In this document: positions 1 to 37,038 of the stretch, piece by piece
Layout: each line of letters starts with the position of its first letter
Numbering within the stretch: position 1 is the first letter of the stretch
Virus record (IMG/VR): IMGVR_UViG_3300035698_006554
Coordinates: 1 to 37,038 of that record
Length of the DNA: 37,038 bases
DNA from: a virus
Direction: 5' to 3' (one strand)
Translations under genes and position numbers: made by a program
The notes under the pieces: generated by a model
The model's input: only the letters and a program-made list of their open reading frames with translations
What the model was told of the DNA's origin: nothing
Databases searched by the model: none

Positions 1-222
1 CAGGGAAGAAAGGAAGTCACTTCACTTGAGTTAATGGTCATATCTGTAATCGTCAAAGCAATAAAAACAGGTGACCAGAATAAAATGAATTGGTTCCTCG
101 AGCAACTATTCGGAAAACTCACCGAACACCATCACATTAAATCGGAAGTTGTTAACCATGCTACAATATTAAAAGGAATAGAGGATGCTAAGAAAAAGAG
201 CATAGAAAATAAAGTAGAGTAA
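1..222 (+). CDS. terS: Small terminase subunit, C-terminal part (cut by window start)
   Basis: The frame is open from base 1 and encodes 73 residues ending in TAA. They are identical to the last 73 residues of the complete gene at 36107-36529. The nucleotide sequences differ at only three third-codon positions (102, 186, 204) and in the stop codon (TAA here, TAG there). This is therefore the tail of the small terminase gene, seen a second time because the window runs once round a circularly permuted genome, or a true partial duplication. The large terminase follows directly, which is the usual order for the packaging pair. Confidence 0.8.
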   Translation, partial: QGRKEVTSLELMVISVIVKAIKTGDQNKMNWFLEQLFGKLTEHHHIKSEVVNHATILKGIEDAKKKSIENKVE

Positions 223-225
223 TAA

Positions 226-1734
226 TTGGAAGATAACGAGCCAAGCGAATTAGAGAAAAACATGCATTCGAAATATTGGCGCATGAATAACCTATATCAC
301 ATCATTGATAAAGACGAAGACGATAGCATTTTCCAATTCAATAAAGAGCAGCAACAGTTATGGGACGAATGCTTCGTCGACGATGTGTTGGCAGTAGATC
401 CGAATATCCTTAAGGCCCGACAATTAGGCATCACAACATTTTTTGTGTTGATTTATCTTGATGATGTGTTATGGAATCGAAATTTAACTGCATACATTCA
501 ATCACATGACCAAACTTCAATACAGAAAATATTTAGAATTGTTAGTTATGCATACAAGAAATTGCATGTTGATATTGCGCCAAGACTAGACAGGGGAGGC
601 GGCTCTAAGTTCGAATACTTCTTTCCAGATATTGATTCACGAATTTATGTAGGGCTAGAAAATAGATCGGCAGCGGTTCACAGATTCCATGCATCAGAGA
701 CGGCATTTCAAGACGTAACCAGACTAGCCGCAACGATGGCATCAGTACCAAAGACAGTGCGCACGTCTAGCGAGACTACACCTAACGGCTTAAACTGGTA
801 TTATGATGATTGGCAAAAGAAGAATATACTATATCGCAAGAACTTCTTTTTCCCTTGGTTTTTACGCGGTGAGTACTCAATTGACGATGTGGATACTGGA
901 CCCCTCACAGATGGCGAGAAAGAATATATAGGCAAGGTTAAGAGATCATCAAAAGGGTTTGTACTCTCCAAAGCTCAGATAGAATTTAGACGAATGAAGA
1001 CCGGCCAGCTAAAAAGTAGGGCGATGTTTGACCAAGAATTTCCATATGACGAACAGGTTTGTTTCATGCTCTCAAGTCAGTCGGTTTTTGATGTTGATAA
1101 TCTAAAAGTTATTATGTCCAAAGTTCCGGAGCCTATTAAGTACATAGACGAAATTAAAATCATAAGAGAATACGATAAAACCGAGACATATTCGTGCGGT
1201 GTAGATACTTCAGAAGGTGTTAGAGAAGATAACTCAATTGCTGTCATGTTTGATTCTAAACGTCGACAGTGCGCTGTTCTAGCGTGTTCAAAAACCAAGC
1301 CGATACCCTTTGCGTATAAAGTTGATAAGATTTGTGAGATTTATGGAGGATGCAAAGGGCGTTGGCCTCTCCTTGGCGTTGAAAGAAATAATCATGGTCA
1401 TGCTGTATTAGGTGAGCTTAATATTCATATCATGTACCCGAATCTTTATTTTTATACTGACGACGAAGAAAGACCTGGCTGGTTGACCGACAAAGTTACT
1501 CGACCAATGATGCTCGATGCTATGATTGATGGTGTAGACAACGACACCGTGCATCTATTGTGTGAAGATACTATCAAAGAGTGCATAACCTTCGTAAATA
1601 AAGAAGGAAAAAGCCAAGCGGAAGCTGGCAAAAAAGACGATAGGGTTATTGCTTGCGCCATCGGAATCCAGATGGTGATTGAAAATTGTGACGGAGACAA
1701 CTACAATAACATTAATGACCGCGTTTTAATCTAA
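226..1734 (+). CDS. terL: Terminase large subunit (ATPase and nuclease)
   Basis: The 502-residue protein cuts concatemeric phage DNA and drives it into the prohead. The N-terminal ATPase half has a degenerate Walker A region (KARQLGITT, residues 63-71) and an acidic pair after hydrophobic residues near 75-80. The C-terminal RNase H-like nuclease shows the three expected acidic blocks: GVDTSEG (325-331), GVERNNHG (384-391) and KKDDRVIACAIG (469-480). Length is typical. The reading frame opens with TTG just after the tandem stops of the upstream gene. The first ATG is at 262 (residue 13), so the exact start is uncertain and the 5' spacing lacks a strong ribosome binding site. It is followed closely by the portal gene. 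Confidence 0.93.
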   Translation: MEDNEPSELEKNMHSKYWRMNNLYHIIDKDEDDSIFQFNKEQQQLWDECFVDDVLAVDPNILKARQLGITTFFVLIYLDDVLWNRNLTAYIQSHDQTSIQKIFRIVSYAYKKLHVDIAPRLDRGGGSKFEYFFPDIDSRIYVGLENRSAAVHRFHASETAFQDVTRLAATMASVPKTVRTSSETTPNGLNWYYDDWQKKNILYRKNFFFPWFLRGEYSIDDVDTGPLTDGEKEYIGKVKRSSKGFVLSKAQIEFRRMKTGQLKSRAMFDQEFPYDEQVCFMLSSQSVFDVDNLKVIMSKVPEPIKYIDEIKIIREYDKTETYSCGVDTSEGVREDNSIAVMFDSKRRQCAVLACSKTKPIPFAYKVDKICEIYGGCKGRWPLLGVERNNHGHAVLGELNIHIMYPNLYFYTDDEERPGWLTDKVTRPMMLDAMIDGVDNDTVHLLCEDTIKECITFVNKEGKSQAEAGKKDDRVIACAIGIQMVIENCDGDNYNNINDRVLI

Positions 1735-1751
1735 GCGTCAATGAGGTAAAA

Positions 1752-3950
1752 ATGCCAGATACCGAAATAATTTCATCGGGTAAAGAAAACAAAATTGTCC
1801 AAGAATATATAAATATGTCGGAGGCAACATATCAAGAATCGGGTTATTATGCCGACTCTTTGAGAAAGCCCTATAACCCCGGTTTTCTTTATATAAAAAG
1901 CCCTGACTATTCTTTGCATGAAGAAATGTTGCGCGATGATCAAGTTAGCGTATGCGCTCAATTGAAAAAAGACATAGCTATAGGTTCTGGCGGCGAAATT
2001 AAATCAGGCGATTCAGGCCAAGAGGATATGGTTAAAGATATTCATAAAGCTATTTACATCGACCCGGATAGACCTTTCGAATCTCAAATAGAAGAGTTAA
2101 TAACAGCTTACGATTATGGTTTTTCATTATCAGAAAAGATATTCCAAAGAAGAGAAGATAATAGTATCGCGCTTAAAGATACAAAGACTAGGCATCCTTC
2201 AACGTGGGAAATTCACACGGATGAAAGAGGCAACATAACTAAATACAAGCAGATGGGAACTAAAGGCGGCGATATACCTATAGATCCAAAATCTATTATT
2301 CACTATATTAATAACGATAAATTTCAAAATCCTTATGGCTCACCTGACCTAGACCCGGCTTATTTGCCATGGTTCGCTAAGAAAGAATTTGTTAAATACT
2401 TTGCTATATTCGCGGAAAAATCAGCTTCCCCTATTCCTGTTGGTAAATATCCTAGGGGAATGGAGAAAAAAGACCGCGCAAGTTTACTCGATATACTTAA
2501 GAAGTTTCAAGTTAAATCTGCAATGGTTATTCCAAAAGAATTAGAGTTAAAATTTCTTGAGGCAAAAAGCAAAGGTGAGTTTTACGAAAAGGGTATTCAT
2601 ATGTTTAATATGTTTATCGGTCGCTCTCTCTTTGTACCTGATTTACTTGGATTACAGGGCGGTCCTACTGCTGGCGGTGCTTATTCGTTAGGCGTAGAGC
2701 ATATGAATTTATTCTTTAAGCATCTTGGTCGTAGACGTAGATTGCTAGAATGGATTGTTAATAAGCATTATATTAGACCTATCATGTTGAACAATTGGGG
2801 AGATATTGAAAACCCTCCAACGTGGAAACTTAAACCTATAACAGAATCAGACGTTTTCGAAGCTGCGAAAATTTGGAATGATGCGGCGAAATCGAAAGTA
2901 TATGTTCCAAGTGACGAGGAAATAAATAAATTTAGAAACATACTAAACTTTCCAGAGGGCGATGTAGAGCGCGTTGTAGCTGCTCCGGCTCCGGGATTTG
3001 GCAATACTTCGGAGGTTATTCCAGATGAAACACCAGAAGGAACACCAGAAGAAAAGCCAGCGGAAGATATTGAACAAGAGATCGATGAGGAAATTGACGT
3101 CGACGTTGAAGACGAAAAGCCCGAAGATAATAAAGTTAAAAAGTTTGCCTTCAAACCAACACCTGGCGACTACTCCAAAAAAGTAGATTTTAAAAAGATC
3201 GAGAGACAATTAGATGCTCGACTAGATACTGTTGAAACTGAATTAAAGCCAGTTATCAGCTTCATTTTTGCTGACATGTTAGAGCAAATTGAAAAGAAAA
3301 AGATAATAGAACGTGGTGCGACTGATAAAATTGACACGATTAAGCTTAAGAAATTAAAAGATATGAAAGTCATTATCAAGAATACTCTACGACAAAACTT
3401 CATGGATTCTAAAAGGCAAGCATCAGAAGAGATATTCAAAAATAACTTTGCGCAACCAATTGCATCAGAGAAATTTCTGGAAGTGCTAGACCAAGAGACC
3501 TTTGATTTTATAGGTGATTGGGAATATAACGTAAGGAAAAATGCACGCACTGAAATGGTATCGGCAATCAAAGACGGTAGACCATTATCATCTGTGATTA
3601 ACATACTTACGGATCAAGGCATAAAAGACTCAATGGTATCTATCAACAGATACGCGCGTACGAAACTAACCGAGACAATGAATAAAGGGCGCGTTGAATT
3701 TTTTGAAAGCACTGGTGTAGTTGATGGTTATCAGTATTCTGCAATACTTGATGATAGAACATCGGAAATATGTGCAGGTCTTCACGGGAAGAAATTCAAA
3801 GCTGGAACCGAGCCAATACCTCCGAGACATTTTAACTGCCGTAGTATATTGATACCTATAACAAAATTCGAAGAGTTTGAGCCTACAAAAGAAATAAGAG
3901 GGCTTTCAACTCAACAGTTTATTACAGAAAAAACAGGTAAAGGGTTTTAG
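1752..3950 (+). CDS. Portal protein fused to Mu F-like head morphogenesis domain
   Basis: The protein has 732 residues. Residues about 40-410 resemble the Mu gp29/DUF935 portal family, which forms the twelve-part ring at the packaging vertex. Residues about 420-465 are an acidic, proline-rich linker (TPEGTPEEKP and a run of D and E). Residues about 590-705 match the Mu F-like minor head domain (ARTEMVSAIKDGR, YARTKLTETMN, then the end block SEICAGLHGKKF and PPRHFNCRSIL). In Mu these are two separate genes (29 and 30), so this is a fusion. ATG at 1752 is preceded by a GAGGTAAAA ribosome binding site. The next gene starts at the base after the stop. Confidence 0.9.
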   Translation: MPDTEIISSGKENKIVQEYINMSEATYQESGYYADSLRKPYNPGFLYIKSPDYSLHEEMLRDDQVSVCAQLKKDIAIGSGGEIKSGDSGQEDMVKDIHKAIYIDPDRPFESQIEELITAYDYGFSLSEKIFQRREDNSIALKDTKTRHPSTWEIHTDERGNITKYKQMGTKGGDIPIDPKSIIHYINNDKFQNPYGSPDLDPAYLPWFAKKEFVKYFAIFAEKSASPIPVGKYPRGMEKKDRASLLDILKKFQVKSAMVIPKELELKFLEAKSKGEFYEKGIHMFNMFIGRSLFVPDLLGLQGGPTAGGAYSLGVEHMNLFFKHLGRRRRLLEWIVNKHYIRPIMLNNWGDIENPPTWKLKPITESDVFEAAKIWNDAAKSKVYVPSDEEINKFRNILNFPEGDVERVVAAPAPGFGNTSEVIPDETPEGTPEEKPAEDIEQEIDEEIDVDVEDEKPEDNKVKKFAFKPTPGDYSKKVDFKKIERQLDARLDTVETELKPVISFIFADMLEQIEKKKIIERGATDKIDTIKLKKLKDMKVIIKNTLRQNFMDSKRQASEEIFKNNFAQPIASEKFLEVLDQETFDFIGDWEYNVRKNARTEMVSAIKDGRPLSSVINILTDQGIKDSMVSINRYARTKLTETMNKGRVEFFESTGVVDGYQYSAILDDRTSEICAGLHGKKFKAGTEPIPPRHFNCRSILIPITKFEEFEPTKEIRGLSTQQFITEKTGKGF

Positions 3951-4118
3951 ATGAATAAACAACTCATGGACTACTACATAAAGAGATCCGATAAGCGTTT
4001 TGATAAGATAGAAGATAAAATCGATAACCTGAATAAGTTTAAATGGAAGGTGATTGGTTCCTCTAGCGTGATTGTCACAATTTTTAGTTTAATTGGTTTA
4101 TTTTTGCATAGGGGTTGA
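3951..4118 (+). CDS. Small coiled-coil/single-membrane-span protein (XhlA-like shape)
   Basis: This 55-residue ORF begins at the base after the portal stop. Residues 1-30 are charged and helical (KRFDKIEDKIDNLNKF). Residues about 33-52 are one hydrophobic membrane span ending in HRG. That architecture, short coiled coil then C-terminal membrane span, is like XhlA-type holin helpers, but sequence similarity is only general, so the function is not assigned. Its place between portal and head genes is unusual for a lysis gene. It is translationally coupled: its TGA stop (4116-4118) sits two bases before the next GTG start. Confidence 0.6.
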   Translation: MNKQLMDYYIKRSDKRFDKIEDKIDNLNKFKWKVIGSSSVIVTIFSLIGLFLHRG

Positions 4119-4119
4119 T

Positions 4120-4626
4120 GTGAGCGAAATAGCAACAAAATTTTTAAAAGACGGTGTAACTGATAGTGTTGTTTCTGTTACATACGAACAAAGCTCTATT
4201 CATGATGGAATTCACTATTATATGAGCGGAATAGTTGATCTTGCATTAAGCGCAACAGCGGATTTTTTAATAGTTACCGGAGAAAGTCAACCGCATTTTA
4301 AATTTAAAATTGATTCAACCGACAAAGTTAGACTGTATATCTATGAAGATGCTGTTATCACGACAACTGGAACATCACACGATATATTTAATAATGATCG
4401 TGATTCTTTAAATGTTGCTCATACTAAAATATTTGATAGCCCGGTTCTTTCAACTTTAGGCTCTCTTATCCTCCAAAGCTCTTCTGGAGATAAAGGTTCG
4501 ACAGGATTTAATGAAAATAACGAAGGTATTATGTTTGCTAAAAATACTAATTATTTCGCAAGAATAATATCAGACGTTAATAATATTACAGCTAGCGTAT
4601 TAGCTAGCTTTCATGAGGATAAATAA
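4120..4626 (+). CDS. Putative virion structural protein, beta-rich
   Basis: The 168-residue protein starts at GTG 4120 with AGGGG at 4110-4114. A TTG start upstream in the same frame would run through the end of the previous gene and is unlikely. The sequence alternates short hydrophobic and polar stretches, with many T, S and D residues (SGIVDLALSATADFLIV, LYIYEDAVITTTG, FAKNTNYFARIIS). I recall similar small proteins in siphovirus head modules, probably displayed on the capsid or at its fibres; the name of the family cannot be stated with certainty. Between portal and protease genes, it is most likely a minor head component. Confidence 0.6.
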   Translation: MSEIATKFLKDGVTDSVVSVTYEQSSIHDGIHYYMSGIVDLALSATADFLIVTGESQPHFKFKIDSTDKVRLYIYEDAVITTTGTSHDIFNNDRDSLNVAHTKIFDSPVLSTLGSLILQSSSGDKGSTGFNENNEGIMFAKNTNYFARIISDVNNITASVLASFHEDK

Positions 4627-4627
4627 T

Positions 4628-5623
4628 ATGCCAAATTTAAAATCAATTAAGGGTAGAGAAGTTTTTTCAACTGGAAAATGGAACGGTGATATATACACTA
4701 TCGCCGATCTTGATTTAATGGTTGATGCATTTCATGAAACTAAGGATAAATTCAAGCCTTACATCAAGCTAGGTCATGACCCAAAACAAACGCTATTGCA
4801 AAGTGATGGCCTTCCATCCGCTGGTTGGGTTACTAATATATATCGTAAAGGCAAAAAGCTATTAGCTGACATATCTGATATTCCTGACAAAATTTATCAA
4901 CTTGTTAAAAACAAGAGTTATCCGTATGTTTCTTCGGAAGTATTTTGGGATATTTCCATTGAAGGTAAACAGTTTAGCCGAATGCTAGCAGGGGTCGCAC
5001 TATTGGGCGCTGACATGCCAGCGGTCACTTGTTTAGATGATTTTATTTCATTGTACAGTGTTGACCCAGAAAAGATTCGCGCTTACACTGAGAATATTGA
5101 ACGAAAGCAATATCAAATTGAATTCAACAATGGAGAAGAAATGCCTGAAGTTAAAGAACTAGAAGCAAAACTTGCAAATGAAGCCAAGAAATATTCTAAA
5201 CTCGAAGAGGACAAAAAAGCGACTGACGCTAAAAACTTAGCGAACGAAACTGAATTGAAAGAATATAAGGCCAACGCTGCAAAGCTAGTTGAAGATAATA
5301 AAGGCAAAGAGATTGACCTCTTCATTTCAGAAAATAAAATCGCACCATCAATGAAGGAATTTGTTAGATCATTGTTAGGCGACGAGAAGAAAGAATATAC
5401 GATAGAAAAAAAGAATTACTCGAAGCCAGAAATGCTCAAGGAACTTCTTAAACTTCATAAAGCCGCTGACGTTAACTTAGATGAAAGTTCGAAAGCTGGC
5501 GATAAGAAAGTTGTAGACGAACTTGAGAAGGTAAAAGCATTCGCGAAAGAGAAAGGTATCTCTATTCGTGAAGCTTACGTTGCCATGGACTCAGAGCCTT
5601 CAAACGACGAAGACGAAGAGTAG
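4628..5623 (+). CDS. Prohead protease with C-terminal scaffold (Mu I-like arrangement)
   Basis: The protein has 331 residues from ATG 4628, which has GAGGA at 4615-4619; an ATG at 4613 lacks a site. The N-terminal 145 residues look like the phage head-maturation protease group that lies before the capsid gene (TGKWNG, KPYIKLGHDPKQ with His50, SYPYVSSEVFWDI, LLGADMPAV). Residues about 172-235 are a charged coiled coil, and the C-terminus is basic then acidic (DSEPSNDEDEE), typical of a scaffold that is removed during maturation. Catalytic residues are not proven. Mu I and lambda C have the same protease-scaffold plan. Confidence 0.72.
   Translation: MPNLKSIKGREVFSTGKWNGDIYTIADLDLMVDAFHETKDKFKPYIKLGHDPKQTLLQSDGLPSAGWVTNIYRKGKKLLADISDIPDKIYQLVKNKSYPYVSSEVFWDISIEGKQFSRMLAGVALLGADMPAVTCLDDFISLYSVDPEKIRAYTENIERKQYQIEFNNGEEMPEVKELEAKLANEAKKYSKLEEDKKATDAKNLANETELKEYKANAAKLVEDNKGKEIDLFISENKIAPSMKEFVRSLLGDEKKEYTIEKKNYSKPEMLKELLKLHKAADVNLDESSKAGDKKVVDELEKVKAFAKEKGISIREAYVAMDSEPSNDEDEE
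5141..5623 (+). CDS. Probable in-frame internal scaffold gene nested in the protease gene
   Basis: Met172 of the protease/scaffold protein is coded by ATG 5141 and has its own ribosome binding site, GGAGA at 5132-5136, four bases upstream. Starting there gives a free 160-residue protein made only of the coiled coil and acidic tail. Lambda C/Nu3 and Mu I/Z use precisely this nested layout to make a separate scaffold in large amounts. The site and frame are seen directly; independent translation is inferred. Confidence 0.55.
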   Translation: MPEVKELEAKLANEAKKYSKLEEDKKATDAKNLANETELKEYKANAAKLVEDNKGKEIDLFISENKIAPSMKEFVRSLLGDEKKEYTIEKKNYSKPEMLKELLKLHKAADVNLDESSKAGDKKVVDELEKVKAFAKEKGISIREAYVAMDSEPSNDEDEE

Positions 5624-5659
5624 TTTTTATTTTAACAACCTTTTACACGGAGGATAAAC

Positions 5660-6022
5660 GTGTCACATAACATCGAATCTTTTAAAGTATCTGCAACACT
5701 TGCAGCAAATAGAATTTTGGGGGCAGTAGGCACTAACCTTGCTGTATATCCAACGTCAACAGCAACACCAATTTTAGGTGTTTCGATTGATACTGTTTTG
5801 GAAAAAACTAACGGCATTCCAGTTCAAACTAACGGCATTCAAAAGGTGCTTTTTAATGACACTGTAAGTGCTAACGGAATTATAACTGCTGATTCAAGCG
5901 GTCGAGCAGTTTCATTTACAGCGGTTACAGCATCTACATGGTATGTAGGTTATTTGATCGGCGCGGCGGTAACAGCAACCGGAACGGTAGCCGATATTAT
6001 GATTATGCCAGGTCTTGATTAG
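5660..6022 (+). CDS. Capsid decoration / head stabilising protein
   Basis: The 120-residue protein starts at GTG 5660 behind GGAGG at 5650-5654. It is rich in small residues and beta-formers (FKVSATLAANRI, TATPILGVSID, NDTVSANGIITAD, GRAVSF). This resembles the DUF2190 type of small capsid decoration proteins in size, composition and position immediately before the major capsid gene. Such proteins bind the mature capsid surface and stabilise it. The family match is by pattern only. Confidence 0.66.
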   Translation: MSHNIESFKVSATLAANRILGAVGTNLAVYPTSTATPILGVSIDTVLEKTNGIPVQTNGIQKVLFNDTVSANGIITADSSGRAVSFTAVTASTWYVGYLIGAAVTATGTVADIMIMPGLD

Positions 6023-6072
6023 GTCTTAGTATAATTAGTTTAGTTTAATCGAAAGATTACAAGGAGAATGAA

Positions 6073-6981
6073 GTGCCAACAATTAATAAAATTCATGTAG
6101 ACAAAGTTCTAAGTGAGCTGTCGGTCCAGTATAAAAACGCGGAATATATAGCAGATGAGATTTTTCCAAAGCTCCCTGTTAAGAAACTATCTGACAAGTA
6201 TTTTGTATTTGTTAAGGATTTTCGTATTCCTGAAACTATTAGATCAATCAAAGGTTTAGCTCGTGAAGCTTCTTTCGATCTATCAACTTCAACTTACAAT
6301 CTTGAAAAGCATAGTTTGAAAGATTATGTTGCCGATGATGAAAAAGACAATTACGACCTAAAAGATTTGATGGCCGATACAACTGAGTATCTAACTGACA
6401 AGATTAAATTGCGTAAGGAAAAAATCACTGCTGATTTAATTAACAACACTGGTACTTGGTCGCTAGGTGTTTCACTTGCTGCGGCTGGACTATGGAGTGC
6501 TAATACAACTGCTTCAAATCCAATTCCAGTAATTGATACTGGTGCAAGTACAATAATTTCTTACTCAGGAATGGCGCCAAATAGAATGATTCTTCCACGC
6601 GCTGGTTATGTTGCTTGCAAGAATCACATATCTATTTTGGACCGTGTTAAATATACGTCGAATGATGTTGGAGTTAAAACTCTAGAAGGTCTTTTCGATA
6701 TGGAAAAAATCTTGGTTCCAACAGTGCAATATGATAGCGCAGCGGAAGGTGCAACAGCAGTAGTGTCCTCACTATGGTCTGACTTTTCATTGCTCTTTTA
6801 TCATGCTCCACGAGTAGGGCCGAAATCAATGGTATCAGGTGTTATGATTGAGAAGAAAAACTCAGTAGTAAAACGTTGGAGAGACGAAGAAAGAGAAGCG
6901 GAAGCGGTAGAAGTGACAAGTCATTTTCAACCTAAAATTGTAGCTTCACTAACAGGATATTTAATTAATAGCATAGTATAA
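6073..6981 (+). CDS. Major capsid protein
   Basis: The 302-residue protein begins at GTG 6073, with AAGGAG at 6061-6066. It lies after the protease and decoration genes and before a terminator, the expected place and size for the main shell protein, probably HK97-fold. Supporting segments: an N-terminal extension, KSLKDYVADDE-like loop region (residues about 77-90), a helix-rich DTTEYLTDKIKLRKEKI, and a basic/acidic KRWRDEEREAEAVEV near the C-terminus, often seen in E-loop-lacking coat proteins of siphoviruses. A TATAAT hexamer at 6030-6035 upstream has no good -35 partner. A terminator at 7034-7065 follows. Confidence 0.85.
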   Translation: MPTINKIHVDKVLSELSVQYKNAEYIADEIFPKLPVKKLSDKYFVFVKDFRIPETIRSIKGLAREASFDLSTSTYNLEKHSLKDYVADDEKDNYDLKDLMADTTEYLTDKIKLRKEKITADLINNTGTWSLGVSLAAAGLWSANTTASNPIPVIDTGASTIISYSGMAPNRMILPRAGYVACKNHISILDRVKYTSNDVGVKTLEGLFDMEKILVPTVQYDSAAEGATAVVSSLWSDFSLLFYHAPRVGPKSMVSGVMIEKKNSVVKRWRDEEREAEAVEVTSHFQPKIVASLTGYLINSIV

Positions 6982-6987
6982 GAGCGT

Positions 6988-7013
6988 CGACGAAAGGCGG
7001 TTGCTTTTCGTCG
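6988..7013 (+). other. Hairpin directly after the capsid gene
   Basis: CGACGAAA (6988-6995) pairs perfectly with TTTCGTCG (7006-7013) across a ten-base loop. It starts six bases after the capsid stop codon, has no U-run, and precedes a proper terminator. It may protect the 3' end of capsid mRNA. Confidence 0.55.
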
Positions 7014-7033
7014 CTACCTTTCACGGATGAATA

Positions 7034-7065
7034 GGGCGGTGCTGAAAAGTAGCTGCCCTTTTTTA
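7034..7065 (+). terminator. Rho-independent terminator after major capsid gene
   Basis: GGGC (7034-7037) and GCT (7041-7043) pair with AGC (7051-7053) and GCCC (7055-7058), with a small internal loop, followed by six T (7059-7064). It would cut back expression of the connector and tail genes relative to the capsid. Confidence 0.7.
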
Positions 7066-7081
7066 TTTAAGGAGTTTAAAA

Positions 7082-7348
7082 GTGACTGAAGAAACTAAAG
7101 AGATTGAGCCAACAACTGACGAAGAAATGGCGCAAGAATCTGGCACTGTTCAACATGCTCAGAGAGTACGCATTGCTAAAGAAGACAAAGAAAATAAGAA
7201 AAACTTTGCTACAAAAAAAGAAAAATACACAACTCACGGTAACAAGATTATAAAACTTGAAACTTTGAAAAACGGCAATGTTAAAAAAACATATGCCGGA
7301 ACTAAAAAGCAAAATCCGGCGCTATATAAAAAAGCATCAAAAGGCTAG
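7082..7348 (+). CDS. Small charged protein of the head-tail module, unknown function
   Basis: This 88-residue protein starts at GTG 7082 with AAGGAG at 7069-7074. The N-terminal half is acidic (TEETKEIEPTTDEEMAQE), the rest strongly basic (IAKEDKENKKNFATKKEK, KKTYAGTKKQN). There is no membrane span or known motif. The last residues (GTKKQNPALYKKASKG) look disordered. It is the first gene after the capsid terminator and may be a minor head-joining or DNA-binding protein; this is only positional inference. Confidence 0.6.
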   Translation: MTEETKEIEPTTDEEMAQESGTVQHAQRVRIAKEDKENKKNFATKKEKYTTHGNKIIKLETLKNGNVKKTYAGTKKQNPALYKKASKG

Positions 7349-7351
7349 ATT

Positions 7352-7837
7352 GTGGGAACTTACTACACGACAACAGCTCTAGCTACTTATCTCATTGGAG
7401 CTAATACAGCAGATACGGCAACCGCAAATGTTATGGCCGACTCTATTGATTCGGCAGAAAGCGAAATTGCGAAGTATCTTTCCAAGAGATATAGCGTAGG
7501 TGATTGGACAACAGCAGCACTAGCGCCACCTATTGTAAAAACGTGGGCGCAATGGTTGTCAGCAGGGTTTTACTATGAGGTTGTTGGTCGTGGAAGTAAG
7601 GAAAGTTTTAAACGTTCGGATAGATTAATTAATCGAGCTGTAGATAATCTAAAGTTAGTAAACAGCGGCGAGCTAGATATACTCGATACTTCGGGCAGTT
7701 CTATAACTGAAGATAGTTCACCGTATGAGGTTTATTCTAATACAGATGATTACTCTCCAACATTCAACGAAGATACCAATACCGCATGGAAGGTTGATTC
7801 AACTAAATTAGAGGACATTGCATCTTCTAGGAGCTAG
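7352..7837 (+). CDS. Head-tail connector / adaptor (DUF1320, Mu gp36-like)
   Basis: The 161-residue protein begins at GTG 7352, three bases after the previous stop. Its helical pattern (ALATYLIGA, SIDSAESEIAKYLSKRY, PPIVKTWAQWLSAGFYYEV, SDRLINRAVDNLKLV) fits the adaptor proteins that sit under the portal, such as Mu gp36 and HK97 gp6. These form the second ring of the neck. Order (capsid, adaptor, gpG-like, terminator-like, tube) supports this. Confidence 0.7.
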   Translation: MGTYYTTTALATYLIGANTADTATANVMADSIDSAESEIAKYLSKRYSVGDWTTAALAPPIVKTWAQWLSAGFYYEVVGRGSKESFKRSDRLINRAVDNLKLVNSGELDILDTSGSSITEDSSPYEVYSNTDDYSPTFNEDTNTAWKVDSTKLEDIASSRS

Positions 7838-7840
7838 GTA

Positions 7841-8335
7841 ATGTCTGATAATTTTGTTCAATTTAACCCGAAGCCAATAACTGACTTTTTAAAAATCATA
7901 ACAAAAGGTTATGCGGAAATACAAAAGAGAGATCAGCGTTATCGTTCTCTCTTATCTGCGTTAGTCTTCAAAGAAATTATCGACCATTTTGAAACTGAAA
8001 CTGGACCCGATGGTCCATGGGAAGATTGGTCTGACTCATATCTAGATGAAATGTTTAAAAAAGGTAAGGGCGGAAATAAAATTCTACAAGATAATGGAAA
8101 TTTAAGACAACGAAATGCTCCAATAAAAAGTGGTGCTAATTCTCGCGGCGATGCTAGTGGTATCACTTGGTTTAATAATGCTCAAGTAGCTGGCGGTTTT
8201 CCATATGCCTATGCTCACGATAATGACGAAGGTGGCAGAACTCAATTGCCTCAACGTTCTTTTATGTGGTTATCCGATAAAGGTCTTGGTAACATATCAG
8301 AGAGAACATTAACATTTTTAACAATGGGAAAATAA
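7841..8335 (+). CDS. Virion morphogenesis / tail completion protein (Mu gpG-like)
   Basis: The protein has 164 residues. It matches the phage tail-completion family (Mu gpG, P2 gpS) by its basic amphipathic N-terminal half, the block GPDGPWEDWSDSYLDEM (residues about 59-75) and the conserved C-terminal LPQRSFMWLSD (about 136-146). Members help join tail and head. ATG 7841 lies just after the previous stop and the gene overlaps none; it is part of the tight connector operon. Confidence 0.78.
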   Translation: MSDNFVQFNPKPITDFLKIITKGYAEIQKRDQRYRSLLSALVFKEIIDHFETETGPDGPWEDWSDSYLDEMFKKGKGGNKILQDNGNLRQRNAPIKSGANSRGDASGITWFNNAQVAGGFPYAYAHDNDEGGRTQLPQRSFMWLSDKGLGNISERTLTFLTMGK

Positions 8336-8336
8336 T

Positions 8337-8840
8337 ATGGGTGCGGTTGTAGATTTATCAGGAATCAAAGAGCAAATGCGAGTTATATTAGATGCTAACA
8401 ATGTTTCGTCTTCAACGGTCAGGGATTTATCTGAAAACCTTATAGAACGAGTGAAGTTAATAACAAAGCAAAATCCTAACCTAGTCAGCATGGGAATGGA
8501 TAAAGTGCCAGGTGTTGCTATTTGGATTGAGGGGAAAACTCCGAAAGCTGAAGGCATTGTTAAAAACCAAATGACCGCGCAAAAGAGTGCGGAAATATCC
8601 ATTAAAGTAGCTGGCTTTGTTTATAATTCAGCATGGTCGAGCGTTGACAATATTGATTCGGATACTGATGCGGAATCACTTGCCGAAAACATAGAATATA
8701 TATTACGATCTAACGACACCTTTAATAGTACAGTGAAATGGCAAAAGATAACTGACGTAACATTTCACAACGTATCATTGGGTGAGGCATCTAATTTTAA
8801 GGTCGCGTTGTTAGATTACACGGCAAAGGTTTTTTATTAA
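8337..8840 (+). CDS. Putative tail terminator protein
   Basis: This 167-residue protein starts at ATG 8337, one base after the stop of the gpG-like gene. Its alternating helix and strand pattern (IKEQMRVILDA, LSENLIERVKLI, GVAIWIEGK, AEISIKVAGFVY, HNVSLGEASNFKVALLDYTAKVFY) and its position just before the tail tube gene in a siphovirus order fit a tail terminator, which caps the tail tube and docks it to the connector. No diagnostic motif is visible. Its TAA overlaps the ATG of the following glycosyltransferase-like gene by one base, so the two are translationally coupled. Confidence 0.58.
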   Translation: MGAVVDLSGIKEQMRVILDANNVSSSTVRDLSENLIERVKLITKQNPNLVSMGMDKVPGVAIWIEGKTPKAEGIVKNQMTAQKSAEISIKVAGFVYNSAWSSVDNIDSDTDAESLAENIEYILRSNDTFNSTVKWQKITDVTFHNVSLGEASNFKVALLDYTAKVFY

Positions 8841-9823
8841 TGAATGCTGAAGAGATAAAAAGACAATCTGAAAATGCTTACAATCAATGGTGCGATAAAT
8901 GGCGTACACATTGCGCAATCCATTCAAAGTTTGAAATGCTATCTATGAACGACCTTTGGGGTAAGGGTATCGGTAAATCAATCCTATGTATCGCCAATGG
9001 TTATTCGTTCGAACGTGACTCGGAATTTATTAAAAAGAATCAGCATAAATTTGATATTATTTGTTGCGATAAAACCCTAGGCAATTGCTTAGATAATGGG
9101 ATTATTCCAAAATATTGCATGGTATGTGATGCTGTAGTTGATTACGAAAAGTATATGAAGCCGTGGAAAGATCAATTATCTAAAGTGACCCTATTAATGA
9201 ACTCATGCGGTAACCCTTTGTGGGCGCAAAATGGAACGTGGAGAAATAAGTATTTCTTTGTCAATAAAGATATCCTTGGAAGTGAAAAGGAATTCTGCAA
9301 AATTTCTGGATGCCCGAATGTAATACCAGCGGGGACGAATGTCTCGAATGCAATGGTTGTCATACTCACGCAATGCGACGAGAAGGGATATAATAACTTC
9401 TTTGGATACGACAAGATTCTCTTATCAGGATTCGACTATTGTTGGAGCGATGGAAAATACTATGCTTTCGATGGTGAGGCCGGAGGTAAGAATAATTATA
9501 TGCGTCATATATACACATCAAACCGAGAAGATAAGTATTGTTTTACATCAAACAATTTAATGTTTTCCGCAAGATGGCTCCACAAATATGTGGAGACGTT
9601 TAAACTCCCTGTCGTTCAATGCTCAAAAGATACAATTCTGACACTTAATCGCAATGGATCCATTGAAGACCATGCAGGGTATAACTTTAAACGTGGTGAT
9701 TCTGCCATGGTTCGCAACATGGCAAAAAAGAAGAATGACTTTATTAATGAAATTAAAAAAATTGACTGTATAATGAAAGACGTAGGTAGTGACCACGCAA
9801 ACGCTTTTCTAGCGACAGTTTAA
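8840..9823 (+). CDS. DUF115/Maf-type glycosyltransferase-like protein
   Basis: The protein has 327 residues. It shows the pattern of the DUF115 group, which includes flagellin-modifying Maf proteins and the archaeal enzyme MptE: a beta strand and glycine turn SILCIANGYSFERD (47-60), FDIICCDKTLGNCLDNGIIPK (71-91) and YCMVCDAVVDY (92-102), then IPAGTNVSNAMVVI (162-175) and LLSGFDYCW (194-202). Maf proteins are thought to attach nonulosonic acids (pseudaminic or legionaminic acid) to serine and threonine of flagellin. Here the gene overlaps the tail terminator gene by one base and is followed at once by the tail tube gene, so it is co-expressed with tail proteins. Thirteen cysteines are unusual. 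Activity and substrate are inferred; MptE-like chemistry cannot be excluded. Confidence 0.68.
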   Translation: MNAEEIKRQSENAYNQWCDKWRTHCAIHSKFEMLSMNDLWGKGIGKSILCIANGYSFERDSEFIKKNQHKFDIICCDKTLGNCLDNGIIPKYCMVCDAVVDYEKYMKPWKDQLSKVTLLMNSCGNPLWAQNGTWRNKYFFVNKDILGSEKEFCKISGCPNVIPAGTNVSNAMVVILTQCDEKGYNNFFGYDKILLSGFDYCWSDGKYYAFDGEAGGKNNYMRHIYTSNREDKYCFTSNNLMFSARWLHKYVETFKLPVVQCSKDTILTLNRNGSIEDHAGYNFKRGDSAMVRNMAKKKNDFINEIKKIDCIMKDVGSDHANAFLATV

Positions 9824-9835
9824 GGGAGTTTTTTT

Positions 9836-10867
9836 ATGAACGGATCAGGTAGCAACATATCAGCATTTTCTTACATTGCAGTTGGTAGAGAAGCCGCATA
9901 CGGAACTTATGTGACTAGTACCTCGGGCATTGACTTCCTTTCCGGTGCCATCAAGACTACAAAAGAGGGTAAAATACTCGAAGAGATTCAACGAAGCCGA
10001 ACACAATACTCCAGGTTGTCGTTGAGCAAAAAAGTTGAAGGTGAAATCGAATTATACTATAGACCTGATTCAACAGCATGTGGTTACTTTCTTGAAAACG
10101 CTTTTGGCGGATCTGTTACATCAACAGAATTAACAACAGGGGCATCATACTCCCATGAATTTAATATCGGTTCTATGGACCTTACAAATACAGCTCTTTC
10201 TATCAATGCTCGAAAAGGCGATGATACTAACGGAAATGTTTTTGAATACACTGGTGCTAGAATTAATGAGCTTAGCTTTTCTGCTGAATTAGACGATGCT
10301 CTTAAAATGTCCCTTGCTCTTATATGTAAAGACTCAACACAAACAGCTAACGATGTTGAAGACGCTCTAACAATATCAGCGCAAGAAGTTTTCTCATTCG
10401 TAGGCGGAAGATTTTCAATAGCTGCCACTGAAGCATCACTAACAAGTACATCATACTGGCATGTTCAAAATATTGATTTTAAATTAGCTAACAATCTAAA
10501 AGCCGATAATGATTCAAGACGTATCGGGTCTGACGTGTTAGAAATTTGTCCGGTTGGAATCGCAAGCATGGAGCTTGGCGTAGGCATGAGATACGATACT
10601 ATAACCGCATATGATGCAATGATGGATGGTACTGTTCTCGCTGGTGAGTTTGAATTTGAAGGCGACACGCTAACAGGTTCATCAATAAGAAAAAGTTTAA
10701 CTCTAACATTTCCAAGAATATATGTTAATGATGCTGGCGACCCTGAAATTGGCGGTCCGGACGAAATATTAAAAAGTGATGTTTCATTTCATGTATTGAG
10801 AAATACAAACGCAGCGGCCGGCTTTGCTTGCAAGGCCCTATTAATAAATGGTGCAGCTTCAATCTAA
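9836..10867 (+). CDS. Major tail tube protein
   Basis: The 343-residue protein has AGGGAG upstream of ATG 9836. The beginning (SYIAVGREAAYGT) and the pattern of long beta strands (EGEIELYYRPDS, SINARKGDDTNGNVFEYTGA, LDDALKMSLALICKD) fit the Gp41-type tail tube family of siphoviruses. The C-terminal part (ELGVGMRYDTITAYDAMMDGTVLAGEFEFEG, KSLTLTFPRIYVNDAG) includes a strand-rich segment typical of tube proteins. Proteins of this family stack in hexameric rings round the tape measure. It lies directly after the glycosyltransferase-like gene and is rich in S and T, which makes it a possible glycosylation target. Confidence 0.84.
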   Translation: MNGSGSNISAFSYIAVGREAAYGTYVTSTSGIDFLSGAIKTTKEGKILEEIQRSRTQYSRLSLSKKVEGEIELYYRPDSTACGYFLENAFGGSVTSTELTTGASYSHEFNIGSMDLTNTALSINARKGDDTNGNVFEYTGARINELSFSAELDDALKMSLALICKDSTQTANDVEDALTISAQEVFSFVGGRFSIAATEASLTSTSYWHVQNIDFKLANNLKADNDSRRIGSDVLEICPVGIASMELGVGMRYDTITAYDAMMDGTVLAGEFEFEGDTLTGSSIRKSLTLTFPRIYVNDAGDPEIGGPDEILKSDVSFHVLRNTNAAAGFACKALLINGAASI

Positions 10868-10876
10868 TAGGTGACT

Positions 10877-11263
10877 ATGTTTTTTAAACTTTTCAAAAGA
10901 AAAAGCGTCGAAGAAAAACTGCTAGGAATCAAAAGAGTAAAGATTCATGGCATTATTTTTAAGATCAAAAAGCTAGATCCGTTCGACTGTTTGACAGGCG
11001 CTAAAGTTTTACTAAAAACTTATGATACATATCAAGTCAAAAAAGAAAAAACAAACGTTCAACATTTATCTGATTCCGAAGTTAAAACAATGCGGAGTCA
11101 TTTTATTGACGTATTTATTGCAGGGGTCATAGAGCCTGAATTAAGTAGAAAGAAAGAAGATAATAAAATTCATGTAGAAAATCTTTTCACTGACTATGAT
11201 CTAGTCACCGATTTATATGAGGCCATTACTCACCATACTTACGGTAAAAAAAAAATTCAATAA
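10877..11263 (+). CDS. Tail assembly chaperone, short form (gpG equivalent)
   Basis: This 128-residue protein is read in frame 0 to the TAA at 11261-11263. ATG 10877 or GTG 10871 could start it; the TAG of the tube gene lies immediately upstream. It is helical and charged, with LDPFDCLTGAKVLLKTYD and a segment of lysines, and its gene stops just after a run of ten A. Position between tube and tape measure and the overlapping second frame identify it as the G-type chaperone that coats the tape measure during tail assembly. Confidence 0.82.
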   Translation: MFFKLFKRKSVEEKLLGIKRVKIHGIIFKIKKLDPFDCLTGAKVLLKTYDTYQVKKEKTNVQHLSDSEVKTMRSHFIDVFIAGVIEPELSRKKEDNKIHVENLFTDYDLVTDLYEAITHHTYGKKKIQ

Positions 11264-11460
11264 CAAAACTATCTAAAGAAAAAGTCGTCGAAATTGATCT
11301 CATTTCCAAAAGATATGGAAAGCTACCATCTGAAGTAGCTAATTTAGATATTAACGATTATTATTTTAATCTTTTTGTCGCCGGAAATGCGATAGATAAA
11401 GAAGTTAGCGAATCTAAGAAGTCAGCTAAAAGAACAAAAATACCATACGGGAGTAAATAG
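10877..11460 (+). CDS. Tail assembly chaperone, frameshifted long form (gpGT equivalent)
   Basis: The zero frame runs through AAA codons in the A10 run at 11246-11255. Slipping back one base there opens a second frame that runs to TAG at 11458-11460 and gives about 195 residues in total. The added T segment has the classic look of tail chaperone C-terminal domains (ISKRYGKLPSEVANLDINDY, then YFNLFVAGNAI). A -1 programmed frameshift at this place is conserved in long-tailed phages. The tape measure GTG start overlaps the last base of this stop codon. Confidence 0.85.
11246..11255 (+). promoter_or_regulatory. Ribosomal slippery site for -1 frameshift (A10)
   Basis: Ten consecutive A provide an in-phase A AAA AAA heptamer. 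The zero-frame stop follows at 11261, only five bases downstream of the run, which favours slippage before termination. Confidence 0.82.
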
Positions 11461-13253
11461 TGTCTAAGAAGGAAGCTACACTCTTATTAAAAGTAAAACA
11501 AACTGGTGCTAAAGCATTAAAAACTATTGGCCAAGGAATTGCTAAAATTGGTCAGCTTACAAAAGCAGCGGCGATTGCTGGCATTGCAGCGGTTGCAGCG
11601 ACTACAAAGGCATATGCTGAGCAAGAAGCTTCAGTTAATTCAATGAATCAAGCGTTAGTACAACAGGGTATTTTTACAAAAGAGCTATCTAAAAAATATC
11701 AAGACATGGCATCGTCGTTACAAAAGACCTCTATGTTTGGCGATGAAGCAATTTTAAAATCTCAAGGAATAATACAATCATATTTAGGACAGGAAGAAAT
11801 AACCGAAGAGTTAATGCAAGCTACCTTAGATTTTGCAGCGGCTCAAGGTACTGATTTAGTAAGAGCTGCCGGGTTAGTCTGTAAGTCAATCGGGTCGTCA
11901 ACTAACGGACTTGCCAGGTATGGCGTTGAGATCGATACCAGTGCAACCGCAACCGAAAAGCTTGCTGCTGTAACAAGTGCATTATCAGGAAAATTCGGAG
12001 GACAGGCCGCCGCCGCTGCTGATGGTCTTGGCGCTCTTAAGCAAATGAAAAATGCTTTCGGCGATGTGCTAGAGATTGTCGGTAAACAATTAGCTCCCGT
12101 TATCACATTCTTTGCAAGAGAAATAACAAAGTTCTCAGAGAACGTTCAAACAAATAACAATGTAATAGATAGCCTTTCCGGTGCGCTTAGAGGTCTTCTT
12201 GACGCGGGTATAGTTGTCAAGAATGTATTTAAAGCGGTATCTCAAGTAATAGGTCAACAGCTCGGCACTGCTGTAGGTGCTATTGTTCAACTACTCGATG
12301 GAAATTTTAAACAAGCGTGGGAGACGGTCAAGACAGGTGCAACGGATACCGCCAACATAATAGTTAGTGCGCACACAACTGCTAAAGAAGAAATGGCGGC
12401 TGTTGACAAGGCATTTGCCGATACTGCCGAAGCTCAGAGATTAAAAGAAGAGGCCAATTTATTAGCGAGTGAAGAAAGAAAGAATACGATATTAAATGAA
12501 AAGAGAATTGAAAAACAAGAGTCATGGCGTGAAGCCAACGAAGCAGAATTAGAGGAAGAACTTGCTTTATTGCAATTAAAAAATGATTCAAAACTAGCAC
12601 TGGAAAGCGCAGCGATTGAAGCAGAATTAGCTAACGCAACCACTAGAGAAGATAGATTAAAAGCATTAAAAAAGAAATCAGACTTATTGGAAAAAGCTAG
12701 AGACAAAGACAAAGTTGCTGGCATGACTAAAATGCAAAAGTTTGACGAATTTATAAATAACGAAAAAGTTAAAAGGACTCAAGCAGTATTAAACACAATT
12801 TCATCTTTGCAAAATTCAAAGAATAAAGAAATGGTGGCAATAGGTAAAGCCGCCGCCGCTGCAAATATTATGATATCAACGTTTCAAGGTATTGGTCTTG
12901 CGTGGGGTTTGGGTCCAATATTAGGACCAATACTAGCCCCTTTGGTTGCCGTTGCTGGTGCTGCTCAATTAGCTGGCGTTGCTGGCGTTGCTCTTGAATC
13001 AGGCGGTATTGTTAATGGAACGGTTGGAGGTACTCAAGCGACTATCGGTGAGGGTGGTCGAAGTGAGGCCGTTGTACCGTTAGACGACGAGGGCGGTCCG
13101 GGTGCTTTTGGGTCGTCATATGTTTTTAATGTTTATGGTGGAATACTTGGCTCTGAAAATGATGCTCGTGAATTTGCTATAGTGCTAGATGAAGAGCTTT
13201 TAAAACTTCGTCAAAGTAGTGAGAGTGTAGCGTTTGACAATGATTTAACGTGA
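11460..13253 (+). CDS. Tail tape measure protein
   Basis: The protein has 597 residues from GTG 11460. It starts with a K- and A-rich amphipathic stretch (KALKTIGQGIAKIGQLTKAA) and a hydrophobic segment, continues with long alpha-helical regions including a coiled coil at about 325-425 (ERKNTILNEKRIEKQE, EAELEEELALLQLK), has hydrophobic stretches around 470-515 (ILGPILAPLVAVAGAAQLAG), and ends with the typical block SGGIVNGTVGGTQATIGEGG and SEAVVPLDDEGG. It sets tail length; at about 1.5 angstrom per residue this predicts a fairly short tail near 90 nm. Confidence 0.9.
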   Translation: MSKKEATLLLKVKQTGAKALKTIGQGIAKIGQLTKAAAIAGIAAVAATTKAYAEQEASVNSMNQALVQQGIFTKELSKKYQDMASSLQKTSMFGDEAILKSQGIIQSYLGQEEITEELMQATLDFAAAQGTDLVRAAGLVCKSIGSSTNGLARYGVEIDTSATATEKLAAVTSALSGKFGGQAAAAADGLGALKQMKNAFGDVLEIVGKQLAPVITFFAREITKFSENVQTNNNVIDSLSGALRGLLDAGIVVKNVFKAVSQVIGQQLGTAVGAIVQLLDGNFKQAWETVKTGATDTANIIVSAHTTAKEEMAAVDKAFADTAEAQRLKEEANLLASEERKNTILNEKRIEKQESWREANEAELEEELALLQLKNDSKLALESAAIEAELANATTREDRLKALKKKSDLLEKARDKDKVAGMTKMQKFDEFINNEKVKRTQAVLNTISSLQNSKNKEMVAIGKAAAAANIMISTFQGIGLAWGLGPILGPILAPLVAVAGAAQLAGVAGVALESGGIVNGTVGGTQATIGEGGRSEAVVPLDDEGGPGAFGSSYVFNVYGGILGSENDAREFAIVLDEELLKLRQSSESVAFDNDLT

Positions 13254-13262
13254 GGTTTATAA

Positions 13263-14039
13263 ATGGAATTTTCTAGCTATAATTTTTTACAAACGACAAC
13301 GATGATCGAAGTCAATTCGAATACAGATACGTCTATCAATTTATTCAATCCTGACATCACACAACAATATGTATCTGATGGTTTTAACAATGACCTAACG
13401 ACTACAACACTTAAAATTAGTTTTTTGGAAACAACTACAATAAGTCGTATCGGATTAAAAGCAGAAAACTTTAAACAGTTTATAATGTATTATGACGAAG
13501 CAACAGCGAACACTTTTAACCTCGATACTGATAGCGCAACAACAGTGAGCGAATTCATTTATAATAGTGAATCATCAATGTTTTTCAAAACGAATGCTGT
13601 AGAATGTACAAGTGTCTCTATAGATATTAAAAGCACAATTCAAGCAAACTCCGAAAAAGCGTTAGGGCTTTTATATTTGTCAAATGTTTTAATTGATTTT
13701 CCTCGCGTACCTTCAGCAGCAAACTATAAGCCTAAAAAGGTTGCTAAAAAAGTTATACATCAATTAGCCGATGGTGGCGTTAGAATACAACTAATTGACA
13801 ATAAGTGGAACACGCAAGTAAAATTTAAACATATAGAGAAATCTTTTGTTGAATCATTAAACGAAGTATATGAGTCAAGAGATCCATGCTATTTTATACC
13901 ATTCCCAACAACTACAGGTTGGGATGGCATTGCCTTTGAAGCATCATGGATGAATGACTTTGAGTTTTATACATGGTCTGACAACGCGGTTAATGCAGGG
14001 TATTCGGGCAGTATGAAACTACAGGAGACACCGGACTAA
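13263..14039 (+). CDS. Distal tail protein, putative
   Basis: This 258-residue protein follows the tape measure gene. The first 150 residues resemble a discoidin/F5-8C-like beta sandwich (TISRIGLKAENFKQF, VSEFIYNSESSMFFKTNAVECTSVSIDIKST). After a basic linker (YKPKKVAKKVIHQ) the rest has beta strands and aromatic residues (PCYFIPFPTTTGWDGIAFEASWMNDFEFYTW). In siphoviruses the gene after the tape measure usually encodes the distal tail ring, so this is the most likely role. Its stop TAA shares a base with the next ATG (TAATG). Confidence 0.62.
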   Translation: MEFSSYNFLQTTTMIEVNSNTDTSINLFNPDITQQYVSDGFNNDLTTTTLKISFLETTTISRIGLKAENFKQFIMYYDEATANTFNLDTDSATTVSEFIYNSESSMFFKTNAVECTSVSIDIKSTIQANSEKALGLLYLSNVLIDFPRVPSAANYKPKKVAKKVIHQLADGGVRIQLIDNKWNTQVKFKHIEKSFVESLNEVYESRDPCYFIPFPTTTGWDGIAFEASWMNDFEFYTWSDNAVNAGYSGSMKLQETPD

Positions 14040-15361
14040 TGGCAACAATAAACCAGTTAATTAAAAACCCGAAGAGCAAAGTATTCCGTAGAGCGTATAT
14101 TAAAAGACGACTCGCGACTACTGGACTATTCGAAGATGATTGGATTGAAATTTCCGAAGATATAAAGAAGTGGGGAAAAGTTGCGACTGTATCCGATGCG
14201 ATAAGAGTTAATAAGTTTACGCCCAAAAATGTTAAAACTTTAGTTTCAAATTACTATGGAAAATATAATTCAGAAGACGATGAATCAAGTTTGTGGTATG
14301 GATACGCAAATCAACAAAGAACTTTATTAAAGTTAGAGGCCGGATTTAAAAACTCAACTCTTGGCTCCGATGGTATATGGACAACTCAATATTTACCGAC
14401 TGACCCTAGCGTTTTCGTTGGGTTAATTTCTGGTGAGTTAAAAGTCACTAACAAGAATGATCTTTTATTAACATCGAAGCCTTTGACTCAAATACTAAAA
14501 GATTATCCGGCAAGAAATGTCGTAGGGTTTAACCCTCTTGGAATGACCGCTAGTGAGTTTGTAACTTTGCTTAGAGATCAAACAGACGGAGCTGGTAGTT
14601 TTATATTTAGGCCTTTCTTTGGAAACACAACAACAAACTGGATAATAACAAATACAGTAGATACTTATGCCGACCTCAATACCGCAACAGCAAAGGGTGT
14701 CTACGATAAAACATGTTGGGAAATAATAGAAAAGCTTTCGGAATCAGAGAATTATGTCCCTTATGTTAATAGACAGGGTCAGTTTGTATTTGGACCGAAT
14801 GCAGTAACATCGTCAACACCATCGTTTGAATTTTTCGGAGCCGGAACTTTCAACTCTGAATATGGCAAAACTATAAAGCAAGTTAAATCATCAGGGAAAA
14901 AATTCTCCAACTACTATTCGCGCGTTGAATTAAAATTCATAGACGACGACACCATAAGTTCTACAGTCATAAAAGAAACTGCATTCCAAGTATCAGGCGA
15001 TAACGATGCGTGGAATCTTGGAATGCGAACATTAAAAATAGAAAACTTTTGGATACCGGATACTGCAACCGCTGACGCTCTTGCTACAAATATTTTCAAT
15101 AATGTTTCATCGTTAAAAAATGAAATTAAATTTGTGACTTCTTTCGTTCCTCATATAGATTTGATGAGCAATATACAGATCACACATGATTCAAGTGAAA
15201 TTAACCCTCTTACGCTATGGGATAATAACGATTGGGACGTAATGGAATGGTCAAAAGATGAAGGCAGCGCGATACAATACAATAGTGCTGAAGCTAACAC
15301 ATTATCTGTTACTATAGACCTTGATAAATTAGAATGCAATTTTACAGGTAGGGAGATTTAA
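14039..15361 (+). CDS. Baseplate hub / tail tip protein
   Basis: The 440-residue protein starts at ATG 14039, overlapping the previous stop by one base. Many beta strands, and segments such as RRAYIKRRLATTGLFEDDWIEIS, LISGELKVTNKNDLLLTSKPLTQILKDYP and SEINPLTLWDNNDWDVMEW, fit hub proteins that follow distal tail proteins and carry tail-tip receptor functions. No enzymatic motif is evident. The sequence after residue 300 contains repeating T, N and D residues but no clear repeats. Assignment rests largely on order and size. Confidence 0.58.
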   Translation: MATINQLIKNPKSKVFRRAYIKRRLATTGLFEDDWIEISEDIKKWGKVATVSDAIRVNKFTPKNVKTLVSNYYGKYNSEDDESSLWYGYANQQRTLLKLEAGFKNSTLGSDGIWTTQYLPTDPSVFVGLISGELKVTNKNDLLLTSKPLTQILKDYPARNVVGFNPLGMTASEFVTLLRDQTDGAGSFIFRPFFGNTTTNWIITNTVDTYADLNTATAKGVYDKTCWEIIEKLSESENYVPYVNRQGQFVFGPNAVTSSTPSFEFFGAGTFNSEYGKTIKQVKSSGKKFSNYYSRVELKFIDDDTISSTVIKETAFQVSGDNDAWNLGMRTLKIENFWIPDTATADALATNIFNNVSSLKNEIKFVTSFVPHIDLMSNIQITHDSSEINPLTLWDNNDWDVMEWSKDEGSAIQYNSAEANTLSVTIDLDKLECNFTGREI

Positions 15362-15362
15362 A

Positions 15363-16298
15363 ATGCCGAATACAATAACAGGGTTTAATACTTTCATTTC
15401 TGGAACTAAAGCCAGGTCTTCTGAAGTAAATCAAAACTTTTCAAATTTCCGTGGTGACATTATTCCTATCAATGAAGCTACCAATACCGCCTCGGACGAT
15501 GTTCATTATTTAGGTACGTTGGAGCATCAATGGAAAAGACTATATTTAAAGGAGGCCCCATTCGTTGATGGTAGTCAGATTGAAGCTTTACCGCCGGGTG
15601 CGTTAATGCCATACTCCGGACTGTCTGCTCCAACAGGTTTTTTCGTATGCGATGGTTCTCTAGTTTCAAGGGTGACATACGCTACATTATTTGGAGTCAT
15701 TGGCGAGATTTACGGAGAGGGCGATTTGTCTTTGACGTTTGCTATTCCAGATTTGCAAGGTCGCGCTCCACGCGGCTATGATAATGGTGTAGGTAGGGAT
15801 CCTGATGCCCTTTCTAGGTCTTCAGCAATGACCGCATTCACATTGACGGGTACTGTAGTTATAAGCACTACAGTAGTCAGTGGTTTTTCAAGTATAGGAA
15901 GAATGAAAGTTGGAATGCGAACATGGGGAGTTGATTATCCTACGACAACAATTGCAAGCATTAATACGGCCACAACTTCAATAACTTTAGCTAACACCGC
16001 GACAGGCTCAACACTAACCGCTGATTTAGTTTTTGACTTCGGCGGTAACTTCGTTGGTTCGGAGCAAGAAGACGCGGTGCAAGGACATGAGCATTTTGCT
16101 GCTCATATATTTTCGGGTCTACAGTCGGTCCCCGCTGGATACAATACTATGACCTCTGCTGGTCTTAGCAATACTGTTCGTAGTGACTTAGTTCCTAGAA
16201 TGATGATGGAAGATACGCAAGGAGCATACGGAACACCAAGGGCCTCACTAGAGACAAGAAATAAAAATATTTACACAAATTTCATAATCAAATATTAG
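15363..16298 (+). CDS. Tail fibre with phage collar domain and an inserted beta domain
   Basis: The protein has 311 residues. Residues 79-137 are a tail collar domain (PPGALMPYSGLSAPTGFFVC, then LTFAIPDLQGRAPRGYD). The usual collar continuation VGSEQEDAVQGHEH is found only at 231-244, and the usual end ETRNKNIYTNFIIKY is at 297-311. Between them, residues about 155-227 hold an extra beta-rich module (GTVVISTTVVSGFSSIGR, then STLTADLVFDF) of a kind seen in other phage and surface proteins. The N-terminal 60 residues probably attach to the tail tip. This is the likely receptor-binding fibre, and the insertion may vary its specificity. Confidence 0.8.
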   Translation: MPNTITGFNTFISGTKARSSEVNQNFSNFRGDIIPINEATNTASDDVHYLGTLEHQWKRLYLKEAPFVDGSQIEALPPGALMPYSGLSAPTGFFVCDGSLVSRVTYATLFGVIGEIYGEGDLSLTFAIPDLQGRAPRGYDNGVGRDPDALSRSSAMTAFTLTGTVVISTTVVSGFSSIGRMKVGMRTWGVDYPTTTIASINTATTSITLANTATGSTLTADLVFDFGGNFVGSEQEDAVQGHEHFAAHIFSGLQSVPAGYNTMTSAGLSNTVRSDLVPRMMMEDTQGAYGTPRASLETRNKNIYTNFIIKY

Positions 16299-16306
16299 GG
16301 GTTTTT

Positions 16307-16798
16307 ATGCATTGCTACATTTACGATAAACAAACAAAACAATATCAAGGCGCGAAGAAAAGGCAATTAGATCCAATCGAAAAAAGGTATTTAATGCCAG
16401 CTAACGGTACACTTATTGAACCCCCACTATATGACAGAGAAAAGGAAACTATTTTTTTCATATCAGGTGAGTGGGAAATAAGGGAATTTATAGGATACCA
16501 GAAAAAAATTCTAAAAAAGAAAGATGAAAACGGCATTGCTTTTTATAAGATATCAAAAGGCAAAGTGGTTAAAAAAACTAAAGCAGAAATGGAACCAGAT
16601 ATATTAAAAGCGAAACAGTTTAAAATCAAGCAACAGGCGGCCAGTGATTTAAGAGAATACCGCGAAGAGCTTTTAATAAGGGTTCTAAACCTCTTAAATA
16701 TGACAACCGAACTAGCACATATCGACGCGTTAAACCAAATAATAAACAATGACAGTATAGACATTGAGCCTGTAGAGATTCCAACAAAAACGGAATAA
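16307..16798 (+). CDS. Tail fibre assembly protein-like
   Basis: This 163-residue protein begins with a pattern common to tail-fibre-assembly and related proteins (CYIYDKQTKQYQGAKKRQLD, MPANGTLIEPPLYD, IFFISGEWEIREF). A basic helical region follows (ILKKKDENGIAFYKISKGK) and a C-terminal helix (QQAASDLREYREELLIRVLNLL). These proteins help fibres fold or attach and lie just after fibre genes, as here. It is the last gene of the late structural run. Confidence 0.68.
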   Translation: MHCYIYDKQTKQYQGAKKRQLDPIEKRYLMPANGTLIEPPLYDREKETIFFISGEWEIREFIGYQKKILKKKDENGIAFYKISKGKVVKKTKAEMEPDILKAKQFKIKQQAASDLREYREELLIRVLNLLNMTTELAHIDALNQIINNDSIDIEPVEIPTKTE

Positions 16799-16821
16799 TG
16801 AGTTATTGACATATCGTTCTT

Positions 16822-16856
16822 TGATTAGCAACATTGTATTGCACAATAACTAATCA
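16822..16856. promoter_or_regulatory. Inverted repeat in front of the glycan cassette
   Basis: TGATTAG (16822-16828) pairs with CTAATCA (16850-16856), with an inner TTGT/ACAA pair (16834-16837 and 16843-16846). TTGACA at 16807-16812 lies just upstream but lacks a convincing -10. The 67-base gap separates structural genes from the cassette, so this may be an operator or a transcript boundary. Confidence 0.45.
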
Positions 16857-16865
16857 GGGAGCGAT

Positions 16866-17801
16866 ATGAGATATTTAATTTACAGACTAAAATACAAATA
16901 TGCCCAATACTTAAGACTAAAAAAACCTGTTGATGTTACCCTCGAATTATCTTCCAAGTGCAATTTAAAATGTCAATACTGTTATCACTCAAGCCCTAAA
17001 ACTTTACCATTCGAAAGAAAGTTTATGACATTTACAGCATCAACAAAAATACTTAGTGATGCTGCAAGAATGGGAGTACATAGCTTAAAGTTTAATTGGC
17101 GTGGGGAATCGCATTTGCATCCTTCGTTCTTAAATATAACTTCTTTCGCAAAAAATCTTGCGAAGGGATCGACATTCATAGATAGAATATCAAACACAAA
17201 CTTTGATTTTAATACATCAAGCGACGATATATTCAAAGCATTTTTAAACCAAACTAAAGTTAAAATCTCACTTGATAGTTTACGACAAGAAGTTTTAGAC
17301 GCACAAAGAAGTGGTGCCAATCTTAAGAGAATTTTAGCTAACGTTGATATGTTTTATAATTGGCCGGGTCGTACTACAAAGATAGTCATTCAAGCAGTAA
17401 AAACAAAACTTAATGAAGATGAAAGTTTAAAAGAAGAATTCCAAAATAGATGGCCGGGCGTTGAAATAAGTATTAGAGATATGGTCGATGGTCGCAACAA
17501 TGACAACACTGACCTAAGTACAATGAAGCGCGATACTAAAAAGCGAATGCCATGCAAGCAAGCCTTTGCAAGATTAATATTTGATTCTAGTGGGGTAGCA
17601 ACGATGTGTTGTCCTGACATTAAAAACGATTTTAAAGTAGGCGATATAAACAACCAATCATTAAAAGAGATATGGAATAGCTTTAGGCGAGTAGAACTTA
17701 TTAAAATGCTTCGTACGGGTGAGCTTTTCAGATACGAGCCATGTAGTTCATGCTCAAGTTTTGAATCATACAACGGTCACAAACATAAGTGGGAATCATG
17801 A
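16866..17801 (+). CDS. Radical SAM enzyme with SPASM-like C-terminus
   Basis: The protein has 311 residues. CNLKCQYCYH (32-41) is the CxxxCxxC cluster that binds the 4Fe-4S centre and S-adenosylmethionine. WRGESHLHP (78-86) fits the radical SAM glycine/SAM-binding strand. The C-terminal PCKQ (229-232), CC (248-249) and CSSC (293-296) cysteines with GDINNQSLKEIW (259-270) are typical of SPASM domains that bind auxiliary clusters. Such enzymes carry out oxidations, dehydrations or epimerisations, including on sugars. AGGGAG lies at 16856-16861. It overlaps the sugar-activating gene by four bases (ATGA), so the two are co-translated. The substrate is unknown. Confidence 0.85.
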   Translation: MRYLIYRLKYKYAQYLRLKKPVDVTLELSSKCNLKCQYCYHSSPKTLPFERKFMTFTASTKILSDAARMGVHSLKFNWRGESHLHPSFLNITSFAKNLAKGSTFIDRISNTNFDFNTSSDDIFKAFLNQTKVKISLDSLRQEVLDAQRSGANLKRILANVDMFYNWPGRTTKIVIQAVKTKLNEDESLKEEFQNRWPGVEISIRDMVDGRNNDNTDLSTMKRDTKKRMPCKQAFARLIFDSSGVATMCCPDIKNDFKVGDINNQSLKEIWNSFRRVELIKMLRTGELFRYEPCSSCSSFESYNGHKHKWES

Positions 17802-19120
17802 AAACAGCAATTATAATTTGTAGTAGAACCGACTCCGACAGATACCCAAATAAATGCTTTGAGCAGATACACGGTAAGCCTGTCCTATACTGGCTATTGA
17901 CGCGATTGCAAAAAACAAATTTACCTATCTATGTTGCAATTCCTCGAAATGATGTTGGCAATTACGATTCTATCAAAGGCATGAAAAACGTTGAAGTTGT
18001 AGCTGGTGATTATAACCCGATGGTAAGAATGTATGATGTTGCTAAAGTAAATCATGTTGATAATATTATTCGTATTTGCCATGATAAAATATTTGTAGAG
18101 CCTAAAATGGTTACTGATTTTGTAGGTGATTTTGTTAAGTATAATTTCATGGAAGATGCACAATATCTTTACAGTGATAAGTTTACTGATGGCACCGGCT
18201 TTGAAATATTTACTTTCGATATCCTCGAAAAAGCAATGAGACAATCTAAAGTAAAAATAGAGCATATCGCATATGCTATAAGGTCGGTCACTGACAAAAT
18301 AAAAAATGTATCGGTGCCTATGATCTATAGATCCGACGAAAGGCTATTGATTGATTATCCTAAAGATTTAGAATCAATGCGTGATATATTTTCAAGAAAA
18401 GATTTATTAAAACCGCTTGAATGTGTATTAGAAGGGCTAGACCACAAGCCAATGAATAACAAGCTCCCGTTGATAACAGTCTACACTTCGGCTTATAATG
18501 CTGAAAAATGGATAGTAGATTGTATCAATTCTGTTGTTTATCAAAAGGACGTAACCTTTGAATTTTTAGTTTACGATGATTGTTCAACAGACAATACAGT
18601 AAAAATAGTTGAAGATTTAAAATTAAAATTTCCGACCTTCAATAAAAAAATTCAGCTTAGTAGAATGCTACTTAATAGCGGACTAGCTTCCAACTCAAAC
18701 AGGGCATTATCTGAAGCAAAAGGTAAATATATAATAAGGCTAGATGCTGACGATTATTTCACAAACTTTTATGTGTTAGATATGATGGTTGACTACATGA
18801 TTCTGCATGATCTTGAGGCCCTATATCCTGACAACCAATTTCAAAAAGGCAATGAGAACCATCATGTCGGTTGTGCAATGTTCAAAACGAATGCTATCAA
18901 TGCGATTAAATTTAATGATAAGCTTCGAGGATTTGAGGGTTATGATTTTTTCTTAAGAGCAAAAGATATTTTAAAGATTGGATACATGGATCAAGTAACC
19001 TATCATTATCGTCAACATGAAGATAGTATGAGTAAAACGAATCTGGAAGATCGAAAAAAAATCAAGGATGAAATACAATGTCAGTTCAGAAAAGAAAGTA
19101 TCCTAACGTATCAATTATAA
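17798..19120 (+). CDS. Cytidylyltransferase (SpsF/CMP-NulO synthetase-like) fused to GT2 glycosyltransferase
   Basis: The 440-residue protein starts at ATG 17798, which overlaps the radical SAM stop. Residues 1-200 form a nucleotidyltransferase: IIICSRTDSDRYPNKCFEQI (5-24) is the signature CTP-binding loop, as in SpsF and CMP-sialic/nonulosonic acid synthetases. Residues 224-420 are a family 2 glycosyltransferase: ITVYTSAYNAEKWI (226-239), VYDDCSTDNTVKIVEDL (258-274), RLDADDYF (314-321, with the DXD metal-binding motif) and a GYDFFLRAKDI acceptor-side block (381-391). The fusion would couple making an activated sugar with its transfer. The sugar is not proven. It overlaps the next gene by 43 bases. 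Confidence 0.86.
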   Translation: MKTAIIICSRTDSDRYPNKCFEQIHGKPVLYWLLTRLQKTNLPIYVAIPRNDVGNYDSIKGMKNVEVVAGDYNPMVRMYDVAKVNHVDNIIRICHDKIFVEPKMVTDFVGDFVKYNFMEDAQYLYSDKFTDGTGFEIFTFDILEKAMRQSKVKIEHIAYAIRSVTDKIKNVSVPMIYRSDERLLIDYPKDLESMRDIFSRKDLLKPLECVLEGLDHKPMNNKLPLITVYTSAYNAEKWIVDCINSVVYQKDVTFEFLVYDDCSTDNTVKIVEDLKLKFPTFNKKIQLSRMLLNSGLASNSNRALSEAKGKYIIRLDADDYFTNFYVLDMMVDYMILHDLEALYPDNQFQKGNENHHVGCAMFKTNAINAIKFNDKLRGFEGYDFFLRAKDILKIGYMDQVTYHYRQHEDSMSKTNLEDRKKIKDEIQCQFRKESILTYQL

Positions 19121-19506
19121 CTATTATGGGGTTAGGCCCTAAAGTTTGGCGTAAGAAATTATGTGAAGCTGTTAGGCAAAGAAATCTAGAATTTTTAGTG
19201 TCATTACAATACGGTATTCAAGCTGATATGACAGACCTTGCGAAACGAGGACAGTCAAATCCAAATATTGAAGAATCATTTCTTAGAATCTCAGGCTCTA
19301 TTAATCGAGCAATAAAAGAAACTGCCAGGAAGAACAACAAGCCTATGCCAAATATTAAGGCATATGAAAAGCTTGCTGCGAAAAGAGGTATTAGTATTAA
19401 CTCGGACGAAGCGAGGGAAGCTAAGGCAATGTTTACCAAACAATACAGAGAGAAGAAAGAACAGGACGTGGAACTAGAAAAGTTTATTAAAAGTAAAAGT
19501 TTTTAA
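19078..19506 (+). CDS. Unknown basic helical protein in glycan cassette
   Basis: This 142-residue protein is not recognised. It is rich in K and R (WRKKLCEAVRQRNL, KETARKNNKPMPNIKAYEKL, FTKQYREKKEQ) and mostly helical, with no cysteine cluster or membrane span. ATG 19078 lies 42 bases before the end of the upstream gene and has AAGG at 19064-19067, so translation is probably coupled; ATG 19126 is an alternative start. It sits between the activating/transferase gene and the NeuB-like gene. It may be an accessory or nucleic-acid-binding protein. Confidence 0.5.
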   Translation: MSVQKRKYPNVSIITIMGLGPKVWRKKLCEAVRQRNLEFLVSLQYGIQADMTDLAKRGQSNPNIEESFLRISGSINRAIKETARKNNKPMPNIKAYEKLAAKRGISINSDEAREAKAMFTKQYREKKEQDVELEKFIKSKSF

Positions 19507-19518
19507 CAAAGGGATAAC

Positions 19519-20230
19519 ATGACAATACTAATTTCAGAAATCAGTAATTGCCACATGGGAAGCATGACAAAGGCAAAACAACTAATAAAAGCGGCTCACG
19601 AATCTGGTGCCGACCTGATCAAGGGTCAAGCTTTCGTTTATGCTGACGTTGCAAAATATGGATCTATGCCAATTGAGTTTTTATAAACAGTGTCAGCTTA
19701 ATGTATGGGAATGCGAAGAGTTAATTGATTATGCCAGGTCTATTGGCTCGGATATGTTCTTTTCAATATTCTCAAAAGAGTTTGAAATAATAGAGTCAAT
19801 GCAGAATTACAGTAAATTTTCAGCGGCTCAAACCAAAGAACTTCAAACATCGAAAACAAAAATATGTGATAGTGACAAAGATAATATTTTTATGTCAGTA
19901 AATGATGTTAATTCGTTCCGTGAAAAAAGCCACGGTTACTACTTTGAAAAAACAAAGTTAATGTATGCTACCGATTACATGGAAGACGACACACATAAAG
20001 TTGTAACAAACGTTGCACTGATTGCCGAGCAAGCGGCTACATATGGGTTAAGTGATCATTCGCTAGGCATAGATAACTGTATTGATGCCGTGATTGATTT
20101 TGATGCCGAGATAATAGAAAAGCATTTCACACTAGAAAAGAATGTAACTTTCAAAGGTAAGATATTCCGCGACACCGTTCATGGTGCTACACCGAAAGAG
20201 TTTGAACAATTAGCGAAAGCAATTAAGTAG
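19519..20230 (+). pseudogene. NeuB-like nonulosonic acid synthase, one-base frameshift, no SAF domain
   Basis: NeuB-type enzymes condense a six-carbon sugar with phosphoenolpyruvate to make sialic, legionaminic or pseudaminic acid. The first part (19519-19686) reads ISEISNCHMGSMTKAKQLIK and DLIKGQAFVYADV, then hits TAA at 19684. Skipping one T of the five at 19678-19682 joins it to the second frame at 19682, giving IEFYKQCQL and continuing to 20230. The second part has the family hallmarks YGLSDHSLG and IIEKHFTLEKN. The joined product has 236 residues, a TIM barrel only; the usual C-terminal SAF (antifreeze-like) domain is absent. ATG 19519 has GGGATA upstream. The indel may be real, a sequencing error in a homopolymer, or a +1 frameshift site. 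Confidence 0.78.
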
Positions 20231-20235
20231 GTTTT

Positions 20236-20607
20236 ATGTCAGCAAGTTTTGAATATGATTGCCCGATAAATATTCGCTCACAACTCGACGATTGTAGTTC
20301 AATTCCTCAACTTAGATTTTGCGTTAACACTAATAAGACATATATCACTAGGGGAATAATTTACGATGCTGTAGTTAAAAGAATTAAATACATCTGTAAA
20401 TTAACGATGTACGATATCGAGATAGTAGAGGATTTTTTAATCGATGTTGAAATATACATGGAGACAAACAAAAGGATAACGCCAGAGGAATACAAGGGCT
20501 TTGTTAGATGCAAGTGCTGTAATGCTAAGATAATTTCAAGGCACTCAACAGCTAGAAAGTTTTGTAGTTTAGAATGTTATTATATTTATACTAGGGGAAG
20601 TAAATGA
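20236..20607 (+). CDS. Small zinc-binding protein, unknown function
   Basis: This 123-residue protein ends with two CxxC-type pairs, RCKCCNAKII (about residues 91-100) and KFCSLECYYIY (about 108-118), a likely zinc ribbon. The rest is helical (IIYDAVVKRIKYICKL, YDIEIVEDFLIDVEIYM). No enzyme motif is visible. Its stop overlaps the start of the following methyltransferase gene by four bases (ATGA), so they may act together. Confidence 0.6.
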   Translation: MSASFEYDCPINIRSQLDDCSSIPQLRFCVNTNKTYITRGIIYDAVVKRIKYICKLTMYDIEIVEDFLIDVEIYMETNKRITPEEYKGFVRCKCCNAKIISRHSTARKFCSLECYYIYTRGSK

Positions 20608-21950
20608 AGTGTATTATTTGTGATTCAACAGACCAATGGGAAAATGTAGACCAATTTAGAATTAAAAAAATAGGCATGAGCATATGTAAAAAATGCGGGT
20701 TTGTTAGTTATCCGGAGCATTGGGAAAACTTTAAAAAAGATGATTCTACATTTACCGACTTATCGCCCGTTGAGAAAATGCAAAAGTTTTATTCTGAAAC
20801 ATATAGAAGACCTCCACACGCTCACAATCTATTTAGCGGTCAAAAGAAATTACATTATCATGCTGCATTTTTAAATAAATATTTCGAAGATTGGAATAAG
20901 AAAGAGAATTTTGAAGTATGTGACGTTGGAGCTGCTTACGGTTTATTTCTTCATTGGTTTAAACAGATGGTGCCGAATGCCACGCTATCAGGGACCGAGT
21001 GGGCGACAGCATATAAACGAAATGCTTATCATGAGTTTGGAATTAACTTAACTGACGAAGTTGATAAGTCTAAAAAATATGATTTAATTTCACTGTATAA
21101 AGTTGCCGAGCATTTTCTGGATGCTGACAAAAAGCTTATCGAATACAAAGAACTATTAAACGAAGGCGGTATGATCTACGTTAGTATTCCGATTTGGTTT
21201 GATATGTTTTATAATTTCGGCACTGGAAATATGGATCTTGAGTATCTATATAGCGTTGAACACATTAACGTTTGGTCGCGAAAACTCTTCAGACAACTAC
21301 TTCGAAAAGTAGGTTTGCAAGTCGTAGAGGAAAACTATACTTATTACGATGATTCATATCTATGTACCCCATGTGATCCGGTTCCAGTAGATCAATTAGA
21401 CCTCGAAGACTACCAAGAAATTAAAAAGATAATGCATAAATACAAGGTAACAAATGATTTAAAGAGTGAAGGCAGTATTGAACAAGCACTTGAATCGTGG
21501 GCTAAATCACCTTTGCTATGGATTGAATTTTACGAGCGTAATAGAAAGAAATTCCATGATCTTGGTCTAGAACATATTATTGCTAATCTTATCGAGCCAG
21601 CAAAAAAAGCATGTCCGAACTCGGCAGAAATTTTCGGTCTAGTTGGTGATATCTTTATGCGCTACAACAAATATAAAGATGCGCTCGGAGCATTTCAGAT
21701 AGCTCTTAATATGCGCCCAAATGCCCCTATCTACCTTTCAAGAGTAGCGAGCTGCTTTCGTATGCTTGCCGACAATGAAACAGATCCAGCAGCTAAAGTG
21801 AATCACCTATTAGAGTCTAGGAATATATCAAGGCATGTTAAATCAATTTCATTCCAAAACTTTGAGGAAATGACTTCATGGATCTATGCGGATAACTCCA
21901 ATATTCCAACACCTATGGAAATTACGCAATGTGCTAAAACAGAAAGCTAG
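20604..21950 (+). CDS. Zinc-binding SAM methyltransferase with C-terminal TPR region
   Basis: The protein has 448 residues. CIICD (3-7) and CKKCG (28-32) make an N-terminal zinc site like that of nucleotide-sugar C-methyltransferases. A class I methyltransferase follows: NFEVCDVGAAYGLF (102-115) is the SAM-binding glycine loop, with a DLISLYKVAEHF motif about 60 residues later. Residues about 345-410 resemble tetratricopeptide repeats (AEIFGLVGDIFMRYNKYKDA, PNAPIYLSRVASCF), which bind partner proteins. The combination fits methylation of a sugar or nucleotide-sugar, or of a protein, in the glycan cassette. It is the last gene before the lysis genes. Confidence 0.76.
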   Translation: MKCIICDSTDQWENVDQFRIKKIGMSICKKCGFVSYPEHWENFKKDDSTFTDLSPVEKMQKFYSETYRRPPHAHNLFSGQKKLHYHAAFLNKYFEDWNKKENFEVCDVGAAYGLFLHWFKQMVPNATLSGTEWATAYKRNAYHEFGINLTDEVDKSKKYDLISLYKVAEHFLDADKKLIEYKELLNEGGMIYVSIPIWFDMFYNFGTGNMDLEYLYSVEHINVWSRKLFRQLLRKVGLQVVEENYTYYDDSYLCTPCDPVPVDQLDLEDYQEIKKIMHKYKVTNDLKSEGSIEQALESWAKSPLLWIEFYERNRKKFHDLGLEHIIANLIEPAKKACPNSAEIFGLVGDIFMRYNKYKDALGAFQIALNMRPNAPIYLSRVASCFRMLADNETDPAAKVNHLLESRNISRHVKSISFQNFEEMTSWIYADNSNIPTPMEITQCAKTES

Positions 21951-22017
21951 AATAATTTAACATATTAGTTTATACTATTATGGTTGAGAAGAATAAAAAC
22001 CCATGGAGGGCATTGAA

Positions 22018-22272
22018 ATGAAAAAACTATTATTTATGATTATTGTATTATGTTTAGCATCTTTATCTTTTGCGCAAGAAGTTGTTGCCGTTGCTGCTCC
22101 TGTTGCCGAAGCAAGTAAATTTACTGTTGTAGCTGTTCTAATTGGTGGCTTTGTATTTGCTATAATTGAATTTATTATAGGTAAAACAAGTTTGGTAAAA
22201 GAAAACTCAACACTTGATTTAGTTCTAAAAGCTGTAATGAAAATTATATCGTTGTTCTTGCCTAAAAAGTAA
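22018..22272 (+). CDS. Small membrane protein with signal sequence, putative holin
   Basis: ATG 22018 follows GGAGGG at 22004-22009; an ATG at 22003 overlaps that site and is rejected. The 84-residue protein starts with a signal-like KKLLFMIIVLCLASLSFAQE (cleavage likely after FA) and has a second hydrophobic segment, FTVVAVLIGGFVFAIIEFII (about 40-59), then a basic end (SLFLPKK). Size and architecture fit a holin or holin-like membrane protein. It is followed by another membrane-associated gene with TAATG overlap. Confidence 0.62.
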   Translation: MKKLLFMIIVLCLASLSFAQEVVAVAAPVAEASKFTVVAVLIGGFVFAIIEFIIGKTSLVKENSTLDLVLKAVMKIISLFLPKK

Positions 22273-22595
22273 TGACTAAAAAAGTAAATTGGACGGCCGT
22301 TTTCTCGGTCGTCCTTCAAACCTTATTTAAAATATTTGGAATGGGTTTAGTTAAAAAGTTTGTAGAAAAGCTTTTGATTAAACTCATTGGCGCAAGTACA
22401 GGTTTTCAATTATGGCTTATCAAATTTATAGGTGAGAATTTAATAAAGCAAATTCTTGAGCCTCTTATAAATGCTGCGATAGTTGAAGGCAAATATCATA
22501 TTGAAGTGCATAACAATAAGGTAGCATTGATAAAAATGGAGGATGCACAAAGTGAATCTGAATATTATGATGGTCTTAATGACCTTCTTGATTAG
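22272..22595 (+). CDS. Small membrane-associated protein of the lysis module
   Basis: The 107-residue protein starts at ATG 22272, sharing a base with the previous stop. It contains hydrophobic/amphipathic helices (TAVFSVVLQTLFKIFGMGLV, FQLWLIKFIGENLIKQILEP) and basic residues between them, then a polar, acidic C-terminus. It may be a holin partner or antiholin. A strong hairpin at 22291-22314 is embedded in its first codons. It overlaps the next gene's start region. Confidence 0.55.
   Translation: MTKKVNWTAVFSVVLQTLFKIFGMGLVKKFVEKLLIKLIGASTGFQLWLIKFIGENLIKQILEPLINAAIVEGKYHIEVHNNKVALIKMEDAQSESEYYDGLNDLLD
22291..22314 (+). other. GC-rich hairpin in the start of a lysis gene
   Basis: GGACGGCCG (22291-22299) pairs with CGGTCGTCC (22306-22314), nine base pairs including one G-U, around a six-base loop. 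This is striking in AT-rich DNA and lies 19 bases after the ATG at 22272. It could slow translation of the gene; a short T-poor tail argues against a terminator. Confidence 0.55.
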
Positions 22596-22890
22596 TTGCT
22601 GCGTCAACCAGAAAACCATCTGCGAGCAAATTAAAAAAGAAAGATTTACGCCAGCCCCATACTGCCAAATTAATTTTGAATATAATAAATGCCAATGCCG
22701 ATGCTATGACTATAATGAACATAAGTCGTTAGCCTGGCGCGAGTGTAACATTGATATAGATGGCAAAGCTCCCACGTATCACGAAATTGGATTTTGCCAC
22801 GAACTAGTAGGTCATTTTCCGGAAGCTATAGCTGACATTAAAGCTAAATCTAAACGGTTAAATAATCTCTGGATTAATCTTTGCAAATAG
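22552..22890 (+). CDS. Cysteine-rich lipoprotein, possible outer-membrane spanin-type lysis protein
   Basis: The protein has 112 residues from GTG 22552, which has GGAGG at 22538-22542; ATG 22543 directly abuts this site and is rejected. The beginning NLNIMMVLMTFLISCC is a lipoprotein signal with lipobox LISC. Many further cysteines follow (QIKKERFTPAPYCQINFEYN, KCQCRCYDYNEHK, ECNIDIDG). It may be tethered to the outer membrane, as spanin lipoproteins are, but the sequence is not a typical Rz1. It overlaps the previous gene by 44 bases in another frame. Lipobox implies a host with bacterial lipoprotein processing. Confidence 0.62.
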   Translation: MNLNIMMVLMTFLISCCVNQKTICEQIKKERFTPAPYCQINFEYNKCQCRCYDYNEHKSLAWRECNIDIDGKAPTYHEIGFCHELVGHFPEAIADIKAKSKRLNNLWINLCK

Positions 22891-22903
22891 ATTTTAAGAT
22901 TAA

Positions 22904-22961
22904 GGGGTTTACAATCGTTGTCCTCTCACATTACCCGGCACAATTAGACCCTGTAAACCCC
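22904..22961. other. Long inverted repeat between converging operons
   Basis: GGGGTTTACA (22904-22913) and TGTAAACCCC (22952-22961) are perfectly complementary. Inside, TTGT (22918-22921) can pair with ACAA (22940-22943). The element fills the 95-base gap between the + lysis genes (ending 22890) and the - early operon (ending 22986). There is no U-run. It may stop readthrough, or be a recombination or processing site. Confidence 0.55.
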
Positions 22962-22985
22962 AACTCGTATAGCTCCTTTCGGTCA

Positions 22986-23162
22986 CTAGTCGTTCTTAAA
23001 ATCTTCGGTATGTTTATTGTCAATGTCGCATGTAGCATTTTCACTAGAAACAACTTCATCTTTTTGATTTATTTCCTTATCTTTCTTCCCAAATATCTTT
23101 TCGAAATTCTCTTCAAACTTCTTTGTGAAAGGTCTTGATTTACCATCTAAAAACGTTCCCAT
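22986..23162 (-). CDS. Short hydrophilic protein downstream of lysin, unknown
   Basis: Read on the - strand, ATG ends at 23162 and TAG at 22986, giving 58 residues. The start overlaps the stop of the lysin gene (TAATG) and GAGG lies upstream, so it is probably translated. It is highly charged (FLDGKSRPFTKKFEENFEKI, KKDKEINQKDEVVSSENA) with no motif. A + strand reading frame over the same region is considered a shadow. Function unknown. Confidence 0.6.
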   Translation of the reverse strand: MGTFLDGKSRPFTKKFEENFEKIFGKKDKEINQKDEVVSSENATCDIDNKHTEDFKND

Positions 23163-23527
23163 TAATACCTCAACTTTACACTAGCAACCAAGTCAGACCT
23201 TCTTGATATAGGTCTAACCCTTGTACCTTCAACCGCACTCTCTACCATAAGCTTACAATCAATCGCTATAGCTGTATGTGTGATACTACTTGTATCCTCA
23301 CCAAAAAATAATATTGAATCTTTTTCAACTGATGTATTGATTCCAGTTTTTTTGAGTTTATCGAAAAGCATTTGGCTTGAATAATCAACATCGTCTAAAA
23401 GACCTACAGAACGAAGCATATTATTAACGAATGCGGAGCAATCTATTCCTATTGTTAATGATTCGCCACCGTATTTGTATGGTATTTGTGGATGAAGATA
23501 AAACATTGCTAATTCACTGACTGTCAT
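23162..23527 (-). CDS. NlpC/P60-type peptidoglycan endopeptidase (lysin)
   Basis: The 121-residue protein starts at ATG 23527 (AGGAG with five-base spacing); a longer start at 23557 would encode its own ribosome binding site. IPYKYGGESLTIGIDCSAFV (residues 15-34) has catalytic Cys30, and SITHTAIAID (81-90) has His84, typical of NlpC/P60 cysteine peptidases that cut the peptide of peptidoglycan. It is short, with no binding domain. No signal peptide is evident, so it depends on a holin. It lies in the leftward operon rather than beside the holin-like genes. Confidence 0.85.
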   Translation of the reverse strand: MTVSELAMFYLHPQIPYKYGGESLTIGIDCSAFVNNMLRSVGLLDDVDYSSQMLFDKLKKTGINTSVEKDSILFFGEDTSSITHTAIAIDCKLMVESAVEGTRVRPISRRSDLVASVKLRY

Positions 23528-23561
23528 AAATGCTCCTATTAAAATATTGGCTAACATATAA

Positions 23562-24407
23562 TTACTTTATAACTCCCATATCTCTAAGCCCTTCCGTTAG
23601 GCTAAATTTCATTAAATTCTTAATCATCGGGACTACTTCAGCACATGACTTTTTTATATCACCATCGCGCATGGGTTTTTGTATTGTTTCGCATCCAATA
23701 ATTTCAGCAAGTTTTTTAATTGACGTACTTGTTTCACAACCAACGGTAAAAGTCGCACAATCTACTTTTGACTCATTCAGTAATTCTACAGCTAAATTAT
23801 TTGCATTGACTACATTTTTAACATAAGTAAAATCTCTAGACGTTTCGCCGTAAATATTAATTGCTTTGTTTTCTTCTCGCGCTTGAATCATGTTTGGAAT
23901 AACAGGACCGACTTTTTGCCTATTCCCAAAAACATTAAAATATCTAAGTACGATGTAATCGACTCCCGACATATGCAAATAATCTTCACACGCTTTTTTA
24001 GTTAATGCATATGGTGACTTCATGCCTAGCACTGACGAAGACGAAGCGAAAATAAATTTAGACCTTGGAAAGTATTTCAATAAGCTAATCAGTGGAAATA
24101 AATTGTTTTCGAAATACCTTAACGGCTCGGTTAATGATCGAGGGACACCGCCGAAAGCCGCTTGGTGACAGACTATATCGATATCATATTTTTCGCTTAT
24201 CTCTTTTAGTAACGACCTATTAGATACATTCGCTTGATAGAATTTGAATCTATAGTTGTCCTTATGCTTTTCGATATTGTCCATTGTGGAGTTATTAGTT
24301 GAAATATTATCTATGCCTATAACTTCATGACCATTCGCTAAGAATGAATCGAGTAAGTGAGATCCAATGAACCCACCACACCCGCTCAGAATTATCTTTA
24401 AACCCAT
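23562..24407 (-). CDS. NAD-dependent sugar epimerase/dehydratase (SDR type)
   Basis: The 281-residue protein starts at ATG 24407 behind GGAGG; a TTG at 24419 is less likely. It has the SDR nucleotide-sugar features: SGCGGFIGSHL (8-18) binds NAD, Asp33 follows, IFASSSSVLG (119-128), YxxxK at Tyr133-Lys137 (catalytic), LRYFNVFG (154-161) and RDFTYVKNVV (191-200). Such enzymes convert UDP-GlcNAc/GalNAc or other nucleotide sugars. It is next to the lysin in the leftward operon, away from the main glycan cassette but probably part of the same sugar pathway. Specific substrate is not determinable. Confidence 0.85.
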   Translation of the reverse strand: MGLKIILSGCGGFIGSHLLDSFLANGHEVIGIDNISTNNSTMDNIEKHKDNYRFKFYQANVSNRSLLKEISEKYDIDIVCHQAAFGGVPRSLTEPLRYFENNLFPLISLLKYFPRSKFIFASSSSVLGMKSPYALTKKACEDYLHMSGVDYIVLRYFNVFGNRQKVGPVIPNMIQAREENKAINIYGETSRDFTYVKNVVNANNLAVELLNESKVDCATFTVGCETSTSIKKLAEIIGCETIQKPMRDGDIKKSCAEVVPMIKNLMKFSLTEGLRDMGVIK

Positions 24408-24423
24408 ATTTTCCTCCAATTGT

Positions 24424-25368
24424 TTAAACTAAAAGTTTTTCTATTTCTACAAGTTCATCCATTGACTTTTTTCTTAAATCATTTGGTGTGCTTACTTTTA
24501 ATTTGTCTTTTAAAAATAATCCCTTTTCTTGTAGTGTCATGTTTTCAAGCTTTTCATTAATCATAATTTTAAGTAGTTCAACTTTTTGAGTTTTTTCTAA
24601 ACTAGCTCCATTAATAACTGGTGATTCTATTTGTTCAACAGGTGCTTGTTCCGTTGCAAAGTCAATTCCTTCATGCTCGTTTTGCGTTGCGACCGCTTTT
24701 TGTAATCGCTCAGTTTTAGGCCATAACTTCGAGCTTCTTTTTATGACTGTCTTTTTTAGCATTTCGCCTTCGTCTGTAGACCAAGGGCAAGATTTAATTT
24801 GATTATTTTTAAAACTTTGCCATGCTGCTGTTCTATCGCGTATTACGAAACATTCGTCTACGCTCATAACAGTAACAAGATAATCACCAGAATGTAACTT
24901 TGCTACGCAATATGTTCCAATAGTTTTACCACGCTCACTAAAATAATCACACTTGAAATCTGGCTTTGTTCCGATTCCTCGATATGTAAAATCATCATGT
25001 TCTTTAATTACTTCGGCTTGGACCCATTCAATAGAGCCAGTGTCAGTCGCTAGTTTGATCAATCCACCATAAGGAATATCTAAACAAGCTTTGCCATTTC
25101 TTGGAACTATATGCGCATATTTCAATGCAGGGTTAAGAGATAACCCAATAGCTGCAACGTTTAAAACTGCTGCCCTCAATGAATCAGGATTTTTTAATGC
25201 AATAGTTCCAAGATAGGAATTTTCTTGCACCGCTTGCATTGCAAAAAAACATTCCTGCTGGAATTTAACAGCATCGTGAGTCATTGCAATTTCTTCAAAT
25301 CTTTCACTAACACTATTCACAATATTTCTTATCTCTAACTTGTCTTGTGCTATTAATTGCTTTGCCAT
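24424..25368 (-). CDS. recT: RecT-family single-strand annealing protein
   Basis: The 314-residue protein has the RecT signature around residues 70-100 (VAAIGLSLNPALKYAHIVPR, then CLDIPYGGLIKLA) and conserved aromatic blocks (IGTYCVAKLHSGDY, AAWQSFKNNQIKSCPWSTDE). RecT anneals complementary single strands and drives phage recombination. It follows Gp157 in the same operon, which is a usual pair. No partner RecE-type exonuclease is recognised in the window. Its C-terminal 60 residues are poorly conserved and hydrophilic. Confidence 0.9.
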   Translation of the reverse strand: MAKQLIAQDKLEIRNIVNSVSERFEEIAMTHDAVKFQQECFFAMQAVQENSYLGTIALKNPDSLRAAVLNVAAIGLSLNPALKYAHIVPRNGKACLDIPYGGLIKLATDTGSIEWVQAEVIKEHDDFTYRGIGTKPDFKCDYFSERGKTIGTYCVAKLHSGDYLVTVMSVDECFVIRDRTAAWQSFKNNQIKSCPWSTDEGEMLKKTVIKRSSKLWPKTERLQKAVATQNEHEGIDFATEQAPVEQIESPVINGASLEKTQKVELLKIMINEKLENMTLQEKGLFLKDKLKVSTPNDLRKKSMDELVEIEKLLV

Positions 25369-25369
25369 G

Positions 25370-25897
25370 TTATTTAACCTTTTTGAATTTTATCTGGATT
25401 GATCTATTGCCATCAACAAGCTTCGCGCCTGGCACTTCGATTCCCGCTTTTAAATCGTCTAGTATTCTTTTACGATTAACAGTTACTACTGTTTCAACTG
25501 TTGTGTATTCAGCAGGTATTTTATTTTCATCTTCAATTAATGCAATTTTTGTCTGTTTTCTTTCTGATATTTGACCTAGCTGACCTGTTAGTTTTTTTGT
25601 CTCTAATTGGTCTAAACATTCAGCAACGTACTTTTTAAATCTTTCAATTGTATTTTTTCTAACATTCATAAATTCGTCGAGAAGTTTTTTCTTATTCTTA
25701 CCTAGTGTTATATCATCCTCAAGTGCCTGAATATATCCAACACAACCATCAGTTTTAGTTTGAATCATTGTGAAAATTTGTGATTTTAAATCTTCATGTT
25801 CTTGAGTTAATTCTCCACCATCGGCGATCAACATACTTTCAAGTGTTTTCATTTCCTCGGCCATTCCATAAAGTGAAATACTTAGTTCTTTGCTCAT
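25370..25897 (-). CDS. Gp157-like protein (recombination accessory)
   Basis: This 175-residue protein has the length and pattern of the siphovirus Gp157 family: N-terminal acidic helices (EEMKTLESMLIADGGELTQE), then the basic FMNVRKNTIERFKKYVAECLD and the end block RKRILDDLKAGIEVPGAKLV. In Streptococcus phages it was linked to interaction with a phage DNA-binding activity; the molecular role is not known. CGGAGA lies upstream of ATG 25897. It is co-transcribed with recT, and a good promoter lies about 50 bases upstream. Confidence 0.82.
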   Translation of the reverse strand: MSKELSISLYGMAEEMKTLESMLIADGGELTQEHEDLKSQIFTMIQTKTDGCVGYIQALEDDITLGKNKKKLLDEFMNVRKNTIERFKKYVAECLDQLETKKLTGQLGQISERKQTKIALIEDENKIPAEYTTVETVVTVNRKRILDDLKAGIEVPGAKLVDGNRSIQIKFKKVK

Positions 25898-25925
25898 TTT
25901 TTTTCTCCGGTTTATTGTTTAGTAA

Positions 25926-25954
25926 ATTACATAATTACAAAGCTAGTTTGTAAA
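25926..25954 (-). promoter_or_regulatory. Sigma70-type promoter for Gp157-recT
   Basis: On the - strand TTTACA (25949-25954), a 17-base spacer and TGTAAT (25926-25931) match the -35 and -10 consensus at five of six bases each. It would drive the genes at 25897 and downstream, apart from the long early transcript. Confidence 0.68.
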
Positions 25955-26028
25955 CTGATATTAAAAATTACATACTTCTCTGGATGCTATGACCAAGAAG
26001 AATAATAAGATAAATAACTTAACTATAT

Positions 26029-26627
26029 TTAACCCCATTGACTCGCCATAGCATCGGCGATACCTTGGAATGTTTTTGACCTCAACATAGCTCTATTAGG
26101 GCTAGGTGGTAAATAATGCAATCGCTGTTGTATATTTTTAGGCAGTAATAACATTTCTTTTTTTACGTTATTAGTTTCAATTAATTTAGGAATACCTTTC
26201 AACCATAGACATGTTGATTTTCTTTCGGTATGCCCGAACATGTACGGTTGTATTATTTGTGAGTAAGTTTTACCTATGCCGTATTTGTGAGGAATTGGGT
26301 TTTCGATACAAACCCTAGGACAATCATTTATGCGGAATAGATTAAAGAAACGTACGGCTTCAAGCATAAGCGCGTATCTTTCTGAATTATTCTTAAGGTG
26401 ACATACGCCACTATTAGCTAAGTAAGTGCAAGGAGGATGCGCAATTATTAGGTCCCAGTTATATTTTAAAAGTGGCACAACATCGCCCTGTATATGCGGA
26501 CCTGGCGAGCTAGTATGTAATATATCGCATGATATTGCGTTATGACCCTTTTTAATAAAGCATCCCTCACCGTTCCAGATTCTTCGCAAGCAATTAAAAC
26601 GTCCACTATGAATTTCTCTTTGCGCAT
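26029..26627 (-). pseudogene. Cytosine-5 DNA methyltransferase-like gene, one-base frameshift
   Basis: From ATG 26627 the - strand reads KFIVDVLIACEESGTVRDAL and LK, the usual start of phage cytosine methylases. The frame then breaks in the run of five A (forward strand T 26549-26553); one added A restores KKGHNAISCDI and the rest to 26029. The rejoined protein has 199 residues, with AHPPCTYLANSG (PPC motif, catalytic Cys) and ENPIPHKYG (ENP motif). Such small phage enzymes modify C in their own DNA to avoid restriction. Its start overlaps the preceding zinc protein by 22 bases. The indel may be a real knockout or a sequence error. Confidence 0.7.
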
Positions 26628-26782
26628 TGCTCCAAATATGAATCATTTTCATCATGCAATAGGTCAAAAGTTTTTTTGCATTTTTCGCATAGTGTAATAT
26701 TTCCGCATTTGTATAACGGAGCGTGTCGATTACATTCATCACATTCAATTTTCTCAAATTCGTACTTTTCTTCGGTGTCCAT
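26606..26782 (-). CDS. Small zinc-ribbon protein
   Basis: This 58-residue protein starts at ATG 26782 with AGGA upstream; an ATG at 26791 lies too close. ECDECNRHAPLYKCGNI and TLCEKCKKTF contain two CxxC pairs, a zinc ribbon. It sits before the methylase in the leftward operon. A six-base inverted repeat AGAATG/CATTCT lies in its leader. Function unknown; phage early zinc proteins often bind host targets. Confidence 0.6.
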   Translation of the reverse strand: MDTEEKYEFEKIECDECNRHAPLYKCGNITLCEKCKKTFDLLHDENDSYLEQCAKRNS

Positions 26783-26875
26783 TTTTACCATTCCTGAATA
26801 ATTGTAGAATGCCCGTTCTAAGCCATTCTAATTTTTATCGTGATACTTACATCGTTTTTGCTGTTAAAATTAATC

Positions 26876-27085
26876 TCACGCAAGACCTAGCCGTTTTAGT
26901 TTCTGTTTGAGTAGTTCCTGACATTCGGTAACTGGGCCTTTTGTTTTTTTGACTATACTAACTAGCCTTTTTGCTTCACTCATCGACATACATTGGTCGT
27001 CAGCTAAAAACATAAGTGCATTAACACGTTTTTTATTTGCTGGAGTTAAAAATTGTCTTTTATTGTCTGGTATATATCTCGGCAC
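26876..27085 (-). CDS. Small basic protein after the replication ATPase, unknown
   Basis: The 69-residue protein starts at GTG 27085 with a G-rich site upstream; its first base overlaps the stop of the ATPase gene. It is basic (YIPDNKRQFLTPANKKR, IVKKTKGPVTECQELLKQK) with one helix in the middle. It resembles no family I can name. Its position in the replication operon suggests a helper role, which is inference. Confidence 0.55.
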   Translation of the reverse strand: MPRYIPDNKRQFLTPANKKRVNALMFLADDQCMSMSEAKRLVSIVKKTKGPVTECQELLKQKLKRLGLA

Positions 27086-27921
27086 TACATCCCCCCTCTT
27101 GCTGCTTCTTTTTGTATTAGTAACACATCGCCATAAGATATCTTCCTATCGCCAGTAAAAAGTTTAAGATCATTGTCGTAATACAGTCTCCAATATGTTT
27201 TATTTGCAGATTGATGGTATCTGGCCTTATCAATATGCAATATGCCAGCAGCAGGCTCTAGTTCAAAATAAGTAGACACCATGTAAACGTATGCTGATCC
27301 GTTCGACCATGACCCTGACCCTCTCACGTCCTCACCCGATATTACCGTTTTTCTAATATCAGTACCCTTTTTTGTATGTACGAATACTGCCAATGCTATT
27401 TCATAAGTATCTGCCATTTTCCTAAAATCCGCCATTAATGCACCTTGTTCTTTTGGTGTCATATCTCCCATAAAACTAGTTGAAACGTTATCAACTATAA
27501 CTAAATCAGTCTGGTAGTCGTTGATTACCTCTTCCATTTTTTCAAGTAATTGTTCTGCATTGAGATATTCTTTTCCCCAATTAAGCATAGAGTCTAAGTA
27601 AACCCTGCTTAAATATTTCTCAGGTTTTACCTTGCATCCTTTCGTGATAGCTTCGTTAATTACTTTTTTATAAGAATCGCAAGGTTCTTCTGATAACAAA
27701 CAATAAGTTTTGATTCCGTTTATAGCTGCTTCTACTGCCATGGTTTTACTTATTGTACTTTTACCTTGTCCTGATTTTCCGATAAATACACTTACTTGTC
27801 CTGGCCGTATTCCGTTCGTAGATCTAAGAAAACCCAGCGAAGATGGAATTAATACCTTGTTTTCCGTCAGGTCCGACCGCCTCTTCTCTTCCTCTGTCAT
27901 TATCGCCGTCTGTAATACCAT
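27085..27921 (-). CDS. RecA/DnaB-fold ATPase, replication helicase-like
   Basis: The protein has 278 residues. GKSGQGKST (48-56) is Walker A and TDLVIVDNVS (138-147) is Walker B, followed by VFVHTKKG and a DVRGSGSWSNGSAYVYMV segment, the pattern of RecA/DnaB-type ATPases of phage replication modules. Length is too short for a full DnaB; it may be a helicase loader or a short helicase. ATG 27921 has GGAG with good spacing and lies 98 bases inside the preceding gene in another frame, so the two are overlapping and coupled. Confidence 0.82.
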   Translation of the reverse strand: MVLQTAIMTEEEKRRSDLTENKVLIPSSLGFLRSTNGIRPGQVSVFIGKSGQGKSTISKTMAVEAAINGIKTYCLLSEEPCDSYKKVINEAITKGCKVKPEKYLSRVYLDSMLNWGKEYLNAEQLLEKMEEVINDYQTDLVIVDNVSTSFMGDMTPKEQGALMADFRKMADTYEIALAVFVHTKKGTDIRKTVISGEDVRGSGSWSNGSAYVYMVSTYFELEPAAGILHIDKARYHQSANKTYWRLYYDNDLKLFTGDRKISYGDVLLIQKEAARGGM

Positions 27922-28672
27922 CTAAAAGCTCCGTATGTTTTGGTTCGTATTCTTGCAAGTAACCGTCGAATTTATTTCCGAATAATGTTTCTGGCCTGAG
28001 ATATTTCTTTTCGAAACCACCTTTTAAATAATCAACCATCTTTGCATCTACCACCTTCTTGAAATCTTCCAAAGAGCAATCCTCATTCCACCTAGCTTTT
28101 ACACGCTTTATCAAAATATCAGAATCACATTTGAAAGTTTTGGATGCTCGTTTGTTCAAGTAGTCGGTAATTTCTTTAAACGGAATGTGTTCATGTTCAT
28201 GTTCATGTTCATGTTCATGTTCATGTTCATGTTCATGTTCATGTTCATTGGTATCTATCGATACACATGGAGTAGTCTCTTGATAGGGTATGTTTTCTAG
28301 TTTAAATTTCCGGTACTTATAAAAGTTAATAAATTTAGACACTAACATCGACGAATTATATTTAGTTAAAGTATTTTCGACAGACTTTTGCATTTTGTCG
28401 CCTTTAGAGTTCTTTTGGAAATACTTAACTATCCAAGCAACCCCTTTTTTTTCATCATAAATAACTACTGGTGCTAGGCGCTTAAACGCTTCTGGAATTT
28501 TACTTATACCAAGAACATGCTTTATATAAACCTTACTAGGCTCGAACATTCCAGCCGGATTAATATTCGGGTTGGTTAATAGAAATAAAAAGAGGAGTTT
28601 CGATTTATCAGATAAATTAATAAACCAATCGTCGTCCCAAATACATAACTCAACCAGTTGTTTGGTCGCCAT
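27824..28672 (-). CDS. Replication initiator / replisome organiser with (EH)10 repeat
   Basis: The 282-residue protein has an N-terminal helix-rich domain (CIWDDDWFINLSDKSKLLFL, AGMFEPSKVYIKHVLGI) as in phage replisome organisers, then a tandem Glu-His repeat at residues 143-162, and a C-terminal domain (ITDYLNKRASKTFKC, KYLRPETLFGNKFDGYL, about 166-245) that matches the phage Phg_2220_C family found in initiator proteins. These bind the origin and recruit helicase. The repeat is between the two domains and is a length-variable linker. The helicase-like ATPase follows. Confidence 0.8.
   Translation of the reverse strand: MATKQLVELCIWDDDWFINLSDKSKLLFLFLLTNPNINPAGMFEPSKVYIKHVLGISKIPEAFKRLAPVVIYDEKKGVAWIVKYFQKNSKGDKMQKSVENTLTKYNSSMLVSKFINFYKYRKFKLENIPYQETTPCVSIDTNEHEHEHEHEHEHEHEHEHEHIPFKEITDYLNKRASKTFKCDSDILIKRVKARWNEDCSLEDFKKVVDAKMVDYLKGGFEKKYLRPETLFGNKFDGYLQEYEPKHTELLDGITDGDNDRGREEAVGPDGKQGINSIFAGFS
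28189..28248 (-). repeat. Hexanucleotide repeat, ten copies of GTTCAT
   Basis: Ten perfect tandem copies on the + strand are read on the - strand as GAACAT-type codons, giving Glu-His ten times in the replication initiator. Because the unit is six bases, copy-number change would alter linker length without a frameshift. Perfect identity implies recent slippage. Confidence 0.92.
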
Positions 28673-28675
28673 TTA

Positions 28676-29362
28676 TTACTTCCTATAATCGGTATAGTGG
28701 ATATTAGATTTGCTACGGTTACACTCTGGACAAAGCACCTGCATATTGTCGATATCTAGCTTCAACTCTGGGAACTTTGATACTGGTTTTATGTGATCTA
28801 TTGTTAAATAAGTGCCGGGCCTTGGTTTTATGCCGCACTTAGCGCACATCTCCCCGTCACGGAGGAACACTTGATGTCTAAGAGTTCGAAAATCTTCAGA
28901 ATAGTAATTGAATTTCTTGCTGTCTATGTATTCTTCAACCTCGCCGAGTAACCGCTCGTTCATCTCATCTGGGGTGGATGTAAATACACTAACCCCATGC
29001 AGTGTCTCAAACGCAGATTTATCGTAGTCGTCTGGCCCTACACTGTTAAAACCAATACATGACATTATTGCTTCAGCTATGGTGTTTAATTGCTTATCCC
29101 CTAAGTCTCTGGTTAAAGAAAACTCAATAAGCTGGTCAGTGACGCGCCCCTTTTTCGCGTGGAATCTTTCGAATAACTCTTTATGTATACTGACTTTACT
29201 GAATACATTATCAAAGTAGTCGTATTTATCACCTATGGCTTCGCAGAATAACTCCTGCACTTCTTCATAAATGTCACCTACGGTGGAGATTAATTCCTTA
29301 TTGTCTTTGATTAACTTAGCTAACTTCTTAAGTTTGGCGATATTAACTTTTGGCTTTTCCAT
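28676..29362 (-). CDS. HNH-domain protein, first gene of the leftward operon
   Basis: The 228-residue protein has a C-terminal HNH region: MCAKCG (172-177) and CPECNRSK (211-218) form the zinc site, with TIDHIKPVSKFPEL (187-200) as the catalytic His core. The first 150 residues are helical and of unknown function. HNH endonucleases cut DNA and in phages may be homing enzymes or packaging/replication helpers. It is first in the early operon, next to the replication initiator. Confidence 0.78.
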   Translation of the reverse strand: MEKPKVNIAKLKKLAKLIKDNKELISTVGDIYEEVQELFCEAIGDKYDYFDNVFSKVSIHKELFERFHAKKGRVTDQLIEFSLTRDLGDKQLNTIAEAIMSCIGFNSVGPDDYDKSAFETLHGVSVFTSTPDEMNERLLGEVEEYIDSKKFNYYSEDFRTLRHQVFLRDGEMCAKCGIKPRPGTYLTIDHIKPVSKFPELKLDIDNMQVLCPECNRSKSNIHYTDYRK

Positions 29363-29387
29363 ATCAAATACCTCAATATAAACCGCC

Positions 29388-29421
29388 CCCTCACATGGCT
29401 TACCAATAGATCATGTGAGGG
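29388..29421. promoter_or_regulatory. Perfect inverted repeat in leader of leftward operon
   Basis: CCCTCACATG (29388-29397) and CATGTGAGGG (29412-29421) pair perfectly around a 14-base loop. It lies within 60 bases of the HNH start. It may form a leader hairpin in the leftward transcript or be a protein-binding site. Confidence 0.65.
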
Positions 29422-29499
29422 TTTGGCTATGTTTTACTCTAGTGACAGAGTGAAAAATTATTTAGTGCTTTGGCAAGCAAAGATATGTCACATCAAAAA

Positions 29500-29512
29500 T
29501 TACACGATGTAA
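29500..29512. promoter_or_regulatory. Palindromic operator-like site
   Basis: TTACACGATGTAA has perfect TTACA/TGTAA arms around CGA, a form typical of dimeric repressor sites. It is in the middle of the control region. The protein that binds it is not known. Confidence 0.5.
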
Positions 29513-29605
29513 AGTATTTTCATTATGTTTTTTGTAAAAAATACATGTTGCCATTAATTAAAATAAGTGCTTTGGTTTATGTCCGGTTTAGAATATTAGT
29601 GTCGG

Positions 29606-29641
29606 GGCGAGTGCAATAGTGCGCTTGCCTTTTTCTTTTTT
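29606..29641 (+). terminator. Rho-independent terminator in the control region
   Basis: GGCGAGTGC (29606-29614) pairs with GCGCTTGCC (29621-29629), nine pairs including G-U, loop of six, then T5CT6 (29630-29641). There is no + gene upstream within the control region, so it must end a short non-coding or leader transcript starting at about 29430-29600. Confidence 0.78.
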
Positions 29642-29723
29642 ATCTTTGCAAAGTGTAAAAAATATACAGTAAATTTTATAACATTGAGTATACAAATTAG
29701 TATAGTTTCAATAATATTTATAC

Positions 29724-30164
29724 ATGAGAACATTCGAAATTCACAACGAAAAAGATTTTGATAGCATGTGTAGAATATTCACAGAATATTTTATCAAGCG
29801 TAAAAAAGATGGTTTAAAGTTTCAATCTTTGAACATCGTTTCTAAGAAATATCGAAAGCCAAAAAGTTCAAGCCAACATAAAACTTACTGGTTATGCATA
29901 GGACAATTAAAAAAAGCACTTCATGAAACTGGCAATATATTTAATCAAGATCAACTCCACGAATTTGTAAAAAGAGAATCTGGATTTACTGAAATGATAA
30001 AAATGCCTAACGGTAAATCAATCATGGTTACAAAATCAATATCTGACGATAGCGACGACGCGACTTCGAAAGACCTGAATTTTTTAATTGAATATATTTT
30101 ACAATTCGCTGTTGAAATTCTCAATGTTGATATAAAAATAAACGGAGGAGCATTGGATGAATAA
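29724..30164 (+). CDS. NinB-like recombination protein
   Basis: The 146-residue protein begins at ATG 29724 with no ribosome binding site, perhaps on a nearly leaderless transcript. The block KPKSSSQHKTYWLCIGQLKK (50-69) and the helical layout after it resemble the NinB family of lambda, which acts in DNA recombination. The N-terminal part has basic residues (FIKRKKDGLKF). It is the first gene of the rightward operon. Similarity is moderate; other phage DNA-binding proteins share the block. Confidence 0.6.
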   Translation: MRTFEIHNEKDFDSMCRIFTEYFIKRKKDGLKFQSLNIVSKKYRKPKSSSQHKTYWLCIGQLKKALHETGNIFNQDQLHEFVKRESGFTEMIKMPNGKSIMVTKSISDDSDDATSKDLNFLIEYILQFAVEILNVDIKINGGALDE

Positions 30165-30360
30165 ACCATATTTAAAAAACGGCACGAGGAAATATTATAA
30201 AATATCTGGAAAGATTTATAATAGTATTGAAGATATTAAAAACTTTTATGGTCGTCCACGATCTACAATATTAGAATGGATCAATGATAAAAAAACGATT
30301 GACGGGGACGTGATAAGGTCACTTTCTGAAGTTGAGGAAGTAGTAAATGAGCCGGCTTAA
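30157..30360 (+). CDS. Small protein with possible helix-turn-helix
   Basis: The 67-residue protein overlaps the upstream gene by eight bases and has GGAGGAG before ATG 30157. NSIEDIKNFYGRPRSTILEW looks like a compact helix-turn-helix (helix, GRPRST turn, helix). The start YLKNGTRKYYKISGK is basic. It may be a transcription regulator of the small-gene operon, which is inference. Confidence 0.55.
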   Translation: MNKPYLKNGTRKYYKISGKIYNSIEDIKNFYGRPRSTILEWINDKKTIDGDVIRSLSEVEEVVNEPA

Positions 30361-30562
30361 ATTTATATTAGAGAATAAAACTACAATGGAGCTAACGATA
30401 AAAAATAAAAAACATGCAGCGGTATGGCTCTCAAACCAGCAGCTAGACGGTGTTTATCCTTGTTGTGGGATTAATTGTGATGATTGCGAGTTGAACGGAA
30501 ATGTTTGTAAGCATAAATTTGGGTTAGCTGATATTGTAAAAATAGAGGGAGTAATTTCATGA
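30347..30562 (+). CDS. Small cysteine-rich protein
   Basis: This 71-residue ORF starts at ATG 30347, 13 bases before the previous stop, with GAGGA upstream. It contains VYPCCGINCDDCELNGNVCK (36-55), six cysteines that could bind zinc or form disulfides. Its stop overlaps the next ATG. Function unknown. Confidence 0.55.
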   Translation: MSRLKFILENKTTMELTIKNKKHAAVWLSNQQLDGVYPCCGINCDDCELNGNVCKHKFGLADIVKIEGVIS

Positions 30563-30750
30563 ATGTAGTATATATGGTTTTAATTTTGTCACTAATTGGA
30601 TGCGGTCAAAGTACGCTAGAAAGTGATTTGAATAATATTGTAGTATGCATCGAAGGAAATAAATATAAAATAGAATCTGGACTAGGTGACTCTTATTTTA
30701 TTTCCAAAATAGAAGGTAACTGTATTCAATTAATCGGAGTTACCGAGTAG
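30559..30750 (+). CDS. Small putative lipoprotein
   Basis: The 63-residue protein begins NVVYMVLILSLIGCGQSTLE: a short hydrophobic segment followed by the lipobox LIGC. After that, ESDLNNIVVCIEGNKYKIES is polar. It may be displayed in a membrane, for instance to exclude other phages. It ends in IGVTE, which is coded by a short direct repeat shared with the next gene but one. Confidence 0.6.
   Translation: MNVVYMVLILSLIGCGQSTLESDLNNIVVCIEGNKYKIESGLGDSYFISKIEGNCIQLIGVTE
30733..30750 (+). repeat. Junction repeat, copy 1
   Basis: The 18 bases from ATCGGAGTT to GAGTAG are identical to those at 30959-30976. In both cases they encode IGVTE and the stop of a gene, and a near-identical ribosome binding site follows. 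Confidence 0.85.
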
Positions 30751-30766
30751 TTAAAGGAGAGAGGAA

Positions 30767-30976
30767 ATGGCATTCGTGAAAAAATTAGAAATCAAATCAG
30801 AAAAAATAACGATTTACTCATGTCCGTATTGCGACAACGACAGTCGAAGTGCAGCCGTTATAACTAGTTGTCGAAATGAATGTTTCGAAGATGCAAAGGC
30901 AGATTACTACGACGGGCTTAGAGATGAAGCTAAAAGTGAGAGAGCGAGAAATGAACCTATCGGAGTTACCGAGTAG
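30767..30976 (+). CDS. Small cysteine-containing protein
   Basis: This 69-residue protein starts at ATG 30767 with AAGGAGA upstream. It has SCPYCDNDSRSAA and TSCRNECFED, two Cys pairs of zinc-ribbon form, then a charged segment (DAKADYYDGLRDEAKSERAR) and the shared end IGVTE. It may bind a host regulator; no family is recognised. Confidence 0.55.
   Translation: MAFVKKLEIKSEKITIYSCPYCDNDSRSAAVITSCRNECFEDAKADYYDGLRDEAKSERARNEPIGVTE
30959..30976 (+). repeat. Junction repeat, copy 2
   Basis: Identical to 30733-30750, at the end of the following small gene. The next 10 bases (GTGAAGGAGA here, TTAAAGGAGA there) are also close, so the duplicated unit covers the gene end plus the next gene's ribosome binding site. 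Confidence 0.85.
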
Positions 30977-30992
30977 GTGAAGGAGAAAAACA

Positions 30993-31214
30993 ATGAGTGT
31001 TAAGTATACAGCGAAGCATATAGATGGTGTTATTCGAGAGATTAATACAGGGAAGTGTATTAAGAGTGTATGTCATAATTGGTGCCCCGAGTGTTTATTG
31101 AAGGGGGTATCGAACTGTCAACTGCCCCATGATAGACGTTCCATTGTCCAGCATGTGAACAAACGGTTATCTGATGCTGATTCCAACTATCGTTTGGAGT
31201 GGGTGGAAGTATGA
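30993..31214 (+). CDS. Small cysteine-rich protein
   Basis: This 73-residue protein has AAGGAG before ATG 30993. GKCIKSVCHNWCPECLLKGV (19-38) and CQLPHDRRS contain five or more cysteines in a likely zinc site. The rest is charged (KRLSDADSNYRLEW). Overlaps the next ATG (ATGA). Function unknown. Confidence 0.55.
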   Translation: MSVKYTAKHIDGVIREINTGKCIKSVCHNWCPECLLKGVSNCQLPHDRRSIVQHVNKRLSDADSNYRLEWVEV

Positions 31215-31459
31215 GTGACTTCACTTGTAAGCTATGTGGTATCGTATGTGTCGACAGTAAATCTAATATCGAGTTATGTTTTCATTGCTCATACGAGTTA
31301 GGAGTATATGAGCTTGAATGTCAGCTAAAATGTCAGCATTCTAAGGTTGATCTGTTTTGTAAGTCCGATAGATACCAAAGACAAGAGAAGAACCATCTTC
31401 AAAAACTCAAAGAGAAAGATGACGAGATCAAGATGCTAACCAAAAGTGTACAAAAATGA
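31211..31459 (+). CDS. Small zinc-binding protein with C-terminal helix
   Basis: ATG 31211 overlaps the previous TGA; the reading frame is open upstream but GTG 31199 is less likely. The 82 residues include CKLCGIVC, CFHC and ECQLKCQHSK, several Cys pairs, and a C-terminal helix rich in K and E (RQEKNHLQKLKEKDDEIKML) that could form a coiled coil. Function unknown. The first stem-loop repeat begins at its stop codon. Confidence 0.58.
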   Translation: MSDFTCKLCGIVCVDSKSNIELCFHCSYELGVYELECQLKCQHSKVDLFCKSDRYQRQEKNHLQKLKEKDDEIKMLTKSVQK

Positions 31460-31508
31460 CACACCCCATATAGCCGGAGTTATATGGGATGAATAAAATA
31501 AATACAAT
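31457..31508 (+). repeat. Stem-loop cassette repeat, copy A
   Basis: CCCATATA (31465-31472) pairs with TATATGGG (31481-31488) around the loop GCCGGAGT. A TACAAT hexamer (31503-31508) follows. It starts at the stop codon of the gene before and ends just ahead of the next gene's ribosome binding site. Confidence 0.8.
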
Positions 31509-31522
31509 TTAGGAGAATCGAA

Positions 31523-31762
31523 ATGCAGCTAAGAAAAGTATTAAGAATATTAAACCAAATAAAAGAAGAACATGGCGACAGGATACAAGTTTCTGTTGCC
31601 GTAGATGACTTCCAAGAATCGCAATATTCGTATCATGAAGTGTCTGAAGTAGGAATATCAGGGGCTTACTATGCAGATGGCGATGGTTTTATCGGGTCGA
31701 ATCCAGAAAGATATGTAGTTAGTTTCGGCTTAGAATCGCCCAATAAAAAGACATATAAATGA
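31523..31762 (+). CDS. Small acidic protein, unknown
   Basis: The 79-residue protein has AGGAGA before ATG 31523. It begins with a helix (QLRKVLRILNQIKEEHGDRI) and continues with beta-like, aromatic acidic segments (SVAVDDFQESQYSYHEVSEV, GAYYADGDGFIGSNPERYVV). It has no known motif and may be a small anti-defence or inhibitor protein; this is a guess from size and position. Stem-loop repeats flank it on both sides. Confidence 0.55.
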   Translation: MQLRKVLRILNQIKEEHGDRIQVSVAVDDFQESQYSYHEVSEVGISGAYYADGDGFIGSNPERYVVSFGLESPNKKTYK

Positions 31763-31841
31763 CTAAAATTTGAACAAAGTGACTAAATATGACGCATCCC
31801 ATATAGTCGGAGTTATATGGGATGACAATTTTACATACAAT
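31760..31841 (+). repeat. Stem-loop cassette repeat, copy B
   Basis: CATCCCATATA (31795-31805) pairs with TATATGGGATG (31814-31824), 11 perfect pairs around the loop GTCGGAGT. TACAAT is at 31836-31841, 17 bases after TTATAT. TGACTAAA at its 5' end includes the upstream stop and is repeated once more inside. Confidence 0.88.
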
Positions 31842-31857
31842 CTAAGGAGATAATGGA

Positions 31858-32100
31858 ATGGAACATGAAAACCAAGATGAGATCACATGTCCTTATTGTG
31901 ATTATAAATTTGATAATGATGATGAGCCTTGGCAATATAATGAGGATGATAGTGAAGGGGAGTGCCCTGCGTGTGGCAAGAAATTCAATCTAGCGGTAAA
32001 TATCAGCTGTTCTTATGATACCTCTGTTGAAAATTGTGCCGATGAAAAGATAGACGGAGTTATGTGGGATGGAAAAAGTATGTACAATTGGGGGGAATAA
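31858..32100 (+). CDS. Small acidic zinc-ribbon protein
   Basis: ATG 31858 is placed 8 bases after AAGGAG (31844-31849). The 80 residues have CPYCDYKF and CPACGKKF, two CxxC knuckles, separated by an acidic stretch (NDDEPWQYNEDDSEGE). The last 17 residues (KIDGVMWDGKSMYNWGE) are translated from a degenerate copy of the stem-loop repeat. Function unknown. Confidence 0.62.
   Translation: MEHENQDEITCPYCDYKFDNDDEPWQYNEDDSEGECPACGKKFNLAVNISCSYDTSVENCADEKIDGVMWDGKSMYNWGE
32051..32088 (+). repeat. Degenerate stem-loop repeat, copy E, inside a gene
   Basis: The core CGGAGTTATGTGGGATG and a TACAAT (32083-32088) keep the spacing of copy B, but the 5' hairpin arm is gone. It codes for the end of the zinc-ribbon protein and is followed by a G-rich site and the next ATG at 32101. 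Confidence 0.7.
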
Positions 32101-32358
32101 ATGTCATTTCAAAAATATAAAACAGCACAATTAACAAAAACTCTTAGGGGTATTGAGACAATTAAAAAGGTGTTGTCTGAAAATCTATCTAATGAGTATG
32201 ACCGTGGTTTATATAATGGACTTGAGCTAGCTATAAGTCTACTTTTGGACAAGCCTAGAAAATTTGCCGTAAAAAAGGACAAAAAACATAAAAGCAAAAC
32301 CACGGAATCTTTAGTCGAAGCGACAATAGCACTAGCAAAAAACGGATTTATAAAGTGA
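32101..32358 (+). CDS. Small basic protein, unknown
   Basis: The 85-residue protein starts at ATG 32101, just after the previous stop, with GGGGGG upstream. It has a helical first half (TKTLRGIETIKKVLSENLSN) and a basic segment (FAVKKDKKHKSKTTESLVEA) that may bind nucleic acid. Function unknown. Copy C of the repeat begins at its stop codon. Confidence 0.55.
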   Translation: MSFQKYKTAQLTKTLRGIETIKKVLSENLSNEYDRGLYNGLELAISLLLDKPRKFAVKKDKKHKSKTTESLVEATIALAKNGFIK

Positions 32359-32427
32359 CTAAACTATGAACATAATGACGCATCCCATATAGATAGAGTT
32401 ATACGGGATGACAATTTTACATACAAT
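32356..32427 (+). repeat. Stem-loop cassette repeat, copy C
   Basis: CATCCCATATA (32381-32391) and TATACGGGATG (32400-32410) pair with one mismatch, loop GATAGAGT; TACAAT is at 32422-32427. The 5' part TGACTAAACTATGAACA begins with the upstream stop codon. Confidence 0.85.
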
Positions 32428-32453
32428 TAGGGATATATCAAAGTGAGGACAAA

Positions 32454-32747
32454 ATGAGCAAATTTGAAGAATGGTATGAAGAGAAATTTAAGGCGTATAC
32501 CCCCTCAAAAAGAATGGCAATGTACGGGTTTGTACAATTGGCATGGGAGCACCAACAGCGTGTAATTGCAGAGCTTAAAGCAGAAATAGATGGCATGAAG
32601 AACTGTATGAATTGCGAACAATGGAATACAGAAGAGATGTTCTGTAATATTGATTTGCCCCCATTTAATGAAACAACTTGCGAAATGAAAGTACTCATTA
32701 AGGGTAGACCTTTAGGGGATAAATGGGAAAGAGTGTCTAAACTATGA
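32454..32747 (+). CDS. Small phage protein, W- and E-rich start
   Basis: The 97-residue protein has GAGGAC before ATG 32454. The beginning SKFEEWYEEKFKAYTPSKRM is like several small early proteins of Gram-negative phages that start with a W-rich amphipathic helix. Later it has CMNCEQWNTEEMFC, with a possible Cys-based metal site. The end reads into repeat copy D (VSKL stop). Function unknown. Confidence 0.58.
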   Translation: MSKFEEWYEEKFKAYTPSKRMAMYGFVQLAWEHQQRVIAELKAEIDGMKNCMNCEQWNTEEMFCNIDLPPFNETTCEMKVLIKGRPLGDKWERVSKL

Positions 32748-32788
32748 ACATTTTGACGCATCCCATATAATTAGAGTTATATGGGGTG
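32734..32788 (+). repeat. Stem-loop cassette repeat, copy D
   Basis: CATCCCATATA (32759-32769) and TATATGGGGTG (32778-32788) pair with one G-U, loop ATTAGAGT. The first bases are read as codons of the gene before. The TACAAT hexamer is missing. Confidence 0.8.
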
Positions 32789-32847
32789 AAATTATCTACT
32801 CAAATAGGAATGATAGTGAAAGCGATTGATGAACTTGAGAGTAATGA

Positions 32848-32934
32848 ATGAGTGTATACATCAAGAAAGGTAACAAATTTATATGTCCTGCATGTGTGAA
32901 GGTAGCGTTAATTGCAACAAGAGATAAAAAATAA
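32848..32934 (+). CDS. Very small ORF with CxxC, doubtful
   Basis: ATG 32848 overlaps the stop of a 13-codon ORF at 32810 and encodes 28 residues with CPAC and a basic end. It may be translated, or be a decayed gene left after repeat D. It is the only ORF in the gap 32789-32940. Confidence 0.3.
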   Translation: MSVYIKKGNKFICPACVKVALIATRDKK

Positions 32935-32984
32935 TTAATTTGCGTGGTGGTTTTAATCGACTTTTTGAGAGCTACGCAAAGGAA

Positions 32985-33009
32985 GGGTCTCAATAGTGAG
33001 GCCCTTTTT
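32985..33009 (+). terminator. Rho-independent terminator, possible attenuator
   Basis: GGGTCTCA (32985-32992) pairs with TGAGGCCC (32997-33004), loop ATAG, then T5. A second weaker stem, TGCGTGGT (32941-32948) with GCTACGCA (32971-32978), lies just upstream. The terminator ends 16 bases before the next start codon. Confidence 0.75.
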
Positions 33010-33024
33010 ATGGAGTATCAAGCT

Positions 33025-33450
33025 ATGAAAAACAAAAATTTATTAGATAAGATTATATCGCATCTTCCCAAAGGCTCGGAGTTGATTAAATATGAAGACG
33101 CGGAAAAAGGTATCGCCACAACCAAAATCAAATACAATAGAATAAATGTATTTTATAAATTAAAAGAAAGAGAGTATTGTTTTAATATAGCTGGTTGCGG
33201 TCCTATGATTACGGTAAAGAAAACTAGCACCGATAATAAATTGCCAGGGGATGGTATTAAAAAAATAATAGTAGATAAATTATGTGTGGCATGTGGTAAA
33301 AAAATTAAATGGGATGATCACTCGTATAATCTTACTGTAGGTCGGCATTTTTATTATGGTAAAACTTACTCAATACTTTCATGGAACGGGGTTATTTGTG
33401 AGTACTGTGATACGCATGATGTTAATTATAAAGTCAAAGGTGAAAAATGA
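33025..33450 (+). CDS. Small zinc-binding protein, unknown
   Basis: The 141-residue protein starts at ATG 33025 behind GGAG at 33012-33015; ATG 33010 is closer to the terminator and less likely. LCVACGKKIKWDDHSYNL (about 90-107) and CEYCDTHD (about 128-135) form two CxxC pairs of a treble-clef or zinc-ribbon type. The first 85 residues show a helix and short beta strands. It overlaps the next gene (ATGA). Confidence 0.58.
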   Translation: MKNKNLLDKIISHLPKGSELIKYEDAEKGIATTKIKYNRINVFYKLKEREYCFNIAGCGPMITVKKTSTDNKLPGDGIKKIIVDKLCVACGKKIKWDDHSYNLTVGRHFYYGKTYSILSWNGVICEYCDTHDVNYKVKGEK

Positions 33451-33698
33451 GTAATATTAAAGAATGTGAGCATAAGGCCAGTTTCGCTAAAAGATATTTT
33501 GAGAGATTAAACTCATGGCTTGATGCATACAAAAAAGCGCAAGAGGTAAGCCCGATGATTGCGTTGTTAGTGCTGACTCAAATGAACAGAGATTTGGAAT
33601 TAATGGCACTGGACGAAAGGGCGAAAGATCATAAGTCGATAGATAGTAGTGAGTTAGTTATTCCTGTTTTGAAGTTGAAAGATTTTCTAAAAACATAA
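33447..33698 (+). CDS. Small helical protein, unknown
   Basis: ATG 33447 overlaps the stop of the previous gene by four bases. The 83 residues form a mostly helical protein with aromatic residues (KRYFERLNSWLDAYKKAQEV) and a hydrophobic middle (SPMIALLVLTQMNRDLELMAL). The hydrophobic part is too broken for a clear membrane span. Function unknown. Confidence 0.55.
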   Translation: MSNIKECEHKASFAKRYFERLNSWLDAYKKAQEVSPMIALLVLTQMNRDLELMALDERAKDHKSIDSSELVIPVLKLKDFLKT

Positions 33699-33718
33699 TA
33701 GTTCTACATGGAACAATA

Positions 33719-33913
33719 TTAAATCCGACCAATAGTTAGCAATTTTGTCATATACTCTTCAAACTCAATTTCGGTACATTCCACACTAATTCCAGAATCG
33801 GTATCTATAGGTGCAGGAAATCTAAACTTTTCAGCAGCTTCGATAATATCAGAAAATTGATAAGGGTAGTCATGACTAGAATCTATAGTTTTAACTGTAA
33901 TTTGTTCTAGCAT
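33719..33913 (-). CDS. Small acidic protein on the opposite strand
   Basis: The 64-residue protein is read leftward from ATG 33913 behind a GGGGAGGGA site. It is acidic (LEQITVKTIDSSHDYPYQFS, VECTEIEFEEYM). It lies alone against a rightward operon. The strong ribosome binding site and the absence of any + strand frame make it credible. Acidic mini-proteins of phages often mimic DNA; nothing here proves that. Function unknown. Confidence 0.55.
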   Translation of the reverse strand: MLEQITVKTIDSSHDYPYQFSDIIEAAEKFRFPAPIDTDSGISVECTEIEFEEYMTKLLTIGRI

Positions 33914-33979
33914 AATCCCTCCCCTTTTTTATTTACTCCATGCATCATTGTAACACTTTGTGCATAGGGTTGATAATCA

Positions 33980-34014
33980 ATATATGTTTAGGTGAGTAGA
34001 TAATATATGTTTAG
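33980..34014. repeat. Two direct repeats upstream of a rightward promoter
   Basis: ATATATGTTTAG occurs at 33980-33991 and again at 34003-34014, start to start 23 bases (two helical turns). Such phasing suits a protein bound to one face of DNA. Confidence 0.65.
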
Positions 34015-34019
34015 CCGAA

Positions 34020-34036
34020 ACGATATCACATATCGT
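34020..34036. promoter_or_regulatory. Palindromic operator next to a promoter
   Basis: ACGATAT (34020-34026), CAC, ATATCGT (34030-34036) form a perfect inverted repeat four bases before the -35 box. Confidence 0.6.
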
Positions 34037-34039
34037 GCC

Positions 34040-34068
34040 TTGACAATGAATTGCGCTTAAGGTCGAAT
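34040..34068 (+). promoter_or_regulatory. Sigma70-type promoter for the ParB/methyltransferase/terminase run
   Basis: TTGACA (34040-34045), a perfect -35, is 17 bases from TCGAAT (34063-34068), four of six matches to -10. It lies 35 bases before the next start and probably begins the run that carries terS and continues into the late operon. Confidence 0.65.
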
Positions 34069-34102
34069 ATAAGGGCAGTATAAATTACATGGAAGTTTGA
34101 CA

Positions 34103-34351
34103 ATGAGAAATGAGGGATTAATTCGAGTTTATGTAATAGCCGATGATAATCGCTGGCATATTGCAACTAAAGATTTTGATATTTACAGTAATTTTATTAC
34201 TTCATATGTAGAGCTTTTCAACACTTCAGAAAAGTGCAATTCCTACAGAATATTTACTATAGACATGACACGAAAAGAGTTTGAGACAGCGCTCAAGAAT
34301 ATGAACACGAAATATAATATCAGGCCAAATTTAAAACTTATCAAGGATTAG
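34103..34351 (+). CDS. Small protein, unknown
   Basis: ATG 34103 has GGAAG at 34091-34095. The 82 residues are a compact mix of strands and helix (LIRVYVIADDNRWHIATKD, SYVELFNTSEKCNSYRIFTI, MTRKEFETALKNMNTK). No motif is recognised. It is the first gene behind the promoter at 34040. Confidence 0.55.
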   Translation: MRNEGLIRVYVIADDNRWHIATKDFDIYSNFITSYVELFNTSEKCNSYRIFTIDMTRKEFETALKNMNTKYNIRPNLKLIKD

Positions 34352-34355
34352 CAAT

Positions 34356-34571
34356 ATGACTTTACCAATCGCAATAACTCTTTTTACAATCGCAGCATGG
34401 GTTTGCTTTTACATACATTGTCACATAACCAGCAAATCAATATTGCTCGATAGTAGCTTTGAAAGAAATGTTATTGTTGGTTTCATGTTCGTGATTATCT
34501 CAACAATGCTAAGTTTGCTCACTGTAGCGACTTGGATAGCTTACTCTATTTCAATTAGGGTAGGTGTTTAA
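34356..34571 (+). CDS. Small two-span membrane protein
   Basis: The 71-residue protein begins at ATG 34356. It has two hydrophobic spans, about residues 4-20 (PIAITLFTIAAWVCFYI) and 38-64 (NVIVGFMFVIISTMLSLLTV, then ATWIAYS), joined by a polar loop (CHITSKSILLDSSFERN). It may be a superinfection-exclusion or late membrane protein. The next gene starts right after its stop. Confidence 0.62.
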   Translation: MTLPIAITLFTIAAWVCFYIHCHITSKSILLDSSFERNVIVGFMFVIISTMLSLLTVATWIAYSISIRVGV

Positions 34572-34572
34572 T

Positions 34573-35130
34573 ATGGAAATTAAATCAACAACAATCGAGA
34601 TAGTACCGATAGATAAAATCATATCGCATCCCGATAATGAAAATATTCACTCTGAAAAACAGATTGGAGTTTTAACACAACTTATTATCGATAACGGTTT
34701 TCGTAATCCATTGGTTGTGTCTAATCGCTCGGGGTTTGTAGTATGCGGAAATGGTAGGCTAGAGGCGGCTAAAATACTCGAAATGGAAGAGCTGCCTGTC
34801 ATGCATCAAGACTTCGAAGACGAAGCCGAAGAAATGCGCCATAGGCTTGCAGATAACGAATTGGCAAGACACGCAACACTTGACCAAGATAAAATGATTA
34901 TCAACATGGAAAAGCTAGATATGGATACTAGAAATTTCAACTTTGAAGATTTTGGAATGATTGACTTTGAAATTATAAATCTCGATGAAATTCCAGATAT
35001 TAAGGAAAGCCCAAAAGATGAAGCGCCAAGTAAATATATTATTGAAGTTGAGTTTCCTAACGATATGGAAATGATGGATATACATGATGATTTAATTCAT
35101 CGTGGATATATCTCAAGGGTCAAAAAATGA
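34573..35130 (+). CDS. ParB/sulfiredoxin-fold (ParB N-terminal-like) protein
   Basis: The 185-residue protein starts at ATG 34573. IEIVPIDKIISHPDNENIHS, GVLTQLIIDNGFRNPLVVSN and VVCGNGRLEAAKILEM (57-72, the GxGR-type motif) identify a ParB N-terminal domain. In phages such proteins often precede DNA methyltransferases and terminases; some have nuclease or CTPase activity. The acidic C-terminal half (EEMRHRLADNELARH, KLDMDTRNFNFEDFGMIDF) is typical of this group. It overlaps the methyltransferase gene by four bases. Confidence 0.84.
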   Translation: MEIKSTTIEIVPIDKIISHPDNENIHSEKQIGVLTQLIIDNGFRNPLVVSNRSGFVVCGNGRLEAAKILEMEELPVMHQDFEDEAEEMRHRLADNELARHATLDQDKMIINMEKLDMDTRNFNFEDFGMIDFEIINLDEIPDIKESPKDEAPSKYIIEVEFPNDMEMMDIHDDLIHRGYISRVKK

Positions 35131-36104
35131 TAAAGCGATACGGCATACCTTATATGGGATCAAAAAATTCTATACTCCAGAAGATTTGTAAAATATTTCC
35201 AAAAGCAGATAATTTTTATGATTTGTTCGGCGGCGGCGGAAGTGTAACGCACTTTATGCTTGAAATAAGGTTTAGGGATTTTAAAACATTTTACTTCAAC
35301 GAAATAAAAAAAGGCATACCAAAATTAATACAAGATGCGGTAAATGGTAAATACAATTATGAAAACTTCAAACCAGAGTTTATTGGACGAGATAAATTTT
35401 TTGCAAGCATAGACGATGAATATATTAGGTGCTTATGGTCTTTTGGGAATAACGGTAAAAGTTACCTGTTTTCAAAAGAGATCGAACCTTATAAAAAATC
35501 TATGCACGATGCAATAATTTTTAATAAGTTTAATGACCTAGCAAAAGAAGTTCTAGGCATGAACTCTTTCAAGGAAGGATATTCCGTTAAAGATAGACGA
35601 CTTTTCTTAAGAAATAGAATTGAATATTACAGAGTTAATGGCATCCCAAAAATACTTCACCAATTCTTGAATGAAAAGCAACTACAGCGACTACAGCAAC
35701 TAGAGCAACTAGAGCAACTACAGCAACTACAGCGACTACAGCAACTACAGCAACTAGAGCAACTACAGCGACCTATTGTTTTTTCAGCATTGAGCTATGA
35801 CGATGTTTTAATCAAACCAAATTCTATCATATATTGCGATATACCATATAGAGGTGCTGCTGATTATGGGAATAGTTTCAACCATGATGCCTTTTATAAT
35901 TGGGCGAATGAGCAAGTAAACCCTGTTTTTATTTCTGAATACAGTTTACCAGACGACAGATTTAAAAAGATATACTCAATTAAAAAAAGGTCACTTTTAT
36001 GTAAGAAAGATAAATCAATTAACACATACAAAGAAGAGAAAATTTTTGTAAATAAAGCAGGGCATAAGGCGTTTGTAAAATATCACGCTGCAAGGAAGCA
36101 ATAA
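35127..36104 (+). CDS. Adenine-specific DNA methyltransferase (Dam/D12 class) with QL repeat
   Basis: The 325-residue protein has RYGIPYMGSKNSIL (4-17) and FYDLFGGGGSV (30-40), the SAM-binding motifs of the D12 adenine methylases, and YCDIPYRG (236-243) as catalytic motif IV (DIPY in place of DPPY). Between them, residues 185-214 are a tandem (Q/R)L(Q/E) repeat encoded by ten nine-base units, in the region that usually holds target recognition. The enzyme probably methylates phage DNA against restriction. It lies between the ParB-like gene and the small terminase. Confidence 0.84.
   Translation: MIKRYGIPYMGSKNSILQKICKIFPKADNFYDLFGGGGSVTHFMLEIRFRDFKTFYFNEIKKGIPKLIQDAVNGKYNYENFKPEFIGRDKFFASIDDEYIRCLWSFGNNGKSYLFSKEIEPYKKSMHDAIIFNKFNDLAKEVLGMNSFKEGYSVKDRRLFLRNRIEYYRVNGIPKILHQFLNEKQLQRLQQLEQLEQLQQLQRLQQLQQLEQLQRPIVFSALSYDDVLIKPNSIIYCDIPYRGAADYGNSFNHDAFYNWANEQVNPVFISEYSLPDDRFKKIYSIKKRSLLCKKDKSINTYKEEKIFVNKAGHKAFVKYHAARKQ
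35679..35768 (+). repeat. Nine-base repeat, ten units, in the adenine methyltransferase
   Basis: Ten units of CAACTACAG, CGACTACAG or CAACTAGAG run without gap, encoding (Q/R)L(Q/E). Point differences between units indicate an older repeat than the one at 28189, but copy number may still vary in frame. Confidence 0.92.
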
Positions 36105-36106
36105 GC

Positions 36107-36529
36107 ATGTCAGATAAACCAAAAAACCCAAATCTAATTCCATTCGAAAAAGGTAACCCCGGAGGACCGGGTAGACCAAAGCGAACGACAGAAGAAAAAC
36201 AGGCGGCGCGTATGACTAGAGAGACGTTCAATAATTGTGCTAGAAAATACATGTTAAAAACATATGATCAACTCAGAAAAATAGTTGAAGATGAAATGAA
36301 AGAAGTACAGGGAAGAAAGGAAGTCACTTCACTTGAGTTAATGGTCATATCTGTAATCGTCAAAGCAATAAAAACAGGTGACCAGAATAAAATGAATTGG
36401 TTCCTCGAACAACTATTCGGAAAACTCACCGAACACCATCACATTAAATCGGAAGTTGTTAACCATGCTACAATATTAAAAGGAATAGAGGACGCTAAGA
36501 AAAAGAGCATCGAAAATAAAGTAGAGTAG
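36107..36529 (+). CDS. terS: Small terminase subunit, complete
   Basis: The protein has 140 residues. The N-terminal NPNLIPFEKGNPGGPGRPKR (8-27) fits the DUF5681-type start of many small terminases, followed by basic helices (TTEEKQAARMTRETFNNCAR, QLRKIVEDEMKEVQGRKE) that bind DNA at the packaging site, and a C-terminal part (NWFLEQLFGKLTEHHHIKSE). It follows the adenine methyltransferase closely. In this copy the next gene is a methyltransferase, while in the copy at 1-222 the next gene is terL. Confidence 0.82.
   Translation: MSDKPKNPNLIPFEKGNPGGPGRPKRTTEEKQAARMTRETFNNCARKYMLKTYDQLRKIVEDEMKEVQGRKEVTSLELMVISVIVKAIKTGDQNKMNWFLEQLFGKLTEHHHIKSEVVNHATILKGIEDAKKKSIENKVE
36308..36528 (+). repeat. 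Terminal near-duplicate of window bases 1-221
   Basis: Bases 1-221 and 36308-36528 differ at three sites (102/36409, 186/36493, 204/36511), all silent. After this, the sequences diverge completely. This shows either a circularly permuted genome assembled from two strains, or a duplicated gene end. Confidence 0.9.
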
Positions 36530-36546
36530 ACCAAGGAATAGGTACT

Positions 36547-37038
36547 ATGATTAAGTTATTGCATGGCGATTGTTTAGAATTGATGAAATCTATACCTGAT
36601 AATTCTATAGATTTATGTTTGACCGATCCACCTTACGGCACGACAAAATGCAAATGGGATTCAGTTATCGACTTCGATATAATGTGGAAAGAATTGAAAA
36701 GAGTCATGAAAATAAATGGAGCTATCTGCTTATTTGGAAGTGAACCTTTTAGCAGTGCTCTCCGAATGTCGAATATTAAAATGTTTAAATATGATTGGAT
36801 ATGGAAAAAAGAGAAAGGTGGCAATATTGGAGTGTTGAAGTACCAGCCACCCAAGGTACATGAAATAGTGTCTGTGTTTAGTGCTAAACCGCATTTCTAC
36901 GCTCCAGTAATGGATATAAGAGAAGATAAGAATTTGAGGAATAACAAGCCAAGGTTAAATAAATCTAATATCCAAGGTGGTAAAAGCTTTTATACTGAAA
37001 AAAGTCGAGGTAACCTAAAGGAAAAATATCCAATCTCG
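36547..37038 (+). CDS. DNA methyltransferase (N4-cytosine/N6-adenine), cut by window end
   Basis: From ATG 36547 (AAGGAA upstream) the frame is open to the window end, at least 164 residues. MIKLLHGDCLELMKSIPDNS and CLTDPPYGTTKCKWDSV (24-40, with the DPPY motif) are typical of the beta-type N6/N4 methylases. KRVMKINGAICLFGSEPFSS and KYDWIWKKEKGGNIGVLKYQ follow as usual. It lies between small and large terminase genes in this genome version. The end is missing, so completeness is unknown. Confidence 0.86.
   Translation, partial: MIKLLHGDCLELMKSIPDNSIDLCLTDPPYGTTKCKWDSVIDFDIMWKELKRVMKINGAICLFGSEPFSSALRMSNIKMFKYDWIWKKEKGGNIGVLKYQPPKVHEIVSVFSAKPHFYAPVMDIREDKNLRNNKPRLNKSNIQGGKSFYTEKSRGNLKEKYPIS

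Follow-up and report, generated by a model that had tools for sequence, protein, structure and literature searches.

Sialic, pseudaminic and legionaminic acids and Kdo belong to one class of sugars, the ulosonic acids; does a phage that carries genes resembling those for such sugars make one of its own and, if so, on what does it place it? To our knowledge, glycosylation of phage virions is known in few cases, in which sugars are borrowed from the host. The question is raised by a run of genes on the plus strand (positions 16866–21950) of a virus record in IMG/VR, of which we analysed a window of 37,038 nt. An earlier note on this DNA had read the run as four enzymes of a compact pathway resembling nonulosonic acid (NulO) biosynthesis, with the virion or the host surface as target, and knew of no described phage system of this composition; nor did our literature search, which covered openly licensed papers, turn up an account of a phage cassette like this one.

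A conserved cassette of sugar genes

Pfam matches confirmed the four enzymes, all encoded on the plus strand. The run opens with a radical SAM/SPASM enzyme (16866–17801; PF13186, E = 3.7e-10; PF04055, 8.3e-6), followed by a fusion of an SpsF-like cytidylyltransferase with a GT2 glycosyltransferase (17789–19120; PF02348, PF00535), a NeuB-type synthase in two parts (19519–19683 and 19640–20230) and a zinc-ribbon SAM methyltransferase with a C-terminal TPR region (20604–21950; PF13489, 1.3e-12). Two small plus-strand ORFs within the run had been missed in the first listing. One, at 19078–19506, is a conserved cassette member, with HMM matches after the fusion in clade-A loci and a probable homologue in clade B (hhalign probability 77, E = 2e-5). 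The other, a Cys-rich ORF between NeuB and the methyltransferase (20236–20607), gave no convincing family in domain-family searches and was rejected as part of the cassette core, most relatives having no counterpart between the synthase and the methyltransferase.

The fusion is full-length in 35 IMG/VR loci, and in essentially all of them the order radical SAM, cytidylyltransferase–GT2, small ORF, synthase, zinc methyltransferase–TPR is kept; chance is therefore excluded as its explanation. An independent query was made with the radical SAM enzyme, the first cassette gene in the relatives: of its 24 best loci, 23 have the fusion adjoining, and in the last one the contig stops at that point. 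A Maf/DUF115-like gene, which lies at 8840–9823 in the window, is present in 22 of the 23 cassette records with a full-length fusion; conversely, the fusion is present in 17 of the 21 records retrieved with the Maf-like gene, the four without it being records of 19–34 kb. The three queries thus each retrieve the same linked genes, rather than single genes at random places in related phages, and the cassette is a true unit. It is also part of the core genome in a large group of bacterial viruses that have yet to be cultivated, its core genes being as diverged as the structural proteins of the lineage. Pairwise distances of cassette and structural genes in clade A were uninformative as a test of co-inheritance, because the structural genes are uncorrelated even among themselves.

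Genes for hexose precursors are absent from the cassette core. The nucleotide-sugar epimerase that had been counted with the set is indeed present (23562–24419; GalE/TviC/LegB-like NAD epimerase, PF01370, 4.7e-36, with NCBIfam galE/TviC matches below their cutoffs), but it lies on the minus strand and so is not in the cassette operon. Being scattered in the relatives, it was rejected as a core member and belongs to the set only loosely; it is possible that it supplies precursor for the pathway.

The viral relatives were reached through a degenerate NeuB motif; scanning viral contigs with single proteins found none. In 50,697 phage records we found no Maf-like gene, full-length fusion or NeuB relative, and the portal protein had only distant relatives there, for example in Bacillus phages. 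These records together with 84,980 cellular genomes yielded one occurrence of the full fusion, which was seen in phage contigs only; this single match, among the cellular genomes, lies on a phage contig, and lysogeny therefore seems rare.

An exchangeable synthase

The read-through of 19508–20227 matches PF03102 (2.1e-11; 44.2 bits against a cutoff of 22.1), and scores 36.9 bits, far under the cutoff of 399.7, with the NCBIfam NeuB/PseI equivalog model. The frameshift that had been reported in this gene is real: the first 55 codons (19519–19683), with the start SEISNCHMG, resembling AEISNCHMG, and an IKGQ motif, are in one frame, while the remainder (ORF 19640–20230), with matches to the GLSDHSLG and IEKHFTL motifs, is in the next, and the stop at 19684 falls inside a run of T. 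In the relatives the gene is intact, with its motifs conserved; since they keep one open frame, programmed frameshifting was ruled out, and the break in the window reflects a recent lesion or else a sequencing error in the homopolymer. The NeuB-type proteins of this slot have 222–259 residues and end after the barrel, with no C-terminal SAF domain.

In about half of the relatives the slot is occupied by a DAHP-synthase (DAHPS)-type enzyme instead of NeuB. The slot type changes eight times on the fusion tree by parsimony, at least five changes being forced by supported branches, and in one sister pair (L030 and L047) the long proteins flanking the exchanged gene are 64–72% identical, the difference being confined to the slot. 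The DAHPS type retains the PEP and metal motifs, while in nearly all slot proteins RAGTYP or a close variant replaces the E4P motif KPRTSP, so that the E4P-binding KPRT motif of class I-beta DAHP synthases was not found in the relatives' slot enzyme. Judging from their sequences, the two types would share one chemistry, the condensation of PEP with an aldose to give a 3-deoxy-2-ulosonic acid. The proposed likeness to a NulO pathway is supported, but ‘ulosonic acid’ is a better name for the product than ‘nonulosonic acid’, because half of the relatives have the DAHPS type and the NeuB type lacks SAF.

The full-length DAHPS-type proteins match 3-deoxy-7-phosphoheptulonate synthase models at 1e-57 to 1e-81, as would be expected if the genes steered host metabolism, for instance towards aromatic amino acids, and made no phage glycan. 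We consider this very improbable, given that the DAHPS type replaces NeuB one-for-one in the same slot, lacks the KPRT motif, scores below the NCBIfam cutoffs and adjoins a CMP-sugar synthetase.

Probable activation and tailoring of the sugar

In the fusion, the cytidylyltransferase covers approximately residues 4–205 (PF02348, 27.7 bits against a cutoff of 22.6; PDB 6oew, 3e-11) and the GT2 domain approximately residues 226–420 (PF00535, 1.4e-22; PDB 6p61, 3e-14). GT2 enzymes normally use NDP-sugars as donors. When the cytidylyltransferase domain was used to retrieve bacterial or archaeal loci, NeuB lay within 10 kb in 48 of 65, which places the phage domain with the SpsF-like cytidylyltransferases of NulO loci.

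The methyltransferase has an N-terminal CxxC...CxxC arrangement, in which Cys3, Cys6, Cys28 and Cys31 are invariant in 31 sequences. Its predicted structure (pLDDT 94.4) is closest to MtmC (Z = 21.1) and TcaB9 (Z = 19.3), the next family scoring 16, and the modelled fold is that of the sugar C-methyltransferases TcaB9 and MtmC with a Zn-Cys4 site. The phage protein is like TcaB9, MtmC and KijD1 in this fold and in the N-terminal Zn-Cys4; it seems to differ from them in its C-terminal part, which from about residue 300 of the model consists of helical TPR-like repeats.

The radical SAM profile matches the structure of BtrN (PDB 4m7t, 2.3e-16), mainly across the SPASM part. Peptides are the usual substrates of SPASM enzymes, and the NCBIfam matches of the phage protein are maturases, every one below its cutoff, so that a modifier of peptides or proteins (of the RiPP or sulfatase-maturase type), with the sugar genes serving a separate function, must be considered. 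It is, in our judgement, unlikely: the gene always comes first among the sugar genes, we recognised no peptide that could be its precursor substrate, seven of the 65 cellular cytidylyltransferase loci contain related radical SAM genes, and BtrN, the closest solved relative, is a 2-deoxy-scyllo-inosamine dehydrogenase acting on a cyclitol.

A probable Maf-like transferase and its proposed target

The Maf/DUF115-like gene that had been noted at 8840–9823 (plus strand) was confirmed (PF01973, 3.8e-14; 53.2 bits against a cutoff of 34.6). The model of its 327-residue product (pLDDT 93.9) is closest to Maf (PDB 5mu5; Z = 21.5 over 243 residues, 3.2 Å), with HPPK second (8sd5; Z = 15.7), and sialyltransferases at 8–10; SteA and methylglyoxal synthase also rank lower than Maf. 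Residues 11–292 align with residues 238–524 of the 632 in 5mu5; the N- and C-terminal domains of Maf and its flagellin partner are missing, and the protein is therefore Maf-like rather than a Maf. It is probably an ulosonic-acid transferase, although by fold alone it could also be a pterin pyrophosphokinase of the MptE/HPPK kind, and the database name ‘6-hydroxymethylpterin diphosphokinase MptE-like’ is probably misleading for these phage proteins. Maf enzymes take both CMP-Neu5Ac and CMP-Kdo as donors (PMC11339370), so exchange of the synthase would be tolerated. The gene directly downstream encodes a tail tube protein (9836–10867, plus strand; PF18906, 3e-24), as in 70 of 73 loci, and this is our candidate acceptor; the adjacency is weak evidence for that role, since synteny extends over the entire structural block. 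In FlmG, flagellin is bound through TPRs (PMC7591256).

Of the two targets originally suggested, we consider the virion better supported than the host surface. Within 8 kb of the cassette, across the 35 loci, only one ORF has four or more predicted transmembrane segments, and the membrane flippase and polytopic transferase of an O-antigen-converting (Gtr-type) module were not found there. This near absence of polytopic membrane proteins speaks for a soluble, Maf-like route. It also counts, with the apparent rarity of lysogeny and the position of the Maf-like gene inside the structural operon of the relatives, against placement of the sugar on host capsule, LPS or flagellin, where it might block superinfection or change the receptor, much as O-antigen conversion does. 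That outcome seems to us rather unlikely, even though there are known cases of phage enzymes that modify the NulO of their host (PMC12053666), GT2 enzymes are typical of surface glycans and the Maf-like protein could act on host flagellin.

Proposed pathway and relation to known systems

We think it fairly probable that the cassette is a soluble, cytoplasmic, Maf-like O-glycosylation system that makes a 3-deoxy-2-ulosonic acid and attaches it to a virion protein. From the computed gene set, gene order, slot exchange, folds and motifs we infer the chemistry of each step, the virion target and the acceptor. The slot enzyme, of the NeuB or DAHPS type, would condense a host-derived aldose with PEP; the SpsF-like domain would form the CMP ester of the acid; and the Maf/DUF115-like protein would, still in the cytoplasm, move the acid onto serine or threonine of the virion protein, the counterpart of what Maf does to flagellin. 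The radical SAM and C-methyltransferase-like enzymes would tailor the sugar, for example by ketone oxidation and then C-methylation, and the GT2 domain may add or extend a sugar.

The closest parallel is the Maf glycosylation of flagellin from CMP-pseudaminic or CMP-legionaminic acid, which is likewise soluble, uses no lipid carrier and comprises a NeuB-type synthase, a CMP-activating enzyme and a transferase of the DUF115/Maf fold. The phage set differs in its stand-alone transferase, devoid of the Maf flanking domains and encoded beside the tail tube rather than flagellin, in a synthase exchangeable with the DAHPS type, and in its additional radical SAM and C-methyltransferase enzymes. The legionaminic acid pathway of the Bacillus subtilis sps genes (PMC7439481) shares the motif spacing of an SpsE-like NeuB and an SpsF-like cytidylyltransferase; in the phage, however, the latter is fused to GT2, NeuB has no SAF and the core lacks the precursor enzymes SpsM, SpsC, SpsD and SpsG. 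The epaA and epaB genes of an Acinetobacter prophage (8-epipseudaminic acid) are also phage genes acting on a nonulosonic acid, but they alter host-made pseudaminic acid on the host capsule (PMC12053666), whereas here synthesis, activation and transfer are all phage-encoded, by phages almost never found in host genomes. Virion glycosylation has also been inferred in mycobacteriophages such as Maravista (PMC11256854), whose own glycosyltransferases are believed to act on a structural protein. Neither ulosonic-acid synthesis nor a Maf-like transferase is known to have been described in them.

Small stand-alone Maf-like transferases and an SAF-free NeuB are on offer for glyco-engineering. For phage biology, the set presents a lineage with a predicted soluble acidic-sugar pathway among its core genes and a flagellin-type transferase inside its morphogenesis block, and thus a system in which the reasons for decorating phage particles can be tested. 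As a more tentative proposal, which we hold only as a possibility, this lineage of tailed phages builds a branched, C-methylated ulosonic acid and uses it to O-glycosylate a virion protein, be it the tail tube or another, the exchangeable synthase serving as a cartridge that changes the sugar. If so, the sugar would differ between close relatives, perhaps varying how the particle is recognised.

Conservation of the cassette

The genes that the earlier note had combined into a phage glycan cassette with nonulosonic-acid-like enzymes were all found at their positions in the 37,038-base IMG/VR virus record, which also encodes a Mu-type portal/head protein, a tail tube and a collar/fibre gene. We began the search for relatives with a degenerate NeuB motif, which gave four phage contigs with identical gene order, and an alignment of the cytidylyltransferase-GT2 fusion retrieved 35 full-length fusion relatives in viral contigs, a few of them near-duplicates or seed-contig repeats (e.g. 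L028/L029, L032/L033, L049/L050, L034, L047 and L056). The order in these loci is radical SAM, fusion, (small ORF), a slot for a PEP-dependent synthase, and methyltransferase-TPR; the L041 contig stops ahead of the slot, and L059 has no assigned slot enzyme separating its fusion from the methyltransferase. Extra sugar enzymes, namely NAD epimerases and a UDP-glucose-dehydrogenase-like protein, occur in the slot region of L054, L058, L059 and L060.

With the Maf-like gene (8840-9823, +) as query, 80 loci were obtained, and the tail tube gene lies directly downstream in 70 of the 73 where this is visible. The fusion was present in 17 of 21 Maf-like-gene records searched whole, the other four being records of 19-34 kb; reciprocally, 22 of 23 fusion-bearing records carry the Maf-like gene. 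Radical SAM as query gave 24 strong loci, with the fusion adjoining in 23. Synteny thus bears out the proposal that the set is a unit, since all three queries (fusion, Maf-like gene and radical SAM) lead to one linked group of genes. Within clade A, one group of these relatives, mean identities of cassette proteins (42-54%) are close to those of structural proteins (33-47%), suggesting a similar age for cassette and virion genes, although identity by itself is no proof of co-inheritance.

More distant viral loci include L251, L252, L259, L069 and L076, possible outgroups in which radical SAM occurs with cytidylyltransferase/GT2 and/or NeuB or DAHPS in rearranged order, and L257 and L264, with two tandem radical SAM ORFs (in L257 alongside a Mu-type portal). 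The individual parts and principles of the cassette are already known; we found no description of the combination, its phage context or the exchangeable synthase in the CC-licensed literature.

Elsewhere in the window, a small two-TM ORF and two overlapping small ORFs (22003-22890) follow the cassette as a possible holin/spanin set. An NlpC/P60 endopeptidase lies at 23162-23557 (-), and a replication-type protein (27824-28672, -) contains a run of about ten Glu-His repeats. A Dam-like methylase (35127-36104), which contains a stretch of LQQLEQL repeats, adjoins a ParB-like gene (34564-35130), with a second methylase nearby at the contig end.

An exchangeable synthase

In about half of the relatives, the NeuB position is occupied by a PF00793 (DAHP synthase type) protein, and L039 carries both types on one contig. 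A tree of 34 fusions implies eight changes of slot type, at least five of which are forced by supported branches. L030 and L047, whose long flanking proteins are 64-72% identical, differ solely in the slot, and DNA similarity picks up again where the methyltransferase gene begins. Both families condense PEP with an aldose to a 3-deoxy-2-keto acid. The DAHPS-type proteins keep the PEP and metal motifs, and the erythrose-4-phosphate motif KPRTSP reads RAGTYP, so that their aldose is probably not erythrose 4-phosphate. The NeuB type stops after the barrel and lacks the SAF domain. In the meningococcal enzyme an arginine of this domain is in contact with the N-acetyl group; the substrate of the phage NeuB type therefore need not be ManNAc. 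In the window, the NeuB frame (19519-20230) is split near 19,684, with a stop at 19684 in a T run. The other NeuB-type copies examined have a single open frame, so the break is specific to this record, either a sequencing error or a recent lesion.

Predicted activating, tailoring and transfer enzymes

A search of 84,980 genomes gave a single full-length fusion, carried by a phage contig within a Pricia MAG. Of 65 bacterial and archaeal loci with separate cytidylyltransferase relatives, 48 have NeuB no more than 10 kb away, seven a related radical SAM and two a Maf/DUF115 protein. These neighbours link the domain to ulosonic-acid loci without recourse to its Pfam name. In the Myxococcales loci L159 and L160, GT2, NeuB and cytidylyltransferase-type matches stand in a row, possibly a cellular counterpart of the cassette.

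The methyltransferase model (pLDDT 94.4) best matched MtmC, TcaB9 and KijD1, three sugar C-methyltransferases, at Z about 18-21; all other structures scored 16 or below. Its four zinc cysteines are invariant, as are His170 and His220, which, from motif position, may correspond to the catalytic His of TcaB9. The closest solved structure to the radical SAM profile is BtrN, mostly through the SPASM region. We hypothesize that the radical SAM enzyme would form a ketone and that a C-methyltransferase dependent on an adjacent ketone would then act on the sugar; this order would be chemically coherent.

For the DUF115 protein, an AlphaFold2 model (50 sequences, pLDDT 93.9) best matched the Maf glycosyltransferase 5mu5 (Z 21.5 over 243 residues); archaeal HPPK came next at Z 15.7, and sialyltransferases scored about 8-10. 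The predicted fold is thus Maf-like, but without the flanking domains of Maf; BFVD annotates viral relatives as MptE-like pterin kinases.

Probable destination of the sugar

No cassette protein needs a membrane, and near the 35 cassettes just one ORF has four or more predicted TM segments. Taken together, three observations favour glycosylation of a virion protein: TM ORFs are scarce, the Maf-like gene lies within the structural operon, and host genomes almost never contain the cassette. With lower probability, the acceptor could be host flagellin or another host molecule. The tail tube is a candidate acceptor, and only that because the whole structural block is syntenic. By analogy with flagellin glycosylation (PMC11339370, PMC7591256), the cassette sugar would be placed on a virion protein in the cytoplasm.
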